Of a stretch of DNA of 64,000 nt, positions 1 through 64,000 are shown piece after piece (the first letter of the stretch is position 1; each line of letters starts with the position of its first letter). The notes beneath the pieces were generated by a model. It worked only from the letters and a program-made list of their open reading frames with translations. It ran no database searches and had not been told where the DNA came from. The stretch is from Treponema sp. (GTDB taxonomy: Bacteria > Spirochaetota > Spirochaetia > Treponematales > Breznakiellaceae). The position numbers and the translations under genes were made by a program. Location: contig JAIRRJ010000052.1 of assembly GCA_031256035.1 (NCBI GenBank), positions 1 through 64,000 of the forward strand, in the 5' to 3' direction.

Positions 1-559
1 CGATTTGCAGATAACTCTTGCCCCGCATCGTTGCGGCAGCCAGCGCCGCCCTGCCGAAGCGCAGCAATTTTTCCTGCACATCGACGGGGATTTCCGTATC
101 GCTTGCATCCTGCACATCGTGTCCGTAAATGCCGAACGCGGGCAACCCCTTCTGGGCATGACCTGCCAGCACGGCAGCAAGGTACACCGCGCCCGGACGC
201 TCAGTGCCGTTAAAGCCCCAAACACCTTTTATGGTAGAAGGATCCATGTCCATCGTTTCGCTACCGTAGCACCAGCATGGCGTTACAGTTAACGTAATGT
301 CAACGCCTTCGCGGCGGAATTTATCCTGACAGGCCGCCGTCTCCGGAACCCTGCCGATAGTGGTATCGGCGATAATCACCTGCACCGGTTCTCCGTTGGA
401 ATAGCGCAGATTTTTTTCAAGCAAGGCTTTTGCCGCCTTCGCCATGTTCATGGTTTGTACTTCAAGCGCCGCCCGTACATTTAACGGTCCCTGCCGCCCG
501 TCAATAGTCGGCCGTATGCCGATTTTCGGATATTCGCCTTTGCAACGATTTATCGCCAT
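1..559 (-). CDS. fucI: L-fucose isomerase, N-terminal part (cut by window edge)
   Basis: Converts L-fucose to L-fuculose in the cytoplasm, the entry step of fucose catabolism. Translating the minus strand from the ATG at 559 gives about 186 residues without a stop, matching the N-terminal domain of Fuc[13 protein letters not shown] near the start, then [32 protein letters not shown] and YGHDVQDA. A strong GGAGG lies just upstream of the ATG. The gene follows fucU by 12 bases on the same strand and is the last gene of this operon visible here; the C-terminal two thirds lie outside the window. Family assignment is firm because these motifs are nearly identical to enterobacterial FucI; activity cannot be judged without the active-site region. 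Confidence 0.95.
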
Positions 560-571
560 ATTTTCCTCCAG

Positions 572-1003
572 TTAAACGGGGATTACCCCTTTTTTCAAAA
601 TGATATTTCCGTATTTAACGGTTTCTCCGGTCATAACAACGGCAAATGCTTTTTTTGCCCGCTCGTAAAAAGCAAAACGTTCAATACGTTCGATTGGCGG
701 CGTGTCAGGCCAGCGTTTGTTGATTGCCGCACGGTACGATGTTTCGACTGCTGTGTCAAGGCTGTCGCCTGATACCGGCGCCATCATGACAACAGGATGG
801 GGAACATAGGCATCAAGGTTGATGAGCGCGAGAATGCCGTTAAGCAGCGCGGGGATTTTGATTCCGTCTGCCCGGATTACTTTTGGATTTACTGAATCTC
901 CGGGAAAAAAAGCATCGGCTAGAACGATTTCATCGCCATGCCCCATGCGAAACAGGGCATCAAGAAGTTCGGGACTTATGACCGGATCAATTCCAATTAG
1001 CAT
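572..1003 (-). CDS. fucU: L-fucose mutarotase
   Basis: FucU/RbsD-family protein of 143 residues, the normal length for the family. It interconverts alpha and beta anomers of L-fucose so that the isomerase receives the form it uses. The N-terminal [19 protein letters not shown] segment carries the catalytic His of the family, and the C-terminal [10 protein letters not shown] matches the conserved tail with its Tyr. It sits between the GH42-like protein gene and fucI on the same strand with short gaps, so co-transcription is very likely. The neighbouring fucI makes FucU a better call than RbsD (ribose pyranase). Confidence 0.93.
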
Positions 1004-1051
1004 TGTGCCGCCATTACTAATAGTCCCATTGAATTTTCAGTTTGTCAATAT

Positions 1052-2779
1052 TTATGTCAGCTTGAAAAAACGATATGTCCCGCCGGGAAGATAAATGCGC
1101 GCAGTTTTATATGAAACAACCGGCTTACCGTAATGTTTCCTGTTTGCGGAGTCGGCAGCAAGCGGAATCTCCGTGTCTGTCTCAAGGTCGCGCAGGGTAG
1201 AGTATTTTTCAGGCAGGAAGATTTCAACATCGTCCGCGTATTGTTTTTGCGAATATATGCCGATGACATCGTTATCATACATAAACATACAGATGCGTGG
1301 GCTGCTTTTTATGAATGGATTTGTGTCAGCAAAAACTCTGTTGATTAACCCCGTAACCTCTTTTGGCAGCGAATACAGATCGCCAAAATCATTCGGTATG
1401 TTGAGTGTATACAGATGCCCCTTTCCGTAGTAATCATGAACAAGCAGAGGGAAGCTGTTGTAGCCGGTCATCATGGCAATCTCACACCAGCTTGCGTTAG
1501 TTTTATAGTCGAGAGCCTCAATCATGATTTTTTCCCCGCCACTCGATACGAGCCTTCTTTCGCCGTAAGGTTCAACCCAATATTCGTTTCCGCTCACAAT
1601 GCGTCCCGTGGGGCGTACCGAAGTCATGTCCTTTATGCCGCGATCAATGCACTCTTTCAAAAAGCCTGCGGTGATAACGGCAGTATTGCCGCGCCGCACA
1701 TGATCTTCAAGTTTTTGAATAACGTCTTTGTCTTTTGCGGCGCTTGCCGGAAGGAAAACCATTTTGCCTTGACCGAAATCGGGAGACGGCTCAAAAGGAA
1801 TGCCCGTCATTCCGAGATAATTTACAACCTGATCTTCACCGTCCGCATTGTACGGCTCGTATAAACTGACGCCTCTGGGGTTGCCGCATTTCTTTATTAT
1901 CGAATTGAGTCTTGAAAGCCGGGGTGTAAGCGGCGGCAGGAATCCCGAATCGATCATCACAAAGAAATTGAAAAGCATCATCTCGCGCGCTTTTGCAAAT
2001 AACGTGAATTCCGCCTGCTCCACCCAGCCGCTTATGTCGTCCGATAAACCAAATGGGTCTATCCAGCCGCCGCCGTTTCTGCCCGGCGATACATTTTCAA
2101 GGTAGCGGATGATGCTGTAGCTCAGATACCTCTGCAAATGCTGCTGTTCGTATTTGGGGTTTCGGGTTTCAGTTCCTGTATAAATTCCGTCAAAAATATC
2201 TTTTTGTTTTTCCGGGTTGTAGCCGGTTTCCTGATACGATTCATACCAGTTCGGATATTTGATAATCAATTTTACTTTCGGATTGGCTTCCCTCGCCGCC
2301 TTTACCAATGTACGCGAAACATCTTCCATTAGACCGAGCTTGTAATCAGCCCATGTTTTTGCGCCTTTCGCTTTTATGCAATGTTCGCAGCGGCATGCGG
2401 TGAAATAAAAGTCGTCCAGAATTACTTCATCGAACAGTGCGGCTGTACGTTTCATGATTTCCGCAAGGCGTTCCCGGCACGGAGCTTCCGAATAGCAGAA
2501 AGTATCGAAAATGCTGTTTTTTTCGTGACCCTGCATTTGAATGGTCGTGGTGATTCCTCCCGCCGCTTCAATGCCATATTCCTCAAACAGCGCTTTTACA
2601 GCGCGTATTTTTTCAGCGCTCACCTCAACATTACTGCGGTAAGGCTCAATATAGACCTTGTCCAGCGGGCAATATTTTTCAAAGAATTCGATCCCGCGCC
2701 TTAATTCATCAAGCGATGCCTTTTCGATTCCGGAGGCGAACAGATATGCCGCCATTTTAAACTCAAATTGTTTTCCCAT
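1052..2779 (-). CDS. Unrecognised TIM-barrel protein with GATase-like middle domain, first gene of fuc operon
   Basis: About 575 residues with no signal peptide. The start is placed at MGKQFEF because GGAGG lies six bases before that ATG; an upstream ATG adds 12 residues but has no ribosome-binding site. Residues 1-330 look like a (beta/alpha)8 barrel (VILDDFYFTACRCEHC, KLIIKYPNWYES), with a CxxxxC pair. Residues about 340-440 (YLGMTGIPFEP, GKMVFLPAS, HVRRGNTAVITAG) resemble the glutamine-amidotransferase-like trimerisation domain of GH42 beta-galactosidases, followed by a small beta-rich tail. I infer a GH42-like cytoplasmic glycosidase or related enzyme acting on fucosylated compounds, from fold and from fucU/fucI downstream. 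I do not recognise a named family, and catalytic residues are not certain. Confidence 0.5.
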   Translation of the reverse strand: MGKQFEFKMAAYLFASGIEKASLDELRRGIEFFEKYCPLDKVYIEPYRSNVEVSAEKIRAVKALFEEYGIEAAGGITTTIQMQGHEKNSIFDTFCYSEAPCRERLAEIMKRTAALFDEVILDDFYFTACRCEHCIKAKGAKTWADYKLGLMEDVSRTLVKAAREANPKVKLIIKYPNWYESYQETGYNPEKQKDIFDGIYTGTETRNPKYEQQHLQRYLSYSIIRYLENVSPGRNGGGWIDPFGLSDDISGWVEQAEFTLFAKAREMMLFNFFVMIDSGFLPPLTPRLSRLNSIIKKCGNPRGVSLYEPYNADGEDQVVNYLGMTGIPFEPSPDFGQGKMVFLPASAAKDKDVIQKLEDHVRRGNTAVITAGFLKECIDRGIKDMTSVRPTGRIVSGNEYWVEPYGERRLVSSGGEKIMIEALDYKTNASWCEIAMMTGYNSFPLLVHDYYGKGHLYTLNIPNDFGDLYSLPKEVTGLINRVFADTNPFIKSSPRICMFMYDNDVIGIYSQKQYADDVEIFLPEKYSTLRDLETDTEIPLAADSANRKHYGKPVVSYKTARIYLPGGTYRFFKLT

Positions 2780-2881
2780 GATTTCCTCCTTGCTGATTCT
2801 CCCTGTCTCGTCCATTTTACCATATTTATTACAACATTTCAGCTATAGCCACAAGCGGCATAAATCCGCTATTCTATCATT

Positions 2882-4117
2882 ATGAAAGTTTGGGTTAAGT
2901 TATTAATAGGATCTATTTTGGGAATGACAATTGGTTTTTTGCTGCCTGTTGAAAGTCAACGTGTGTCCGAGGCTTTTCGATGGCTTGAAAGGCTGGCGCT
3001 GGGTATGGGACGGTATGCGGTAATTCCGGTTTTGGTATTTTCGCTTACTATGGCGGTTTATGAGCTTCGCCAGAGTGAACAGTTTTGGCCGATGGTATTT
3101 AAAAATTTCTTATTCATAATCGGAACTTCCCTCTTGGTAATATCATCCGGGCTTTTGGTAACCATGTTCTTTTCGCCGGGGCGTATTCCGATAGAAAAAG
3201 CCGAACAATTCGAAATACTAAATCTTGATATTGCGGCGAACATAGTTGATATATTTCCCGCAAATATGTTAAGCGTTCTTGCAGGCAGCGGTATTTATCT
3301 TTTTCCTGTATGCGTCTTTGCCTTTTTTATGGGAATGGGTCTCAACTACGACCGTAATCATTCCAAATCTGTGGTCACTCTGGTGGATTCTCTTTCCCGT
3401 ATTTTTTATCATATTGCATCTTTCTTTTCGGAAATCCTTGGATTTATTATTATTATGCTTTCTGCGTATTGGGCAGTCCGTTTTCACGGAATAATACAAG
3501 CCAGAATTTATAAAGATCTAGTCATAATGCTGGGAGTATTCAGCGTTGTGTTGTGTTTTATCATTTTCCCGTTGTTCCTGTATTTCCTGAAACCAAAGGT
3601 TAACCCTTGGCGCGTTCTTTACGGTTCGCTGGGACCGGCGCTGACATCATTCTTCTCCGGAGATATTAATTTTACTATACCGGTGCTGCAGCGCCACTTA
3701 AAGGAAAACTTCGGCGTCAGAAGGCGTTCCAGCGCTTTATCTCTGGCGCTCTTCAGCACTTTCTGTCGCTGCGGAAGCGCCATGATAGCGGCTGTGGCAT
3801 TTATCGTTATCATCAAATCATATTCATATTTAAGGATAGCTCCTGCCGTTCTGTTTTCAATCGGTCTGCGCGCCTTTTTCATATCCTTTTTGCTTGCGCG
3901 TCATCCCGGTGACGGAGCGTACATCGCGTTAGCTGCTCTTTGTTTAAGCTATGGCGGCGGTGAATACCGCGCGGGCTACCTGATCTTAAAACCTCTTGCT
4001 TTCTACCTTGTCGCTCTGGGTACTTTCATTGACGTAATGCTCACCGCTTTCGGTTCATACATTATGGCGCGCGCCAACGGATATATAGAGGGAAAGAATT
4101 TAGTGCATTTTATTTGA
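2882..4117 (+). CDS. Dicarboxylate/amino acid:cation symporter (SDF family)
   Basis: 411-residue polytopic inner-membrane protein of the sodium:dicarboxylate/glutamate symporter family (DctA/GltP type), which couples uptake of acidic substrates to Na+ or H+. The N-terminus (VWVKLLIGSILGMTIGFLLP) and the MGRYAVIPVLVFSL helix are typical. The C-terminal half has the serine-rich hairpin region (GPALTSFFSGDINFTIPVL, then CRCGSAMIAAVAF). The canonical Asn-Met-Asp-Gly substrate motif is not clearly present, so substrate is uncertain. No Shine-Dalgarno precedes the ATG; instead TATTCT ends six bases before it. The gene diverges from the fuc operon and its end overlaps the end of ygiQ by 8 bases. Confidence 0.8.
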   Translation: MKVWVKLLIGSILGMTIGFLLPVESQRVSEAFRWLERLALGMGRYAVIPVLVFSLTMAVYELRQSEQFWPMVFKNFLFIIGTSLLVISSGLLVTMFFSPGRIPIEKAEQFEILNLDIAANIVDIFPANMLSVLAGSGIYLFPVCVFAFFMGMGLNYDRNHSKSVVTLVDSLSRIFYHIASFFSEILGFIIIMLSAYWAVRFHGIIQARIYKDLVIMLGVFSVVLCFIIFPLFLYFLKPKVNPWRVLYGSLGPALTSFFSGDINFTIPVLQRHLKENFGVRRRSSALSLALFSTFCRCGSAMIAAVAFIVIIKSYSYLRIAPAVLFSIGLRAFFISFLLARHPGDGAYIALAALCLSYGGGEYRAGYLILKPLAFYLVALGTFIDVMLTAFGSYIMARANGYIEGKNLVHFI

Positions 4118-5984
4118 GAGAATCAATCAGGTCCTCCCTCTGGATTTCTTTCAAAGCTGTTATTATCAGCTTTCTGTTTTCCGGTTTGTTAAAATGGAGC
4201 AATGCCCGTTGCAGCCGCCGTTCTCTCTCTCCTTTGGCGATATACACCGGCTTCATGGTGCGGGGATCAAGTCCGGTGTGGTACATCACGGTTGACATTG
4301 TTCCCGGGGTTGGGTAAAAATCCTGCGATTGCTCCGGCACGAAGCCGGTTTTTTTGAGGTACTGCGCAAGTTCAACTGACTCTTCAAGCGATGCGCCGGG
4401 ATGGGCTGAAATAAAATAAGGCAGCAGGTATTGTTTTAATCCGAGCTGCCTGTTTGCGGCTTCGTAGTCCTTCCTGAATTGCTCATAACAGGAAGAGTTG
4501 CATTTTCCCATTGCGTCAAGCACCTTTGCTGAAACATGCTCCGGAGCGGTTTTTAGCTGGCCGCTTACATGATGTTTACAGAGCGTTTCCAGAAATTCCC
4601 TTCCGTGTTTTTTGTCATGCAGAATAAAATCAAAACGCAGCCCTGAGCGGATGAAGACTTTTTTTACACCGGGTATTTCTCTCAGTGCGCACAATGCCGC
4701 AAGATACTGACCATGATCCGCCTTTAACTCAGGGCAGGGTTCGGGATACAGACATTCACGCTGTGCGCAAAAACCTCCGCGCTTTTGCTTTTCACAGCCG
4801 GGGCGAAAAAAATTGGCTGTGGGGCCGCCCACATCGTGAACATAGCCCTTAAAGCCGGTAAGCGCGGCTATTCTTTTCCCTTCACGGAGCAGGCTTTCGC
4901 GGCTGCGTCCCGTAACGATCCGTCCCTGGTGGAAGGTAATCGCGCAAAATGAACAGCCGCCAAAACACCCCCGGCTTGATACAAGTGAAAAAGCGACTTC
5001 CTTGAGCGCGGGGATGCCACCGGCTTTGTCGTACATAGGGTGAGAACGCCGTGTAAAGGGAAGTTCGTAAAATGAATCAAGTTCTTCACCGGAAATGGGA
5101 AGGGCTGGAGGGTTTTGAATAACAAGGCGATCCCCGTCATTTCGTTCCGCAAGAGGTTTTGCGCTTTGTGGATCGGCATTTTGTTTCTGCAGCATGAAGT
5201 GTTCGGCATAGGCGCGTAACGAAGCTTCGTCTTTCCCCGATACTTTACTGTAATCAGGCAGAAAAACCGCATCCTTCCATTGTTCCGCGCCGCCATGAAC
5301 ACGGACACAAGTGCCGCGCACATCGCGGATGCTGTCCGCCGATTCACCAGAGGCTAGACGGCGCACAATTTCCAGTATGGGTTTTTCACCCATTCCGTAA
5401 ACAAGAATATCCGCTTTTGAATCAAGCAGGATGGAACGCCTAACAGTATCCGACCAGTAATCGTAGTGGGCAAAGCGGCGGAGGCTTGCCTCAATCCCGC
5501 CAATGATCACAGTCGTGTTTTTGTATGCGCGCCTGATCCCCTCAACATATACCAAAAGAGCGCGGTCAGGGCGCATTTTGCAACGAAGTTTCCCGCGCAG
5601 CCCGCTTTTTCCGCCGGGCGAATATGCGTCATCGGAACGTTTTCGTTTTGCGGCTGTGTAATGTGCAACCATGGAATCCATGTTGCCTGCGCCCGCTAAA
5701 AACCCGAGCCGTGGCCGGCCTAAAATTGTATACGATGAAGTGTCTTTCCAGTCCGGCTGAGGGATTATGCCTACGCGGAAACCGGCGGCTTCAAGTGTCC
5801 GGCACAAAAGCGCCGCGGCAAAAGACGGATGATCGACATAGGCGTCGCCGGAAACGAAAATAAAATCGCACGCTTCCCACCCGCGCTCGTCCATATCGCG
5901 GCGGCACACGGGAAGAAAATCGCCGGATTTATATGCCGACGACGGCTTTGACCTGTGGTATTTCCTTTTTGAGGTAATTTTCAA
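4110..5984 (-). CDS. ygiQ: YgiQ-family radical SAM protein
   Basis: About 624 residues, close to the family length. N-terminal cobalamin-binding-like segment (FIFVSGDAYVDHPSFAAALL, HYDYWSDTVRR), then the radical SAM cluster motif CFGGCSFC (CxxxCxxC), then DVGGPTANFF and APEHVS, all diagnostic for YgiQ. The exact biochemical role of YgiQ is not established. The open frame begins at a TTG inside nfu; family homology clearly begins by GDFLPVCRRDMDERGW, so the exact start is uncertain. Residues about 129-137 (RGKLRCKM) are an extra block relative to E. coli YgiQ, where GKRPDRA is continuous; it is encoded by a copy of the dispersed 24-bp repeat at 5573-5598. Likely co-transcribed with nfu. Confidence 0.92.
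   Translation of the reverse strand: MKITSKRKYHRSKPSSAYKSGDFLPVCRRDMDERGWEACDFIFVSGDAYVDHPSFAAALLCRTLEAAGFRVGIIPQPDWKDTSSYTILGRPRLGFLAGAGNMDSMVAHYTAAKRKRSDDAYSPGGKSGLRGKLRCKMRPDRALLVYVEGIRRAYKNTTVIIGGIEASLRRFAHYDYWSDTVRRSILLDSKADILVYGMGEKPILEIVRRLASGESADSIRDVRGTCVRVHGGAEQWKDAVFLPDYSKVSGKDEASLRAYAEHFMLQKQNADPQSAKPLAERNDGDRLVIQNPPALPISGEELDSFYELPFTRRSHPMYDKAGGIPALKEVAFSLVSSRGCFGGCSFCAITFHQGRIVTGRSRESLLREGKRIAALTGFKGYVHDVGGPTANFFRPGCEKQKRGGFCAQRECLYPEPCPELKADHGQYLAALCALREIPGVKKVFIRSGLRFDFILHDKKHGREFLETLCKHHVSGQLKTAPEHVSAKVLDAMGKCNSSCYEQFRKDYEAANRQLGLKQYLLPYFISAHPGASLEESVELAQYLKKTGFVPEQSQDFYPTPGTMSTVMYHTGLDPRTMKPVYIAKGERERRLQRALLHFNKPENRKLIITALKEIQREDLIDSLK
5573..5598 (-). repeat. Dispersed in-gene repeat, copy 1 (inside ygiQ)
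   Basis: On the coding strand this reads GGGAAACTTCGTTGCA with conserved flanks GCGC and AAATGC. It is read in frame as RGKLRCKM, at a point where E. coli YgiQ has no residues between GK and RPDRA. The insertion keeps the frame and causes no stop. Confidence 0.8.
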
Positions 5985-6150
5985 TTCCCATTTTAAGTGT
6001 CATCTGCGACATAGGACAAGTTCCGCAGGCTCCTGTAAGTTTTACCGAAACGATGCCTTCTTTGTCCACAGAAACGAATTCAACATCTCCGCCGTCCGCC
6101 TGCAGAGAGGGGCGTACATTTTCTAGAGCGGCTTTTACCTGTTCTTCCAT
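5929..6150 (-). CDS. nfu: NifU-like C-terminal domain (Nfu-type) Fe-S carrier
   Basis: 73-residue single-domain protein. It matches the NifU C-terminal domain: EEQVKAALENVRPSLQADGGDVEFV, then the GACGTCPMS segment with the CxxC pair that holds a transient 4Fe-4S cluster in a dimer. Its expected role is transfer of Fe-S clusters to apo-proteins in the cytoplasm. An AGGAGTTACG-like site precedes the ATG at 6150. The following gene ygiQ, an Fe-S radical SAM enzyme, overlaps its 3' end, so the two are probably translated from one message. Confidence 0.93.
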   Translation of the reverse strand: MEEQVKAALENVRPSLQADGGDVEFVSVDKEGIVSVKLTGACGTCPMSQMTLKMGIENYLKKEIPQVKAVVGI

Positions 6151-6163
6151 TCGTAACTCCTTT

Positions 6164-6466
6164 CCCTCAATTTCCTGCTACACAATAGCTTAAACCTTCA
6201 TGTTAATTTTTTTGCAATGCATAAGGTTTTTGCGGAGAGAGAGGGATTTGGGGTTCCGGTCGCAAACATCCTGTTTGCTCCCTCCACCCCCGCCTACGCG
6301 CTCCCGGCGCGTCCATGCGCCGCACTTCCCTGACAAGGCTTACGCCTTGGAATTATTAAAGGAGCGCTACGTTTCAAATCCCTCAATTTCCTGCTACACA
6401 ATAGCTTAAACCTTCATGTTAATTTTTTTGCAATGCATAAGGTTTTTGCGGAGAGAGAGGGATTTG
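6164..6466. repeat. 87-bp direct repeat pair (6164-6250 and 6380-6466)
   Basis: The stretch from CCCTCAATTTCCTGC through GAGAGAGAGGGATTTG occurs twice, offset by 216 bases and apparently identical over 87 positions. The right copy includes the 3' acceptor strand and part of the T arm of tRNA-Ser(GGA); the left copy carries the same tRNA end without the rest of the tRNA. The arrangement equals a tandem duplication of one tRNA-like element plus its spacer, and also resembles the attL/attR arrangement left by insertion at a tRNA 3' end. Confidence 0.85.
6232..6393 (-). repeat. tRNA-Ser-ended ~160-bp element, copy A
   Basis: The left end GCGGAGAGAGAGGGATTTG equals the tRNA-Ser 3' end. The right half (CTCCCGGCGCGTCCATGCGC, then GACAAGGCTTACGCCTTGG, then GGAGCGC) matches copies B and C. 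The left half has diverged. It has no plausible protein-coding capacity; short frames over it are artefacts. Confidence 0.75.
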
Positions 6467-6535
6467 AACCCTCGGTACCCTTCCGGGTACACACGACTTC
6501 CAATCGTGCACCTTCGGCCGCTCGGTCATCTCTCC
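6449..6535 (-). tRNA. tRNA-Ser (anticodon GGA)
   Basis: 87 nt. Acceptor strands GGAGAGA and TCTCTCC pair fully. The anticodon stem CACGA/TCGTG encloses loop TTGGAAG with anticodon GGA (reads UCC/UCU). There is a long variable arm (GTACCC/GGGTAC) and a T arm GAGGG-TTCAAAT-CCCTC. The discriminator base is G and CCA is not encoded. It lies within the repeat array, 8 bases from element B. Confidence 0.96.
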
Positions 6536-6543
6536 AATACTGA

Positions 6544-6705
6544 GCGGAGAGAGGGGGATTCGCCCTCCAGCTCTCGACATCGTGTCTCGAGCTTCCAGGC
6601 CGCCTCCGCACTCCCGGCGCGTCCATGCGCCGCAATTCTCTGACAAGGCTTAAGCCTTGGAATTTGCTCAAGGAGCGCTCCGGTTCGAATCCCCAATCTC
6701 TCCGC
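6544..6705 (-). repeat. tRNA-Ser-ended ~160-bp element, copy B
   Basis: On the minus strand the element begins GGAGAGATTGGGGATTCG and ends CGAATCCCCCTCTCTCC, so its ends could pair as a seven-base acceptor stem identical to that of tRNA-Ser. On the duplex they form ~20-bp imperfect terminal inverted repeats. Internal palindromes include GGAGCGCTCC, CAAGGCTTAAGCCTTG and GGCGC/GCGCC. It is about 95% identical by eye to copy C over the core. Confidence 0.8.
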
Positions 6706-6759
6706 AAATATAGTCAATGGAAACATTGAATAAATGTTTCCGGCTATACAAATCTGTCT

Positions 6760-6919
6760 CGGAGAGAGGGGGATTCGCCTTCCAGCTCTCGACATCGTGT
6801 CTCGAGCTTCCAGGCCGCCTCCGCACTCCCGGCGCGTCCATGCGCCACAATTCCCTGACAAGGCTTACGCCTTGGAATTTGCTCAAGGAGCGCTCCGGTT
6901 CGAATCCCTCAATTTCCGC
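6760..6919 (-). repeat. tRNA-Ser-ended ~160-bp element, copy C
   Basis: Same organisation as copy B with a few substitutions, such as GCTTACGCC for GCTTAAGCC. The right end TCGAATCCCTCAATTTCCGC is shared with copy A rather than B. It is separated from tRNA-Ser(CGA) by 55 bases. Confidence 0.8.
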
Positions 6920-6974
6920 GATTATATATTACCATCAATCTTAGTTCTGATTAACCGGCAACATATAACTTATG

Positions 6975-7061
6975 CGGAGAGAGGGGGATTCGAACCCCCG
7001 GAACCCTTGCGGGTTCAACGGTTTTCGAGACCGCCCGATTCAACCGCTCTCGCATCTCTCC
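6975..7061 (-). tRNA. tRNA-Ser (anticodon CGA)
   Basis: 87 nt. Acceptor strands GGAGAGA/TCTCTCC are the same as in the GGA isoacceptor. The anticodon stem GCGGT/ACCGT encloses loop CTCGAAA with anticodon CGA (reads UCG). The variable arm is GAACCC/GGGTTC and the T arm GGGGG-TTCGAAT-CCCCC. The discriminator is G and there is no encoded CCA. Confidence 0.96.
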
Positions 7062-7071
7062 GGCTGCGCTT

Positions 7072-7105
7072 TTGACACTGTAGCTTTTGGAGCTTTAAGT
7101 GTCAA
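7072..7105 (-). terminator. Hairpin after araD, possible terminator
   Basis: TTGACACT and AGTGTCAA form an 8-bp stem around an 18-base loop with inner AGCT pairing, directly after the araD stop codon. Only a short A/T tract follows, so termination is uncertain and read-through into the tRNA array is possible. Confidence 0.4.
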
Positions 7106-7110
7106 TAGGG

Positions 7111-7809
7111 TTACTGCCCGTAATAGGCATCTTTACCGTGCTTGCGTTCCCAGTGTTTTTTTGTTATGTGCTCAGGTAACGGAGAAGCAAGAGGATCAAG
7201 CATTACGGTAAAAAGAGCCATTTTGCAAATTTCTTCCAAAATGACGCTGTGGCGAACTGACTCGGCTGCGCTTTCGCCCCAGGTAAAGGGACCGTGTCCG
7301 GCTACCAGCGCTATATTGATGCGGGAGGCATCCAGATTCCCTGATCTGAAAGTTTCCACAATCAGATTTCCCGTTTCAGGTTCATAATCATTTTTTACTG
7401 CTTCAGGGCTTAAGAAGGGAGTACATGGAATTTCCATCGCGCAATGATCGGCATGAGTTGTGCCAAAAACAGGAACCGGTTTTTTTGCCTGTGCCCAGGC
7501 GACCGCATACGGCGAATGGGTGTGAGTGATGCCGCGGATGGTCTTGAAATTGCGGTATAAAACCTGATGTGTTTTTGTATCCGATGAAGGCTTGAGTTTC
7601 CCATCGACAATTTTCCCGTCAAGGTCAACCAATGTCATCAATTCCGGCTGCAATTGATCATATTCCAGACCGGAAGGTTTAATGGCGAATATAGCCCTGT
7701 CAGGATCAAGGGCAGATACGTTGCCCCATGTGTAAATGGCAAGATTGCGGCGTTTTATTTCGATGTTCGCTTCATAGGCCTCTTCACGTAACGTTCTGTA
7801 TGCGTCCAT
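7111..7809 (-). CDS. araD: L-ribulose-5-phosphate 4-epimerase
   Basis: 232 residues, the usual length. A class II aldolase-fold, metal-dependent enzyme that converts L-ribulose-5-phosphate to D-xylulose-5-phosphate, feeding the pentose phosphate pathway. Visible family motifs are TWGNVSA near the start, KPSGLEYDQL, the SSDTKTH phosphate/metal segment, THTHSPYAVAWAQA with the metal-binding His pair, and THADHC. It follows araA by five bases on the same strand and completes the arabinose operon araB-araA-araD. Confidence 0.97.
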   Translation of the reverse strand: MDAYRTLREEAYEANIEIKRRNLAIYTWGNVSALDPDRAIFAIKPSGLEYDQLQPELMTLVDLDGKIVDGKLKPSSDTKTHQVLYRNFKTIRGITHTHSPYAVAWAQAKKPVPVFGTTHADHCAMEIPCTPFLSPEAVKNDYEPETGNLIVETFRSGNLDASRINIALVAGHGPFTWGESAAESVRHSVILEEICKMALFTVMLDPLASPLPEHITKKHWERKHGKDAYYGQ

Positions 7810-7814
7810 GTATT

Positions 7815-9308
7815 TTAACGCCCCCAGTATGCTTCGTTCCAGTGCAGTTCATCCTGCAGTCTGTTTACGCTGGTGTTCTTGTCAATCAGGACAAACTCAA
7901 TTCCGCTCATCCGGGCATAATCGCGGAAATATTCCTGCGTAAGGGCGGTGCTGTATACTGAATGATGAGTGCCGCCTGATATTATCCATGCTTCGGCGGC
8001 GGCGCTTAAATTCGGATACGGCTTCCACAGGGCGCGGGCAACGGGCAGCTTAGGCATGGGATTTTCAATTTTTACGGTCTCGACCTCATTGACAATCATT
8101 CTGAAACGGGAGCCAAGGTCGATCAGTGTAGCCAATACCGCAGGCCCCGGCGCGGCGTCAAATACCAGACGGGCGGGATCAGCCTTGCCGCCTATTGAAA
8201 GCGGATGAACTTCAACGCGGGGTTTCCCGTCCGCAATCGAAGGGCATATTTCCAGCATGTGAGAGCCAAGGACGGCTTCTTTGCCCGGCTCAAGATGATA
8301 GGTGTAATCTTCCATGAACGAAGTCCCGCCCAAAATACCGGCAGCCATTACTTTTGCGGCGCGTGTCAGCATGGATTGTTTCCAGTCCCCCTCCGCGCCA
8401 AAACCGTAGCCCTTCTCCATGAGCCGCTGACAGGCAAGACCGGGCAGCTGCGGCAGGCCGTGAAGGTCCTGAAAAGTAGTGGTAAAAGCTCCGGCATTTT
8501 CAGATAACAGCATTTCTTCTATGGCGGTTTCAATCTTCGCCTGTTCCAGCATGGCTGTTCTTGCTGCGCCGGGCTGTTTCAGAGCAGGCGCAAGTTCGTA
8601 CATGGCGGCATATTCTTCCGCGAGTTTTTCCGCGTGCCCGTTGTCGATCTTCGCATAACGGGAGGAAAGATCGCCGATACCCCAGGTGTTCACCTGCCAG
8701 CCGAATTTAATCTGCGCTTCGATCTTGTCTCCTTCTGTAACGGCGACTTCCCGCATATTGTCTCCGAACCGGAGAACCGGCGAATCCTGACCGTCTTTCC
8801 TTGCCGCGGCAGCACGCATCCACACGCCAATCCTGCGGCGCAATTCGCTGTCCTGCCAGAAACCGGCTGCAACTTTTCCGGGAAGCTTCATCCGGGCATG
8901 AATGTAACCGTGTTCGCGGTCGCCGTGCGCCGACTGATTCAGATTCATAAAGTCCATATCTATCGCCGCCCAGGGTATGTCGCGGTTAAACTGGGTATGA
9001 AGGTGCAGCAGAGGCTTGCGGTTCATTGCCAGCCCCTGTATCCACATCTTTGAAGGTGAAAAAGTATGCATCCATGTCATGATTCCGGCGCAGTGTGCGG
9101 CGGCATTCGCTTCTTCAAAAAGACCGCGGATTTTTTCGGGCGTTATTGCCACCGGTTTTAACGCCACTGTGCCGGGAAGCAAAGGATCATTGTTGAATTC
9201 ATCCGCCATTATCCGCGCATGATCGGCGACCAGCTTGATGGTCTCGTCCCCGTAAAGGTCCTGGCTTCCGACAATAAACCAGTATTCGAATTTTTTAAGG
9301 TTCATCAT
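7815..9308 (-). CDS. araA: L-arabinose isomerase
   Basis: 497 residues, typical for AraA. It converts L-arabinose to L-ribulose and needs Mn2+. N-terminal [14 protein letters not shown] is the family signature, followed by [27 protein letters not shown] and [18 protein letters not shown], all strongly conserved in AraA. The ATGATG start overlaps the TGA stop of araB (translational coupling), and a GAGAGGAAA ribosome-binding site lies in the araB end. Confidence 0.97.
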
Positions 9309-10906
9309 GATTTTCCTCTCTTTAAATTTTCAACCGCAGCCCGTTCGACTTTAAGCCCCTCAACATAACGCGACATGAATATTTTGAAACTTTGAATGTC
9401 TCTTTGATCGGGATTGACCCGCACGCCTGTCTTTGCGGCAAAAACTTTTTGTGCTAAAAACTTTTCCAGGTTTTCTTTCCCCTGCAGCATGAATGCGGCA
9501 AGAAGAGCAATGCCCCATGCGCCGCCTTCCGCCGCGGATTCTTCCATTACCGAGACCGGCGTGTTGAGCGCGGCAGCCATGAAGCGCTGGCCTACACCCT
9601 TTGTTTTGAACAGGCCGCCGTGACCTAAAATCGTGTCTATCTTCACCTTTTCTTTTTCGACAAGAATATCCATCCCCAGTTTGAGCGTACCAAGTGATGA
9701 AAAAAGAAGCGTCTTCATAAAATTTGCCAGGGTAAAATTACTGTCCGGCAGGCGCGCAAAGAGGGGTCGCCCTTCTTCGATATTTGTAAGAGTTTCGCCG
9801 GAATAATAGTTGCAGGAAAAAAGGCCGCCGCAGTCTTCTTCACCTTCCAGCGCCTTGTTGTACAGCGCGTCATAAAGAGCCGGCTTTTCAATTTTTGCTC
9901 CCGTTAAATCCAGCGCCTCCGCGAACAATTTTACCCACGCGTCAAAATCGGTTGTGCAGTTGTTGCAGTGAACCATTGCGACCGGCTTTCCCGCCGGGGT
10001 TGCGACCATATCAATTTCCGGGTATACCCTGGAAAGTTCTTTTTCCGTAACGATCATTGCGAAAACCGAAGTGCCTGCCGAAACATTGCCGGTGCGCTCC
10101 GCAATGCTGTTAGTTGCAACCATGCCTGTACCGGCGTCTCCCTCAGGCGGGCAGAACGGAATCCCCGCCTTTAAAATTCCAGCCGGATCAAGCAGTTTTG
10201 CCCCTTCCGGCGTAAGCGTTCCCGCATTTTCGCCCGCGCTTAAAACACTGGGCAGAATATCCGTGATTTGCCAGTTGAAATTTTTGGAAGAGACGAGCTT
10301 GTCAAATTGATTTAACATCCTCGCATTGTAATTATTTGTGCCGCTGTCCACCGGAAAGACGCCGGAAGCATCGCCGATGCCGAGTATCTTTTTCCCGGTG
10401 AGCCTCCAATGCACAAAGCCGGCAAGCGTGGTCATAAAATCAATATCTTTTACATGAGGTTCTCCGTTCAAAACCGCCTGATACAAATGGGCGATGTTCC
10501 AGCGCTGAGGTATGTTAAATTGAAATTCTTCCGTAAGCGAAAACGCCGCCTTTTCCGTCATCGTGTTGCGCCATGTGCGGAAGGGGACAAGTTGATTGCC
10601 GTTTTTGTCAAAAACGAGATACCCGTGCATCATGGCTGAAATGCCGATGGCGCCGAATGAAGAAAGGCGAAGACAATAGCGTTTTTTAACATCCTCTGAC
10701 AAATTCCTAAAGCAGTCCTGCACTCCTGCCCAAACATCATCCAAACGGTATGTCCATATTCCGTCTTCCAGCCGGTTTTCCCAGTTGTGGCCGCCGGAGG
10801 CAACTGGCGAAAAATTCTCATCAATTAATACAGCCTTAATCCTTGTAGAACCCAATTCAATTCCGAGGGCTGTTTTATTTTCAATGATTAATTGTTTCGC
10901 ATCCAT
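9305..10906 (-). CDS. araB: L-ribulokinase-type FGGY kinase
   Basis: 533-residue two-domain FGGY carbohydrate kinase with N-terminal phosphate-1 motif ([15 protein letters not shown]), [23 protein letters not shown] and C-terminal [12 protein letters not shown]. Its sequence differs from the classical E. coli AraB but resembles the alternative kinases found in Bacteroides-type arabinose operons, sometimes labelled xylulokinase. Its position as first gene of araBAD makes L-ribulose the likely substrate. A promoter is visible at 10916-10944, placing the transcript start only a few bases before the ATG; only a weak GAAGAAA precedes the start. Confidence 0.85.
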
Positions 10907-10915
10907 GATTTCTTC

Positions 10916-10944
10916 ATATTACAATGACAATGCAGACAGGTCAA
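10916..10944 (-). promoter_or_regulatory. Promoter of araBAD
   Basis: On the minus strand TTGACC, 17 bases, TAATAT: a good sigma-70-type match. The -10 ends nine bases before the araB ATG, so the leader would be about three bases or absent. Confidence 0.6.
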
Positions 10945-10952
10945 ATAAATAA

Positions 10953-11079
10953 GTTAACCTATGCTCCAAATGCGCCGATAATGAAGCGGAAGATTACGCC
11001 CAAAATTGGGGTTAGCATGAAACTTCGTTTCATGTTCGAATATACATCATCGCTCACGCGATGTAATGAGAAGGTTAAC
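10953..11079 (+). repeat. Nested inverted repeats before ftsK
   Basis: GTTAACCT (10953-10960) and AGGTTAAC (11072-11079) bound a segment holding two further hairpins: CATGAAACTTCGTTTCATG (11016-11034) and CATCGC-tcac-GCGATG (11048-11063). The inner palindrome shares GAAACTTCGTT with the dispersed in-gene repeat. It may be a structured leader or a small inserted element. Confidence 0.5.
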
Positions 11080-11148
11080 ATTTTGCATAAAAGATTTGCA
11101 TATTCTGACATTCTGACGCCAAAAGGCATAAAAACACATGCGCGTGCA

Positions 11149-13335
11149 ATGCCTTCTGTAGAAAACCTTAAATCAAGATTTTATGCTGATTTGGGGTTTC
11201 GATTCCGCTTCATAGCCGTTGCTTTGGCGGCTTTTCTGGCAGTTTGCGCTTTGTTGCTGGCGCTGTCCCTGATTACAGCCCTGTTCAACATCGGCTCTTT
11301 TCCGGCAGCGCTAGGATTGTTTTTTGCCCGCTCTTTCGGGATATTGTCTCTGCTGATTCCTGTGTATCTGGCTTACGCCGCTCTTATCCTTGCCGATCCC
11401 CGCTGGAATCCCGGGCGGATTTTTATACTGAGCGCCTGTATCTTCCCGTTTATGACTCTAGTGGGAGGGTTTGTTCTTACCAGAGATTTTGAGTTTCAGG
11501 TGCAGCAGCACGCGTTTTTGAACTTTACCGGAAAAACCGGTTTTCAGCTCATCATGATTTTTATTACTGTGCTGGAAGTGCTCTGTATCAGAATCTTGAA
11601 AAATAAATTTTTCAAGATTAATGAACGGATAAACAACCGTATTGATAACCGCAGTCTTTTTCTGCTTCCCCCTCCGAAACCGGCTGCTAAAACCGTGCAA
11701 AAAGTTGAGCCTGTTTTGCCGCAGCCTCACGAAGAAACGATAATTGATATTGATGATGACGACGAATCAGTAGATGCCGAAGAAGCCATATCAAAAAAGA
11801 AAACGCCGCAGGATAAAACCGGAATTACGCGCGCAATTGAAGAGGCTGAAGCGGCAGCTGCGATTCAAAGCGAACAGGCGCGGAAAAAAGCCGTTCACTC
11901 AGGAGGGTCGCGATTCAAAAAATACAAAGTGCCTGTTGATATTCTTAACGAATATCCCGATGGCGAGTACTGGATCATCGATCAGGCGACAAGAGATGCC
12001 GCGGTGGCCCTGAAGGAAACGTTGGAAGAATTTAGAATACAGGCTGAGGTTACCGGAATCAGGAAAGGGCCAGTCATTACCATGTTTGAGATTCTGCCCG
12101 CGCCCGGCGTCAAACTATCCAGAATTGTCGGCTTACAGGACAATATCGCCCTGCGCCTTGCTGCGTCTTCGGTGCGAATTGTCGCGCCCATTCCCGGAAA
12201 ACACGCGGTGGGGATTGAAGTTCCCAACGCAAAACGGAACATTGTCTCATTCAAGGAAATCATCGAAGGGGAGCTGGAACGCGAAGGTAAACGCATGGAA
12301 ATTCCCGTTGTTATGGGAAAAGATATAACAGGCGAAGCGCAGACAGTTGACCTCGTTCAGATGCCCCATCTGTTAATTGCCGGAGCTACCGGTTCGGGGA
12401 AATCAGTCTGTGTCAATTCAATGATCCTTTCAATCCTTTACCAGCTTCATCCTGCCGATTGCAGACTCATCCTTATTGATCCGAAAATAGTTGAGCTTAA
12501 ACTGTACAATGACATCCCGCATCTTTTAACGCCTGTCATTACCGAGCCTAAAAAAGCGTTTCAGGCTCTTCAATATTGCATCTATGAAATGGAACGGCGT
12601 TACGCCTGCCTTGATTCAGTGGGAGTACGCGACATTCGCAACTACAACAAACGTATAAAAGAAAAAAATATCGCGCAGGAGCACATGCCCTACATTGTGG
12701 TGGTTATTGATGAATTCGCCGATTTAATGACAACCACGGGCAAGGAACTTGAATCTACCGTGGCAAGACTTGCCGCGATGAGCCGCGCTGTGGGCATCCA
12801 CCTTGTTCTCGCGACCCAGCGCCCTTCTATTGATGTAATAACCGGCCTCATCAAGGCAAACATTCCAAGCAGGATTGCGTTCATGGTAGCGAGTAAAACC
12901 GACAGCCGGATTATCATTGATGCAGTAGGAGCTGAAAAACTTTTGGGAAAAGGAGATATGCTTTATGCGGGTGTCGTGGATCCGTTCCCCATCCGTATGC
13001 AGGGAGCCTTTATTTCCGAAGAAGAAGTTGAAGCGGTTGTCGAGCATGTCAAGAGTTTCGGCGAGCCGGAATATATTGACGATGATATTTTTTTTGAAGA
13101 AGACGAAGATGAAGAGAATCACGCATCGCTTTTTTCCGATGGCGGAGATCCGTTATACGAAAAAGCTCTGGAAATTGTAATGCAGCAGGGCAAAGCAAGC
13201 GCCAGCTACATTCAGCGCCGTCTTAAAATAGGTTATAACCGCGCCGCAAGGCTTGTGGAAGAAATGGAATACCGCGGAGTTGTCGGCCCCGCTCAGGGAA
13301 GCAAGCCGAGGGAAGTGCTGCACGGGGTTAATTAA
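11149..13335 (+). CDS. ftsK: DNA translocase FtsK/SpoIIIE
   Basis: Hexameric ATP-driven DNA pump that moves chromosome termini through the division septum. From MPSVENLK there are about 728 residues: four N-terminal membrane segments, an acidic linker (IDIDDDDESVDAEE), the alpha/beta motor with Walker A GATGSGKSVC, Walker B VVVIDEFADLM, ATQRPS and IPSRIAFMVASKTDSR, then a C-terminal winged-helix gamma domain (KALEIVMQQGKASASYIQRRLKIGYNRAARLVEEME). The frame stays open upstream to 10924, but those 75 codons do not look like FtsK and lie in a palindromic region, so I prefer the ATG at 11149. The end overlaps the GH16 gene by four bases. Confidence 0.95.
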   Translation: MPSVENLKSRFYADLGFRFRFIAVALAAFLAVCALLLALSLITALFNIGSFPAALGLFFARSFGILSLLIPVYLAYAALILADPRWNPGRIFILSACIFPFMTLVGGFVLTRDFEFQVQQHAFLNFTGKTGFQLIMIFITVLEVLCIRILKNKFFKINERINNRIDNRSLFLLPPPKPAAKTVQKVEPVLPQPHEETIIDIDDDDESVDAEEAISKKKTPQDKTGITRAIEEAEAAAAIQSEQARKKAVHSGGSRFKKYKVPVDILNEYPDGEYWIIDQATRDAAVALKETLEEFRIQAEVTGIRKGPVITMFEILPAPGVKLSRIVGLQDNIALRLAASSVRIVAPIPGKHAVGIEVPNAKRNIVSFKEIIEGELEREGKRMEIPVVMGKDITGEAQTVDLVQMPHLLIAGATGSGKSVCVNSMILSILYQLHPADCRLILIDPKIVELKLYNDIPHLLTPVITEPKKAFQALQYCIYEMERRYACLDSVGVRDIRNYNKRIKEKNIAQEHMPYIVVVIDEFADLMTTTGKELESTVARLAAMSRAVGIHLVLATQRPSIDVITGLIKANIPSRIAFMVASKTDSRIIIDAVGAEKLLGKGDMLYAGVVDPFPIRMQGAFISEEEVEAVVEHVKSFGEPEYIDDDIFFEEDEDEENHASLFSDGGDPLYEKALEIVMQQGKASASYIQRRLKIGYNRAARLVEEMEYRGVVGPAQGSKPREVLHGVN

Positions 13336-14543
13336 TATCGCGGCTGGTTGTACACCCTCACATAATCAACAAGCATTTCATCTTCTGTGAAATTCGCGGG
13401 GATTTTACCTGCCCACTCTGCGCTTTCCACCGTCAGCTTTATGTAGTTGGGGTTTTGATTTATGCCGCTGTTATTAAATTTCGCGCCGCCGTCAACCCGC
13501 CAAAATATTTCCCCGTCAACATAAAACACATATTCCGAAGGCGACCAATCAACCGCGAAGGTGTGAAATTCGCCGTCATAAATGTTTACTGCGGGAAGTT
13601 TTGAGGAATCGCTGCCTGTGGATTTATGTTTGTCGCCGTAACCGTTCCAGTGCAGCGCTGCGTTATAGGCGTTTTTGGGATTTTCAATAGTTTCGACAAT
13701 ATCGATCTCAGTGCCGATTATCCCTACATCGGTAAGAATGTGCTGGGTCGGACTCATCAGCCAGAATGCCCCCCATGTTCCCTCAACTTTTGGGAACTTA
13801 ATCCTCGCTTCGTAGAAACCGAAACTGTTGTCAAATAACGTATAACGATCTTTCTTCTGAGTGCGTATGCCACCGGTACGAATCCAGTTGTCTCTCACTT
13901 CTTTTTTGCCGGATTTGGTTTTACCGAGCGCCGGGTCGCGTGTAAGTTTTATGCGTAACAGTCCGCCGCTTACTGAAACCATATCGTCTCTCCATGAACT
14001 GCGCCCCTGCCTGTCCCACTCAGGGCATAAGCCCCATTTCGTTTGATCAAGCGAGTTTCCATCAAACTCATCAGAGAAAATAATTTTTGCCTCGGCGTTT
14101 GTTTCCGCTGTTTTCTCAAAAACGATCTTTATGACAAGGCTGTCATTTTCATTTTCCGCGGTAATGGATGTTACGCCGTCCGTGGGCAGACCCTTTACAT
14201 CGTTGACAGATAATTCTTTGAAAGTACGCTTCCTGTCCGCAGGATCAAGCTTAAGGATAGCTGTATATTGCGTATCCTTATCGAAGGTTTTATGCACTGC
14301 TGGCTCCCATTTGAGGGTCTGCGTAAATAATTCATCGGCTAACGATTCTCCCCGGTACGGATATTTGTAAAGCCCCTGAGGATAATTACCCGCCTGTGGG
14401 GTTTTAATGGTGTATACTTCCGGCGACAGAATCTGCAATTTACCGCCAAGGCCTGAGTTTGCCATAGAATTACACGAAACCACAGCCAAAAAGACAAAGC
14501 AAGCAGCTGCCGCTGTCATTGGAAAGAATTTGTTTTTGTTCAT
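13332..14543 (-). CDS. GH16 family beta-glucanase-type lipoprotein
   Basis: 403 residues. A lipoprotein signal peptide with lipobox VVSC (Cys24) predicts a lipid-anchored envelope or surface protein. Residues about 150-400 are a GH16 concanavalin-like domain: FSDEFDGNSLDQTKWG, the catalytic EIDIVE (Glu279, Asp281, Glu284), FHTFAVDWSP and a C-terminal DYVRVYNQ. GH16 enzymes of this type cleave beta-1,3 or beta-1,3-1,4 glucans; the exact substrate cannot be read here. Residues 35-150 are a separate N-terminal region of unknown role. A GGAGATAA site lies upstream of the ATG. It diverges from the ribokinase gene and converges with ftsK. Confidence 0.88.
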   Translation of the reverse strand: MNKNKFFPMTAAAACFVFLAVVSCNSMANSGLGGKLQILSPEVYTIKTPQAGNYPQGLYKYPYRGESLADELFTQTLKWEPAVHKTFDKDTQYTAILKLDPADRKRTFKELSVNDVKGLPTDGVTSITAENENDSLVIKIVFEKTAETNAEAKIIFSDEFDGNSLDQTKWGLCPEWDRQGRSSWRDDMVSVSGGLLRIKLTRDPALGKTKSGKKEVRDNWIRTGGIRTQKKDRYTLFDNSFGFYEARIKFPKVEGTWGAFWLMSPTQHILTDVGIIGTEIDIVETIENPKNAYNAALHWNGYGDKHKSTGSDSSKLPAVNIYDGEFHTFAVDWSPSEYVFYVDGEIFWRVDGGAKFNNSGINQNPNYIKLTVESAEWAGKIPANFTEDEMLVDYVRVYNQPRY

Positions 14544-14581
14544 TGTATTTTATCTCCATGCAATATAGTATAGCATAAATT

Positions 14582-15466
14582 ATGAAAATACTGGTTTTTG
14601 GTTCGTTGAATATTGATTTGATTTTTATGGTAGATCATATTGCTTCTCCGGGCGAGACCGTTAGCGGCAATTCGTTTATAAAAAGCGCTGGCGGCAAGGG
14701 GGCGAATCAGGCGGCGGCGCTGGCAAAGGCAGGAATGCCGGTATACATGGCAGGCAAGATTGGCCGCGACGGAGAATTTTTAGCGGAATTGCTGGAATCA
14801 TACGGTGTCAATACCGGCGGAATTGTAAGATACGAAGGAGCGACCGGCCAGGCGATTATTCAGCTTGATCACAGCAGACAGAACGCCATTGTTCTGTACT
14901 CCGGTGGGAACGGTGCGATCAGCGCAGATGAAGTAACGGCGGCATTGAACGAATTCAGCGCAGGAGATTTAGTTGTTTTGCAAAATGAAATTTCCTGTCT
15001 GCGGGACATTATGGAAGGCGCAAAGAAAAGAGGAATGCGTATCAGCTTTAATCCCTCACCCTGTAATGAAAAAATAGCTGAACTTCCCCTTGAGCTTGTT
15101 GATATTTTTTTTGTTAACGAAATCGAAGGCGCCGCCCTTGTATCCATGCCGCCGCGCCTGCCGTCTGAAATACTGGACAGGCTTGTTGAATGTTTCCCCT
15201 TAGCTGAAATTATTTTAACTGCGGGGAAGGATGGCGCATATTACGGCTGCGGCACATACAGGGCAAAGGGCGATATCATTGACACACCTGTTGCCGATAC
15301 AACCGGCGCAGGCGACACTTTTACCGGCTATTTTTTGGCTGCCCGTGAAAAAGGCATGCCGGTTACTCAGGCATTAGCCGCAGCCTGCAAAGCTTCCTCC
15401 ATTGCTGTTTCCCGCATGGGAGCGATGGAATCGATTCCTTTTGCCGCTGAGGTATTTTGTGACTAG
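14582..15466 (+). CDS. rbsK: Ribokinase (PfkB family)
   Basis: 294 residues. A PfkB-family sugar kinase with N-terminal GSLNIDLIFMVD, substrate motif SAGGKGANQAAALAKAG, and the C-terminal signature DTTGAGDTFTGYF containing the catalytic Asp. The best match is ribokinase (D-ribose to ribose-5-phosphate); other pentose or nucleoside kinases of the family are possible. No Shine-Dalgarno is visible. TATAGC ends seven bases before the ATG, and TTGTAT lies 17 bases upstream of the overlapping TAGTAT, so the message probably begins at or just before the start codon. Confidence 0.85.
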   Translation: MKILVFGSLNIDLIFMVDHIASPGETVSGNSFIKSAGGKGANQAAALAKAGMPVYMAGKIGRDGEFLAELLESYGVNTGGIVRYEGATGQAIIQLDHSRQNAIVLYSGGNGAISADEVTAALNEFSAGDLVVLQNEISCLRDIMEGAKKRGMRISFNPSPCNEKIAELPLELVDIFFVNEIEGAALVSMPPRLPSEILDRLVECFPLAEIILTAGKDGAYYGCGTYRAKGDIIDTPVADTTGAGDTFTGYFLAAREKGMPVTQALAAACKASSIAVSRMGAMESIPFAAEVFCD

Positions 15467-15524
15467 CGGTATCAGTCAACCCTGTTTTGTAACCGGTGAT
15501 GCCATTGCCTTACTTACCGTATCC

Positions 15525-15968
15525 CTACGCCGCGTTAATCTGTATTATTCGCGTCTGCGCCGCGGCGCGTTTTTTTATCTCCATGCACAGGACGCCGTTT
15601 TTGAAAGATGCGCTCACCGCTTCTGGATCGGCGTTTTCCGGCATCTTGAAGGCGCGGCGGAAAGAACTTACCCTCCGTTCGTGCAGAAGGTAGTTGACTT
15701 CATCTTCGGTCTTTTTTTCCTCTTGTTTGGAAGTGATGGAAAAGCCTGAACCGTCAACATGGATTTCGATGTTTTTTTCATCGTAGCCGGGCAGCTCCAT
15801 CTCAAGAACATAGGCGTTCTCAGTCTCCCGGATATCCACCGCGGGCATAGATTTAAATATCTTTGCCGCAGGAGCAAAAGATGTGTCCCCAAAGAAGGGG
15901 GCGAAGCAGCGGTCAAAATCGCTCATGACGTTTTGGATTGCGCTGGGATGGATGGTTAATGTTCTCAT
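15525..15968 (-). CDS. Small heat shock protein, Hsp20/alpha-crystallin family
   Basis: 147 residues from MRTLTIHP, chosen because AAGGAGATATGGT directly precedes that ATG; the frame is open upstream to 16181 but without family similarity. The alpha-crystallin domain is clear: PAVDIRETENAYVLEMELPGYDEKNIEIHVDG, RRVSSFRRAFKMPENADPEAVSASFKNGVL and the C-terminal IxI-like RIIQIN. It is an ATP-independent holdase that binds unfolding proteins in the cytoplasm. It is a single gene converging with rbsK. Confidence 0.93.
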   Translation of the reverse strand: MRTLTIHPSAIQNVMSDFDRCFAPFFGDTSFAPAAKIFKSMPAVDIRETENAYVLEMELPGYDEKNIEIHVDGSGFSITSKQEEKKTEDEVNYLLHERRVSSFRRAFKMPENADPEAVSASFKNGVLCMEIKKRAAAQTRIIQINAA

Positions 15969-16218
15969 ACCATATCTCCTTAATAATCCGGCGGGATTTT
16001 GGCGGAAATGGCAAATGCCTTGGTTCAACGAACCTTCCCCCATGAAGGCGGGTTTTCCACTCTTCCTCGTCGATGGAGATATACTAGCAGGAACTGTGCC
16101 AAGCTGCATTTTCAATACTATTGCGGCAAAAAAAGGAGATAATGACACGGTCAGAGCAATATCATAATTAAACTGTGTCAAAATGACGCAAATGTTGCAA
16201 GCCCGACTGTGGTTTTTC

Positions 16219-16266
16219 GCAGCCTAGCCCGCAGGGCGTACAATTACCGTCCTGTTAGGCTACGCG
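16219..16266 (-). repeat. GC-rich inverted repeat at the 3' border of the AT-rich cassette
   Basis: AGCCTA (16221-16226) pairs with TAGGCT (16256-16261), with inner CAGG/CCTG. It lies just after the last cassette gene, where base composition jumps from AT-rich to GC-rich. There is no U-tract after the minus-strand hairpin, so it may mark the border of an inserted block rather than a terminator. Confidence 0.35.
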
Positions 16267-16287
16267 TTGGCTTTACAGATCTATTTC

Positions 16288-16872
16288 CTATTCTGAAAAT
16301 AATTCATATTGTGTAAATAATCTATCACCAGTATCAGGCCCTTTACCATCTTTTACAACAGACATCTTTGAACCTTTAAAACTTTTTTCAGAGATACGAA
16401 TGGTGTATAAAAATTTGTTTTCAAATTTATATACCGCTTTTTCAGATAGAACATTTGATGCAAAAAATATTTTTTTACTATTTTTCATAGTTTTTGATAA
16501 TTTTAATATAATATCACCTGTATTAATTACAGCATCTATCAATACTATGTCATTTTCAAGAATTTGTATCCAGTTACCTTTTTCTTTATTCCATTGTTTT
16601 TCGTCAGAATAAAATAAAACAGATATTTTTTTACCTAATTCTTCTAACTCGTCTGCGATCCCCATACCGAAACAAAGACCTGCTCGCATTAATACAACTA
16701 AAGTAATATTATCATTTAACAAATCATTAATCATTCTCTTTGCCAATATCTTTCCTAACCCATAATGGGCTTTACGCAATTGCAGACCATTAATATGGGA
16801 GTCACTTCTACATACAGTAATAAGAGATTCAAGTTCACTGTTTTTTTCAACATCAAGAGAAATTATACTCAT
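16288..16872 (-). CDS. Uracil-phosphoribosyltransferase-like protein of the four-gene cassette
   Basis: 194 residues. A type I phosphoribosyltransferase fold is indicated by VVLMRAGLCFGMGIADEL (compare the ILRAG loop of UPRT), the PRPP-binding segment IVLIDAVINTGDIILK (about 109-124), and a C-terminal GKGPDTGDRLF resembling the GDAGDR tail that contacts uracil in Upp. UPRTs join uracil to PRPP to give UMP. Sequence between motifs is divergent, so the base or acceptor may not be uracil. The start overlaps the upstream kinase-phosphatase gene by four bases (ATGA). It is the last gene of the cassette and shares its AT-rich composition. A housekeeping role seems less likely than a cassette-specific one. 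Confidence 0.75.
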   Translation of the reverse strand: MSIISLDVEKNSELESLITVCRSDSHINGLQLRKAHYGLGKILAKRMINDLLNDNITLVVLMRAGLCFGMGIADELEELGKKISVLFYSDEKQWNKEKGNWIQILENDIVLIDAVINTGDIILKLSKTMKNSKKIFFASNVLSEKAVYKFENKFLYTIRISEKSFKGSKMSVVKDGKGPDTGDRLFTQYELFSE

Positions 16873-18131
16873 AGAAACAGGCTCCTCTTCATAGGTACAT
16901 CTTCATAATAAAGCTCGCTGTATTCAAGTTGCATCATTTCTGTCTTGGTATTCAAAAGATAATTTTTTATCGTTTCATTAATCTTTTCTTGGGCAACGAT
17001 AAAACTCTTATCGGCTTCATTTAGCATATCCATATCAACCATCGAATCGCCGACAGCAATTACATATTTTCCACTTTCACGCAGAAATTTAATCAAATAA
17101 AACTTTACCGCTCTTGAAACGATAAAATCATCAGTTTCTAAATTACTACCGCCTACAATAATATTAGGAAATTTATATTCTTCCTGTATTTTTTCCCATG
17201 TTCTCAAAATGCCAGAGGTTATCCCTATGGACAGATAAGCATCGCCGTTATGTTTTACATCCTCAATAAGCGGTTTATTCAAAATGGCTGTTTTTGATGC
17301 ATGATCACTTGCATATTCATATAATTGTAAATCTTTTTCCGCATATAATTTTGCCACTCGGAAAAACTGATATGCCGAATAATATTCGCCACTGAATATT
17401 TTTTTAAGTTTATTTTTATCTATATTCATTGAAGCACAAAAATCATAAGTTGTGTCGTTATTAGAAATTGTCCGATCACAATCAAGAATGACTATTTTTT
17501 TATATTTACTAATGAGTTCTTTGTGTTTACAGATTATATGTTTTGCAATATCTTTTGAGTCAAGTAATATATCATGTGTTTCCAATAGTATTTCTTCAAA
17601 AAAATCCGTGCAATCATCTATGTCATTATCTAATACAACAAATTCTTTGTTATTAGCAAGACATATTTTACGTAATGATTGCATCTCAAATTCTTTCCAT
17701 TTGTCTATTTTATCTTCAGACATAAATGCAACATCTTTTTTATTAGCGTCTAAATTTGCATATTTTATAATAACATTTGCTGGTGTATCAAGATAAAAGA
17801 AAATGTCATACGCATCTCTGTCTTTATCAGTAAAAGCTATTTCAAATGATTCGTTTTTACAAAAACAAAAATGGCCATCAACAATTTTATGCTTATAACC
17901 ATTCTTCAATGCAACAAGTTCATCATGAAACATTTGACGAAGGTGGTTTTTTTGATTTTCATTGGTTTCGTTAAGAGGGATACCATATTCATTATGTGAT
18001 AACTTATTCAGACTTTCATATCCATTCACATGAAATATAGTTTTTGCTACTTTACCGTTAATATTATCAAGAAGATGATCTATAAGATAATTTTTCCCAC
18101 AACGTGATATGCCGTACAATGCAATATTCAT
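16869..18131 (-). CDS. P-loop kinase-like / HAD phosphatase fusion of the cassette
   Basis: 420 residues in two parts. Residues 1-190 have a nucleotide-kinase-like P-loop (GISRCGKN, 7-14; the usual Ser/Thr after Lys is Asn, so ATP hydrolysis needs checking) and a later IFFYLDTPANV strand as in small-molecule kinases. Residues about 211-400 are a HAD phosphatase of the phosphoserine-phosphatase type: DCDRT (Asp217, Asp219), GITSG (305-ish) and AVGDSMVDMDML (Asp362, Asp366). A kinase fused to a HAD phosphatase recalls polynucleotide kinase-phosphatase in layout, but the order of motifs does not prove a nucleic-acid substrate. It overlaps the radical SAM gene by four bases upstream and the PRTase gene by four bases downstream. 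Confidence 0.75.
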   Translation of the reverse strand: MNIALYGISRCGKNYLIDHLLDNINGKVAKTIFHVNGYESLNKLSHNEYGIPLNETNENQKNHLRQMFHDELVALKNGYKHKIVDGHFCFCKNESFEIAFTDKDRDAYDIFFYLDTPANVIIKYANLDANKKDVAFMSEDKIDKWKEFEMQSLRKICLANNKEFVVLDNDIDDCTDFFEEILLETHDILLDSKDIAKHIICKHKELISKYKKIVILDCDRTISNNDTTYDFCASMNIDKNKLKKIFSGEYYSAYQFFRVAKLYAEKDLQLYEYASDHASKTAILNKPLIEDVKHNGDAYLSIGITSGILRTWEKIQEEYKFPNIIVGGSNLETDDFIVSRAVKFYLIKFLRESGKYVIAVGDSMVDMDMLNEADKSFIVAQEKINETIKNYLLNTKTEMMQLEYSELYYEDVPMKRSLFL

Positions 18132-19036
18132 AAATCATTCCTATTCAAAATATGTTTGTTATAATAACATTCGCCATCTTTTACTGGACTGAATTTTTTC
18201 AATACATTAGCAATTTTAAAAAAACTTGTATTAAAATCAGCAATTTTATAGGCATCATTCTTATAGAATCTGCTACAAGGATATATTCCTTGTCTTGTAA
18301 TAAATATATTAGTACGCCCAACACCGCACAACTGTCCATATGTAAGGCAATCGTAGCTTTTTTTTGGTCTACCTTGACGAAAAACAATGGCTTTTGTATC
18401 ACAGACATATTGTAGAAAGTCTTGATATTCTCGATGATTAATCATCAAATCCTTATCTTCTGCATCAATGAGTTGGGAAAAGTTAATATTTCTAAAATTA
18501 TGTTTTATATAATATCTAGCAACAGTTTCTTTGTTGTTAATAGTTTTTCGGCTCACTGTACAGTTAAGAACAGGTCTTTCATGGAAAATAGACTCATATA
18601 ACTTTATTCCGTTTAATGTTTTATCATATTTTTCCTTGCCGTAATTATGTAATTCCTTATGACCGTCCAATGAAAAATTCAGTTTAATTAGTTGTTTGTA
18701 TTTATGGAAAAATAAAAGCATTTCTTCATTGACAAGCGTACCGTTGGTTACAGTGTAAAACGCCAATATATTATCCGCATCTTCACGTTTCGTATATTCT
18801 ATTATATGTTTTATTTTTTCAAAATTCAAAAGTGGCTCGCCAGCGCCAACTATCCCCATTTTGAACATAGACAAACCATTCTGTCTTGAATACCCAAGAA
18901 TATTATGTAAGATAATGGAAATATCGTCTTCACTTAACATTTCATCACTGTTTATGAGGTTCCTCTGCCTAAAATAACAATAACAGCAGTTCAAATTACA
19001 TTGATTATTGACTGACAAACAAGCTCTATCTATCAT
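18128..19036 (-). CDS. Radical SAM enzyme with SPASM-like C-terminus, in the cassette
   Basis: 302 residues. The radical SAM cluster motif is CNLNCCYC (Cys13, Cys17, Cys20), followed by the SAM-binding GAGEPLL (64-70). The C-terminal part holds further cysteines (230, 237, 254, 290) in a pattern CxxxxxxCGVG...GIYPCSRF, like the SPASM/twitch domains that bind an auxiliary Fe-S cluster in peptide- and protein-modifying members. No small precursor peptide gene is evident nearby. The gene overlaps the XRE-PIN-ankyrin gene by one base and the kinase-phosphatase gene by four. The substrate is unknown; a modified peptide, tRNA or nucleotide are all conceivable. Confidence 0.85.
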   Translation of the reverse strand: MIDRACLSVNNQCNLNCCYCYFRQRNLINSDEMLSEDDISIILHNILGYSRQNGLSMFKMGIVGAGEPLLNFEKIKHIIEYTKREDADNILAFYTVTNGTLVNEEMLLFFHKYKQLIKLNFSLDGHKELHNYGKEKYDKTLNGIKLYESIFHERPVLNCTVSRKTINNKETVARYYIKHNFRNINFSQLIDAEDKDLMINHREYQDFLQYVCDTKAIVFRQGRPKKSYDCLTYGQLCGVGRTNIFITRQGIYPCSRFYKNDAYKIADFNTSFFKIANVLKKFSPVKDGECYYNKHILNRNDL

Positions 19037-20301
19037 TACATTCTATCCTTAAAAAGATTATATAGATCAAGGCTGTTTTTTTTGTTTGGTTTAATGTATT
19101 CAACAGCTTTTTTATTTTCCCATGAACGAATGTGTACATCTGCCTTTTTTATTATTAAGTCGGCTACATCCAAATGACCTTTAATACAAGCCTTTATCAA
19201 TGCTGTAAAACCATTTTTGTTATCCTGTTGATTTAGACACGCTCCTTGTTCAATAAGAAATTTAACCCCACCAATGAAACCGTGCCATGCACAGACCATA
19301 AGTGCTGTGTTTCCTTTATTATCTCCTTTACTCCCAACATCAATATCAGCTCCTTCCTCGACTAGTAATTTCATCATATCCAATCTTTCCATTTGGGCTG
19401 TATGAAGAAGCGGAGTAAATTTATATTTATAATGATCATGACAATCCAGATCAATACGTCCCTTGTATGTTTCCATTAAATAATTGATTATGTCTATATT
19501 TTTATACCTTACTGCCTGAATCAACGGCGTATATCCTATTTCTGGATCAACATAATTTATGTTGATTTCCGGATCGTATTCCATAGCTTGCATCTGTTCC
19601 CATTTTTTTTCTTTTAGCAGAGACATGAATTTTTGTGTTTTTTCTGTATCGTACTCATTCTCATTATCATGGAAATGTGTTTTGTAAGTATCGTAACCCA
19701 ATAAAACAAGATTGCTACGTTTTTCATTTACCAAAAACGAATACCATATATCAACGGCAAATACATATATTTTATCTGAAAAGTTTCTTCCAGCACGTTC
19801 AATAGCAATATTCGCAATTTGAACATCATGCTTATCATTTATGTTTTTCGATAATGTAGATTGTATAATGAGTTTCTTGTTTTCTCTTTTTATCTCGCCT
19901 ATATAATGCATAATCAAAGCAGCCTGTCGTTTAAGCCATGGTTTTGCGTTATCTTTTTGATTATTTAACTCATCAATAACAATTTGTGGGACAATAATCT
20001 CGTCAAATTTTTTCATGATCTCTCTGATAATGTCAGGACGTTTGATAAGCATAGAAGTATCAATTACTGCAACACGCTTTCCAGAGGCTTCATTATTTAC
20101 CAGAATATCAATTGACACATTTAATATTTGAGCAAGTCTTGCAAGTTGACTTGTTGATGGCTCGCCTATACTGCGCTCCCAATTGGAAATAACTGGACGG
20201 GCGATATTCAATTTTGACGCTATATCATCTTGAGACATATTCAATTCCTTCCTCAAGCGTCTGATATTGGAACTGACATTATTCATTACATTTGATACCA
20301 C
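19036..20301 (-). CDS. XRE HTH - PIN - ankyrin repeat protein, first gene of the cassette
   Basis: About 421 residues in three parts. Residues 8-68 are a Cro/C1 (XRE) helix-turn-helix (IRRLRKELNMSQDDIASKL, VISNWERSIGEPS). Residues 76-205 look like a PIN ribonuclease domain with acidic residues in family positions (VIDTSM Asp81, IDEL Glu111, NDKHD, FAVD Asp184). Residues about 255-410 hold four to five ankyrin repeats (GYTPLIQAV, FTPLLHTAQ, GNTALMVCAW, GFTALIKAC). The start is taken as GTG at 20301 because AGGAAAG lies about five bases before it; ATG at 20286 is an alternative. It probably autoregulates through sites upstream, with the ankyrin part as a sensor or docking surface. Function is inferred only. 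Confidence 0.82.
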   Translation of the reverse strand: MVSNVMNNVSSNIRRLRKELNMSQDDIASKLNIARPVISNWERSIGEPSTSQLARLAQILNVSIDILVNNEASGKRVAVIDTSMLIKRPDIIREIMKKFDEIIVPQIVIDELNNQKDNAKPWLKRQAALIMHYIGEIKRENKKLIIQSTLSKNINDKHDVQIANIAIERAGRNFSDKIYVFAVDIWYSFLVNEKRSNLVLLGYDTYKTHFHDNENEYDTEKTQKFMSLLKEKKWEQMQAMEYDPEININYVDPEIGYTPLIQAVRYKNIDIINYLMETYKGRIDLDCHDHYKYKFTPLLHTAQMERLDMMKLLVEEGADIDVGSKGDNKGNTALMVCAWHGFIGGVKFLIEQGACLNQQDNKNGFTALIKACIKGHLDVADLIIKKADVHIRSWENKKAVEYIKPNKKNSLDLYNLFKDRM

Positions 20302-20321
20302 TTAATCTTTCCTTACTTTGA

Positions 20322-20402
20322 ATATGTAATAAGGATATACCTTTTTCATCATATATGTCAATTGATTTTCATAATTTGTAACAATATTTTACATATGTAA
20401 TA
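20322..20402 (-). promoter_or_regulatory. Promoter and candidate operators of the four-gene cassette
   Basis: The minus strand has TTGACA (20361-20356), 16 bases, TATATC (20339-20334). The 10-mer ATATGTAATA occurs at 20322-20331, beside the expected transcript start, and again at 20393-20402, where it forms part of the palindrome TTACATATGTAA (20389-20400). These are plausible binding sites for the XRE domain encoded by the first gene. Confidence 0.5.
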
Positions 20403-20598
20403 CATTCTTACATAAAAAACAAATATTTATGTTTTAGGGTTATTATTTCAAGAATCATTTTTTGTATTTTCTTGGTATTTTGCCAACGTGTTGCCTCTCT
20501 TGCCTTTATATCAATAATTGCCGGTTCATAAAACCTGTTGAAAAAGACCGGACTTAACGATATTCTCCATATTATCAGGAAAATCACGGAGGAATACC

Positions 20599-23073
20599 AT
20601 GCAATACGGTTATTTTGATGATGAAGCGCGAGAGTATGTCATTACCCGCCCGGATACCCCCTATCCCTGGATTAACTATCTGGGTTGTGAGGATTTTTAC
20701 GGCCTGTTTTCCAATACATCAGGCGGCTATTGTTTCTATCGGGACGCGCGTATGCTGCGCCTGACCCGCTACCGCTACAACAATGTGCCCACTGATACCG
20801 GAGGCCGATATTTCTACCTGAAAGACGGCGGCGATGTATGGTCGCCATCCTGGATGCCGATGAAATCCGATCTTGCAAAATACGAATGCCGCCACGGGAT
20901 GGGCTATTCGCGTATTTCCTCCGCGCGAAACGGTTTGGCTTATATTCAAGTCTCGTTTGTGCCGCTCAAGGATAATTGCGAAATACACAAAATCACGCTA
21001 ACTAACGAATCCAAAGCCGGCAAGGATGTCGATATTTTTTCATACATCGAATTTTGCCTGTGGAACGCAAATGACGATATGACGAACTTCCAGCGGAATT
21101 ACAGCATCGGCGAAGTCGAGATTGAAGGTTCGCGCATCTACCACAAAACCGAATACCGCGAACGGCGCAATCATTACGCAGTGTGGGCGGTCAATGTTCC
21201 GGTTGAGGGATTCGACACCGACAGGCAGACTTTTCTCGGTCTTTACAATGGCTATGATCACCCTCAGACGGTGTTCACCGGAAAAGCGAATAATTCAGTC
21301 GCCTCAGGCTGGGCGCCTGTTGGCTCTCATCATATCAAGGTTAAACTTGCCGCAGGTGAATCAAAATCATTTGTCTTTGTGCTGGGCTACTGCGAAAATC
21401 CCGAAGATCAAAAATTTGAGAAGCCGGGCATTGTCAACAAAAAGCCAGCCAACGCGCTCCTTGCTAAATACAATACGCCTGAAGCGGCGGACAAAGCGCT
21501 TGCCGCGCTGAACGATTACTGGACGGCATTGCTCAGCCGCTTCACCGTTGACGCCGAAGACAAACGCATGGCGCGCATGGCGGGTGTGTGGAATCAGTAC
21601 CAGTGCATGGTAACGTTCAATATGTCGCGCAGCGCGTCATACTTTGAATCGGGTATCGGGCGCGGCATGGGCTTCCGCGATTCGAATCAGGACCTGCTTG
21701 GCTTTGTACACCTTGTGCCGGAACGCGCCCGTTCGCGTATTCTTGACATTGCGGCAACGCAGCTTCCCAACGGCGGCGCGTATCATCAGTATCAGCCGCT
21801 CACAAAGCGCGGCAACAATGAAGCCGGTTCCGGTTTCAACGATGATCCTCTGTGGCTGATCTGCGGAGTATCAGCGTACATCAAGGAAACGGGCGACTTC
21901 GGTATCCTCGATGAAAAAGTCCCCTTTGAAAACAAGGAAGAACTCGCCGATACGCTCTTCAATCACCTGAAGCGTTCTTTTGACTACACCCTGACAAACG
22001 TCGGCCCGCACGGGCTGCCGCTCATTGGCCGCGCCGACTGGAACGACTGCCTGAACCTCAATTGTTTTTCCAAAACGCCCGGCGAATCTTTCCAGACCAC
22101 AGCCAACTTTGAAAGCGGCATCGCCGAATCAGTTTTAATCGCGGCGATCTTCGCCTTTGTCGGCCCGGATTATGTTGAGATTTGCCGCCGCACAAATCGC
22201 GCGGAAGAAGCTGGTCGCGCCGAAAAAGCAATCGCCACCATGATCGAAATCATCAATAAACACGGCTGGGACGGCAGCTGGTTCCTGCGCGCCTATGACG
22301 CTCACGGCAAAAAAATCGGCAGCCGTGAATGTACAGACGGGCAGATTTTTATCGAGTCCAACGGATTTGCGGTGATGGCGGGCATCGGGCTGGAAGACGG
22401 GCGCGCGGAAAAAGCGCTCAACTCGGTAAAGGAAAAACTCGACACCCCGTACGGCATTGTGCTGCTGCAGCCCGCGTACAAGGAATACCACATTGAGTTA
22501 GGTGAAGTTTCGTCCTATCCTCCTGGTTACAAGGAAAACGCCGGTATTTTTTGCCACAACAACCCCTGGGTTACCATTGCGGAAACAATGCTGGGACGAG
22601 GCACACGCGCCTTTGAAACCTATACAAAGATTTGCCCCGCCTACCGCGAAGACGACAGCGATCTGCGGCGCATGGAACCGTATGTTTACGCGCAAATGGT
22701 TGCGGGAAAAGACGCGGTGCGGCACGGTGAGGCGAAGAATTCCTGGCTGACGGGAACCGCCGCGTGGACATTCGTCAGTATCTCACAATATATTTTAGGA
22801 GTGCGCCCGGTCTTCGATGGTTTACTCATAGACCCCTGCATTCCGGCAAGCATGAAAAAGTTTTCCATTACCCGCTATTTCCAAAACGCGTATTACCGCA
22901 TCACCGTGGATAACAGTGCAGGCGTGGAAAAGGGCGTCAAATCCGTTACCCTGGATGGCAAACCATTATCCGGCGCGGTACCTGACGCCGAGCCCGGAGG
23001 GCGAAGGTTCCCGCCCGTGTTGCCCGCGTTAAAAGACGGAAAAACCCATGAAGTCATCGTAGTAATGGCATGA
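20599..23073 (+). CDS. Cellobiose phosphorylase (GH94)
   Basis: 824 residues, the size of GH94 cellobiose phosphorylases. It splits cellobiose with phosphate to glucose-1-phosphate and glucose in the cytoplasm, saving one ATP. Near-identical blocks to the Cellvibrio gilvus enzyme run through the protein: [89 protein letters not shown] (with the catalytic Asp), [15 protein letters not shown] and [17 protein letters not shown] precedes the ATG. It has no signal peptide, so an uptake system for cellobiose must exist elsewhere. GC-rich, in sharp contrast with the adjacent cassette. Symbols such as cbp or cepA are in use. Confidence 0.96.
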
Positions 23074-23095
23074 GGAGAAAAAATACAAAAACCGC

Positions 23096-23123
23096 TTGAC
23101 AAAATATCTGAAATGGGTATATG
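23096..23123 (+). promoter_or_regulatory. Promoter of the trp leader
   Basis: TTGACA, 16 bases, TATATG, placed about 45 bases before the leader-peptide ATG. Confidence 0.55.
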
Positions 23124-23170
23124 TTTATTTTACCGAAGTATTTCGGATACAGTTTTGGAGGATTTCCTGG

Positions 23171-23263
23171 ATGATCAGTCGTAGTTTTGTTCCGGCAAGT
23201 GTTCTCTCTTTTTCTTGGTGGCGCCCCATTACTACTCGAATGATTGTCGGTGGAGTGGGCTAG
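23171..23263 (+). CDS. Trp leader peptide of an attenuator
   Basis: 30-codon frame with GGAGG nine bases upstream. Codons 16 and 17 (23216-23221) are tandem TGG Trp codons in the context SFSWWRP. It is followed 26 bases after its stop by an intrinsic terminator and then by a TrpB2-type gene. This is the standard layout for ribosome-mediated attenuation: when charged tRNA-Trp is scarce the ribosome stalls at WW and the terminator does not form. Confidence 0.85.
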   Translation: MISRSFVPASVLSFSWWRPITTRMIVGGVG

Positions 23264-23289
23264 AGCTGTAAACAAGGCAAAAGCGTGCA

Positions 23290-23328
23290 CTCGCAGTAAC
23301 CGGTAATCGGTTGCTGCGAGTTTTTTTT
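23290..23328 (+). terminator. Attenuator terminator upstream of trpB2
   Basis: Stem CTCGCAG (23290-23296) with CTGCGAG (23314-23320), extended by inner AACCG/CGGTT, followed directly by eight T residues. Confidence 0.88.
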
Positions 23329-23454
23329 GGCCTAAAAAGGAGTTTTTATGAACGATACCAGTTAAACTAATCGTGCAGAAAGTGCGAATGTCAAAATTAC
23401 CCAAAAATCGAATGTTATTCGATTGTATTTATTTTTTGTTTAGGAGTACACATT

Positions 23455-24834
23455 ATGTCTAAAAAAATCCCAACCCGAATTTATTTGTCCGAAGATGAGA
23501 TGCCCAAATTCTGGTACAACCTGAGGGCGGATATGAAAGAAAAGCCGGATACTCTCCTGCATCCGGGAACATTGCAGCCTGTAACTGCCGCCGACATGGC
23601 GCCTGTATTTTGCAAAGAGCCGATTAATCAGGAACTGGATGAGACTACCCGCCTTGTTCCCATTCCAGACGGTATCAGGGAATTCTATATGGCGTACCGG
23701 CCTGCGGCGTTGATCCGGGCGCATTATCTGGAGAAGGTTCTGGAAACTCCGGCGGAGATATACTACAAGTTTGAGGGAACGAATACTTCCGGCTCGCATA
23801 AACTCAACTCGGCAGGACCGCAGGCGTATTACGCGAAAGAGGACGGCCTTGACTCCCTTACCACAGAAACCGGCGCGGGACAGTGGGGAACGGCAATGGC
23901 AATGGCTTGCGGCTTTTACGGCCTTAAACTGACTGTTTACATGGTGAAGGTCAGCTCCGAGCAGAAGCCCTATCGCAAAGCCCTGATGGAAGCGTACGGC
24001 GCAAACTTGATTCCCTCCCCGTCCAATACAACAGAGGCAGGGCGGAAGATTCTTGAACTTGATCCCAATACCGGAGGCTCTCTCGGCTGCGCTATATCCG
24101 AAGCGATTGAAGCAGCGGTCAAGACCAACAAGTGCCGTTATGTGCTAGGCAGCGTTTTGAATCATGTGCTGCTCCACCAGTCAATTATCGGGCTGGAAGC
24201 CAAGACCGCGCTGGACAAGTACGGAATCAAACCCGACATAATCATTGGCTGCGCGGGCGGCGGTTCAAATTTGGGCGGCCTTATTTCTCCGTTCATGGGA
24301 GAAAAACTCGCCGGAAAATCAAAAGCCCGCTTTATCGCGGTTGAGCCTGCCTCCTGCCCGTCATTTACAAGAGGCCGCTATGCTTACGACTTTGGAGATA
24401 CGGCAAAAACAACCCCGCTGATACGGATGCAGACGCTTGGTTCGGGCTTTGTCCCCTCGGCAAATCACGCGGGCGGCCTTCGCTACCACGGCATGAATTC
24501 CACCCTGTCGAAACTCTACCATGATGGTCATTTGGAAGCCCGCGCGGAGAAGCAGACAGATGTTTTTGACGCCGCTGTCAGATTCATGAAGGTGGAAGGA
24601 ATCCTTCCCGCGCCGGAATCTTCACACGCAATCAAGGCTGCCATTGACGAAGCCCTTGAGTGCAAACGCACCGGCGAGAAAAAGGTTATCCTGTTCGGGC
24701 TGTCCGGGGTCGGCAATTTCGATATGACCGCTTACATGGCGTATAACAACAAGACGATGAGCGACTATATCCCAAGCGATGAAGACTTGCAGCGTGGCTT
24801 TGCTTCAATACCGGATATTCCGCAGAATAAGTGA
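23455..24834 (+). CDS. trpB: TrpB2-type tryptophan synthase beta chain
   Basis: 459 residues, longer than TrpB1 (about 400) and typical of the TrpB2 group (TrpB-like PLP enzyme). It has the PLP-lysine segment TNTSGSHKLNS, the carboxylate loop TETGAGQWGTAMAMA, the phosphate-binding GCAGGGSNLGG and C-terminal GLSGVGNFD. It condenses indole and serine to Trp; TrpB2 enzymes often act without a TrpA partner, in indole salvage. No trpA or other trp gene is in this window. The attenuator directly upstream strongly supports a tryptophan role. ATG is preceded by a TTTAGGAG site. Confidence 0.93.
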   Translation: MSKKIPTRIYLSEDEMPKFWYNLRADMKEKPDTLLHPGTLQPVTAADMAPVFCKEPINQELDETTRLVPIPDGIREFYMAYRPAALIRAHYLEKVLETPAEIYYKFEGTNTSGSHKLNSAGPQAYYAKEDGLDSLTTETGAGQWGTAMAMACGFYGLKLTVYMVKVSSEQKPYRKALMEAYGANLIPSPSNTTEAGRKILELDPNTGGSLGCAISEAIEAAVKTNKCRYVLGSVLNHVLLHQSIIGLEAKTALDKYGIKPDIIIGCAGGGSNLGGLISPFMGEKLAGKSKARFIAVEPASCPSFTRGRYAYDFGDTAKTTPLIRMQTLGSGFVPSANHAGGLRYHGMNSTLSKLYHDGHLEARAEKQTDVFDAAVRFMKVEGILPAPESSHAIKAAIDEALECKRTGEKKVILFGLSGVGNFDMTAYMAYNNKTMSDYIPSDEDLQRGFASIPDIPQNK

Positions 24835-24879
24835 ATCAACTTGCCCTGTAGATTAGATACGTTTTTTTTGCAGGGCTAA

Positions 24880-27800
24880 TCACTCAACAATAAATACCTT
24901 ATTCCCCAGGTATCTTGCAAAGTTGTAGCATTCGCCGCGCGTTATAGTTCCAAACGAGTGTGAATATTGCAATGTTTTTATTTCTCTTGCGGTGTCGGTT
25001 AGTACACAAGAAGTGCTGTATCCTGAAGGCTCTCCGTTAATTGTTATTTCCAGCACAAAACGTGATGCGGCGCTTTCTGTAAATCCAGCGGCGGCAAGCG
25101 CTTTCACAAGATTTTTTTTGGACTTGGAGGCTTTTTCGCACAGGTTTAGATTTATCCGTACCGGCAGCGTGATGCCTGCCTGACGCAGGGCTCCGCGGTT
25201 AAGCGCGAACAGTTCTTCCGCCGCCTGAGGGTTTTTACGGTTCGCCAATTCCCTGTGGCAATGGGAGATCAATTCCCTTTCCCATACCGGATCAAACCCA
25301 TCCAAAGCTCTGTTAATAAGGTTTTCCCTGCCCAAGAGAATTCCTTCTTCAAGATCGTAAGACGGTTCTGAAGCAGGGATAAGCGATGTTTCAAATTCAC
25401 GCGCCTTGTTTAAATACACTATTGCGCGGCGCGGATAATCTTCAAACGCGTTGAAATACTGGAAAAGCGAATTGAGATGAGGGCCGCCTCCTTCGAAAAC
25501 TTCTCCGCCGTACGCGTTAGCCGCCGCAAGGCAGTATTTCCGGTAAAGTTTCAGATTTACGGCGTGCCTGAATTTATACGAAATTGTTTTAGCCAGCGAG
25601 CGTATTTTTTCATTAGGTGAAGCCGTTGGCAAAAAGCGTTCGGTTTCTGCAAGCCCGGAATATGTTTTGTAAAGAATTTCGTGAATGTCCCTCTTGTAGC
25701 GGTCGGGATCAATGCCGAAGTTTAACATCCAGGAATGATCGCTCCCTTTCAGGCAGTCTTCCGCGTAAAGACGCGCTTCTTCCAGCCGCCCGGAAACCTG
25801 ATAAACCTGTGCCAGATTCAATTTGGCAAGCGGGGAAGTATCTGTTTCGTAAGCCGCCTGATAATCCTTTTGGGATTTTTCCAGTTCAAGCTGGCGCATA
25901 TAAAGTTCGCCTCGGGCAAGACGTCCGGAAGCGCGGTTTTGTGCGTTTAGCGAAGAATTGGTCGCGTCCATGCAAAGGTCATAACGGTAATAACGCGATT
26001 CAAGAATTGACAAATTGTACCAGGCTACGGCGGTAAACACACGGTCTCCGGCTTGATCGCCCATTGTTATCGCCTTGTTATACCAATATTTGCTCTCATC
26101 GTAACGGTACATATCGGAGTAGACAGTTCCCAGTGTCATGGCGAAATCGGCGTCATCGCCGAAACGGTCAAGCGCGGAAACAAGAAGCCACTCTCCGTCC
26201 GCGAGCCGGTGAACTTTAAAGTACATCCAGCCCAGGCTTCCGATAGCTTCCTTGTTGTCAGGTTCAAGTTCAAGGACACGCTCATAGTATTCCACAGACA
26301 GAGTATCGCGGTTTAAGTAACCTGCGGTTCGCGCGAGCCTGAGCAGGATAACAGGATTGTCAGGGCTGATCGCATCCGACTTTATAAACTCATCCCAGGC
26401 AAGTCCGAAAAGAGAGCGGTAATAATACAGATTGCCCAATGCCCAAGGGAATCGCGCGTCATCGGGGAAGCGTTCTACGCCCATCCTGTACAGTTCAATC
26501 GCCCGTTCCCACAGTTCGGCATATTCCGATTCGGATGCTTCGTCGAAAAGTGTATCCGCATCCCAATGATCTGCTTCACCAGACCGCAGGTCTGATTGCG
26601 CCTCTACCTGTGAACCCGCAAACAGGCAGACAAAAAGTAAAATTAAAAACTTGCCGTTGTTTTTTCCGGGGGCAAGCGCAAGCGGAGGAAAAAGCCAGCC
26701 TGAAATCCGCCGCAAGAGCGGGACATTCCTGCGGTATGAATCAGAAAATTTTTTATAATTTTCCAATTGCTGGTTGTAATCAGAGGCTGAATATTCCGGG
26801 GCAAAGCGGGCGGCTGCGGCATCCTGATACATGAGATAGACGCCTTCGTATTGCGGCTCAAGCTGCAAAGTCCATTCAGATTCTGTAAGAGAAAATCTGC
26901 GGCGCAGACCGGCAAAGCGCAGCAAGCGGCAGGTATGTTTGAATAACCTGATAGATTTTTTTCGCGGGTCGCGTGTCAGAAAAACAGATAAATATAAACC
27001 GCAGCGGATATAAAGAAACAGAACCGCCAGAAGCGCGGCAAGCATATAATGCCAATAATTGCACAGTATGTTGATTGTGTTATGTGTCAACAGACTGAGA
27101 TTTGAACCTGTTGATGTTTCATCTTTGCCTTCCTTTATTTTTATTCCTGAACGGTTTTCCAGAATCTCCCTCATTAATTTTTCAAAAAGCATGGGATCAA
27201 CACCTGATGAAAACTGGAATTCTTCGCCTTCGGCTAGATTTTCTGTGGTGGGATCGTATTCAATCCAGCCGTATCTTGGGAAAGCAACCTCTACCCATGC
27301 GTGCGCCATGTCGGAGCGCACCGGGTAATAATCAAAAGTGTTGGTGTCCGGGTCTACAAAAAAGCCGGCGGCTACACGGGCGGGAATTCCCAGAGAGCGC
27401 AGGAGGAGAGTCATCGCAAACGCATAATAGGAACAGTAACCTTTTTTTGAATTAAAAAGAAACCACCCAAGCTGATCTCCGTCAGGCGCTATGCCCGGTT
27501 TCAAACTGTAGCGGTAATCGCCGTTTTTCAAATATCTGTAAACCGCGACTACCTTGTCATTGTAACGTCTTGCATCTTTTGTGATTTCTTCGGCAAGCGC
27601 AAGAAGACGCTCATCGTTTCCGTATTCGGTATAAATTTTATATTCGTTCTCGCTTAAACCAAATTCTTCCGCTCCCGGCTGCACACCGGATGCCGCGCGG
27701 GAAAGATTCCAGTAATTCGCACTGCTTGCTGTGCTTTGCACCGCATAAGCTGAATTAAATGAAGAAGCGTCCCAATTTTCATAAGGGGTGATAGTAACCG

Positions 27801-28830
27801 GCTCTTTCATGCCGATAAAAGCGGCAGAGTCAAAGTTTACAATAAAGTATTCCTGGTTTACGGTTTTTGCCGCTTCAAACTCTTTTGGCTGAAGGGTAAT
27901 CCGCCGGTCGGGCAGCCGCTGCGGATGAGTTTGTTCATCAAGTTCTTCGATTTTGAAAAATCCCTGCTTGCGCCCGTATCCTGAAAGCACAGACCGCCGC
28001 AGGAGGATATTATTCTCGTCATCTTTTTTTACGATCAGTATGAGGTCATTCTTCATGGAGATTTCGGATTCCAGCTTGAGGAATTGGGAAAAATCAAAAC
28101 TAAACAGTTTTGGTTTTAATAAGCCTCCGCCCATTTCAACCGCCTGTTCCTGAAGCGGTTTCAGAAACAGGAATCCTCCCAGCGCAATTATTACCAGCAG
28201 CGCCGTTATGGCAAAACAAATTTCATTTACACGCAGCTTTGTTTCCGGCGGCATTGAAAAAAGCAGAGCCAGCGCCTGCAAAAAAACAACTCCGGCAAAC
28301 AGGATGATCATAACAATCGGCCAGCGGTACAGTTCGATGTTGGATGTGCGGGCAATACTGAAAATTACAAGCAGAATTGCCGCGTCTGCAATGACCGATG
28401 CCCGCAGGAGTTTTCGCGAATGCATGGAAAACCATGATGTAACCGCAATCCAGTAAAACGGAAGGAGGGAGACAAAATTGTTCCGGTCAAGGTTCAATAA
28501 CAATGAATCAAGAGCGATGGCGGGTTTATCCGAACTGCCGGGAATAAAGAGCCGCGGCATGGCGATCAACGCTCTTGCAAACCAGGGGATGAGGAATATT
28601 GAGATGAGGGCGGAAACGGGATTTACCGTTTTTCCGCTGCTCTTATAAACAGTCAGAAAAACAGCCGCGGCAAATCCCGCAAGCAGCGCGGCGGTAAAGA
28701 CTTCAGTATCAGCAAGATCACCGGCAAGCAGCCTGAGCTGGAAAAGAACGGTGAAAAGCGCTATGGAACGGAAGATGATTGCGTTGCCGTAAACGGGGTT
28801 GAGGCTCAATTTAGGATTCGATTGATTCAA
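24880..28830 (-). CDS. Transglutaminase-like membrane protein fused to a TPR protein
   Basis: 1316 residues. Residues 1-225 carry several membrane helices (DUF3488/TgpA-like). Residues about 390-545 are a transglutaminase core with the Cys-His-Asp triad in GYCSYYA (Cys466), DMAHAWVEV (His510) and EYDPTT (Asp526). A membrane helix lies at 595-618 and a DUF4129-like stretch to about 710. Then a second hydrophobic segment (GKFLILLFVCLFAGSQVEAQ, about 726-745) looks like an internal signal peptide, followed by TPR repeats (about 760-1090) and a unique C-terminal region. It belongs to the MoxR-DUF58-transglutaminase operon type, linked elsewhere to envelope stress or Bat aerotolerance loci. The fusion of two usually separate proteins is odd. 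Confidence 0.82.
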   Translation of the reverse strand: MNQSNPKLSLNPVYGNAIIFRSIALFTVLFQLRLLAGDLADTEVFTAALLAGFAAAVFLTVYKSSGKTVNPVSALISIFLIPWFARALIAMPRLFIPGSSDKPAIALDSLLLNLDRNNFVSLLPFYWIAVTSWFSMHSRKLLRASVIADAAILLVIFSIARTSNIELYRWPIVMIILFAGVVFLQALALLFSMPPETKLRVNEICFAITALLVIIALGGFLFLKPLQEQAVEMGGGLLKPKLFSFDFSQFLKLESEISMKNDLILIVKKDDENNILLRRSVLSGYGRKQGFFKIEELDEQTHPQRLPDRRITLQPKEFEAAKTVNQEYFIVNFDSAAFIGMKEPVTITPYENWDASSFNSAYAVQSTASSANYWNLSRAASGVQPGAEEFGLSENEYKIYTEYGNDERLLALAEEITKDARRYNDKVVAVYRYLKNGDYRYSLKPGIAPDGDQLGWFLFNSKKGYCSYYAFAMTLLLRSLGIPARVAAGFFVDPDTNTFDYYPVRSDMAHAWVEVAFPRYGWIEYDPTTENLAEGEEFQFSSGVDPMLFEKLMREILENRSGIKIKEGKDETSTGSNLSLLTHNTINILCNYWHYMLAALLAVLFLYIRCGLYLSVFLTRDPRKKSIRLFKHTCRLLRFAGLRRRFSLTESEWTLQLEPQYEGVYLMYQDAAAARFAPEYSASDYNQQLENYKKFSDSYRRNVPLLRRISGWLFPPLALAPGKNNGKFLILLFVCLFAGSQVEAQSDLRSGEADHWDADTLFDEASESEYAELWERAIELYRMGVERFPDDARFPWALGNLYYYRSLFGLAWDEFIKSDAISPDNPVILLRLARTAGYLNRDTLSVEYYERVLELEPDNKEAIGSLGWMYFKVHRLADGEWLLVSALDRFGDDADFAMTLGTVYSDMYRYDESKYWYNKAITMGDQAGDRVFTAVAWYNLSILESRYYRYDLCMDATNSSLNAQNRASGRLARGELYMRQLELEKSQKDYQAAYETDTSPLAKLNLAQVYQVSGRLEEARLYAEDCLKGSDHSWMLNFGIDPDRYKRDIHEILYKTYSGLAETERFLPTASPNEKIRSLAKTISYKFRHAVNLKLYRKYCLAAANAYGGEVFEGGGPHLNSLFQYFNAFEDYPRRAIVYLNKAREFETSLIPASEPSYDLEEGILLGRENLINRALDGFDPVWERELISHCHRELANRKNPQAAEELFALNRGALRQAGITLPVRINLNLCEKASKSKKNLVKALAAAGFTESAASRFVLEITINGEPSGYSTSCVLTDTAREIKTLQYSHSFGTITRGECYNFARYLGNKVFIVE

Positions 28831-28946
28831 AATTCTTTTTGCCCCCGCCTAACTATAACGCTGGCGGTGTATTTTTGCAATGATGCCGCACAGTAGCGTG
28901 AGCTTCTTTTCGAATCAAACAAAAACGCTGTCAGCCGCCTTTGCGC

Positions 28947-30044
28947 TCAATAAATCTCAAAGTCAAAAATTTTTATGCTGGAAAGCCCTGTTTGATGTGG
29001 TCCTGATGATTTCGGATCGCTGTGATACATAAAACAAAAATTGTCAATATTGCTTTTATTGAATGATGTCATTTTCGACCAGCTTGGCTGTTTTAATTTA
29101 GAATAGGGGATGTCCACGGCAACCACTTTCCCTTTCTTTGTCGCGACCAGCGTTTGATAAAAGCTGTCGGTGACATCTTTTGTCGCTAGAAGAAAAATCC
29201 ATGTTTTTCCGTTCCCCAATATCTTAAACCGCACGCCGGAACCTCCCCTCATCTTTTGCTGCAATGCATTGCTTATCCCGTAGAAAAGACCATATCTCCA
29301 TCCGGTCATTGAACTTCCCAGATCAATATTCACAGTAAGCACCTCACGCTCATGCCCGTCAATAACTTCCCTTGCGATTGTGCGGCTTACAGTCGTATTT
29401 TTTTCCAGAGTTGCATTTTCTCCCATAATTCCATCAACCCACAAGATGTCTGCCAATACAATGGAATTTGCCGCCGGAGCATTCTTGGCGACCGGAGTAC
29501 TCTTGGCTGACGGATTACTTTGAGAGGCGGGGACTGCTGTTGTTACCGGCCCGGTATACACGGTTCCGGTCAAAGCCGCAGACCGGCTGTCTTGCGCTAC
29601 GTCAATATTCTGCATCCCCTGTATCTGGGCGGTTTCTACCGATATTGCCCTGATCCGCAGCCGGTATGTGCTTCCTATAGCCGTCATCGCGCCGGAGATT
29701 ATTGTCTGCGCTCCAAGCATTTTACCGACAGATTGCGCAGTTTCATCGCTTACATCCCCCGACAACTGGAAATTCATTTCCTTGCGTATTGTTTCGAGGT
29801 TTGCGCGGTCAATAACAGAAAAGTTGCCGTCATTTACAATATAGCCGATTAACTCTTCAATAATATAATCAGACAACTGCGGCCAGTTTGAAGAAAAATT
29901 CAATACGACAAGTTTTGACTTTGCCGGCACTTTCAGGTTCAGATAACTGGTTGAATTTCTCAACGCCGTATCAAGCGACATCTGCGAAAACGCAAATACG
30001 GGGATGAAAACAGCAAAAATGCAAATTACAACAATTTTTTTCAT
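28947..30044 (-). CDS. CsgG/LpoB-like secreted protein
   Basis: 365 residues with a signal peptide ending about FAFSQ. Residues 40-175 match the CsgG/LpoB-type nucleotide-binding-like fold common in spirochaetes: KSKLVVLNFSSNW, DYIIEELIGYIVNDGNFSVIDRANLETIRKE, MLGAQTIISGAMTAIGSTYRLRIRAI. This is followed by a Pro/Ala/Ser linker and a C-terminal beta-rich domain (about 200-365) possibly binding carbohydrate or protein. It acts outside the inner membrane, likely in the periplasm. It lies between the DUF58 gene and the transglutaminase-TPR gene on the same strand. Exact role unknown. Confidence 0.65.
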   Translation of the reverse strand: MKKIVVICIFAVFIPVFAFSQMSLDTALRNSTSYLNLKVPAKSKLVVLNFSSNWPQLSDYIIEELIGYIVNDGNFSVIDRANLETIRKEMNFQLSGDVSDETAQSVGKMLGAQTIISGAMTAIGSTYRLRIRAISVETAQIQGMQNIDVAQDSRSAALTGTVYTGPVTTAVPASQSNPSAKSTPVAKNAPAANSIVLADILWVDGIMGENATLEKNTTVSRTIAREVIDGHEREVLTVNIDLGSSMTGWRYGLFYGISNALQQKMRGGSGVRFKILGNGKTWIFLLATKDVTDSFYQTLVATKKGKVVAVDIPYSKLKQPSWSKMTSFNKSNIDNFCFMYHSDPKSSGPHQTGLSSIKIFDFEIY

Positions 30045-30147
30045 TTTAACGATGCTCCTTGTTTGTGAGTATATTTGTTAACATATCATTTATGGTAATA
30101 TAAATCAACATATCATTGGAAAATCACCTATGAATTTACCCAGATAT

Positions 30148-31488
30148 TTATTTGGCTATAACAGAAATCGCCTGCGCTCTGACATTGGAACGCCTGTTGT
30201 ATATGGAAACGCACCTTTCAGCCGCTTCCGCGCGCTCGGCAAAGACACTGTCTTTTTCGTTTTTATCAATTCCGTAGATGAACAAAATCTTAACCGCGCG
30301 GTTTGCGTTATTCGAAATAAAACGATCCAACGCCGATGATTCGCCGAATCCGCGTGCGTAAATTCTTGGCAGGGCGAAAATCGCTATCCCGAAGCCTTCT
30401 CCCGCAGCGGGCAAATCCGCAGGCGTGGTCAGGGGAATTGCCGGCCGGTTCGTCCATGGGCAAGCCCATGGACGGGCGAGAAAGAATCCCAGCTCGGCGG
30501 AAGTTAATGATGCGGCTGTTTTTTCAGATTGCCCGGTAAAACCTGTCTGCACATCTTTTTCTTTTCCCGCGCAGGCGGCGGCAAGCGCGTTTTCGCAAAG
30601 TAAATCCACAGCATAACGCGCCGATTTTGCGGTGTACAACTCGTCATATTGTGTGTCAATGAAAATGATCATGTTGGAATGAGGCGGCGGTTCACGCTCC
30701 CCTTCGCGGAGAATAAGTTCGCCGCCGTGTCCGTATAATTTCCAGTTGATGCGCCGGGGATCGTCGCCCGGTACATAAGGCCTGTGGTCGATGAGGTTGT
30801 CGCTGCGTTCAAAGGAGCGGTCATGCCTTTCGGTATTGCCGCCCTGCGCTTCAACCGGAACAGGCTCAATTGCCGCGTGCGGGCTTACAAGCAGCCGCGC
30901 TCCCGCCTGAGGGATGCGGAAAGCAAAATCAAAAAGACCGAGTATATCGAAAACGGCAAATTCATCGTAAGCGGAAAAATATGCGCCCCGCTTTTCTACC
31001 TGAAATGTTTCCTGCTGAGACAATCCTGATTTTTGTTCCGGCTTGAAACTGTATGCGGCAATTCTGCCGTCCCTTGTACTTAAGTGTATGCGGCATCGAA
31101 CCAGTATGCCCGGAAACTGAAAGACTTTTTTGTTATGCGCGGGAAACTTCGTTGCATAATGCGCGGGAAACATCGTTGCATGATGTGTCATCTCTCTTTC
31201 CGAATAAAGAACTTGAGTCCATCCTCCGGCGGTGAGTTTTTCCGGGCTTAGGCGGATGGAAACCGTTGCCGCGCGGCGGCGGTGGATGACAGCCAGAAGC
31301 AAAGTCATCACAAGGCAATAAACCCAGGCTGCAAGGAAAACTGCTCCCGTCAGCGTAAGAACCAGTTCCCTTCTGAGAGTTCCCGCTGTGAAAGAAAGAA
31401 CAATAATGAGCAGGACAAAAACGCCCATTGTCCTGAGTTTGAATGCTGCTTTGAATTCAGGTAGTCTTGATTCCATCGATTCTGGCAT
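30148..31488 (-). CDS. DUF58 domain membrane protein of the MoxR operon
   Basis: Up to 446 residues; two N-terminal helices (residues 20-70), then the DUF58 (vWA-like) signature: ERSDNLIDHRPYVPGDDPRRINWKLYGHGGELILRE, with MIIFIDTQYDELYTAKSARY after it. Such proteins work with MoxR ATPases in assembling or activating envelope complexes. The start at 31488 lies within a dispersed repeat; MESRLPEF at 31476 is an alternative. Residues about 100-120 (HHATMFPAHYATKFPAHN) are encoded by two tandem copies of the same repeat, an in-frame insertion in the outer beta region. Overlaps the end of moxR by about 30 bases. Confidence 0.85.
   Translation of the reverse strand: MPESMESRLPEFKAAFKLRTMGVFVLLIIVLSFTAGTLRRELVLTLTGAVFLAAWVYCLVMTLLLAVIHRRRAATVSIRLSPEKLTAGGWTQVLYSEREMTHHATMFPAHYATKFPAHNKKVFQFPGILVRCRIHLSTRDGRIAAYSFKPEQKSGLSQQETFQVEKRGAYFSAYDEFAVFDILGLFDFAFRIPQAGARLLVSPHAAIEPVPVEAQGGNTERHDRSFERSDNLIDHRPYVPGDDPRRINWKLYGHGGELILREGEREPPPHSNMIIFIDTQYDELYTAKSARYAVDLLCENALAAACAGKEKDVQTGFTGQSEKTAASLTSAELGFFLARPWACPWTNRPAIPLTTPADLPAAGEGFGIAIFALPRIYARGFGESSALDRFISNNANRAVKILFIYGIDKNEKDSVFAERAEAAERCVSIYNRRSNVRAQAISVIAK
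31137..31184 (-). repeat. Dispersed in-gene repeat, tandem copies 2 and 3 (inside DUF58 gene)
   Basis: Two 24-bp units, GCGCGGGAAACTTCGTTGCA and GCGCGGGAAACATCGTTGCA plus four bases each, head to tail on the plus strand. In the gene they are read in frame as HATMFPAHYATKFPAH, in the orientation opposite to that in ygiQ. Confidence 0.85.
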
Positions 31489-32437
31489 TTTGCAACGAAG
31501 TTACCCGCGCAAGGCATATATCCCGGACAAATTTGCCGCTATCTGATCTTGGATCGCGGAGTTTCACACGATGCGCAAGCACCGGCAGGGCGAGGATAGC
31601 GAGGTCTTCGTCAATAACATAATTCCTTCCCTTGACAAAGGCAAGAGCTTTGGCGGCTTCCAAAAAATGCAGTCCGGCGCGCGGGCTTGCCCCAAGGCTA
31701 AAACTTTTATGAATACGTGTGTCTCTGACAATGTCGGCGACAGCTTCCTTCAGCGCTTGGTGGCAGAACACCGCCGCCGCCGCTTTTTTCGCTGCCGTAA
31801 AATCCGCCAGGCGGATAACAGGCTCAAGTTTTGAGATGCCCGCTTCTGCGGGATTTTCATCCAGGATGGCAAGTTCCGCCTCACGATCAGGATAACCCAG
31901 AGACAACTTCATCATAAAACGGTCAAGCTGGGCAGCCGGAAGCGGAAAAGTTCCCTCGCTTTCTATCGGGTTTTCAGTCGCGATAACGCAAAAGGGTTCA
32001 GGCGGCCTGTGGGTGGTCTGCCCGATAGTAACCTGTTTTTCAGCCATGACTTCCAGCAGCGCTGACTGAACCTTCGGCGTTGTGCGGTTTATTTCGTCAG
32101 CTAACACAATGTTCGCAAGCACCGGGCCGGGAATAAAGCGGAACTTTCTTGTTTTTGGATCGAACACATCAACGCCGGTAATGTCGTAGGGCAGAAGGTC
32201 GGGGGTGAACTGGATACGCTTGAAATCCAGCCCCTTCTTGCCTCCGTCTATCAGTTTCGCGATGGTTTTCGCCACTGTGGTTTTTCCCAGCCCGGGATTA
32301 TCCTCGATGAGTATATGTCCGCCCGCCAAAAAAGCCGTAACCAAAAGCTCAAGAAATTCTTTTTTCCCCTTGATGATTCTGCCCGCGCCTTCAAGCAGGG
32401 CTGCTGCCGCGGCTGTAGCCGAGTTATCCGCCTTCAT
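31457..32437 (-). CDS. MoxR-family AAA+ ATPase
   Basis: About 326 residues. Walker A EDNPGLGKTTVAK, Walker B NIVLADEINRTTPKVQSALLE, sensor 1 VIATENPIESEGTFPLP, then GYPDREAELAIL and a C-terminal AAA lid. MoxR ATPases act as chaperones for metal insertion or complex assembly together with vWA/DUF58 partners, here encoded immediately downstream. The start MKADNSA is preferred because GAGG stands six bases before it and it begins just after the stop codon of the sensor kinase gene. The last residues (RVTSLQNARID) are encoded by a dispersed repeat copy. Confidence 0.93.
   Translation of the reverse strand: MKADNSATAAAAALLEGAGRIIKGKKEFLELLVTAFLAGGHILIEDNPGLGKTTVAKTIAKLIDGGKKGLDFKRIQFTPDLLPYDITGVDVFDPKTRKFRFIPGPVLANIVLADEINRTTPKVQSALLEVMAEKQVTIGQTTHRPPEPFCVIATENPIESEGTFPLPAAQLDRFMMKLSLGYPDREAELAILDENPAEAGISKLEPVIRLADFTAAKKAAAAVFCHQALKEAVADIVRDTRIHKSFSLGASPRAGLHFLEAAKALAFVKGRNYVIDEDLAILALPVLAHRVKLRDPRSDSGKFVRDICLARVTSLQNARIDGIKTT
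31485..31510 (-). repeat. Dispersed in-gene repeat, copy 4 (moxR 3' end)
   Basis: Same core with one change (GGGTAACTTCGTTGCA), read in a third way as RVTSLQNA at the MoxR C-terminus. Its AAATGC end also supplies the first ATG of the DUF58 gene. Confidence 0.8.
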
Positions 32438-32438
32438 G

Positions 32439-35384
32439 TTATTCCTCATTCAAATATTTGTCTGCGATTTTTAACAATACATCAATTTCAATTGGTTTGG
32501 GAATATGGCCGTTCATTCCCGCTTTCCGGCACTGTTCTACGTCTTCAGCAAACGCATTGGCGGTCATTGCGATAATAGGAATTCCCCGCGGATGCTTAAA
32601 CGCAAAACCGCTCTCTTTTTCTTTTTTCTCAAAGGCGCGTATTGCCTGTGTAGCGTCATGACCGTCCATTACAGGCATTCGTACATCCATGAAGATCATG
32701 TCATAGCGGTTGGGGTCGGCGCAGAACATGTCAAATGCGATTTTTCCGTTTTCCGCGCAGTCAATGGTAACGTTGGTGTCTTCAAGAAGCGCCATGACAA
32801 TTTCGCGGTTGATTTCGACATCTTCAGCTAACAGAAGCGTATGATCGTTAAAATGAAAATCAGACGGCGCTTTGTCTGCCTGTGATGCATGCAGCATTTC
32901 GTGCGTACCCGGATCAAAAAGCGCCCGCACCGTAAAGCAGCTTCCTTCGTTATGGGCGCTTTTTACGGTTATGTCGCCGCCCATAAGTTCGGCGAGGCTT
33001 TTACTTATTGCCAGCCCCAGTCCTGTGCCGCCGAAACGTTTAACGGTGCTTGAATCCGCCTGCACAAAGGCGTTAAAGAGCCGCGCCTGCTGCTCTTCCG
33101 TTATGCCGATGCCGGAGTCCTGCACAGCAGCCTCAATTTCTTCTTTTCCGCTGCTGTCGTGTTTCGCATATCTCAGCGCAAGATGAATCTCTCCGCTTTC
33201 CGGTGTAAATTTTACCGCATTTGAAAGCAGGTTGAGCAGTATCTGGGAAAAACGCATTTCGTCTCCGACTACCACTTCCGGCAAATCGTAAGCGAGGTCA
33301 ATGGAAAACTTCTGCTTTTTTTCCGCAGTGCGCACGCCGATCATATTGCCGATGTTATTCGCCATAGTTTCAAGGGAAAACGGCTCATGAATCAGCTCAA
33401 ACTTTTTCGCTTCAATCTTGCTCATGTCAAGGATGTCGTTGATGATTCCCAGTAGCTGCCGTGAAGCCAGCCCAATCTTATCAAGGCAGTCGTAGATGCG
33501 GCTCAGGTTATCCGAAGAACGCGCAACGGCTGTCATGCCGGTAACTGCGTTGATCGGTGTGCGAATCTCGTGGCTCATGTTCGCGAGGAATTCGCTCTTG
33601 GAGAGCGAAGCCTCCAGCGCCGCTTCGGAAGCGATTTCCAGTTCTCTGGTGCGTTGATGTACCAGTTTTTCAAGCCTCTTGCCCTCGCGGCGGTTGCGCT
33701 GGAACATAGTAAATACCAGGAACAGTACGCAAAAAAGCAGCGCCGTTGCGCCGATGAGCCAGGGGCGCTGCGCCTGAGCCATTTTGCGGCGGTAATCAAA
33801 AACCGTGCGTTCCCACCGGCTGCATATATCATCGGTATTTATCAGTTTTTGCGATTTGGAAATAATGGAACGCAGAACATCTTCGTTCACATTAAAACCG
33901 AAATAAGACTCTGATGGATGATTAAAGACGATGTTTGCCTTGAAACCCGGCAGTTCAAGGTAGTTCACGATTGCGAGTAACTGATTGCGTGTCGCCATAA
34001 CCAGATCGACTTCGCCTTTTACAAGCGCGTCAAGCGCGGCGACAGTACTGGCGTATTCCACGGTATTCGTGTGCCGTGGAAACCACTGGCGGAACACATC
34101 GGCATAAGCGGAACCGGCAATGAGTCCTACGCGGGAGTAAAGAACCTGATTGATATTTATGTTCTCATATTCCACTGCCGAAAGCAGCGTATAGAAATCC
34201 TGCTGATAGGGCGTATCCGCCCAGAGGAATCGCCCCACCCGGTCGGGATGCCAGACCAGTTCCGTAACCATTGCAAGCCTGCCGTCTTCCAGCATCTGCA
34301 AAAGATCAGTCCATTCGGTGTCATTGGAATGGTCAATCACAAAAGAAAGGCCGGTGTACTGTTCAAGTTCCTGCAATATGTCAATGGTGATGCCCTGCCA
34401 TTCCTTTTCGTGATGATTGAAAAATGACACGGGGTAGTTGTCATATTCGGCGCCGATTTTCACCGCAGTATCCGGCGTACTGTGCAGGCGGATGTATTCC
34501 CTTTCTTCTTCTGTTAGCTGCATAACAAGCCGCTGCCGCAGATAGTCCCTGTAACCCTGATTGTACAGTCTGGCAAGATGATGCACCGCGCCCGAATCAA
34601 GAGCCTTCTGCACAACGGAGACAAGCGGCTCAAGCTCATTGTTCTGCGTGGTCAGAGACACCGGACCGTATATCAGAGGGAAAAAATCTTCGGCATTTAT
34701 GTCGCCGTAAGAATCGAAAGCAGCCTCCGCGGGGCCGTCCCCGAAAAATGCGTCCGCTGCCCCGCTTTTGAGCGTCCGGTATGCGGCGTCGTAGTCGCCG
34801 ACAAACAGCGGACTAAAACCATCAGACAAATACGGCTCAACTAAATCACGGGTTGTAGTGCCTTCAAGAAACGCATAGCGCAGAGGGCGCGCTTTTTCAA
34901 TGCTCGACAGAAGTTCGCCGCCGGCAATCCGCATGATCTTTATGGGGCGCTCCGCTATCGTGTCGGTCATAAAATATGTTTTCCGCCGTTCGTTCGTGGC
35001 GGTAAGTTCGCCGGTAAAATCTGTTGTTTTGGACGACAGACCGGCGACAAGTTCGTTCCATTCGGCAATTTCCGGCGTGAACGGGATTCCGAACAGGCCG
35101 GAAAGCCATCCGCAGAACAGCGAGGCAAAACCGCCGATGCTTTCGTCCTCGTTCCAGAAAGCCTCAGTGGAATAGGTCATCCCATATACAAAACCATCCC
35201 GCCGGATTTTAAGCTTTTCTATAGCGTCAATTTCTTCCGTTGTTATACCCGGTATCTCGCGGTATGTGGCATATTCGGCGTATTTTGCAATAGTTTGTTC
35301 TTTCTGTTTTTCGCACCCTGCCAAAACCAGGAAAAAGGCAATACACACAAATTTGAATATCAGGAGACGGTAATCCCTATTCAT
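32439..35384 (-). CDS. Hybrid sensor histidine kinase with two periplasmic solute-binding domains (BvgS/EvgS-like)
   Basis: 981 residues. The N-terminus has a lipobox-like LAGC (Cys24), unusual for a sensor kinase. Two SBP_bac_3-type Venus-flytrap domains follow (about 50-290 and 305-520), then one membrane helix (about 541-561), a short coiled coil, HisKA with phospho-acceptor His605 ([14 protein letters not shown]), HATPase ([32 protein letters not shown]) and a C-terminal receiver domain ([28 protein letters not shown] with the acceptor Asp). No separate response regulator or HPt gene is adjacent. It lies one base upstream of moxR, so it may control or belong to the MoxR operon. Ligands are probably small amino-acid-like molecules; not known. 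Confidence 0.9.
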
Positions 35385-35420
35385 AAACTATAAAAGCATT
35401 ATATGTTAGTTAAGGTTATC

Positions 35421-35448
35421 TTGCCAATAGACAATAATGTGGTATAAT
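35421..35448 (+). promoter_or_regulatory. Promoter of the HD-domain gene
   Basis: TTGCCA, 16 bases, TATAAT (35443-35448), ending six bases before the ATG at 35455. This implies a transcript starting at the start codon, although an AGGAT sits in between. Confidence 0.6.
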
Positions 35449-35454
35449 CAGGAT

Positions 35455-36867
35455 ATGGCGGAGAAAGATACCGTTACCCCCGCTTCCAAAATCCTGACGA
35501 ATCCTGACGGCTCAGGCGTTAACAGGGCATATATTGACATAATGCTCCAGGATGATACTCCCGTTCTGTGCGTTAACCGCGGTACACAGAAAAAGCGGCT
35601 CATGCCTTTCAAGGTAATGTACGGCAACAATACTAATTTTTGGGAGAAAGGCGGAGATTGGGAATATTATTTTATGGGAGAGGACCTTGCAAAAGTCAAG
35701 GAAAAAGCCGTTACAAAAACCGGCGCATGGGACAGCATACCGGTAAAAAAGAAACCCTGGGAAAAGGAAGAGCACTCTTCACCCCAAGGGTTCGGAGACG
35801 ACTACACCGCCATTGCCGCACTTTCTGCTGCGGAAAAAATTCAGTATCTGAACAATAACAAACAAAAGCTTAACACCCTCCTTGCGCAGAAAAACAAGGA
35901 CAAAGAAGTTGTTACCGAAGCGCTTGTTGATACCACGCGGGACGCCGCCATCATTAATCATGCGGTTTTGGAAGAAGCCATGCGCATGGGAGACGATGAG
36001 GCGAAAAAAACCACACAGGACCTTGTTGATACTACCCATGAAATGATTAAGTCCTCTACGCAGCTTTTCTCCGAAGATGTTTTTAACAATGAACTGATGA
36101 ATACGCTTGTGCAGAAATCAAACGGCACGATTGTCCAGCACATGACCAGAGTGTACCTTAACGGGATTGCCTTTCTTTCGTATTATAACAACCTTGTTTC
36201 ATCATCAAGCGCGATCAATAAAATACGTGTTTCTTTTAACACAAAATACCGTAATTATTACCGCACTCTGCTTTCGCACATGCCCATAGAGGACGTTATC
36301 CTTGAGCGGATTTTTTACGGAGGCATGAGGGCGATAACCCCCGATCTATTTTTCAATTGGGCTGTAGGTTTTCTCATTCATGACATCGGAAAAGCTTCCG
36401 CCGTGCAGTACCATGAAGGCGAAGCCGCCTACGACCGCAGCATTGTGATTGAGCACGTAAAACAGGGCTACACATCCATAATGAACAAGACAAACTATCC
36501 CAGAGAAGCGAGCCTCATCACCGGCTATCATCACGAATATTACGGCGATCCCGAAGGCTACGGTTATTTTCGCGCATACCTTGAGTCGTACAGAAAAGCG
36601 AACCCCAATGTTAAACAGGATTATTGTATTTCATACGAACTGGCGCCCATTCTGGATTTCCATGCGCTTGCCTACTTCCCCGCGAAAGTGCTGGAAATAA
36701 TTGATGTATACGACAGCGTTACAGACCCTCACCGCGTTTACCGCAAAGCGCTTACTCCCGAACAGGCGATTACCATGATGCGCGAAGAATTCATCGATAA
36801 GCGCCTGAAGGTAGACCCGATCCTTTTTGACATCTTCGCCGCGTTCATCAAGGAAAAGCATAAGTAA
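35455..36867 (+). CDS. HD-domain phosphohydrolase-like protein
   Basis: About 470 residues, starting at MAEKDT because the first ATG of the frame lies inside the promoter. The N-terminal 100 residues are a unique region (MLQDDTPVLCVNRG, KRLMPFKVMYG). The C-terminal half has an HD-type metal centre: HMTRVYLNGI, LIHDIGKASAVQYHEGE, VKQGY, GYHHEYY and a later DVYDSVTDPHRVYRKALTPEQAI like HD-GYP proteins. The GYP motif itself is not intact. It may hydrolyse a cyclic dinucleotide or another phosphoester in the cytoplasm; substrate is inferred from family only. It is a single gene diverging from the sensor kinase. Confidence 0.72.
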   Translation: MAEKDTVTPASKILTNPDGSGVNRAYIDIMLQDDTPVLCVNRGTQKKRLMPFKVMYGNNTNFWEKGGDWEYYFMGEDLAKVKEKAVTKTGAWDSIPVKKKPWEKEEHSSPQGFGDDYTAIAALSAAEKIQYLNNNKQKLNTLLAQKNKDKEVVTEALVDTTRDAAIINHAVLEEAMRMGDDEAKKTTQDLVDTTHEMIKSSTQLFSEDVFNNELMNTLVQKSNGTIVQHMTRVYLNGIAFLSYYNNLVSSSSAINKIRVSFNTKYRNYYRTLLSHMPIEDVILERIFYGGMRAITPDLFFNWAVGFLIHDIGKASAVQYHEGEAAYDRSIVIEHVKQGYTSIMNKTNYPREASLITGYHHEYYGDPEGYGYFRAYLESYRKANPNVKQDYCISYELAPILDFHALAYFPAKVLEIIDVYDSVTDPHRVYRKALTPEQAITMMREEFIDKRLKVDPILFDIFAAFIKEKHK

Positions 36868-37311
36868 ACGGTTCGGAACCTGCGCAAGCGGTATGCTCGG
36901 TAGATACGGATGAGTATTTTAACTATAATTTAATGTGCTGCAATGCAAGTGAAATAGCAGAAAAATCCAAACTGGTTTTTAGTATCAAACAGCTGTCGCC
37001 TTTTGGCATTGTAGTAAAATCGGCGGATGGATTGGACTACTCTCAGGGCTGCCTGCGACAAAGCAGAAAACCTGTGCCCATCCGTCTACCGGAATTATAC
37101 TACGAAATATCCTGAGTGTCAAATAATAAACAAGGAGCAACACATGAAAACAAATCAATCGTTAGGATTACTGGACTTTGTCTGCTTGCATTGGCGGTGT
37201 TGAACCAGTGGTTCGCGGTCTGTGCAGGTGGGGAGAGGTCATTTGACAACATTGGTAAGACTGGGTTAAAATGATGATATAAAGAATCTCAAACATTCTT
37301 GAGGAGTGATT
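36868..37311. other. Intergenic stretch with a decayed lipoprotein leader
   Basis: No convincing gene. A 60-codon frame at 36933-37115 lacks a ribosome-binding site and any family match. At 37144 AAGGAGCAACACATGAAAAC starts a signal-peptide-like leader that matches copies at 38005 and 38895 but has lost one A, so the frame shifts; read with the base restored it gives MKTKSIVRITGLCLLALA. The promoter of the AbrB/PIN pair lies at its right end. Confidence 0.6.
37243..37272 (+). promoter_or_regulatory. Promoter of the AbrB/PIN module
   Basis: TTGACA, 18 bases, TAAAAT, about 40 bases before the antitoxin ATG. Confidence 0.55.
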
Positions 37312-37575
37312 ATGAATCTGGCAAAGGTATCCGCTAACGGACAAGTAACGGTTCCGGTTGAAGTCAGAAAAAAACTTAACCTTAGGGAAGGCGATAAAAT
37401 TCTCTTTTTTGAACGAAATGACGGAGAGGTGGTAATTAATAACGCTTCAACAACCGCAATTGTCAACGCTCAAAAAGCATTTAAAGGAGCGGCTAAAAAT
37501 TTTGGTGCTAAATCCGAAAATGATGTTCAGCGTCTAGTAGACGAAGTAAGGTATGGTAAGAAAAAACACAAATAA
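37312..37575 (+). CDS. AbrB/SpoVT-type antitoxin
   Basis: 87 residues from MNLAKVSANGQVTVPVEVRKK; GAGGAG precedes this ATG. The N-terminal swapped-hairpin AbrB domain (VTVPVEVRKKLNLREGDKILFFE) binds DNA, and the Lys-rich C-terminus should contact the toxin. It is placed five bases before a PIN protein gene, the usual order for a type II toxin-antitoxin pair, and probably represses its own promoter. Confidence 0.88.
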   Translation: MNLAKVSANGQVTVPVEVRKKLNLREGDKILFFERNDGEVVINNASTTAIVNAQKAFKGAAKNFGAKSENDVQRLVDEVRYGKKKHK

Positions 37576-37580
37576 AGATC

Positions 37581-37961
37581 ATGGCTGATACCAATATCCT
37601 TTTTTCTAGTCTATTATTTCCGGCATCACGGCCTGCTCAGGCACTTTTTTATGTACTGGACCATCATAAACTTATATTATGCGATTATATCATTTTGGAA
37701 TTACGGGATGTGGTTTCAAGGAAAAGACCGGATTTGTTGGCTGACATTGATGTATTGTTGGCAAAGCTTTCATACGAGATGATCACGGCTCCACGGGAAC
37801 CCGGCAAGCTGATTTCCGATCCCAAAGATCACCCTATCTTAAATGCTGCAATAATTGCTGATGTTGATATTATCATAAGCGGTGATTCGCATTTTTTGGA
37901 ATTGAATATGGAACATCCAAAAACTATGTCAGTTGCCGAATTCCTGGAGCTTTCTTACTGA
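37581..37961 (+). CDS. PIN-domain toxin
   Basis: 126 residues. PIN ribonuclease fold with MADTNILFSSLL (first Asp), YIILELRDV (Glu), SDPKDHPILNAAIIADVDIIISGDSHFLE (Asp pair near the C-terminus), matching the COG1569-type putative toxins. Expected to cleave RNA when freed from the AbrB-type antitoxin. The gene follows the antitoxin by five bases and shares its promoter. A GC hairpin that could end this operon lies at 38077-38096. Confidence 0.87.
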   Translation: MADTNILFSSLLFPASRPAQALFYVLDHHKLILCDYIILELRDVVSRKRPDLLADIDVLLAKLSYEMITAPREPGKLISDPKDHPILNAAIIADVDIIISGDSHFLELNMEHPKTMSVAEFLELSY

Positions 37962-38004
37962 TATGGTGAACTATAAATTAATTTAAAGGAGCTTTACAAT
38001 AAAC

Positions 38005-38115
38005 ATGAAAACAAAATCAATCGCTAACTTCACCGCCCTCTGCCCGCTTTTTCTGGCACTGACTACCTGTGCGAGCGGGGGTGCTTTTGCGCCCCCTTGC
38101 AATACTTTTCTCTAA
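38005..38115 (+). pseudogene. Short lipoprotein-leader fragment, copy 2
   Basis: AAAGGAG and ATG start a 36-codon frame, MKTKSIANFTALCPLFLALTTC followed by a few residues and a stop. It looks like a signal peptide with a lipobox and no mature protein. The stop follows a strong GGGGGTGC-tttt-GCGCCCCC hairpin (38077-38096). It matches the leaders at 37144 and 38895. Confidence 0.6.
38077..38104 (+). terminator. GC hairpin after the AbrB/PIN module
   Basis: GGGGG-T-GC, loop TTTT, GC-G-CCCCC, followed by a pyrimidine-rich TTGCAATACTTTTCTC tract. A reasonable intrinsic terminator, though the T run is broken. Confidence 0.5.
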
Positions 38116-38142
38116 TTGCTACATTCTGAATGAGGAGTAAAA

Positions 38143-38298
38143 ATGGCTGCTAAAATAAAACCCGTACAACCAACAGAGATAAAAGACAAAAAAATTATTC
38201 GTGAAGTCATTGAGCAAATCCGTAAACCTATACCGGCGGCAACCTTAAAACGTCATGAGAAGGAAGAAGAAGCCCTAATGAGGCTGCTTAAAAAATGA
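38143..38298 (+). CDS. Small protein, probable antitoxin of the GNAT module
   Basis: 51 residues, Lys- and Glu-rich (KPVQPTEIKDKKIIREVIEQI, then HEKEEEALMRLLKK). A GAGGAG stands five bases upstream of ATG and its stop overlaps the GNAT start in an ATGA. Size, charge and coupling fit an antitoxin for the acetyltransferase; it does not show a clear ribbon-helix-helix of the DUF1778 type, so the assignment is by position. Confidence 0.6.
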   Translation: MAAKIKPVQPTEIKDKKIIREVIEQIRKPIPAATLKRHEKEEEALMRLLKK

Positions 38299-38855
38299 AT
38301 CCCAAAATCACTATAAATCTCCGTAATGGTGATACATGGTTCTGTCTTGAACAACTTTCGCCTGATACAAAGTTTGATGATTTTTCCTGTTCCATTGCCG
38401 AATATGACGATTATCTTTATAAAGATGCCCTTCGATCCCAAAATGATCATATTGCTCTTACATGGCTTCTTCGGGAACGAACAACCGGAATAATTGCAGC
38501 TTATATGTCCCTCATAGCAGATGCAATAAAATTATCTTTATCAGAAAAGGATATCCACAGTCTTAATTATCCATTTAAGACTCTTCCTGCGATGAAGATA
38601 GCAAAACTTGCACTTTCCCAAAATGCACAGATGAAATATAAAGGTGTCGGTTCCTACATGATTTTTAATGCACTGGCGCTTGCCAGAATTTGCAACCGCC
38701 AGCTTTTTGCCGCCCGCTTCCTTACCGTCGACGCTGATATTGAACACGACAAAGGTGTCCTTGCCTTTTATGAAAAAAACGGCTTTATACCCAACGCAGA
38801 ACTTTACCATAAAAACCGCAAGACAGTCAGCATGCGGAAGGATATTTACGCTTAA
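38295..38855 (+). CDS. GNAT acetyltransferase, probable TacT-like toxin
   Basis: 186 residues. GNAT fold features are FDDFSCSIAEYDDYLYKDALRSQNDHIALTWLL, TTGIIAAYMSLIAD, LPAMKIAKLALSQNAQMKYKGVGSYMIFNAL (acetyl-CoA loop variant KGVGSYM), RFLTVDA and LAFYEKNGFI. The order matches TacT/AtaT toxins, which acetylate aminoacyl-tRNA. Coupling to the preceding small gene supports a toxin-antitoxin pair. A housekeeping acetyltransferase is the alternative. Confidence 0.72.
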   Translation: MNPKITINLRNGDTWFCLEQLSPDTKFDDFSCSIAEYDDYLYKDALRSQNDHIALTWLLRERTTGIIAAYMSLIADAIKLSLSEKDIHSLNYPFKTLPAMKIAKLALSQNAQMKYKGVGSYMIFNALALARICNRQLFAARFLTVDADIEHDKGVLAFYEKNGFIPNAELYHKNRKTVSMRKDIYA

Positions 38856-38888
38856 GATTCATCCCTATTACATCAAAGGAGTTTTTCA

Positions 38889-38960
38889 ATGAACATGAAA
38901 ACAAAATCAATCATTAGACTTACCGCCCTCTGTCTACTTGTACTGGCAAAGAAAACCTAA
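38889..38960 (+). pseudogene. Short lipoprotein-leader fragment, copy 3
   Basis: CAAAGGAG, then ATGAACATG and a 23-codon frame containing MKTKSIIRLTALCLLVLA, then a stop. Same leader as at 37144 and 38005, with no mature protein. The copies sit directly before the AbrB/PIN module, between the two modules, and directly after the GNAT module. Confidence 0.6.
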
Positions 38961-39013
38961 CATAACCACACATTGTGTTAGTTGTATAAGACAGGATACT
39001 AGCCTTCTACGGC

Positions 39014-39104
39014 GGGGAATTCAAGAATGATTTCTCAGCCACGCCCCCAAGAGATATATTTGTTTATTGCAGAGCAAGTTTTATCGTAAGGGTATTAATT
39101 CCCC
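39014..39104. repeat. Inverted repeat in the gap before the XRE gene
   Basis: GGGGAATT near 39016 and AATTCCCC near 39097 form an 8-bp pair about 70 bases apart. Nothing else identifiable is in 38961-39147; it may be a remnant of a small insertion. Confidence 0.3.
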
Positions 39105-39147
39105 GGTGAGGCATAGCACTTTTTACCCTCGCTGTCCCTCAAGTAGT

Positions 39148-39522
39148 TTATTTCATAAAATCCTTAAAAACACCTTCCATTGCATTATTGACCGCATTAT
39201 TAACCTTTCGAGTCATGATCCTGGAAAGTCGGACCAACATTTTTTTATTGTCATTACGCACCACAAAAGGCGCAATATTGAGTTTGGAATCTGTTCTAAA
39301 AAGCTCGTAGACTTCCACTCCCAAACTTTCTGCTATTTGTGATAATATGGCTGGTTTTGGGTATTTAAGTCCTCTTTCAATGTTACTTAAAAAAGTAATG
39401 GAAATATCTGCTTTTTCGGCTAAAAGAGCCTGTGAATACTGCCTGTGGTTTCTGACTAACTTAATATTTTTCCCCAATGTGGTTTTTATTTCCTGCCCGT
39501 CCACGCCAATTATCCTTAGCAA
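39148..39522 (-). CDS. XRE-family transcriptional regulator
   Basis: 124 residues. N-terminal HTH (LGKNIKLVRNHRQYSQALLAEKADISITFLSNIERGLKYPKPAILSQIAESLGV) followed by a short charged tail (about 75-124) possibly for dimerisation. It diverges from a small lipoprotein gene and the intergenic region carries a promoter wrapped in inverted repeats, so it probably represses both. It is AT-rich relative to its surroundings. Confidence 0.88.
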   Translation of the reverse strand: MLRIIGVDGQEIKTTLGKNIKLVRNHRQYSQALLAEKADISITFLSNIERGLKYPKPAILSQIAESLGVEVYELFRTDSKLNIAPFVVRNDNKKMLVRLSRIMTRKVNNAVNNAMEGVFKDFMK

Positions 39523-39540
39523 TCTCTATATTTTTTATTG

Positions 39541-39598
39541 AACTATATGATTTATCTATTGACAAATATCATTTAGTTCTATATACATAATGTAGAAC
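39541..39598 (+). promoter_or_regulatory. Promoter with candidate XRE operators
   Basis: TTGACA (39559-39564), 17 bases, TATACA (39582-39587). GTTCTA/TAGAAC (39576-39581, 39593-39598) flanks the -10, and AACTATATGAT/ATCATTTAGTT (39541-39579) flanks the -35. These positions suit repression by the divergent XRE protein. Confidence 0.5.
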
Positions 39599-39760
39599 AA
39601 TAAGATTAACTGGTAGTTTTTGTGGAATTTGAATGTTCCCTTCAAGTGTCAGTGTTTATTGTTCTTCATTGCCCTGTTAGGGTATTTTTCGCTCTTATGA
39701 GCGAGATACATCGTTGTGAATACTCAACAAAGAATTGGGTATTCTAAAAGGAGTGTTTTT

Positions 39761-40117
39761 ATGAAAAACACAATCAAACTTTTCGGGATTGTCGTTATGG
39801 TAGCGATAATCTGTTTCTCAATGATTGCTTGCGATGAGGATGGCACCAACCCATTTGTAGGGATGTGGTACGGAACCGTACTTTTTCAAGGAGAATCGGC
39901 ATCCGCATCAATTGATGTTACCGATTCTAGTTGGGTTTTTAAATGTCCTTCGATAAATATGACTGAAACTGGTACATACACATGGTCAGGCAGCTCAGCG
40001 ACTTTGGAACAAAAAGGAGTTACTTACGGTACTGCTGCAATAAACGGAAGTACCTTAACAGTTACCATGACTTCGGGTATTTATGATGGCGGTGTAGGAA
40101 CCTTCACACAAAACTGA
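39761..40117 (+). CDS. Small lipoprotein of unknown function
   Basis: 118 residues from MKNTIKLFG; AAAGGAG precedes the ATG, while upstream in-frame codons lack a site. The signal peptide ends in the lipobox MIAC, followed by a compact beta-rich domain (GMWYGTVLFQGESASASIDV, TGTYTWSGSSATLEQKGV, GGVGTFTQN) that resembles the lipocalin-like small lipoproteins common in treponemes. The residues of the mature part suggest an eight-strand beta fold. No partner gene is evident other than the divergent regulator. Confidence 0.75.
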   Translation: MKNTIKLFGIVVMVAIICFSMIACDEDGTNPFVGMWYGTVLFQGESASASIDVTDSSWVFKCPSINMTETGTYTWSGSSATLEQKGVTYGTAAINGSTLTVTMTSGIYDGGVGTFTQN

Positions 40118-40272
40118 TGTGTGAACATCGGGGGTAGCGCCAAAGGTGTCAGCACCAATTTGTCTTATGAGAAGTGAGGGGTTTCTTGAATCTCTCACTT
40201 CTCCCTGTTTTTCCCTTTGTGTCCTCTGCGCCTTGGTGTTTTTGCGAGAGGGTCTTCAGGAAATATTTGCGG

Positions 40273-41784
40273 TTAAACTACAAACGCATCTTTAAGCAGT
40301 TCCAGATCAAGCTGGGGATACACCGGAAACTTTTCTATCAGATTCTTCACCCGCTTTTGGGTATCGGCTTTTACTGAATCATTGATAATGTACTTTGCCT
40401 TGCTCTTTTTTGACGGGTCTTTTTTATCCGGCGCTTGTGTTGTCCCCTTGATTACATCCGCAATTATATTTCCCAGTTCGGTCATTTCGGCTTCTCCCAT
40501 ACCGAGACTGGTAACGGCGGCAGTCCCGACACGCAGACCGGATGTGTACCACGGTCCGTTTGGATCAGAAGGAAGGCTGTTCCGGTTAAGCGTTATGCAA
40601 CATTCATGCAGGGCGCTTTCCGCCTGCCTGCCTGTAAGTCCGTTTTTGTGAACATTGATCAGTATCAGATGATTGTCCGTTCCGTTTGTGAGCACCTCAA
40701 GCCCGTTTTTAACGCAGGAGGCGGCAAGGGTTTTGCAGTTATCGACAATGCGCTGCGCATAACGCTGAAAGTCAGGAGATGCGGCTTCGCGGAAAGCGAC
40801 CGCTTTGGCGGCAATCACATGGGGGAGGGGGCCTCCCATCGTAAGCGGGCAGCCACGGTCAAGAGCTTCGGCAAACTCGGTCGTGGAAAGCACAAGCCCT
40901 GCGCGCGGGCCGCGCAGAGTTTTGTGAGTGGTGCTTGTTACAACGTGCGACCAGGGTACGGGATCGTATTCGCCTGTAAAAACCTTGCCCGCGACAAGAC
41001 CGGCAAAGTGCGCCATGTCCACCATGAAGACCGCGCCGGCTTTATCCGCAATTTCCCTCATCCGCTTAAAGTTGATTTTCCGCGGGTACGCTGAATAACC
41101 AGCGAGCAGGATGAACGGCTTCACCTCAAGCGCCTGTTTTTCTATTTGGTCATAATCCAACATCCCGTCTTTGCCGGAAACAGAATAACTGTGTACATCG
41201 AACATCCTGCTTGAAAGATTGTGGCGGTAGCCATGCGTCAGATGCCCGCCTGAATAGTAATCAAGCGCCAACAGCCGCTGGTTTCCGAGAGCCGCTTTTA
41301 GTTCCTTCCATTGGTCATCGTTGAGTTTATACAGATTTGTTTCGCCCCATTTTTCAAGCAGCGGGTCTTCGATCCGCGTGCTTAGAATCGCCCAGAATGC
41401 AAGCAGGTTCGCGTCCGCCCCGCAGTGGGGCTGCACATTCGCGTACTGCGCGCCGAAGAGCTTGCACGCCTCTTCCGTCGCAAGTGTTTCGATAGCGTCA
41501 ACATTTTCGTTTCCCGCGTAAAACCGGTGGCCGGGAACTCCCTCGGCGTATTTATCGGTTAAAAGGTTTCCCATCGCAAGCTGCACCGCCATGGAACAAT
41601 AATTTTCACTTGCGATGAGCTTCACCCGTTTGCGCTGGTTTTCAAGTTCTTTCACGATGGAAGAAGCGATCTCCGGGGAGGTTTTGGAAACCTCGGTTAA
41701 ACTGCACAGATAAGCCAGCAGGCTCGTGTCGATTTTATCGGGTTGAACGGCGGCAATATATGCCGCAACAGGGTTTTTATTCAT
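40273..41784 (-). CDS. glyA: Serine hydroxymethyltransferase
   Basis: 503 residues, longer than the usual 415-430. PLP enzyme interconverting serine and glycine with transfer of a one-carbon unit to tetrahydrofolate. Family blocks are IASENYCSMAVQLAMG, LTDKYAEGVPGHRFYAGNE, AQYANVQPHCGADANL, HFAGLVAGKVF and the PLP-lysine VTSTTHKTLRGPRAG. Extra residues lie at the N-terminus (first 40), in a block after AFWAILSTRIEDPLLEKW, and near the C-terminus (KDPSKKSKAKY). Such long forms occur in spirochaetes. It is a single gene diverging from the GH113-like gene. Confidence 0.95.
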   Translation of the reverse strand: MNKNPVAAYIAAVQPDKIDTSLLAYLCSLTEVSKTSPEIASSIVKELENQRKRVKLIASENYCSMAVQLAMGNLLTDKYAEGVPGHRFYAGNENVDAIETLATEEACKLFGAQYANVQPHCGADANLLAFWAILSTRIEDPLLEKWGETNLYKLNDDQWKELKAALGNQRLLALDYYSGGHLTHGYRHNLSSRMFDVHSYSVSGKDGMLDYDQIEKQALEVKPFILLAGYSAYPRKINFKRMREIADKAGAVFMVDMAHFAGLVAGKVFTGEYDPVPWSHVVTSTTHKTLRGPRAGLVLSTTEFAEALDRGCPLTMGGPLPHVIAAKAVAFREAASPDFQRYAQRIVDNCKTLAASCVKNGLEVLTNGTDNHLILINVHKNGLTGRQAESALHECCITLNRNSLPSDPNGPWYTSGLRVGTAAVTSLGMGEAEMTELGNIIADVIKGTTQAPDKKDPSKKSKAKYIINDSVKADTQKRVKNLIEKFPVYPQLDLELLKDAFVV

Positions 41785-41818
41785 GGTTCAGCATAACCGG
41801 AAGAAGGGTATTGTTTCA

Positions 41819-41879
41819 AGGCAGCAGGCACCTACGCTATATGTAGCAAGGCTGCCTCCATATCTAGTGTAGGTGCCTG
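41819..41879 (+). repeat. Overlapping inverted repeats between glyA and the GH113-like gene
   Basis: CAGGCACCTAC (41825-41835) pairs perfectly with GTAGGTGCCTG (41869-41879). AGGCAGC (41819-41825) can instead pair with GCTGCCT (41851-41857). It could be a REP-like repeat or a switching leader structure for the downstream gene; sequence alone does not decide. Confidence 0.5.
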
Positions 41880-41935
41880 GCACCTTTTCACCTTTTGGGT
41901 TTCTGTTGTATTATTCATCAAGGCAGGAGGTTTCC

Positions 41936-42907
41936 ATGTTTATAAAAGGATTCACATACGGCTTTGACGGCGGAAGCGGCGAGTACCGGACACCGGATGC
42001 GGTATCAAGCATGAAGAAACTAAAACAGGCGGGCAACGAATGGATTTGCATTGCGTTTATCGTCATGCAGGAAAAGTTTTCATCCACAAGAATCAGTTTT
42101 GATTACCGATACACCGTGAAAGACAGAGATGTTGAGTTCGCGATAAAGACAGCGCATGAACTCGGAATGAAAGTATGCCTGAAACCTGTAGTCAACTGCG
42201 AAGACGGCGTGTGGAGGGCGGAGATCAATTTCCCGGACTCCAACATGATGGGGAAAGATATGTACTGGGGCGAGTGGTTTGAACATTACACCGCGTTTAT
42301 GAGCCATTACGCCGAAATGGCGGAGTACACAAAATGCGAGATGTTTTGCATCGGGTGTGAAATGGTTTCATCGGAAAGAAAGGCGCGTAATTGGCGCAGC
42401 TTAATCAAGGAAGTCAGGAAGCTGTACAAAGGACCGCTTGTATACAACGCCAACCACGGCAGCGAAGATAACGTGAAATGGTTTGACGCTGTGGATTATG
42501 TCGGTACGAGCGCGTATTATCCGGTGGCGAAAATCCCCGGCGAAACGGAAGAAAATATGTTCAAGGCATGGCAGCCGATAAAAGAGCGCGTCAGGGCGTT
42601 AAGCGAAAAGTGGGGCAAGCAGGTAATCTTTATTGAAATCGGCTGCCGCAGCGCAAAAGGCTGTGCTACAATGCCCTGGGACTTCACCCACAGATCATTT
42701 CCGTACAATGAAGACGAACAGGCTAATTTTTACAGTTCGTGTCTGCGGACGTTTTTTGACGAGCCGTGGTTTGCGGGCTTTTTCTGGTGGGAGTGGAGCA
42801 CAAAAATGTATGACTCCGGCAAAGCGGCAACCGATAAAAGTTTTAACGTCCACGGCAAAAAAGCGGAGAAAGTGCTGAAGAAGTGGTATTCGAAAGACAG
42901 GAAGTGA
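41936..42907 (+). CDS. GH113-like glycoside hydrolase
   Basis: 323 residues without signal peptide; GGAGG lies five bases before the ATG at 41936. A (beta/alpha)8 glycosidase resembling GH113 beta-mannanases: FTYGFDGGSGEY, WICIAFIVMQE, KVCLKPVV, the acid/base candidate in FCIGCEMVSSE (Glu142) and the nucleophile candidate in VIFIEIGCRS (Glu234), then GFFWWEWS. Known GH113 members split beta-1,4-mannan. Cytoplasmic location suggests action on imported oligosaccharides. The substrate is inferred from family; GH26/GH5-like relatives are the alternative. Confidence 0.75.
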   Translation: MFIKGFTYGFDGGSGEYRTPDAVSSMKKLKQAGNEWICIAFIVMQEKFSSTRISFDYRYTVKDRDVEFAIKTAHELGMKVCLKPVVNCEDGVWRAEINFPDSNMMGKDMYWGEWFEHYTAFMSHYAEMAEYTKCEMFCIGCEMVSSERKARNWRSLIKEVRKLYKGPLVYNANHGSEDNVKWFDAVDYVGTSAYYPVAKIPGETEENMFKAWQPIKERVRALSEKWGKQVIFIEIGCRSAKGCATMPWDFTHRSFPYNEDEQANFYSSCLRTFFDEPWFAGFFWWEWSTKMYDSGKAATDKSFNVHGKKAEKVLKKWYSKDRK

Positions 42908-43051
42908 GGAGTAATCGTCTCTGCTTCACGGCGAACATTGGAATTAAAATGTCAATATGATATAAAAATGTCACAAGTAACAAAAAAAACCACACTCTAA
43001 AAAGAAATAGTAATTTGACACAAAAAAGAGAACATGTCTCCATAACTTTTC

Positions 43052-43093
43052 TTGACAGCAATATATAATTTCACATAACGACTGTGTGAAATT
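43052..43093 (+). promoter_or_regulatory. Promoter with palindromic operator before the first POMP-repeat gene
   Basis: TTGACA (43052-43057) is followed after 16 bases by CATAAC. This -10 lies inside the perfect inverted repeat AATTTCACA / TGTGAAATT (43067-43093, nine-base gap). A TGTGAAATAA half-site also precedes the second paralogue near 44814. Confidence 0.5.
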
Positions 43094-43111
43094 AAATAAA
43101 AGGAGACCTTT

Positions 43112-44758
43112 ATGAAAAGAACGATTTTAATTATTTTGACGCCGCTGCTGTTATTAAACAACTGTTTCACCGGCTGGGAAGGGGAAGGCACAATTACCAT
43201 AAACATTGACAGCGGAAACAGCAGGGCTGCAATGCCCTGGCCTGATGCTGATGAAAGCCTTTACCGCCATTTAGAACATAAAATTATCATGACGGGTAAC
43301 GGAAGCCCCATAGAGTTTACCGCGCCCGCAGGCAGCGCAGCCGTCAGGCGCAGTGTTCCGGCAGGAAAATATACCGTAACAGTAGCAGCATCCCTGAAAG
43401 GCAAAGTAACGCCGTTAAGCCCTGACGGCGGGGAAATACCCTACGCAACAGGCACAAGCGCCGCAGATGTAAAAGCGGGGCGGAACAATCAGGTAAACAT
43501 AACAATGTCGGGCGTAAGATTCTGCAAAGAATGTGATTTTATTTACGAAAAAGACGCCGGCTTTATTGCTGAAGGCTTAATGATTCAAACTTGTAATGGC
43601 GACTCATCGCATAATAAAAGCCACATTCTCGAACAAAAGAAAATAATGAACTACGATGACTGGAATGAAGCCTTTGAAATAGTATCCGGCGGCATCAACA
43701 CCCTCATAATCGGCGCTGACATAAAACTCCCCCCTCAAACCTTCCAGCTCGACAGCAAGCTCACTCTTATAGGCGCCGCTTCCGCAGGAAGCACAGCGGT
43801 TATGCGCACAATATCGCTGTCTCAGAACGGCTCCCTCTTCAGCCTCAGTAACGGTGCAAGCATTACCCTCGACAGCAACATCACCCTCAACGGGCTTACC
43901 AAAGGCAGGAACGGTGCAACTCAGGACAATGACGCCCCCCTCGTACGAGTGCAAAACGGCGGAACTTTCGCCATAAAAGGCAATTCTTCAGTAACCGGAA
44001 ATACCAATGCCTACGGCAGCGGAGGCGGCGTGTATGTTGCAGGCGGCGCCTTCACCATGAGCGGCAATTCCTCCTTAACCGGAAATACAGCCAATGATGA
44101 AGGCGGCGGGGTATATGTTGCCGGCAACAACGCCAGCTTTACAATGAGCGGCGGCGTGATTTCCCGCAATGCCTCACACAGCGACTCCGGCAGCGGCGGC
44201 GGCGGCGGGGTGCATGTTGGCAGCGGCGGCAGCTTCAACATGAGCGATGGCACAATATCCAACAATAACGCCTACAACGGCAACCCCGGCGATGGCGGCG
44301 GTGTGTTTATTACCGGCGGCGGCAACTTCACAATGAGCGGCGGCGCAATTTCCTCCAACACTGCCTACAATGGCGGCGGTGTACTTATTGTAGACGGCGG
44401 CTTCACCATGCAGGGCGATGCCAGAGTGTCCGGCAATACCGCCGGAGGCTTCGGCAGCGGCGGCGGGGTGTATGTGTCAGGATGGAGCAGCTTCGCAATG
44501 AATGAAAACGCCTCGGTATCAGGCAACAGCGCCGCAACATTCGGCGGCGGGGTGTATGTTGAAAACTTCGGCGAATTTGACCTCAATGGCGGCACAGTTA
44601 CCGGCAGCGGCGCTTACAAAGGCATGCCTGCAAACAAAGCCCCCTCAGGCGGCGCGGCGCTGTATGTATATCCGGGCGGTACAGCCAAATACGGCGCCGC
44701 AGGAGTATTCCCTGATGGCGCCACAAACAACGCCATTACGGAAACAGGTGTGCAGTAA
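43112..44758 (+). CDS. POMP-repeat (beta-helix) lipoprotein 1
   Basis: 548 residues with GGAGACC before the ATG. The signal peptide ends in a lipobox-like LLNNC, followed by FTGWEGEGTITINID shared with the next gene. Residues about 60-150 are a small beta domain; residues 260-530 are polymorphic-outer-membrane-protein repeats of the form FTMSGNSSLTGNTANDEGGG, each about 25 residues, with GGGVYV/GGGVHV turns, typical of a right-handed beta-helix displayed on the surface. The DNA is strikingly rich in GGCGGC. It is likely a surface adhesin or variable antigen; repeats favour recombination with its neighbour. Confidence 0.82.
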   Translation: MKRTILIILTPLLLLNNCFTGWEGEGTITINIDSGNSRAAMPWPDADESLYRHLEHKIIMTGNGSPIEFTAPAGSAAVRRSVPAGKYTVTVAASLKGKVTPLSPDGGEIPYATGTSAADVKAGRNNQVNITMSGVRFCKECDFIYEKDAGFIAEGLMIQTCNGDSSHNKSHILEQKKIMNYDDWNEAFEIVSGGINTLIIGADIKLPPQTFQLDSKLTLIGAASAGSTAVMRTISLSQNGSLFSLSNGASITLDSNITLNGLTKGRNGATQDNDAPLVRVQNGGTFAIKGNSSVTGNTNAYGSGGGVYVAGGAFTMSGNSSLTGNTANDEGGGVYVAGNNASFTMSGGVISRNASHSDSGSGGGGGVHVGSGGSFNMSDGTISNNNAYNGNPGDGGGVFITGGGNFTMSGGAISSNTAYNGGGVLIVDGGFTMQGDARVSGNTAGGFGSGGGVYVSGWSSFAMNENASVSGNSAATFGGGVYVENFGEFDLNGGTVTGSGAYKGMPANKAPSGGAALYVYPGGTAKYGAAGVFPDGATNNAITETGVQ

Positions 44759-44868
44759 CAGCCCAAAAGGCGCCTGACATCAATCAAAATTCCCATTTGA
44801 CCCCGCCCCAATAGTGTGAAATAATATACTAATAGAAAGAACATTGCTCAAAAAAGTAGGGTGGTTTT

Positions 44869-46752
44869 ATGAAAAGAACGGTTTTGATAGTTTTGGCACT
44901 GGCGCTTGCCTCCCTGTTCCTGACAGGATGTTTCACAGGCTGGACAGGAGACGAAGGCTCTATAACAATAAACATTGGCGGCGAAAATGGCAGGGCGGCG
45001 TCATGGCCGCCAACAAAGGATAACGGCTTACTTCCTCTCCTTGAACATGAGATAACAATTGAAGGCCCCGCAGGACAAAAAGACTTCCGCAAATTAGAAG
45101 CCGGAAAGACCAGCACAACTTTTCCTTCGGTGGCTCCGGGTAAATGGAAAGTAACCGTAAAAGCCACGTGCATGGACATGGAGTTCGGCTCCGGCAATGG
45201 CAGTGGTGATGTAAAAGCGGGCAAGAGTACCCCGGTTTCTGTAGATATGAAGAAGTCAGACACTACTTTTTTTGTGGTTGCCAATTATGAAGATTGGGGA
45301 AGTGCTTGGGATGCAATCAATGACCAAATGAAACCTGATTCCCCTACTGCCGGAAGCAATGATGGCGGCAAATACTGCATCATCCTTACCAACACCGCCC
45401 CCTTCTCCATCTACAACCCCATATCCCCTGAGAGCAAAATAGACCTTACCCTCATTGGCAAAGACAAAACGCGGATAATTGAATTCAAAGGAACAGGCTC
45501 GCTCTTTACTGTCTATGAAAACGCCAGCCTTACCCTGGAAAAAAACATCGCCCTCAAAGGGAACTCAACCAACAACGCCGCTCTCGTAACCGTCTACGGC
45601 GGCAAGTTTACAATGAACGGCAATTCCTCAATAACCGGCAACACCAACTACCCCGGAAGCGGCGGCGGCAGCGGCGGCGGTGTGCTTGTTTATGAAGGCA
45701 CCTTTACCATGAACGGCGGTACGATTTCCGGCAATAATGCCAAGGGTTCTCCCAGTTTCGGCGGCGGCGTGTCAGTGGATAATTATGGCACGTTCAACAT
45801 GACCGGCGGCACAATAGGCGGCACGGGCACCGCTACCAACACCGCCGGGAGCGGCGGCGGCGTATTTGTAGATGGCGGCGAATTCAACATGAGCGGCACC
45901 GCCAAGGTAATTGGAAATAAAGCCGAAGAAGGCGGCGGCGGCGGCGTGTCTGTTATCAACGACGGCAGCTTCACCATGACCGGCGGCACAATTTCAAGAA
46001 ACACCGCCATCGGTCAACTCGACGGCGCCGGCGGCGGCGTGTATGTATATGTCGGCACCTTCACCTTGAACGGCGGTACAATTTCAGACAATACCGCCAC
46101 CGTGTCCGCCGACGGCGTGTATTTTGACGACGGCATATTCACTATGACCAGCGGTACAATTTCAAGTTCAAGTAATGCTCCGCTCGGTGGCGTAGTACTT
46201 TCCACCGGAACCTTTAACATGAGCGGCAACGCATCAATATCAGGCTTTACCGTCAGCGGAGTGAGGGTTGGCGGAACCTTTAACATGAGCGGCAGCGCAT
46301 CAATATTCGGCAATACCGGCTTCGGCGTGGAACTTAACAGTTATGAGGCCACATTCAAGATGAACGACAGCGCATCAATTTCAGGCAACGGCGGCGGAGT
46401 GTATGTTAACGGTCTTGATGCCACCTTCACCATGAGCGGCGGCACAATCACCGGAAATGGAGCAGCACAGCAAGGCGGCGGCGTATGTGTGGGTAATAAT
46501 AGTTATTTCTACCTGATAAACGGTATCATAGCCGGTGCTTCCGACTACAACTACGGCGGAACCAAGTATGCCAAAAACACCGCCACAGACGGAATCAGTG
46601 CGGCGTTGTTTGTAGATGATAGTAACGGCGGTGTAGCCAAATACGGCAACCCCAACGTCAACCCACCCATCCAATGGACCAATATCCCAATTACAGCAAT
46701 GTCAAATGCCAGAAACACCACAATCCATGTGGTGAACGGGAAGTTGCAGTAG
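44869..46752 (+). CDS. POMP-repeat (beta-helix) lipoprotein 2
   Basis: 627 residues. The signal peptide ends in the lipobox LTGC, followed by FTGWTGDEGSITINIGGENGRAA, clearly paralogous to the preceding gene. A small domain lies at 50-130, then a region (VVANYEDWGSAWDAIND, about 137-155), then about a dozen repeats of the type FTMNGGTISGNNAKG...GGGVSV up to about 570 and a short tail. A surface-exposed beta-helix is expected. It starts 110 bases after the first paralogue, with AGGGTGG before the ATG. A strong hairpin follows at 46772-46810. Confidence 0.82.
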   Translation: MKRTVLIVLALALASLFLTGCFTGWTGDEGSITINIGGENGRAASWPPTKDNGLLPLLEHEITIEGPAGQKDFRKLEAGKTSTTFPSVAPGKWKVTVKATCMDMEFGSGNGSGDVKAGKSTPVSVDMKKSDTTFFVVANYEDWGSAWDAINDQMKPDSPTAGSNDGGKYCIILTNTAPFSIYNPISPESKIDLTLIGKDKTRIIEFKGTGSLFTVYENASLTLEKNIALKGNSTNNAALVTVYGGKFTMNGNSSITGNTNYPGSGGGSGGGVLVYEGTFTMNGGTISGNNAKGSPSFGGGVSVDNYGTFNMTGGTIGGTGTATNTAGSGGGVFVDGGEFNMSGTAKVIGNKAEEGGGGGVSVINDGSFTMTGGTISRNTAIGQLDGAGGGVYVYVGTFTLNGGTISDNTATVSADGVYFDDGIFTMTSGTISSSSNAPLGGVVLSTGTFNMSGNASISGFTVSGVRVGGTFNMSGSASIFGNTGFGVELNSYEATFKMNDSASISGNGGGVYVNGLDATFTMSGGTITGNGAAQQGGGVCVGNNSYFYLINGIIAGASDYNYGGTKYAKNTATDGISAALFVDDSNGGVAKYGNPNVNPPIQWTNIPITAMSNARNTTIHVVNGKLQ

Positions 46753-46771
46753 GGGGGAACGAAGAGGTTCA

Positions 46772-46810
46772 CCACGAACCACACCAACCAACACGAATAT
46801 TGGTTCGTGG
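46772..46810 (+). terminator. Hairpin after the POMP-repeat genes
   Basis: CCACGAACCA and TGGTTCGTGG form a perfect 10-bp stem 19 bases apart; only a short A-rich tract follows, so it may be a terminator or an mRNA 3' stabiliser. Confidence 0.5.
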
Positions 46811-46963
46811 TAGAAAAATCTTCCTTCGTGTTACTCAGTGGCTATAATTCTTAAACTTTGCGAGCTTGGCGATTTCTGCGCCTCTGCGAGAGGTCTTCGG
46901 GAAGCAATTGTTGACGGCGCGGAAAGCACACCGTAAAATGTAATAGGAAAGGTCATAGCCATA

Positions 46964-47209
46964 CTAACAAGGAACACTATTATAATACAATTCATCGGGG
47001 CAAATGTCCTGCCCATGCAGCCATTCAACGCTTAATCCGGCGGGTTTTACTGTATTGAACAAAGTCATATTTCTTAACTCGGTGAACGGCTTAAAATCAA
47101 GATACGGTTTAACGTCAAAAAAACGCCGTTCGTTGTTGCTGAAAGTGACCAGCAGTAAGTAATCCGCACAGGGTTTTACATCTATAGCCTTTGGACGCAA
47201 CACGCTCAC
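46964..47209 (-). CDS. DUF2442 protein
   Basis: 81 residues, with VKPCADYLLLVTFSNNERRFFDVKPYLDF and FNTVKPAGLSVEWLHGQDICPDELY, the DUF2442 signature. Its ATG overlaps the stop of the DUF4160 gene by four bases. DUF4160/DUF2442 pairs are widespread in mobile and toxin-antitoxin-rich regions, and a toxin-antitoxin role is suspected but not settled. Confidence 0.85.
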   Translation of the reverse strand: MSVLRPKAIDVKPCADYLLLVTFSNNERRFFDVKPYLDFKPFTELRNMTLFNTVKPAGLSVEWLHGQDICPDELYYNSVPC

Positions 47210-47472
47210 CTCAAGCCTTCGATCTTTATTACTTCGCCGCTTTCACTCCAGGCAATCCAGGCGGCGTTTAATTCGTCTTCATGGAGCAACGTCCAGGCTT
47301 CAATGAGCTTTCTTTGTTTTGGCGGTAAGTCGCCTTCAAGGAGGTTTGCTTTGAAGTCATATACGCCCTCAAATTCGGCGTATTTGGCATGGAAATGCGG
47401 TATGTGGTGCTTGCTGTTCAATTCTTTAAAAATGTAAATCAGTATTCCGTAAAATTGCGATATAAGCGGCAT
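47206..47472 (-). CDS. DUF4160 protein
   Basis: 88 residues. MPLISQFYGILIYIF followed by HHIPHFHAKYAEFEGVYDF, with the conserved HxPHFHA motif of DUF4160, and KLIEAWTLLHEDELNAAW. GGAGGCTCA precedes the ATG. It forms a two-gene unit with the DUF2442 gene downstream. The role is unknown; the context of several toxin-antitoxin modules within 10 kb supports, but does not prove, such a role here. Confidence 0.85.
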   Translation of the reverse strand: MPLISQFYGILIYIFKELNSKHHIPHFHAKYAEFEGVYDFKANLLEGDLPPKQRKLIEAWTLLHEDELNAAWIAWSESGEVIKIEGLR

Positions 47473-47712
47473 TGAGCCTCCTGCTCGTGAACCTTCAGTT
47501 CGATGTATACCGAATTATACACCGCAATTATATCGATAACAATCAAAAAAGAACGCATTGTGCCTGACCACAATATAATTTTTTACCACTGAAAAACGAG
47601 GTATGTTTCAATTATCCACAATTCACAAAGTATGGCCAAATGGTCTGAAAATTATACCCATTTGTTACAGTAAAAATAGCCATTTGTTTATGGTTTTTTC
47701 ATATATTGTTGC

Positions 47713-47741
47713 TTGAGAACATGGAGTATAATTGATATACT
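47713..47741 (+). promoter_or_regulatory. Promoter of the OmpA-like operon
   Basis: TTGAGA, 17 bases, TATACT, ending eight bases before the ATG at 47750; the transcript would start within one or two bases of the start codon. Confidence 0.6.
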
Positions 47742-47749
47742 AGGATGTG

Positions 47750-48721
47750 ATGAACATGAAGCATTATTTATCAATGTTTTTTATACTCTGCCTTTTCGCA
47801 GGGCTGTCTTCGCAAATTGCGGCGCAGTCTACAGCGGCGGAAATTGAAACACTGCTGCAAACAGGCGCGGTTACTTATGCGGCTGCGGCGCGTTTTGTGC
47901 TTGAGGCATCCGAGGCAACGGTAACTTCCGATCCGGAAGAAGCCTTTCGCTATGCGGCGGAGCGGAATTGGCTGCCCAAGAATGCCTCTCCCTCAGATGC
48001 GGCGCGGCTTGACGGCATTTCCCTCCTTTTAATGCGTTCTTTCGGCATTAAGGGCGGCATGATGTATTCCCTTACAAAAAATCCTCATTATGCCTACCGT
48101 GAATTGACATACAAGAATGTAATCCAGGGCAGAGTCGATCCGGGCATGAATGTGTCGGGGGAACGGCTGCTGTTTTTGACCGGCCGTGTTCTTTCCAGGC
48201 TGGATGAAGAGGCGGCTGTCGCTGCCGAAAGGGAAGCGCGCAGGCTTGCAGCCGAAGAAGCGGCCAGGCAAAAAGCGGCTGCTGCCGCAACGCGCAAGGC
48301 GATGGCTGATGAAATAAACGCCAAGCTTGCGGAACATCAGGTAGCGGATACTACAGCCACTGTTACCGATGAAGGGATAATGATCAGCCTTTCAAACATT
48401 CAGTTCCTGGCTGACTCGGTGGAATTGCCTGAATCCGAAAAGAGAAAGCTGCGTGAAATTTCGGATATTCTGAAGACACTCCCCGGAAGAAGAATACAGG
48501 TTTCAGGGCATTCAGCCAGAGCGGGAACTGTAGAGAGTCAGCTTGAAATCTCCCGCCAGCGGGCGCAGGCAGTCGCGGACTACCTCGTCTCGCTTGGAGC
48601 GCGGAGAGTTTCGGAAATTACCGCTGCCGGCTATGGTGCGGACAAGCCAATCGGGGACAGTTCTACTGCCGAAGGAATGGCGATGAACAGGCGTGTCGAA
48701 ATCATCATATTGGAGAATTAA
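47750..48721 (+). CDS. OmpA-family peptidoglycan-associated protein
   Basis: About 323 residues; ATG at 47750 or 47756. It has a signal peptide to about IAAQS, an N-terminal helical region (30-140), an Ala/Glu/Arg-rich coiled coil (AAVAAEREARRLAAEEAARQ) and a C-terminal OmpA domain (LADSVELPESEKRKLREISDILKTLPGRRIQVSGHSA, QLEISRQRAQAVADYL, AMNRRVEIIILE) that binds peptidoglycan. It heads a same-strand run with an outer-membrane protein, FecR and cyclase genes, spacing 7-45 bases. Confidence 0.9.
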   Translation: MNMKHYLSMFFILCLFAGLSSQIAAQSTAAEIETLLQTGAVTYAAAARFVLEASEATVTSDPEEAFRYAAERNWLPKNASPSDAARLDGISLLLMRSFGIKGGMMYSLTKNPHYAYRELTYKNVIQGRVDPGMNVSGERLLFLTGRVLSRLDEEAAVAAEREARRLAAEEAARQKAAAAATRKAMADEINAKLAEHQVADTTATVTDEGIMISLSNIQFLADSVELPESEKRKLREISDILKTLPGRRIQVSGHSARAGTVESQLEISRQRAQAVADYLVSLGARRVSEITAAGYGADKPIGDSSTAEGMAMNRRVEIIILEN

Positions 48722-48728
48722 AACATAA

Positions 48729-49946
48729 ATGAAAAACGTGTGCCTAAAATATTTGTTTTTTTTATCAGTGTTGTTGCTGCCGCTTTCAGCGGGAGCTATG
48801 GATTTCAGTCTTGTATTGAGTCAAAATGCGGGTATCGGTAATCAGACAAACGAAGACGGCGGGTTTGATTATCAGCTTGGTATTCTGCCCGGCTTTTCCT
48901 TCCTCCTTGGCGAGTCAGGCGATCTTTTTATATCAGCCGGAATGACTTTGGGTGTCGAGGAAGAAGATTTCTACTATATTCCTGAACTCCTTCGCACCGA
49001 AGTTTCTTACCGTTTCGGTAACGGCAGAATAAGGGCAGGCCGTATGCAGTACGCAGCTCCCTTGCCTCTTGTCGCCAGCGGTCTTTTTGACGGCGCTCAG
49101 TTTTCATATAACTCAAGCGGGGGGACTTTCAGTGCCGGCGTATGGTACACGGGGCTGCTCTACAAGAAAAACGCAAACATCATTATGACCGGGGAAGACA
49201 AAGCTTTGTATGAAGAGCCTGTCATTTACGATGATTTTTCCGGTACTTATTTTGCACCAGGGCGTTTTCTTGCATCCCTGGACTGGGAGCATCCTTCCAT
49301 TGCGGAACTGGTTAATCTTAAAGCCGCCATTACCGCTCAGATTGATTTATCCGGCGGCGATATGCAATACCACAGCCAGTACCTGACTCTGAAGGCGGCG
49401 ATACCGGTTAAAAAGTTTCTATTTGAAATAGGCGGCAGTTTTGAAACAGCGCAGTTGGAATATCCGGCGGCGGCAGATAAAGAGCCTTTCAATATTGCGT
49501 TTGCCTGGGATTTGGGAATTTTCTGGACGCTGCCTTCTAGTTTCAACAGCCGGCTTTCGCTTACCGGGCAATTTGCCGGCGGAGAAACGGACGGCCTTGT
49601 AGGCGCTTTTGTTCCCATTACTACCAAATTCTACGGGGATGTATTGAAGGCAGGCATTTCAGGGCTTTCGGTATTCGCCCTGAATTATACCGCCCGGCTT
49701 GTGCCTTCGTTCGGACTAAGTTTGACCGATTCGCTCTTTGTGCGTAATGATCTGGGAACTTATGCCGATTATCCGGCAGCCGCCGGCAGTGACGGTTACT
49801 TTTTGGGAAACGAGCTTTTTGCACGGTTTATCTGGAGTCCGGTTTCGGATTTACAGTTTAATTTGGGAGGCGGAGTGTTTATTCCCGGCCCGGATGAAAA
49901 ATCACGATGGCGGGTGGAATTATCCGCTATTTTAGCTGTATACTAA
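48729..49946 (+). CDS. Outer-membrane beta-barrel-like protein
   Basis: 405 residues with a signal peptide (YLFFLSVLLLPLSAGAMD). The mature part alternates amphipathic strands (MDFSLVLSQNAGIGN, LFISAGMTLGVEE, RTEVSYRFGNGRIRAGRMQYAAPL, SGGTFSAGVWYTG, GGGVFIPG) and ends in an aromatic-containing WRVELSAILAVY, as outer-membrane barrels do. I do not recognise a named family. It begins seven bases after the OmpA-like gene, so the two are co-transcribed and probably both act at the outer membrane. Confidence 0.7.
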   Translation: MKNVCLKYLFFLSVLLLPLSAGAMDFSLVLSQNAGIGNQTNEDGGFDYQLGILPGFSFLLGESGDLFISAGMTLGVEEEDFYYIPELLRTEVSYRFGNGRIRAGRMQYAAPLPLVASGLFDGAQFSYNSSGGTFSAGVWYTGLLYKKNANIIMTGEDKALYEEPVIYDDFSGTYFAPGRFLASLDWEHPSIAELVNLKAAITAQIDLSGGDMQYHSQYLTLKAAIPVKKFLFEIGGSFETAQLEYPAAADKEPFNIAFAWDLGIFWTLPSSFNSRLSLTGQFAGGETDGLVGAFVPITTKFYGDVLKAGISGLSVFALNYTARLVPSFGLSLTDSLFVRNDLGTYADYPAAAGSDGYFLGNELFARFIWSPVSDLQFNLGGGVFIPGPDEKSRWRVELSAILAVY

Positions 49947-49989
49947 ATAATGTGCGGTCAGACGACCGCACTAAATCAGGAGGATGGTT

Positions 49990-50637
49990 ATGAAGAAGAT
50001 GTTTTTTGCTGCTGTATTGCTGACTGTGGCTTTTGCAGTTTCGGCACAGAACGGTGTTATCCGCGAGCTGACCGGCGATGTGGAGATAAAATCTGCCGGG
50101 GCATCGGCATTTGTTCCCGCAAAGCAGGGCGATGAGATCGCGCAGAATACAATTGTATCTACAGGTTTCAAAAGCACTGCGATAGTTGCTGTGGGCAGTT
50201 CTGTAATTACCGTCCGTCCGCTGACCCGCCTGACCCTTGCTGAAATAAGCAGCAGTTCAGGAACGGAGAACCTCAATGTTAACCTTCAGACCGGAAGGGT
50301 CAAGGTTGATGTGAAGCCACCTGCCGGTTCAAAAGCAAATTGTACGGTGCAAGGTCCCAGCGCAACTGCTTCAGTACGTGGAACAAGTTTTGAATTTGAC
50401 GGTCAAAACTTGTCAGTGAGTGAAGGTACGGTTGCTTTTGCCGGTAATTCCGGGGCGCCTGCGACAATGGTGTCCGGCGGCGGATCAAGTTTTGTGGGAG
50501 TAGACGGAAAACCGGCTAATCCGGCTGATGTCAGTAATGCCGATTTGACGCCTCCAGTGCCGGTTGGTACGCCTGACACACCGAGTACGCCGCCTCAGGC
50601 TTCTAATGGTGATCTGGATATCAGTTTAGACTATTAA
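49990..50637 (+). CDS. FecR-domain periplasmic protein
   Basis: 215 residues from MKKMFFAA; AGGAGG lies nine bases upstream of this ATG. A signal peptide ends about VSAQN. The FecR domain covers residues 20-150 (IRELTGDVEIKSAG, STGFKSTAIVAVGSSVITVRPLTRL, LNVNLQTGRVKVDVKPP, SATASVRGTSFEFDG), and the C-terminus is Pro/Thr-rich. Here there is no sigma factor or TonB receptor; instead it precedes a CHASE2-adenylate cyclase by 15 bases, a pairing common in spirochaetes and delta-proteobacteria that suggests FecR and CHASE2 interact in the periplasm. Confidence 0.88.
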   Translation: MKKMFFAAVLLTVAFAVSAQNGVIRELTGDVEIKSAGASAFVPAKQGDEIAQNTIVSTGFKSTAIVAVGSSVITVRPLTRLTLAEISSSSGTENLNVNLQTGRVKVDVKPPAGSKANCTVQGPSATASVRGTSFEFDGQNLSVSEGTVAFAGNSGAPATMVSGGGSSFVGVDGKPANPADVSNADLTPPVPVGTPDTPSTPPQASNGDLDISLDY

Positions 50638-50652
50638 GTAAAAATCGATAGC

Positions 50653-53373
50653 ATGACTCTCTGGAAAAACGCTCTGCTGGGTTTGGCCGCCGCTGCTGTG
50701 TTCGCGCTGCTGTATCTGGCAGGTGCGCTCAGTTCTATTGAAGATCGTTTGTATGATTTTTTTCTGCGTTTCCGCTCAACCCGTCCGCGTATAGACAGCG
50801 TTGTTTTTTTGGATGTGGACGACATGGCGATTGCGTACAATGGCGTGTATCCCTGGCCGCGTTCCATCCCCGCTGACGGTCTTTTGCGTCTAAAAGAATA
50901 CGGGGCAAGGGCGGCAATTTTCGATATAGAGTACATAGACCACGGACCTCAGGGCGTAGACAGTCTGTACCTTGCCCAGGGGCTGGGTAACGACTTTGAT
51001 CGCAGCTTTTCAGAAATAGACTCAGGCGCGCGGGATTTTTTTAACGCTTTCAGCACCGGGCATATAGGCCGGGGTGATGTTGATCGTGTCGCCACTTCCT
51101 TCTCCAACCTGATCAGGAGGGAACAGCGAAACCTGTATACAAGAGCGCAAGGAGTAGCCCGCGACAACGATCTCTATCTTGCGCAAGCGCTGGCCATATT
51201 TGGCCGAAGCTGGGGTTCTCTCAATCTGCGTGAATACCCTCTGGAAGGCGAACAGTCCGAACGCCGCCCCATCGCGGAAGAAAGTTTTGCTTATCCGGTG
51301 AACGCGGCTTCTGATGCGAGCCGTGGTGCGGGTTTTGTTGACATACTGCCGACTCTGCCCATATTTGCACGCGCTGCAAAGGGGGCGGGGTTTACCAATG
51401 TTGAAATCGATGATGACGGAGTAAGGCGGCGAATCTATCTTGCCCAGAATATCTATGACCACTGGTATTTGCAGTTGTCTTTCTCCCCACTGATTGATTA
51501 TTTGGGCAGGCCGGAAATAATTCTCGAAAAACGTAAGCTGACGATCAAGCAGGCGCAGCTGCCAGGCGGAAAAAAAGACATCGTTATTCCGCTGGATCAA
51601 AAAGGCAGGATGCTGCTTGACTGGCCCAAGGAAGATTATGTCGGCAGTTACAGCCACATCTCTTTTGCAAATTTTTCACTATTGGATGAAATTGAAGCGG
51701 AACTGGAAAAATACGGGCGCGCTCTTGCCTCGGCGGATGTGGCGTTGTTTACCCGGTTTGATTCATCGTTGTCCAGGATGCCGTTTATTCTTGGCGATAT
51801 GGAGGAGTACTTTGACGCGGCGCGTGAGGCAAAAAACCATGCGCTGGAAAATATTTCCCATGATTCCTTTGACGCTTTCCTTGAATACCGCAATCAAAGT
51901 TACGCGCTTTTGGCTGAACTTGTTGCTCTTGATGCGGAAACAAAAGTTCAGGAATTGGCGCTGCTGTTAAGCGCTGAATATCCCGGAAGCGCCGAAGCAA
52001 TAGAGGATGAGGCCGAATACATTGCGCAGTTGGTTAATGTCATTGATATAAACCTGAAACGCTGGTATGAACTGACCGAATCGAATGATAATGCCCTGCG
52101 GGACAGATTTTGCATTCTGGGCAGGGTAGATACGGGAACTACCGACTACGGTGCAAATCCCTTTCACGGAAAATATGTCAATGTCGGTACGCACGGCGTT
52201 GTGCTGGATACCATACTTTCGGAATCATTCATTGTTCCGCTGGATCGTTGGCTGCATATCCTGTTCATGTTGATTCTTATTCCGCTTTTCTTCGCCGTCA
52301 CCGCCCGACTTTCCCCGGTTTTTCGCGCATCGGCGGGTTTTGGCGTAACGGCAGTCGTTTTTGCGGGTACTGCCGCGCTGCTCCGTTTTGCGGGCATTCA
52401 TTTTGAACCGCTGGGAACAATTCTCGCTATGATCAGCGCCGTTATAATCCGCGAAATAATCTCTTATGCCGGCTCGGAAAAGGAGAAGCAATTCATCCGT
52501 ACAGCCTTCTCCACCTATGTCTCCGGCGATGTGGTAAAGGAAATAATTTCCGATCCATCCCGCCTGCAGTTGGGGGGAACAAAACGCCACATGACCGCGA
52601 TTTTTACCGATGTCAAAGGTTTTTCCACCATATCAGAACAGCTCGATCCGGAAGACCTTGTAAGCCTGTTGAACCGCTACCTCAGCGCAATGAGCGATGT
52701 TGTCCTTGCCGAAAAGGGAACAATAGACAAATATGAAGGAGATGCCATCATCGCCTTTTTCGGCGCTCCTCTGGAACTTCCCGATCATGCGTTACGGGCA
52801 TGTCTTTCCGCCATCAACATGAAAAAAATTGAAATAGAACTCAACAAAACCATCATGGAAAATAAACTCTCCCCAACGCCGCTGTTAACCCGTATCGGCA
52901 TCAATACCGGCAACATGGTTGCGGGTAACATGGGTACAGCGAACAAGATGAATTACACGATCATGGGAAACGCGGTGAACCTTTCCGCCCGCCTTGAAGG
53001 TGTAAACAAACAATACGGAACATGGATATTGACATCGGAAGACACAGTGCGTGAAACAGGAGACCTCCTTCTTTACCGGAAACTCGACCGTGTCCGCGTT
53101 GTGGGTATTAACGAGCCTGTGCGCCTGTGCGAGCTTTTGGATACAGTGGAACACGCCGATGAACAGCAAAAAAAACTTGTAACGGTTTTCCACGAAGCCC
53201 TTGATAATTTTGAAAGACGGAACTGGAAACAGGCGACGGCTGGTTTTGAAGAGGCGCTGTCCATTAAACCTGATGATCATCCGTCAAAAATGTATCATGA
53301 ACGGAGCGGGCATTTTGCCGCAAAACCGCCTCAGGATGACTGGGACGGCGTATACAACTTAACGTCGAAGTAA
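50653..53373 (+). CDS. CHASE2-domain class III adenylate cyclase
   Basis: 906 residues. One N-terminal helix, a large periplasmic CHASE2 domain (IEDRLYDFFLRFR, VVFLDVDDMAI, GVYPWPRS, AAIFDIEYID, up to about 530), three membrane helices (about 530-615), then the cyclase domain: AIFTDVKGFSTISEQ and KYEGDAIIAFFGAP with the two metal Asp residues, TRIGINTGNMVAGNMG and IMGNAVNLSARLEG. The C-terminal tail (NFERRNWKQATAGFEEALSIKPDDHPS) is TPR-like. It makes cAMP (Lys in DKYEGD supports ATP) in response to an envelope signal, likely linked to the FecR protein encoded just upstream. Confidence 0.92.
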   Translation: MTLWKNALLGLAAAAVFALLYLAGALSSIEDRLYDFFLRFRSTRPRIDSVVFLDVDDMAIAYNGVYPWPRSIPADGLLRLKEYGARAAIFDIEYIDHGPQGVDSLYLAQGLGNDFDRSFSEIDSGARDFFNAFSTGHIGRGDVDRVATSFSNLIRREQRNLYTRAQGVARDNDLYLAQALAIFGRSWGSLNLREYPLEGEQSERRPIAEESFAYPVNAASDASRGAGFVDILPTLPIFARAAKGAGFTNVEIDDDGVRRRIYLAQNIYDHWYLQLSFSPLIDYLGRPEIILEKRKLTIKQAQLPGGKKDIVIPLDQKGRMLLDWPKEDYVGSYSHISFANFSLLDEIEAELEKYGRALASADVALFTRFDSSLSRMPFILGDMEEYFDAAREAKNHALENISHDSFDAFLEYRNQSYALLAELVALDAETKVQELALLLSAEYPGSAEAIEDEAEYIAQLVNVIDINLKRWYELTESNDNALRDRFCILGRVDTGTTDYGANPFHGKYVNVGTHGVVLDTILSESFIVPLDRWLHILFMLILIPLFFAVTARLSPVFRASAGFGVTAVVFAGTAALLRFAGIHFEPLGTILAMISAVIIREIISYAGSEKEKQFIRTAFSTYVSGDVVKEIISDPSRLQLGGTKRHMTAIFTDVKGFSTISEQLDPEDLVSLLNRYLSAMSDVVLAEKGTIDKYEGDAIIAFFGAPLELPDHALRACLSAINMKKIEIELNKTIMENKLSPTPLLTRIGINTGNMVAGNMGTANKMNYTIMGNAVNLSARLEGVNKQYGTWILTSEDTVRETGDLLLYRKLDRVRVVGINEPVRLCELLDTVEHADEQQKKLVTVFHEALDNFERRNWKQATAGFEEALSIKPDDHPSKMYHERSGHFAAKPPQDDWDGVYNLTSK

Positions 53374-53451
53374 TAGCATAGTCAGTGTTGACAAATAAAT
53401 TTTGCCGAAGTAACATATTCCCTAACAGCCAAATCTAAAGGAGAATGTCTC

Positions 53452-53793
53452 ATGTTTGAAAACCGGGCAAGCCAGCGTTACCGCACCATGGGACAGGCAA
53501 AGATACACGGTGTGCTGGAAGGGGAGGTTCTGTTAAAGGACTTGAGCATAACCGGCTGTTGTCTGGAATGTACCGTCCATCCAGAAAAAATAAAGCCCAA
53601 TGAAATATATCAAGTTGATATTGAGCCTGAAACCGCTGCGAATGTTGAAGGATTCAGTCTTCAGGCGGAATGCAGATGGATACGCCACGGAGACTATTCC
53701 TTTGAGATTGGTTTTCAGGTAACAGCTTCTCCAAAGGGTAAGTGTTTTCAGCGTTATGTCGATTATCTGGCATATCACTCTTCTTTAGAATAA
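53452..53793 (+). CDS. PilZ-domain protein
   Basis: 113 residues, a single PilZ domain: N-terminal RASQRYRTMGQAKI (RxxxR-like c-di-GMP site) and LKDLSITGCCLEC (D/N-x-S-x-x-G), followed by beta strands ending with AECRWIRHGDYSFEIGFQV. It probably binds cyclic di-GMP and controls motility or surface functions. AAGGAG precedes the ATG. Confidence 0.88.
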   Translation: MFENRASQRYRTMGQAKIHGVLEGEVLLKDLSITGCCLECTVHPEKIKPNEIYQVDIEPETAANVEGFSLQAECRWIRHGDYSFEIGFQVTASPKGKCFQRYVDYLAYHSSLE

Positions 53794-53801
53794 AACATGA
53801 T

Positions 53802-54014
53802 ATGGGTGATGATTTACTTCCCCCCGGCATTAAATTTCCTTCACGGCCTCCGAATTGCCTTAAATGCGCTCATTTCAGAGTTACGTGGGATCCGGTTTTT
53901 CCGCGTGCATGCGATATGTTTTCGATAAAGTGCGGCAATCTGCCGTCTCAGGAAGTTTTTCGCGCAACCGGCGCTAACTGCCCGTCATTTCGCCAGAAAG
54001 AAGGTCTAAAATAG
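53802..54014 (+). CDS. Small Cys-containing protein of unknown function
   Basis: 70 residues. Four to five cysteines in CLKCAHF, RACDMF, IKCGN and NCPSF suggest metal binding. The sequence PPNCLKCAHFRVTWDPVFPRACDMF looks conserved and coding. No good ribosome-binding site is visible, and the start (ATG 53802) is a best guess. It may be translated with the PilZ gene eight bases upstream. It converges with pfkA six bases away. Confidence 0.6.
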   Translation: MGDDLLPPGIKFPSRPPNCLKCAHFRVTWDPVFPRACDMFSIKCGNLPSQEVFRATGANCPSFRQKEGLK

Positions 54015-54019
54015 CCGCA

Positions 54020-55111
54020 TTAAACTCCCATGCAGGTGCCCACGGCTTTGGCTGTATCAATCATGTAGTGATCGGCAGGGACGTTCTTCACTTTATTTTC
54101 GGGAACGCTCAGGTCTACCGATCCGATGTCGTTGCCGATGAGCGCAACCATTCGGCCGTATTCGCCTCTGGCAAGAAGCTCCGCAGCTGCGGTTCCCAGG
54201 CTGGTGGCAAGGACACGATCCGAAGCGCTGGGGATTCCGCCGCGTTGCACATAACCCAAAACAGTTGCGCGTGTTTCCATGCCTGTCTGTGCCTCGATTT
54301 CGCTGGCAACGCGGTAGGCTGCGGAGGGACCGTTTTCAAGATAGTATTTTTTACGATCTTTTTTACTCATCTGCTCTACTTCCATTGACATTGCGCCTTC
54401 GGCGACAACTACAATTGAAAAGGTCTTGCCCGATTCTGCGCGCTCTTCAAGGTGGCTGGCTATTACGTGAATATCGTAGGGTATTTCGGGAATGAGAATA
54501 ATGTCGCCGCCGCCAGCAACTCCTGCATACAGTGCAAGCCAGCCGGCTTTGTGCCCCATCAGCTCAATAACTATAACGCGGCTGTGGCTTTGCGCGGTGG
54601 AGTGCAGCCTGTCTATCGCTTCTGTGCCGATACTCAACGCGGAGTGAAAGCCGAATGTCCGGTCTGTGCCAACAATATCATTGTCAATGGTTTTGGGGAG
54701 GCCGATAACGTTGAGTCCTTCCCGCGCAAGTTTGCAGCCGGTAGTGTTAGTTCCGTTCCCGCCGAGTACGACAAGACAATCAAGCCCCAGCCTTGTGTAT
54801 GTATCTTTGATGGCTGAAACTTTTTCGCTGGCAGGCTCGTCCGATTCTGCGTTTTTGAAAGGTTTTTCCCTGCTTGCTCCAAGAATGGTTCCGCCGCGCG
54901 TAAGAATACCTGAAAAATCAATGGGCTTAAGTATCCGTGTATTTTCTTCAATCAGGCCGCGGAAACCGTTTGCTATACCGACAATTTCCATACCATACCG
55001 GTCATGGGCTGCCCGGCACACTCCTCTTATAGCTGCATTTAATCCGGGACAATCTCCGCCTGCCGTCAGAATACCTATTTTTTTTGTAACGCTCTTGCGA
55101 CTCGCTGCCAT
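54020..55111 (-). CDS. pfkA: 6-phosphofructokinase
   Basis: 363 residues, the longer PFK subgroup. It phosphorylates fructose-6-phosphate at C1. Motifs are ILTAGGDCPGLNAAIRG, the nucleotide loop LGGNGTNTTG, PKTIDNDIVGTDRTFGF and ELMGHKAGWLAL. The residue equal to E. coli Gly104 is Gly (favours ATP), while the one equal to Gly124 is Lys (as in many PPi and mixed-group enzymes), and the usual Asp of GGDG is Asn. Donor specificity therefore cannot be fixed by eye; ATP is more likely. It follows the GNAT gene by three bases in the pth-mazG-GNAT-pfkA run. Confidence 0.92.
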   Translation of the reverse strand: MAASRKSVTKKIGILTAGGDCPGLNAAIRGVCRAAHDRYGMEIVGIANGFRGLIEENTRILKPIDFSGILTRGGTILGASREKPFKNAESDEPASEKVSAIKDTYTRLGLDCLVVLGGNGTNTTGCKLAREGLNVIGLPKTIDNDIVGTDRTFGFHSALSIGTEAIDRLHSTAQSHSRVIVIELMGHKAGWLALYAGVAGGGDIILIPEIPYDIHVIASHLEERAESGKTFSIVVVAEGAMSMEVEQMSKKDRKKYYLENGPSAAYRVASEIEAQTGMETRATVLGYVQRGGIPSASDRVLATSLGTAAAELLARGEYGRMVALIGNDIGSVDLSVPENKVKNVPADHYMIDTAKAVGTCMGV

Positions 55112-55114
55112 AAT

Positions 55115-55741
55115 TTATTTAACCTTTCTCCCCATTGTAAACCCCCAGTCATATTCTACTAATACGGAAAAATTCATTTTTTTGTAGAAAGCGACTGCGC
55201 CCTCGTTAGCTGAACTGACATTCAGATGCAGTCCCGGCACTCCCTGCCGCGCCAGTTCCGTGAACAGATTGTCGATTAAAGCTCGCCCCACACCCTTTCC
55301 CTGGAGAACAGGGAGCATGTCTATATGAAGATGAGCCGGATAATCAGCAAGCCATGGCTGATAGGACATATCAACGGGAAACTGGCATTTGTGAAAAAGC
55401 TCGATAATTCGTTTTTCATTTTCAGAGCGGATCAAAGCTGCCGGAAACGGCAGCTGGTAGCGTATTCTTAAAACGGGAAGCCATTGTTCCTCCATCCACT
55501 TGTGAAAAGCGATTGTATCGGGAGCCGCTATGATGTATCCTTGCGGACGGTATCCATACTCCGCGACAAAACAAATTCCGTCCGGGTACAAGAGGTACGG
55601 CGCGGCGTAATAATGGCCGATTGCATATGGATCAAAAAAGAGAGATGTTGCGTCTTTGCCTTCATTTCCTGTTTTCAGGCATATATCATATAAATAGGGT
55701 ATGTCCGGTAAAACCGCCCGCCGTATATGGACTTCTTCCAT
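55115..55741 (-). CDS. GNAT-family N-acetyltransferase
   Basis: 208 residues. N-terminal VHIRRAVLPDIPYLYDICLKTG, the acetyl-CoA loop VLQGKGVGRALIDNLF, then GLHLNVSSANEGAVAFYKKMNFSVL. The C-terminal half is thus a standard GNAT; residues 40-120 are divergent and might hold the acceptor site (HLHIDMLP before the loop). GGAGG precedes the ATG. The substrate is unknown; it is not paired with a small antitoxin-like gene, unlike the GNAT at 38.3 kb, and its operon context is housekeeping. Confidence 0.85.
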   Translation of the reverse strand: MEEVHIRRAVLPDIPYLYDICLKTGNEGKDATSLFFDPYAIGHYYAAPYLLYPDGICFVAEYGYRPQGYIIAAPDTIAFHKWMEEQWLPVLRIRYQLPFPAALIRSENEKRIIELFHKCQFPVDMSYQPWLADYPAHLHIDMLPVLQGKGVGRALIDNLFTELARQGVPGLHLNVSSANEGAVAFYKKMNFSVLVEYDWGFTMGRKVK

Positions 55742-55778
55742 GCTTCCTCCAACCCAGTGTATAGTATCTTCTCATTTT

Positions 55779-56570
55779 TTACAAATGAGTTTTCGCCTCA
55801 TTCCAGAATGTATCCATAAGATCGAGGTTTTCCTTCTTCATTTCCCGCCCCGATTCTTTCATTTTCTTTTCCACATACTTAAAACGATTGACAAACTTGC
55901 TGTTTGTACGGCGAAGCGCAATCGATGGTTCTGTTTTCAGGTAACGGCACAGGTTGATTACCGAAAAAAGCAAATCCCCCAGTTCTTCTTCAAGCCTGCA
56001 ATCTGACGTTGTTTCCCGCACTTTCACGGCTTCCAGCGTTTCTTCAAGCTCTTCCTTTATTTTAGCGATCACTCCGTCCGCATCAGGCCAGTCAAATCCC
56101 GCCTTTGCCGCTTTTTTCTGGAGTGCGTATGCCCGATCCATGGGCGGAAACCCGGCACTTACTTCGTCAAGAATTGAATCTTTTTGCTTGCGTCCTTCCT
56201 GTTGTACTTTTATCGCCGCCCAGTTATCAATAACTTCGGATGTATCTTTTACTTTTAACCCGTTAAAAACATGGGGATGACGGCGGATAAGTTTTTCGTT
56301 TATTTTTGTCAGAGCATCGGCGGCGGTAAATATTCCCTTTTCTTCGTGCATGTATGCAAGCATGGTCGTAAGTAAATATAAATCGCCCAATTCTTCGGCA
56401 ATGTGGGCGGGGTTGTTTTCGTCAATGGCTTCTATGCACTCGTAGGTTTCTTCGATAAGGGCTTCCCTCAGGCTTGAGGGAGTCTGCTCAATGTCCCACG
56501 GGCAGCCGCCCGGCCCCCTCAGTTTCGCCACAATATCGTATAACGCCTTGAATGCTTCTGTTGTTGTCAT
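55779..56570 (-). CDS. mazG: Nucleoside triphosphate pyrophosphohydrolase
   Basis: 263 residues, the normal length for two-domain MazG. It hydrolyses NTPs and dNTPs to NMP and PPi, cleaning aberrant nucleotides. Motifs are LRGPGGCPWDIEQTPSSLREALIEETYE, EELGDLYLLTTMLAYM with the metal-binding Glu/Asp set, RRHPHVFNGLKV, and a second EELEETLEAVK...LEEELGDLLFSVINL. The start is the ATG at 56570, which overlaps the pth stop (ATGA) and has GGAG upstream; the upstream extension to 56630 is out of family. Confidence 0.95.
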   Translation of the reverse strand: MTTTEAFKALYDIVAKLRGPGGCPWDIEQTPSSLREALIEETYECIEAIDENNPAHIAEELGDLYLLTTMLAYMHEEKGIFTAADALTKINEKLIRRHPHVFNGLKVKDTSEVIDNWAAIKVQQEGRKQKDSILDEVSAGFPPMDRAYALQKKAAKAGFDWPDADGVIAKIKEELEETLEAVKVRETTSDCRLEEELGDLLFSVINLCRYLKTEPSIALRRTNSKFVNRFKYVEKKMKESGREMKKENLDLMDTFWNEAKTHL

Positions 56571-57226
56571 CTTTGCTCCGTTGTGCTGGAAATTTCGTTG
56601 CAAATGACGGCAACTTTCTTTTTTGCCCATTCGGGCAGCAGGGTTTCCGGTTCTTCAATTGACAACGCTTGCAGCAAAAGACCCGCTCCGGCATCCAGCG
56701 CCTGAGTGAGCGTTTCTATTTCCTGCCCTGAAAAATCTGACAGAACCCAGTCAGTAATTCCCTCTCCACTGCGCTGGAAACTTCGTTGCGAGATTCCTTC
56801 ATGGCCGCCTTCGCCGGGCAGCCGCGAGTCGGGGCGGCCAAGCCCGATCCTGAGCCGCCAAAAGTCCGCGCTGCCAAAACATTTTTTCATTGAACGAAGT
56901 CCGTTGTGCCCGCCAAGGCCGCCCGAATATTTCAGCGAAATTGTACCAAGCGGGAGTTCCAACTCATCATGGATTACAATAATTTCTTCTATTTTTATTT
57001 TATAGAACGCCGCCGCCGCAAAAACCGATTCCCCCGAAAGGTTCATGTAAGTTTCCGGCATAATAAAATGCTGGTTTTCTCTGGAGGCGTAAAATCCCTT
57101 GAATTTCCTTTGCCATGAAAGGGATGCGTAAAAGGGCAGAGCCTGCGCGAGCATCCGCCCCGCATTGTGCCTGTTGCGCTCATATTCTCGTCCGGGGTTG
57201 CCCAGAAAAGCCGCCAGTTGAATCAT
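56567..57226 (-). CDS. pth: Peptidyl-tRNA hydrolase
   Basis: 219 residues, some 25 longer than E. coli Pth. It releases peptides from peptidyl-tRNA for tRNA recycling. Motifs are FLGNPGREYERNRHNAGRML (catalytic His), TYMNLSGESV, IVIHDELELPLG with the catalytic Asp, and GGHNGLRSM. After RLRIGLGRPDS there is an extra block (GISQRSFQRSGEG) encoded by a dispersed repeat copy, and the C-terminal CNEISS comes from another. No Shine-Dalgarno is present; TAAAAT ends six bases before the ATG. It is translationally coupled to mazG. Confidence 0.95.
   Translation of the reverse strand: MIQLAAFLGNPGREYERNRHNAGRMLAQALPFYASLSWQRKFKGFYASRENQHFIMPETYMNLSGESVFAAAAFYKIKIEEIIVIHDELELPLGTISLKYSGGLGGHNGLRSMKKCFGSADFWRLRIGLGRPDSRLPGEGGHEGISQRSFQRSGEGITDWVLSDFSGQEIETLTQALDAGAGLLLQALSIEEPETLLPEWAKKKVAVICNEISSTTEQR
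56585..56606 (-). repeat. Dispersed in-gene repeat, copy 5 (pth 3' end)
   Basis: Plus-strand GCTGGAAATTTCGTTGCAAA, read on the coding strand as CNEISS in the last residues of Pth, directly before the mazG start. Confidence 0.75.
56771..56796 (-). repeat. Dispersed in-gene repeat, copy 6 (inside pth)
   Basis: Plus-strand GCGCTGGAAACTTCGTTGCG, read in frame as SQRSFQRS in a loop where other Pth proteins are shorter. Confidence 0.8.
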
Positions 57227-57324
57227 GGGTATATTTTATACAAAATTACCTCATTGCAAAACCCAAGCAGTTTGGCATTTTGGTAAACACCTGCACAGGG
57301 AGAGAAAAACCCGTGTCAGTGCTA

Positions 57325-57607
57325 GATTTCGGTCTTAAATTTTTTTGAAAATAATGATTTTTTCTGCTTTTTGGAACTTATTCCTTTTCTGCGACCTCAA
57401 TAGGCACTTCCACAGGCTTTTCCCTCCCTGACATTTGACCCAATTGCAGAACTTGTATTGTTCTGTTGGCTCAATTAATAATTTGCAATAAAAAATCATA
57501 TGGGAAAGGGGAAAACCTCGGGTGTGCGCCTATTGAGGCCGCGGATAAGAACAAATTAAACATTGCAGAAAAAATCAAATCAAAGAATAAATCATTAGGC
57601 CGAAATC
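57325..57607. repeat. Large imperfect palindrome (~283 bp) between mnmG and pth
   Basis: The two arms pair without gaps for the first 43 bases: GATTTCGG at the outer end, and GATTTTTTCTGC 31 bases inward, identical on both arms. Further in, CCTCAATAGGC (57395-57405) pairs with GCCTATTGAGG (57528-57538), and the centre has CAGAAC-ttgtatt-GTTCTG. Arms are diverged between these blocks. The 473-bp gap holds no convincing gene; a 62-codon frame at 57466 has no ribosome-binding site. Confidence 0.7.
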
Positions 57608-57699
57608 AAGCGCATATCCCGGGGTTTTCCACTCTCAATAAGATTTTTTTGTGAGAATGTTTATGAAACAAAAAAAAATGAATTTTGCAATTGGTTCAA

Positions 57700-59475
57700 T
57701 TATCCCTTCCTTGCCAGTATCATCAACAGAGCGATGTCTCCCTGCCTGACGCCGGGGATTCGCGCTGCTTGACCCACGGTGAGCGGTTTTACGGAGATGA
57801 GTTTTTCCTTTGCCTCTGTTGAAAGCCCCAGAACGGAAGTATAATCCATCGCCGGGTCGAGTTTTATCGCGTCCATTTTTGCAGATTTCGCAGCAACGCG
57901 TTTTTCCTTTTCGATGTAACCTGCATATTTAAAATCCAGCAATGCGCGTTCCACAAGTTCGGCAGGGTAGGCAGCCAATTCAGGAATGTTTGCGTTAGTC
58001 ATGTTGTCAGATATTTTGCGCTTTGCGAGCAATTCTGTTATTGCGTCTAACGTCTCGGTTTTTTTCAAAAAGCGCTCCCAGCGGCAATCGTCAACAAGCC
58101 CGGTTTCGCGCCCCTTGGGAGTAAGCCGCGTGTCGGCAGTATCATGGCGCAGCATCAAGCGATGCTCGGCGCGGCTTGTAAACATGCGGTACGGTTCCTT
58201 TGTTCCCAATGTTGTAAGATCATCCACCAGCACACCGATGTATGCCTCTGCGCGCCCAAGCACCAGCGGCTCTCGTCCCTGCATTTTCATCACAGCGTTA
58301 ATGCCCGCCATTAATCCCTGCGCGGCGGCTTCTTCGTAACCGGAACTGCCATTGGTCTGCCCCGCAACAAAGAATCCCGGCAACCGCTTGGACTCAAGCG
58401 AAGGGTAGAGATCAAGAGGATCGAGGTAATCGTACTCCACCGCGTACGCGGGGCGCACAATACGTGCCTCTTCCATGCCGCGGATACTGTGAATAAAATC
58501 CCACTGCACGTCTTCGGGCAGGGAACTTGACGCGCCGTTCATGTACATCTCGTTGGTGTAAAGCCCTTCCGGTTCGATAAAAATGTGATGCCTCTCCCGG
58601 TGTGGGAAACGGACAATCTTGTCTTCAATGGATGGGCAGTAACGCGCGCCCGTCCCGGTAATTTTGCCGCCGTACAGCGGTGAGCGGTGAATACTCGCCC
58701 TGATAATTTCATGCGTCTTCGCGCAGGTGTACGTGATCCAGCAGGGAAGGGAAGGGCGGTCTGTTACAGCATCCGCGTTATACGAAAACGGCTGCATTTC
58801 CTCTCCGTCCTGTTTTTCCATTACCGAATAATCAATAGAATCACCCGCTATCCGCGCCGGAGTGCCGGTCTTTAGCCGCCCCACCGGAAATCCCTTACGG
58901 CGAAGAGATGCTCCTAATCCAAGAGCCGCTTCTTCACCTAACCGTCCCTCCTGCGCGTCATATTCGCCGATAAAGATTTTTCCCTCCATGAAAGTTCCGG
59001 CGGCAAGGATTACCGTACTGGCTGTTATGTGATGACCGCGTTGTGTAATGACACCGGCAATTTTGCCTGAGGAGTGGGGAGTGGGTGGTGCATTTTCAAT
59101 TATGAAATCAACTACCGTATCCATAAAAATTGTCAGATTGTTTTGCTTTTCAAGAACAGTACGCGCCGCCGCCTGATACGCCTGCTTGTCCGCCTGCGCC
59201 CTTGGCGCCTGCACAGCCGGCCCGCGCGAACGGTTAAGCACACGGTACTGGATCATGGTCGTGTCTATCAACTTTGCCATTTCGCCGCCCAGCGCATCCA
59301 CTTCCCTGACAAGATTTCCCTTTGAAAGGCCGCCAATCGCGGGATTGCATGAAAGCGCCCCGATTTTGTCCGGGTTCTGAGTGATGAGGATGGTAGACAA
59401 ACCGAGACGACTAACAGCAAGGGACGCTTCTATCCCCGCATGCCCGCCGCCTATGACGATGCAATCGTAATCCAT
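57700..59475 (-). CDS. mnmG: tRNA uridine-34 carboxymethylaminomethyl enzyme MnmG
   Basis: 591 residues from MDYDCIVIGGGHAGIEA. An FAD enzyme that, with MnmE, adds the cmnm5 group to U34 of certain tRNAs. The FAD Rossmann motif GGGHAGIEA, LSCNPAIGGLSKGNLVREVDALGG, GTFMEGKIFIG and YEAAAQGLMAGINA are diagnostic; the C-terminal helical domain ends in LLMILARKG. The frame is open 29 codons upstream but those are unrelated. No Shine-Dalgarno; TATTAT stands five bases before the ATG. MnmE, its partner, is encoded 3 kb away at 62.2-63.6 kb. Confidence 0.96.
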   Translation of the reverse strand: MDYDCIVIGGGHAGIEASLAVSRLGLSTILITQNPDKIGALSCNPAIGGLSKGNLVREVDALGGEMAKLIDTTMIQYRVLNRSRGPAVQAPRAQADKQAYQAAARTVLEKQNNLTIFMDTVVDFIIENAPPTPHSSGKIAGVITQRGHHITASTVILAAGTFMEGKIFIGEYDAQEGRLGEEAALGLGASLRRKGFPVGRLKTGTPARIAGDSIDYSVMEKQDGEEMQPFSYNADAVTDRPSLPCWITYTCAKTHEIIRASIHRSPLYGGKITGTGARYCPSIEDKIVRFPHRERHHIFIEPEGLYTNEMYMNGASSSLPEDVQWDFIHSIRGMEEARIVRPAYAVEYDYLDPLDLYPSLESKRLPGFFVAGQTNGSSGYEEAAAQGLMAGINAVMKMQGREPLVLGRAEAYIGVLVDDLTTLGTKEPYRMFTSRAEHRLMLRHDTADTRLTPKGRETGLVDDCRWERFLKKTETLDAITELLAKRKISDNMTNANIPELAAYPAELVERALLDFKYAGYIEKEKRVAAKSAKMDAIKLDPAMDYTSVLGLSTEAKEKLISVKPLTVGQAARIPGVRQGDIALLMILARKG

Positions 59476-59479
59476 GGTG

Positions 59480-59486
59480 TATAATA
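59480..59486. promoter_or_regulatory. Overlapping divergent -10 elements of mnmG and the radical SAM gene
   Basis: TATAAT on the plus strand (59480-59485) and TATTAT on the minus strand (59486-59481) overlap almost fully. The two start codons (59475 minus, 59495 plus) are separated by 19 bases, so both transcripts would be leaderless or nearly so. The -35 of each would lie inside the other gene. Confidence 0.5.
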
Positions 59487-59494
59487 AAACATAT

Positions 59495-60361
59495 ATGCAC
59501 ATGAGGGAAGTCAAAGGTCTGTTGAGCGCGCATGGCGGCATGAACATCTCAAGAGGCTGCACCCACGGCTGTATTTACTGCGACTCACGGAGCAAGTGTT
59601 ATCAGATTGAACATGATTTTGAAGATGTGGAAATTAAATCTAATGCCCCTGCGCTGTTGGAAGCCGCGCTCAGGAAAAGAAGAAAAAAACAAATGATCGG
59701 GACAGGCGCAATGAGCGACCCTTATCTTCCTATACCCGAGAACCTCGCTAACATCCGCGCCTGTCTTGAAATCATCAACAGGTACGGATTCGGCCTTGCG
59801 ATCCAGACAAAGTCCGATTTGATCCTGCGCGATCTTGATCTGCTTCTGAGCATCAATGAAAAAGCCAAATGCGTAGTGGAGATAACCCTCACCACTTTTG
59901 ATGAAAACCTCTGCAAAATCCTTGAACCGAATGTGTGCGGCACAAAACGCCGCTTTGAAGTGCTAAAAATACTGAGGGACAATGGCATCAAGACTGTTGT
60001 ATGGTTCTGTCCCTTTCTGCCGTTTATCAATGATACCGAAGAAAACATGCGCGGTCTTTTGGATTACTGTACAGAGGCAAAAGTTCACGGCATTGTGTGC
60101 TTTGGTATCGGCCTTACCCTGCGCGAAGGCGACCGCGAATATTATTACGCGAAACTTGATAAACATTTTCCCGGCATGAAAAAAAAGTATCAGCAAAAAT
60201 ACGGTCTAAGTTATGAGCTGCCCAGCGACAATCATGACAAATTGATGAAACTGTTACACGAAACCTGCGAAAGACACAACATCCTCTGCGGCACTGATCC
60301 TGTCTTTGAATACATGTGGACTTTCGAAGAAAAGAAAGGCCGCCAGATAGAGTTATTTTAA
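59495..60361 (+). CDS. Radical SAM protein, SPL-like family
   Basis: About 288 residues; ATG at 59495 or 59501. The radical SAM motif is CTHGCIYCDSRSKCYQ (CxxxCxxC) close to the N-terminus, then GTGAMSDPYLPIPE, LAIQTKSDLILRDLDLL and WFCPFLPFIND. This resembles the Rv2578c/SplB-related group of short radical SAM proteins of unknown substrate found in many anaerobes. The spore-photoproduct Cys near the C-terminus is not evident. It is divergent from mnmG with a shared promoter region. Confidence 0.82.
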   Translation: MHMREVKGLLSAHGGMNISRGCTHGCIYCDSRSKCYQIEHDFEDVEIKSNAPALLEAALRKRRKKQMIGTGAMSDPYLPIPENLANIRACLEIINRYGFGLAIQTKSDLILRDLDLLLSINEKAKCVVEITLTTFDENLCKILEPNVCGTKRRFEVLKILRDNGIKTVVWFCPFLPFINDTEENMRGLLDYCTEAKVHGIVCFGIGLTLREGDREYYYAKLDKHFPGMKKKYQQKYGLSYELPSDNHDKLMKLLHETCERHNILCGTDPVFEYMWTFEEKKGRQIELF

Positions 60362-60700
60362 TCAATAATTATGCAGAATCGCCATTTCATCTGATATGGC
60401 TTTTTCGACAAAGCTATTGATCGACATTCGTAATTTTTTTGATTGAATGGCAATTTCCTTGTGGAGTTCAGGAGACAACCGGATATTGAATTTTCCTGAA
60501 TATGGTTTTTCCGGCGATACACCTTCTTCTTCGCACCATGTGATGTAATCATCAATAGAGTCCCTGAATGCCCTCTCAATCTCATCAACCGTTGTACCCT
60601 GAAAAGTGATCACATCTCTTGTATTGATAATATCCCCGTGAAAAATCTTCGCCTTCGCGTCATATTCCAGTGTTCCGATATATCCTTTATACTCCATCAT
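60362..60700 (-). CDS. hicB: HicB-family antitoxin
   Basis: 112 residues from MMEYKGYIG. The N-terminal degraded RNase-H-like HicB domain (GTLEYDAKAKIFHGDIINTRDVITFQGTTVDEIERAFRDSIDDYI) is followed by a ribbon-helix-helix DNA-binding tail (KFNIRLSPELHKEIAIQSKKLRMSINSFVEKAI). It neutralises HicA and represses the operon. It overlaps the end of hicA by 14 bases. An upstream in-frame ATG at 60721 is possible. Confidence 0.92.
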   Translation of the reverse strand: MMEYKGYIGTLEYDAKAKIFHGDIINTRDVITFQGTTVDEIERAFRDSIDDYITWCEEEGVSPEKPYSGKFNIRLSPELHKEIAIQSKKLRMSINSFVEKAISDEMAILHNY

Positions 60701-60950
60701 AACGTACCCCCGCGTTTTCAAGAAATCTTCTAACAGAATTTACCGCACCCTTGTCCGTTGTTTTTTCGGGATGCGACCGGTGAAAAACAGCGCGTACCCC
60801 ATTCAGTTTTACGCGCACTCTTGAGCCTGCGCCTTCAGACATTTCAGCGCCCAGTCCGGTAAAAAGCCCCTCTATATCAGCCCATAAAATATTCGCTTGT
60901 ATGGGATTTTTACAGACAGATTCGAGGATCTTTTTGTGTTTTAAATGCAC
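60687..60950 (-). CDS. hicA: HicA-type mRNA interferase toxin
   Basis: 87 residues. The dsRBD-like HicA fold is indicated by ILWADIEGLFTGLGAEMSEGAGSRVRVKLNGVRAVFHRSHPEKTTDKGAVNSVRRFLENAGV; the His in FHRSHPE is in the position of the catalytic His. It cleaves mRNA when free of HicB. It lies between an XRE gene 35 bases upstream and hicB downstream, all on the same strand. Confidence 0.92.
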   Translation of the reverse strand: MHLKHKKILESVCKNPIQANILWADIEGLFTGLGAEMSEGAGSRVRVKLNGVRAVFHRSHPEKTTDKGAVNSVRRFLENAGVRYDGV

Positions 60951-60985
60951 ATTATCATAGTACTACAAAATGGTACTATGATCAA

Positions 60986-61342
60986 TCAATAACTTTGCGG
61001 ATTTAACGAAGTGTCAATGTCTTTTTTCATGGAGGCTGTCAGGCGTGCAATAATCTCTTTTTTTACATTGGCGGGCATTTTTTGCAGGTGGTCTTTTGTA
61101 TTGGGTTTTTGTTCCTTTTGCTTTTCCGCAGTTTCACAGGCGAACAACTCATGCGAAGGAATCTTAAGCGCGGCAGCGATTTTTTCGATTTTTTCAAAAG
61201 AAGGTATACGGCGTCCCATTTCGATTTGACCTATGTAGTTGGAAGTTGTATCGCACATTCTTGACAGGATCATCTGGGATATACCCCGTTCTTTCCGCTT
61301 CTTTTTAAGATTGATAATAAAAATCTGCTGTAGAGTCATCAA
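60986..61342 (-). CDS. XRE-family regulator upstream of hicAB
   Basis: 118 residues. HTH from IFIINLKKKRKERGISQMILSRMCDTTSNYIGQIEMGRRIPSFEKIEKIAAAL, followed by a Lys/Glu-rich tail. Two inverted repeats lie immediately upstream. Since HicB itself has a DNA-binding tail, an added XRE regulator gives this toxin-antitoxin module a second layer of control, or the XRE gene controls the divergent membrane protein gene. Confidence 0.87.
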   Translation of the reverse strand: MMTLQQIFIINLKKKRKERGISQMILSRMCDTTSNYIGQIEMGRRIPSFEKIEKIAAALKIPSHELFACETAEKQKEQKPNTKDHLQKMPANVKKEIIARLTASMKKDIDTSLNPQSY

Positions 61343-61344
61343 TA

Positions 61345-61393
61345 TAAGTCTAATTGACTTATTTCTATTTCTTTTTCTACTTGTCTTATAGAC
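61345..61393. promoter_or_regulatory. Candidate operators in the XRE/61.4-kb intergenic region
   Basis: TAAGTC-taatt-GACTTA (61345-61361) and GTCTTATAGAC (61383-61393) are two inverted repeats with a shared AGTC/GTCT core, 3 and 41 bases upstream of the XRE start. Further on, TAGACG, 17 bases, TATTAT suggests the promoter for the plus-strand gene. Confidence 0.45.
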
Positions 61394-61448
61394 GTATTTT
61401 AATTTTTATGGTATTATGTCATTGAGGCGTAAGTTTTGGAGATCAATT

Positions 61449-62141
61449 ATGGTAGTTTCATTTATTAAAAGACATTCTGACCAGATTTTCATTTCATTGT
61501 TTTTATGTTTTTTGTTTTGTGGAGTAATTCCTTGTTACTCACAAAGCGAAGATAATATTCGGGATTCTTCAAATATAGATTCTCTTCCAGTTGGGCTTTA
61601 CATTGAAGCAATTATTCCACCTTTTATCATGCAGTTGAACAACAATGCTCCAAGATTATTCGCTGGCGGTGCAACATACATGGACATTGGTTTAGGTGTA
61701 ACTTTCTTTAACAATCACATAAAATTACAAGCAAATTACGGATTTCTTACCCAAGCTCTGCACGAAAGCATGGGCGGTGTCGGACCGCTACGTTACGGCG
61801 GACATGTTCTTGGACTAAAAATGCTTGCTGGTTTCATTCTGGAATTCAGCAGTCTTCTTGGATCAAATCTTGATTGGCTTGCCACATCCTTTTGCATTGG
61901 AGCAAATTTCTCGTTGTTTGATATTGCAAATGAAGGATACACGCACAGCGGAGAACCGGGCTGGGTGAGCGCATTAATAATGCAGATGGAATTTCCCAGA
62001 GTAACCATTTCTGAACAAAAATTATTGAGAACATTCAGCCTCTTTACAGAAGGACAGCTTTGGTTTGATCCAACGCATGCTGATGTTTCTACAGTGATTA
62101 TTCCCCATGTCATAATGGGAGTAAGAATGTATATTTTCTGA
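61449..62141 (+). CDS. Secreted or outer-membrane protein of unknown family
   Basis: 230 residues from MVVSFIKRH; GGAG precedes this ATG. The signal peptide ends about IPCYSQ. The mature part has alternating glycine/aromatic strands (GVTFFNNHIKLQANYGFLTQ, LKMLAGFILEFSSLLGSNLDW, CIGANFSLFDIA) and ends with a strand rich in hydrophobics and a final Phe (VIIPHVIMGVRMYIF), as in outer-membrane barrels. AT-rich compared with mnmE. No family recognised. Confidence 0.6.
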   Translation: MVVSFIKRHSDQIFISLFLCFLFCGVIPCYSQSEDNIRDSSNIDSLPVGLYIEAIIPPFIMQLNNNAPRLFAGGATYMDIGLGVTFFNNHIKLQANYGFLTQALHESMGGVGPLRYGGHVLGLKMLAGFILEFSSLLGSNLDWLATSFCIGANFSLFDIANEGYTHSGEPGWVSALIMQMEFPRVTISEQKLLRTFSLFTEGQLWFDPTHADVSTVIIPHVIMGVRMYIF

Positions 62142-62235
62142 CAAGGACTTGCTTTTGGGGCTGCCTGCTGTTTCTTGGACGGTAACATGTGGTGCAAGCA
62201 CTCAAATTGCAGCATACATTTCTGCTATTGTTTTC

Positions 62236-63627
62236 TCATTTCCCAACACAGAACTTACTGAACATTTCCTCCAGAATATCCGCGGTACTCACTTCGCCGG
62301 TAATTTCGCCCAGGGCGTTTACCGCCTCTCTCAACAGGGGGGCGATTATGTCAAGCGGTTCTTCCCGCTCCGCAAGAGCGAGAGCTTCTTCCAGGGCGGT
62401 ACATGCGACATCGACAAGATTTTTCTGCCGCTGTGAACCAAGCGCGGCTGTTTGTAAATCTGTTGCCGCTGTCTGCGCCTGAACTGCCGAAATGATCGCC
62501 GCGTACAATTGCGCATCGCCGTCTCCTGTTTTTGCGCTGACGCTAATGGCATTAGCTGCTAATAAATCAGACGGCATGGTAGAGATGTCGCATTTATTCC
62601 ATAGAACTAACAGAGGTCTTGTTTTTCCTCTCTGCTCTGCAACAAACGCCTTGTCTTCGGCTGTAACGCCTTCTGCTCCGTCTATCAGATACAGGATAAG
62701 TTCCGCATCTTCCAAAAGTTTCCGGCTGCGTTCTACGCCCGCTTTTTCAGCCGGGTCGGCGGAGTCCCTTAGTCCGGCGGTATCGACAAGGCGGATTGGG
62801 ATTCCCTCAACGGAAACCCATGCTTCAATCCAGTCGCGGGTTGTGCCGGGAATTTCTGTAACAATGGAGCGGTCTTCTTTCAACAGCAGATTGAAAAGGC
62901 TGGATTTACCCGCATTCGGCCGTCCGGCGATTACCGCCAGAAACCCCTCCTGATAAATGCGTTCATGCTGCCAGGAAATGCTAAGTTTTTTCAGCCGCGC
63001 CAAAGTTTCCAGCGCAATATCCTGTTTGGGGAGTTTGCCTTCTTTTTCGTCTGCATCGGCGCTTATCTCATCTTCCGAATAATCAAGAAAAATTTCCGCG
63101 CCGGAAAGAACCTCAACCAGCATTTTTTTTATTTCATTTATTTCCGTCTCAAGCGCGCCGGAAAGCCGCGTTACCGCATGGCGGCGGCCTGTTTCGGTTT
63201 TGGCGGAAACCAGTTCCATGACCGACTCGGCGCGGCTTAAATCGAGTTTGCCGTTCATAAAAGCGCGGAAGGTAAATTCACCCGGCAGCGCCTCCCTGAA
63301 ACCGGCTAATTTTAGGGCTTCCATCACCGCCTTTCCCGCAGCAAAACCGCCGTGGCACGAGATGTCAAGGCTGTCTTCGCCTGTGTAACTTTTAGGCGCG
63401 CGGAATACCGAGATTATCACCTCATCAATTTTTTCGTTAGCTGAAACTATCCAGCCGTGAACAAGAGTATTTCCGGAAGCGTTTTTGATTTTTTCCGGCG
63501 CGGAGAAGACCGAGGATGCAAGATCAACCGCACCCTTACCTGAACAGCGGATCAAAGTAAGGGCGCTTTTGCCGGGCGTGGTTGCAAAGGCGGTGATGGG
63601 CTTATCATCGCCGTAGTAAGCGCTCAT
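62236..63627 (-). CDS. mnmE: tRNA modification GTPase MnmE
   Basis: 463 residues from MSAYYGDDKPITAFATTPGKSALTLIRCSG. N-terminal formyl-THF-binding domain, helical domain (ETGRRHAVTRLSGALE), GTPase domain with G1 GRPNAGKSSLFN, G2/G3 TEIPGTTRDW and DTAGLRDSADPAEKAGVERS, G4 NKCD, and the C-terminal FCVGK whose Cys is catalytic in MnmE. It works with MnmG on tRNA U34. The start has AAGGA upstream and overlaps the stop of the preceding gene; the open frame continues upstream but without similarity. Confidence 0.97.
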   Translation of the reverse strand: MSAYYGDDKPITAFATTPGKSALTLIRCSGKGAVDLASSVFSAPEKIKNASGNTLVHGWIVSANEKIDEVIISVFRAPKSYTGEDSLDISCHGGFAAGKAVMEALKLAGFREALPGEFTFRAFMNGKLDLSRAESVMELVSAKTETGRRHAVTRLSGALETEINEIKKMLVEVLSGAEIFLDYSEDEISADADEKEGKLPKQDIALETLARLKKLSISWQHERIYQEGFLAVIAGRPNAGKSSLFNLLLKEDRSIVTEIPGTTRDWIEAWVSVEGIPIRLVDTAGLRDSADPAEKAGVERSRKLLEDAELILYLIDGAEGVTAEDKAFVAEQRGKTRPLLVLWNKCDISTMPSDLLAANAISVSAKTGDGDAQLYAAIISAVQAQTAATDLQTAALGSQRQKNLVDVACTALEEALALAEREEPLDIIAPLLREAVNALGEITGEVSTADILEEMFSKFCVGK

Positions 63628-64000
63628 TGTTCCTTTTGCTGCCCGGCTAAACGCAGGCGGACAAAAACCCATGGCGCGCCTACGGAGACCCATAATCCGG
63701 CAAGCGCAAAACGGATGAAGCCGAACAGATTGCGATTTGCGTATATATGATCCGCATGTGACATTTGTGGAATTAATTTTCCTACTGCGATGAAGATCAA
63801 CACAAGACCGGTAATTCCTAAAAGGAAACGGACAAGCAGGATCAGGTATTTTGCTATGTTCGGGAAACTTCGTTGCAAGATGCCGATTCTGTCAATGTAA
63901 TCGGCGCTCATGAAGCCGACATAGCGCCGGTTCAGACAGTATCCTGCGCCCATGCCAAGCAGGGTTCCGCCCGGCATTAATAATTCTACGCTGGGCAGAT
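63624..64000 (-). CDS. C-terminal part of a probable PAP2-type membrane phosphatase (cut by window edge)
   Basis: The frame is open to the window end; about 125 residues are seen. Three or four hydrophobic helices (LLGMGAGYCLNRRYVGF, YLILLVRFLLGITGLVLIFIAVG, FIRFALAGLWVSVGAPWVFVRL). The C-terminal arrangement RRYVGF...FIRFALAGLW...GAPW recalls the tail of treponemal PAP2-superfamily phosphatases, but the catalytic motifs would lie outside the window. Its TGA overlaps the mnmE ATG. Residues ILQRSFPN come from a dispersed repeat copy. Confidence 0.5.
   Translation of the reverse strand, partial: LPSVELLMPGGTLLGMGAGYCLNRRYVGFMSADYIDRIGILQRSFPNIAKYLILLVRFLLGITGLVLIFIAVGKLIPQMSHADHIYANRNLFGFIRFALAGLWVSVGAPWVFVRLRLAGQQKEQ
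63858..63883 (-). repeat. Dispersed in-gene repeat, copy 7 (inside the PAP2-like gene)
   Basis: Plus-strand GTTCGGGAAACTTCGTTGCA followed by AGATGC, read in frame as ILQRSFPN between two membrane helices. Confidence 0.8.

Follow-up and report, generated by a model that had tools for sequence, protein, structure and literature searches.

What do four overlapping, AT-rich genes on the minus strand of a Treponema sp. contig do, and do they form a system of their own? The window, meaning the whole 64-kb stretch of DNA that was analyzed, carries them as a 4,014 bp cassette (16288-20301), designated here P, R, K, and U. Our preferred reading is that the four genes are a mobile conflict module that regulates itself and most likely acts against phage, to which we assign a probability of about 0.45.

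Cassette organization and transfer

The sequence-only reading had described four genes in one direction that overlap by 1-4 bases and are more AT-rich than both flanks, and the measurements agree. The successive ORFs P/R, R/K, and K/U overlap by 1, 4, and 4 bases. The GC contents of P, R, K, and U are 33, 31, 30, and 28%, and the block as a whole is 30.9% GC compared to 49% in the flanks; elsewhere in the 64 kb, no equally long segment is below 40.5%. The proposed products, a helix-turn-helix (HTH)/PIN/ankyrin head protein, a radical SAM enzyme, a kinase/HAD fusion, and a UPRT-like enzyme, were confirmed by Pfam for P, R, and U and by fold matches for K. The features are listed in Table 1.

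Table 1. Features of the cassette and its insertion site (positions in the window).
Feature	Position	Strand	Description
Gene P	20301-19036	-	ORF, 421 aa
P, HTH	~20265-20101	-	Pfam
P, PIN nuclease	~20076-19732	-	Pfam
P, ankyrin repeats	~19569-19066	-	Pfam
Gene R	19036-18128	-	ORF, 302 aa; radical SAM, CxxxCxxC (C13, C17, C20) plus shortened SPASM/twitch cysteines (C230, C237, C254, C290)
Gene K	18131-16869	-	ORF, 420 aa
K, N-terminal domain	~18131-17580	-	nucleoside-monophosphate-kinase fold
K, C-terminal domain	~17507-16872	-	HAD-IB phosphatase domain
Gene U	16872-16288	-	ORF, 194 aa; UPRT-like phosphoribosyltransferase: PRPP-loop-like DAVINTG, MRAGL, C-terminal GPDTGDRLF
Putative operator copy 1	20377-20393	.	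TGTAA-N7-TTACA, upstream of P
Putative operator copy 2	20396-20412	.	TGTAA-N7-TTACA, upstream of P
Insertion, approximate extent	16193-20587	.	between hsp20 and cellobiose phosphorylase gene
hsp20	15525-16181	-	flanking gene
Cellobiose phosphorylase gene	20599-23073	+	flanking gene

The hsp20 and phosphorylase genes are adjacent and lack the cassette in three relatives of the same genus (L236, L237, and L239). Homology to these empty-site relatives resumes on the right from ~20588, and on the left it stops between ~16112 and 16192. A search for the terminal repeats of a mobile element at the cassette returned weak ones only, probably chance. In one phage contig (L041) the cassette lies between the terminase and portal genes, and in two others (L042 and L203) it follows tail, holin, and lysin genes and precedes serine recombinases. 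The empty site, the tree, and the phage contigs show, at the level of genome comparison, that the cassette was transferred as a unit into chromosomes and prophages, as had been supposed from base composition. The cassette was not found by tblastn with three kinase proteins in 72,556 plasmids and 50,697 named phages, and this absence, at the sensitivity of that search, counts against the preferred reading. Viral scans with kinase/HAD alignments gave no match; viral scans with phosphoribosyltransferase and radical SAM alignments gave matches.

The four families might have proved to occur independently in most genomes, and the opposite was found. A global scan with the phosphoribosyltransferase identified all four genes at 67 of the 73 loci whose contigs extend far enough. 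The gene order is the same in nearly all of them, and 56 loci have the plain P-R-K-U arrangement. Complete sets are carried by at least nine phyla, including an archaeon. A radical SAM gene at L006:9187-9996 (minus strand) was considered as the R of the G123 set and rejected (22% identity to R, convergent), and L006 was counted as incomplete. All kinase matches in 299 Lachnospiraceae-group and 296 Vibrio-order genomes lie within cassettes, and no stand-alone member of the R family was detected at E<=1e-40 in 398 Bacillota genomes. Carriers are sparse, amounting to 5 of the Lachnospiraceae-group and 4 of the Vibrio-order genomes (~1-2%). The R, K, and U distance matrices agree (Spearman 0.77-0.88), and P agrees less well (0.43-0.49). 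R, K, and U evolve together and travel with P, and the enzymes look catalytically intact, with catalytic residues that are 97-100% conserved throughout the set.

Several cassettes have neighbors of a defense type. The L263 cassette adjoins DRT1 and a type I specificity subunit gene, the L135 cassette is accompanied by the DISARM genes DrmB and DrmC and a restriction-like ATPase, and the L148 cassette lies near DarT. The phage contigs, these neighbors, and the sparse occurrence are among the grounds for the conflict-module reading. Prophage carriage and the neighbors (DRT1, type I specificity subunit, DISARM, and DarT; an uncontrolled comparison) now argue more strongly for the defense function that the sequence-only reading had suggested. 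Many loci are set among ordinary metabolic genes, which counts against defense. Such surroundings fit an ordinary small-molecule operon with no relation to phage, regulated by P and producing a signal, a cofactor, or a nucleoside antibiotic. Three of the four genes encode enzymes, and in two divergent cassettes P and R are separated by three additional genes, encoding an APRT-like phosphoribosyltransferase, an isochorismatase-fold hydrolase, and a permease. However, the sparse, horizontally moved, and prophage-borne distribution, the conserved PIN active site, and the absence of export and resistance genes from the core set make this explanation very improbable.

The PIN-ankyrin protein and its operator

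P passes the Pfam cut-offs for HTH_3 (55.5 bits), PIN_4 (41.9 bits), and ankyrin repeats (110 bits). The PIN catalytic acids Asp81, Glu111, Asp159, and Asp184 are 97-100% conserved in 67 homologues, and the nuclease site is intact at nearly all loci. The domain analysis shows P to be a predicted PIN RNase with an intact site joined to ankyrin repeats and usually also to an HTH, which some cassettes lack. Near-invariant columns are most frequent in the ankyrin repeats (11.7%) compared to the PIN (6.4%) and HTH (3.3%) domains, and the invariant ankyrin residues are mostly Asn, Gln, Asp, Lys, and Gly. Conservation analysis of P outside the domain folds did not reveal an invariant Cys, Ser, or Thr target that stands out. 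P is duplicated in L135, L173, and L203. The copy with the HTH has a broken PIN active site, whereas the second copy lacks the HTH but retains the full DEDD site; the unusual invariant ankyrin residues are preserved in both. We infer from the split duplicates and the column conservation that the ankyrin domain may be a common receiver for both copies.

Of the 17 cassettes with an SNWE-type HTH, 10 have the motif TGTA-N9-TACA upstream of P, compared to a mean of 0.11 and a maximum of 2 in shuffled sequences. The operon looks autoregulated through this putative operator.

A Bacteroidetes locus (L200) has kinase, HAD, and U genes together with an LRR-Roc-COR protein that ends in a Schlafen/AlbA_2 domain. 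This is the one such locus, and its contig breaks off on the upstream side; when 395 genomes from the same phylum were scanned with the phosphoribosyltransferase, no further Roco variant was found. The gene content suggests an effector swap, in which the Roco-Schlafen protein would take the place of the PIN protein.

The enzymes encoded by R, K, and U

R scores 50.0 bits against the Pfam Radical_SAM model (cut-off 29.5). In 69 homologues its core cysteines (Cys13, Cys17, and Cys20) are 99-100% conserved, and of the auxiliary cysteines Cys230, Cys237, and Cys254 are invariant and Cys290 is 90% conserved. The "SPASM-like cysteines" of the sequence-only reading are therefore present as auxiliary cysteines, but the full SPASM set is not: the set is a shortened one of the twitch type (Cys230, Cys237, Cys254, and usually Cys290), predicted to hold one auxiliary cluster rather than two. 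Structure prediction, which had been suggested as a check, gave AF2 models of R (pLDDT 94.8) with a maturase-like fold and of K (pLDDT 95.5) with adenylate-kinase and SerB folds. The best fold matches of R are anSMEcpe (Z 27.7) and CteB (Z 26.1), and it scores 96.5 bits against the PapB model. By sequence and fold, R is nearest to peptide and protein maturases and not to the nucleotide-modifying radical SAM enzymes, and these relatives count against a nucleotide product.

The maturase likeness bears on the idea that P is a toxin and the enzymes its modifying antitoxin. R and K/U would covalently modify P or its RNA target and hold P inactive, and loss of the enzymes would free the PIN RNase. 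The four genes are nearly always together, and the operon looks autoregulated. No recurrent separate substrate peptide gene or small partner gene was found in the cassettes, which makes P itself a candidate substrate of R. We consider this arrangement unlikely, since P offers no outstanding invariant Cys, Ser, or Thr outside its domain folds, and U and the nucleoside-monophosphate-kinase fold point to free nucleotides.

R also matches viperin models weakly (NF038283, 48.4 bits; PADLOC pVip, 1.1e-14) and viperin folds with Z 19.9. Bacterial viperins make ddhCTP, ddhGTP, and ddhUTP (PMC10732462). The product of U, K, and R might likewise be a modified nucleotide, one that itself stops phage RNA or DNA from being synthesized, with P mainly a regulator or safety device. 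But R falls below the 180-bit viperin cut-off, is nearer to SPASM maturases, and has a conserved auxiliary cysteine cluster. The nuclease site of P, intact at nearly all loci, would be superfluous in a pure regulator, so a factory of this kind is distinctly unlikely.

Residues 1-185 of K match the OdinAK adenylate kinase (Z 19.3, rmsd 1.9, 175 residues aligned), and residues 209-420 match the SerB phosphoserine phosphatase (Z 16.0, rmsd 3.1). Gly12, Lys13, Asp217, Asp219, Thr221, Lys343, Gly361, Asp362, and Asp366 are 99-100% conserved, with Gly7, Gly12, and Lys13 at 100%, and the HAD-IB motifs DxDxT, K, and GDSxxD are present. The kinase and HAD identities of the two halves are clear from the modeled folds, but both halves score below the sequence-model cut-offs (AAA_17, 19.8 bits compared to 27; HAD-IB TIGR01488, 21.5 compared to 45). 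A T4-type polynucleotide kinase/phosphatase, suggested by the kinase-HAD order, was set aside on the adenylate kinase and SerB matches, although a polynucleotide kinase is still conceivable.

A PIN RNase alongside a kinase and a phosphatase could constitute an RNA-stress module, with P as the RNA-cutting component and the enzyme block salvaging or repairing the nucleotides or ends that cleavage leaves. PHP phosphoesterases neighbor the L135 cassette and also the L193 cassette, where the nearest models are those of 3',5'-nucleoside bisphosphate phosphatase and RNase RNM. However, the kinase half of K has, in the matches obtained, a nucleoside-monophosphate-kinase fold and not that of a T4-type polynucleotide kinase, and it is not obvious what a radical SAM enzyme would do in repair. 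We hold this account to be extremely improbable.

U is a superfamily member by Pfam UPRTase (PF14681, 39.2 bits, cut-off 27) that fails the upp equivalog model (TIGR01091, 17.9 bits, cut-off 208). Its motifs are conserved in 83 homologues, and its profile matches E. coli-type UPRT structures. About two dozen loci have K and U as a single fused gene, which argues that they act on one pathway. A role in nucleotide chemistry is suggested by the UPRT-like U, the adenylate-kinase fold, the HAD-IB domain, and the extra genes in the two divergent cassettes.

Proposed function and comparison with known systems

A conflict module could operate as follows. U, using PRPP and a uracil-like base, the two halves of K, and R would act jointly on a modified nucleotide-like compound, which they would make, activate, or remove. 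This compound would be read by P through its ankyrin domain, either directly or by way of contact with the enzymes. At rest, P would repress the operon through its HTH. Infection or nucleotide stress would shift the ligand level, repression would be lifted, and the PIN domain would cut RNA, halting either the phage or the cell that it has infected. The ligand may be either trigger or antidote. A more specific version, possible but doubtful in our estimate, is a new class of nucleotide-signal immunity. Here the phosphoribosyltransferase, nucleoside-monophosphate kinase/HAD, and radical SAM enzymes would build a modified nucleotide, and the ankyrin repeats that read it would gate both interchangeable RNases (mostly PIN, once Roco-Schlafen) and the operon's own repressor.

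The sequence-only reading knew of no described system with this set, and none was found in PADLOC 2.0 or in the literature searched (most subscription papers and all preprints were outside its coverage). No named PADLOC system was matched; the matches were generic HTH, ankyrin, and weak viperin ones, with none to K or U. The PDC-M72A ankyrin match to P covers the repeats only and was set aside.

Prokaryotic viperins (pVip) are likewise a mobile antiviral radical SAM gene, sometimes with a nucleotide kinase, and nucleotide chemistry is proposed for the cassette too. In contrast to pVip, R is far below the viperin cut-off, is nearer to SPASM maturases, and carries an auxiliary cysteine cluster in its C-terminal part, and the cassette adds a PIN-ankyrin effector and UPRT-like and HAD parts. 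The proposed logic, in which enzymes make a nucleotide-like molecule and a sensor domain then activates a nuclease, resembles that of CBASS, Thoeris, and type III CRISPR ancillary nucleases, but the four proteins have no CD-NTase, TIR, or Cas10 match, and base-salvage and radical SAM enzymes stand in place of a cyclase. For Ter-dependent stress systems, Anantharaman and colleagues (2012) reportedly proposed a nucleoside-like metabolite, to be produced under stress or conflict by enzymes that include a phosphoribosyltransferase and HAD-type proteins. The cassette shares these two enzyme types, whereas its four proteins have no TerC/TerD, ATP-grasp, or TRSP match, and U is UPRT-like (StiP, 11.9 bits compared to 28.7). 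Like the PIN toxins VapC and PIN-PhoH2, P has an intact PIN RNase site and belongs to the PIN_4 family. Unlike them, its PIN domain is fused to an HTH and ankyrin repeats (PhoH2 model, 13.5 bits compared to 680), and the stand-alone PIN toxin and small antitoxin that define VapBC are absent from the cassette. Uridine kinase-UPRT fusions exist, and the K-U fusions resemble them in joining a kinase to a UPRT-like domain but differ in having an archaeal adenylate-kinase fold plus a HAD-IB domain. Set against these systems, the four genes look like an undescribed one, probably anti-phage. If the enzyme block makes the signal, that signal would be an ankyrin-read, radical-SAM-made nucleotide messenger, for which we know of no precedent in immunity chemistry. 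The cassette is compact (~4 kb), widely transferred, present in cultivable hosts including Vibrio, Ruminococcus albus, and Lachnoanaerobaculum orale, and supplied with natural controls (dead-PIN copies, fused K-U, and HTH-less cassettes), which makes it directly testable.

Linkage and transfer of the four-gene set

The cassette consists of P (HTH-PIN-ankyrin), R (radical SAM), K (kinase-HAD fusion), and U (UPRT-like phosphoribosyltransferase). The sequence-only reading described four overlapping, same-strand, AT-rich genes, and the open reading frames and overlaps of 1, 4, and 4 bases at P/R, R/K, and K/U confirm this arrangement. The cassette block is 30.9% GC compared to at least 40.5% for other same-length stretches of the 64 kb.

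An initial search of relatives using K found P-R-K-U in the same order in two of them, and the set was then also found in one order-level and one phylum-level relative. A global scan with the U alignment against 84,980 species genomes gave 80 loci. With duplicates dropped and earlier loci added, 67 loci contain all four families, 11 end too near a contig edge to be judged, and six are incomplete despite room. The set is reduced to remnants in L163, L175, and L192, lacks R in L006, and lacks P and R in L197 and in L200, whose contig truncates the upstream side. P-R-K-U is the commonest order (56 loci), K-U precedes P-R in L156, and 23 gene calls are K-U fusions. Host titles indicate nine phyla, including Thermoplasmatota (L147), a count that includes metagenome bins in which foreign contigs are possible. 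The K-based search was positive in 5 of 299 Lachnospiraceae-group and 4 of 296 Vibrio-order genomes, with a single copy each. The four loci new from this search carry the full set, apart from L262 among them, whose contig stops before U would appear. Exactly one K was present in each of 14 genomes searched whole, and 398 Bacillota genomes yielded no second R-family member at E≤1e-40. Independent occurrence of the families in most genomes, which would have counted against a unit, was not the pattern observed; all K matches in the Lachnospiraceae-group and Vibrio-order genomes lie in cassettes. The K-based and R-based searches give the same linkage, so it is not an artifact of searching with U. 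The frameshifts in P of the G169 set and in K of Vibrio mimicus CAIM 602 may reflect either gene decay or errors in sequencing.

Coordinates of cassette genes and associated features
Feature	Location	Strand	Remark
P, HTH-PIN-ankyrin	window 20301-19036	minus	
R, radical SAM	window 19036-18128	minus	
K, kinase-HAD	window 18131-16869	minus	
U, phosphoribosyltransferase	window 16872-16288	minus	
Putative operator, two tandem copies	window 20377-20393 and 20396-20412		upstream of P
TGTGTCAAAATGACRCA-like palindrome	window 16166-16192		upstream of small heat-shock gene
Three-gene insert	L139:4004-6297; L148:5531-7833		between P and R
NERD-domain protein	L042:10651-11733; L150:2727-3866		also 14 further loci
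LRR-Roc-COR protein	L200:1386-4118		C-terminal Schlafen/AlbA_2 domain
DRT1-type (UG5) reverse transcriptase-nitrilase	L263:803-4147		directly upstream of divergent cassette; 1019.6 bits
Radical SAM of another family	L006:9187-9996		convergent
Start of PIN domain	L184:7785-8129		between dead-PIN P gene and R
Frameshift	L040:5113-5478		PIN part of P
Frameshift	L127:8714-9963		K

Three genomes of the same genus have the small heat-shock gene next to the cellobiose phosphorylase gene, and ~70-200 bp separate the aligned coding regions. The cassette occupies the position between these genes in the window. Cassette GC is below that of the flanks in 48 of 61 loci. A quick R+K+U tree places the Treponema cassettes in two distinct starred groups, of which one includes Fibrobacter, and nests a Helicobacter cassette inside Bacillota. 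The unoccupied site, lower GC, and mixed-host tree bear out the earlier suggestion of transfer as a unit. Distance agreement is 0.77-0.88 among R, K, and U and a lower 0.43-0.49 between P and the enzymes, which indicates that the enzymes are a stable core and P a more changeable partner.

Regulation and duplication of P

The HTH_3, PIN_4, and ankyrin matches of P each exceed the Pfam cut-off. Of the 17 cassettes whose HTH has an SNWE-type recognition helix, 10 carry TGTA-N9-TACA upstream of P, compared to a mean of 0.11 and a maximum of 2 in shuffled sequences; the motif is present in 1 of the 52 remaining HTH cassettes. Its carriers range from spirochaetes to gammaproteobacteria, plus a phage contig and an archaeon. 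The best interpretation of this motif is that it would mediate autorepression of the cassette. The palindrome by the small heat-shock gene also occurs in the same intergenic region of the same-genus relatives L236 and L239 and is possibly an operator of that gene.

P is duplicated in L135, L173, and L203. The HTH copy is missing catalytic acids (DKAD or HEKD), the copy without an HTH retains DEDD (D81, E111, D159, and D184 in the P of the window), and both share unusual ankyrin residues, e.g., N363 and K370. This split, with ankyrin kept in both copies, indicates that HTH and nuclease are separable outputs of one ankyrin-bearing receiver. Both copies in L170 and L194 have the HTH and acidic sites, so the division of labor is not universal. 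Within P, the share of near-invariant columns is highest in the ankyrin part, which fits recognition of a constant ligand or partner better than of a phage target that changes quickly. The PIN start in L184 (RRIVVDTNVILKF) is what is left of another P copy, one with an active PIN.

Enzyme folds and proposed mechanism

The Radical_SAM match of R and the UPRTase match of U exceed Pfam cut-offs; those of both K halves fall short. In the K structure model (pLDDT 95.5), residues 1-185 match an archaeal adenylate-kinase fold (OdinAK, Z 19.3) and residues 209-420 a SerB-like HAD-IB fold (Z 16.0). The folds nearest to the R model (pLDDT 94.8) are anaerobic sulfatase-maturating enzyme (Z 27.7) and CteB (Z 26.1), with viperin (Z 19.9) and then MoaA (Z 17.3) more distant, and sequence profiles point the same way. 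Solved UPRT structures align with U. The catalytic residues of R, K, U, and PIN are kept at 97-100% in 67-83 homologues.

The reading we favor, at a probability of roughly 0.45, is an ankyrin-gated PIN RNase that is repressed and armed via a nucleotide-like compound. R, K, and U would handle this compound, which would act on P in both steps. Domain architecture, conserved catalytic residues, linkage, transfer, and the operator are the steps seen in sequence data; we infer the enzyme product, the direction in which it acts, the RNA that is cut, and protection against phage. The strongest hint against this mechanism is the kinship of R to protein and peptide maturases. It lends some weight to a less probable modifying-antitoxin model, in which R, K, and U would modify the toxin P or its RNA target and so keep P inactive.

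Variant loci, surroundings, and known systems

The divergent cassettes L139 and L148, from divergent hosts, have the same insert of an APRT-like phosphoribosyltransferase, an isochorismatase-fold hydrolase (match below cut-off in L148), and a permease (weak MOT1-type match). PHP phosphoesterases adjoin the cassette in L135 and L193; the nearest models for the latter, nucleoside bisphosphate phosphatase and RNase RNM, score far below cut-off. The NERD-domain protein is next to or within the cassette in 16 Bacillota-type loci. These loci have small companion genes (clusters c5, c9, and c11), and c11 looks by eye like an HNH endonuclease. In L200, a Bacteroidetes bin, the LRR-Roc-COR protein lies between unfused kinase and HAD genes and U. 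It may stand in for P as the effector of the enzyme block at this single locus. The radical SAM gene in L006 lies beside the G123 variant (no R; K-U fused) and has a weak viperin-like match (30.7 bits).

The cassette in the phage contig L041 lies between terminase large subunit and portal genes on the opposite strand. Tail, holin, and lysin genes precede it in the phage contigs L042 and L203, and serine recombinases follow. Serine recombinases are also nearby in L202 and L204; an FtsW/RodA-like neighbor, seen by eye, means that L202 may include host DNA. Among the loci from genomes, a type I specificity subunit likewise lies just upstream in L263; DrmB, DrmC, and a restriction-type ATPase are near the cassette in L135, and DarT in L148. 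These defense-gene neighbors are a descriptive listing rather than a measured enrichment, and the Pfam tally of all cassette neighbors is largely mixed metabolism.

No single named PADLOC system has models that match the four proteins. R and U score below the cut-offs of the curated viperin and Upp models, respectively, and no report of the set was found in the literature searched, which lacked most subscription papers and preprints. On these results, we regard the gene set as new in composition. The proposed logic would resemble known signal-gated defense systems, whereas the composition differs.
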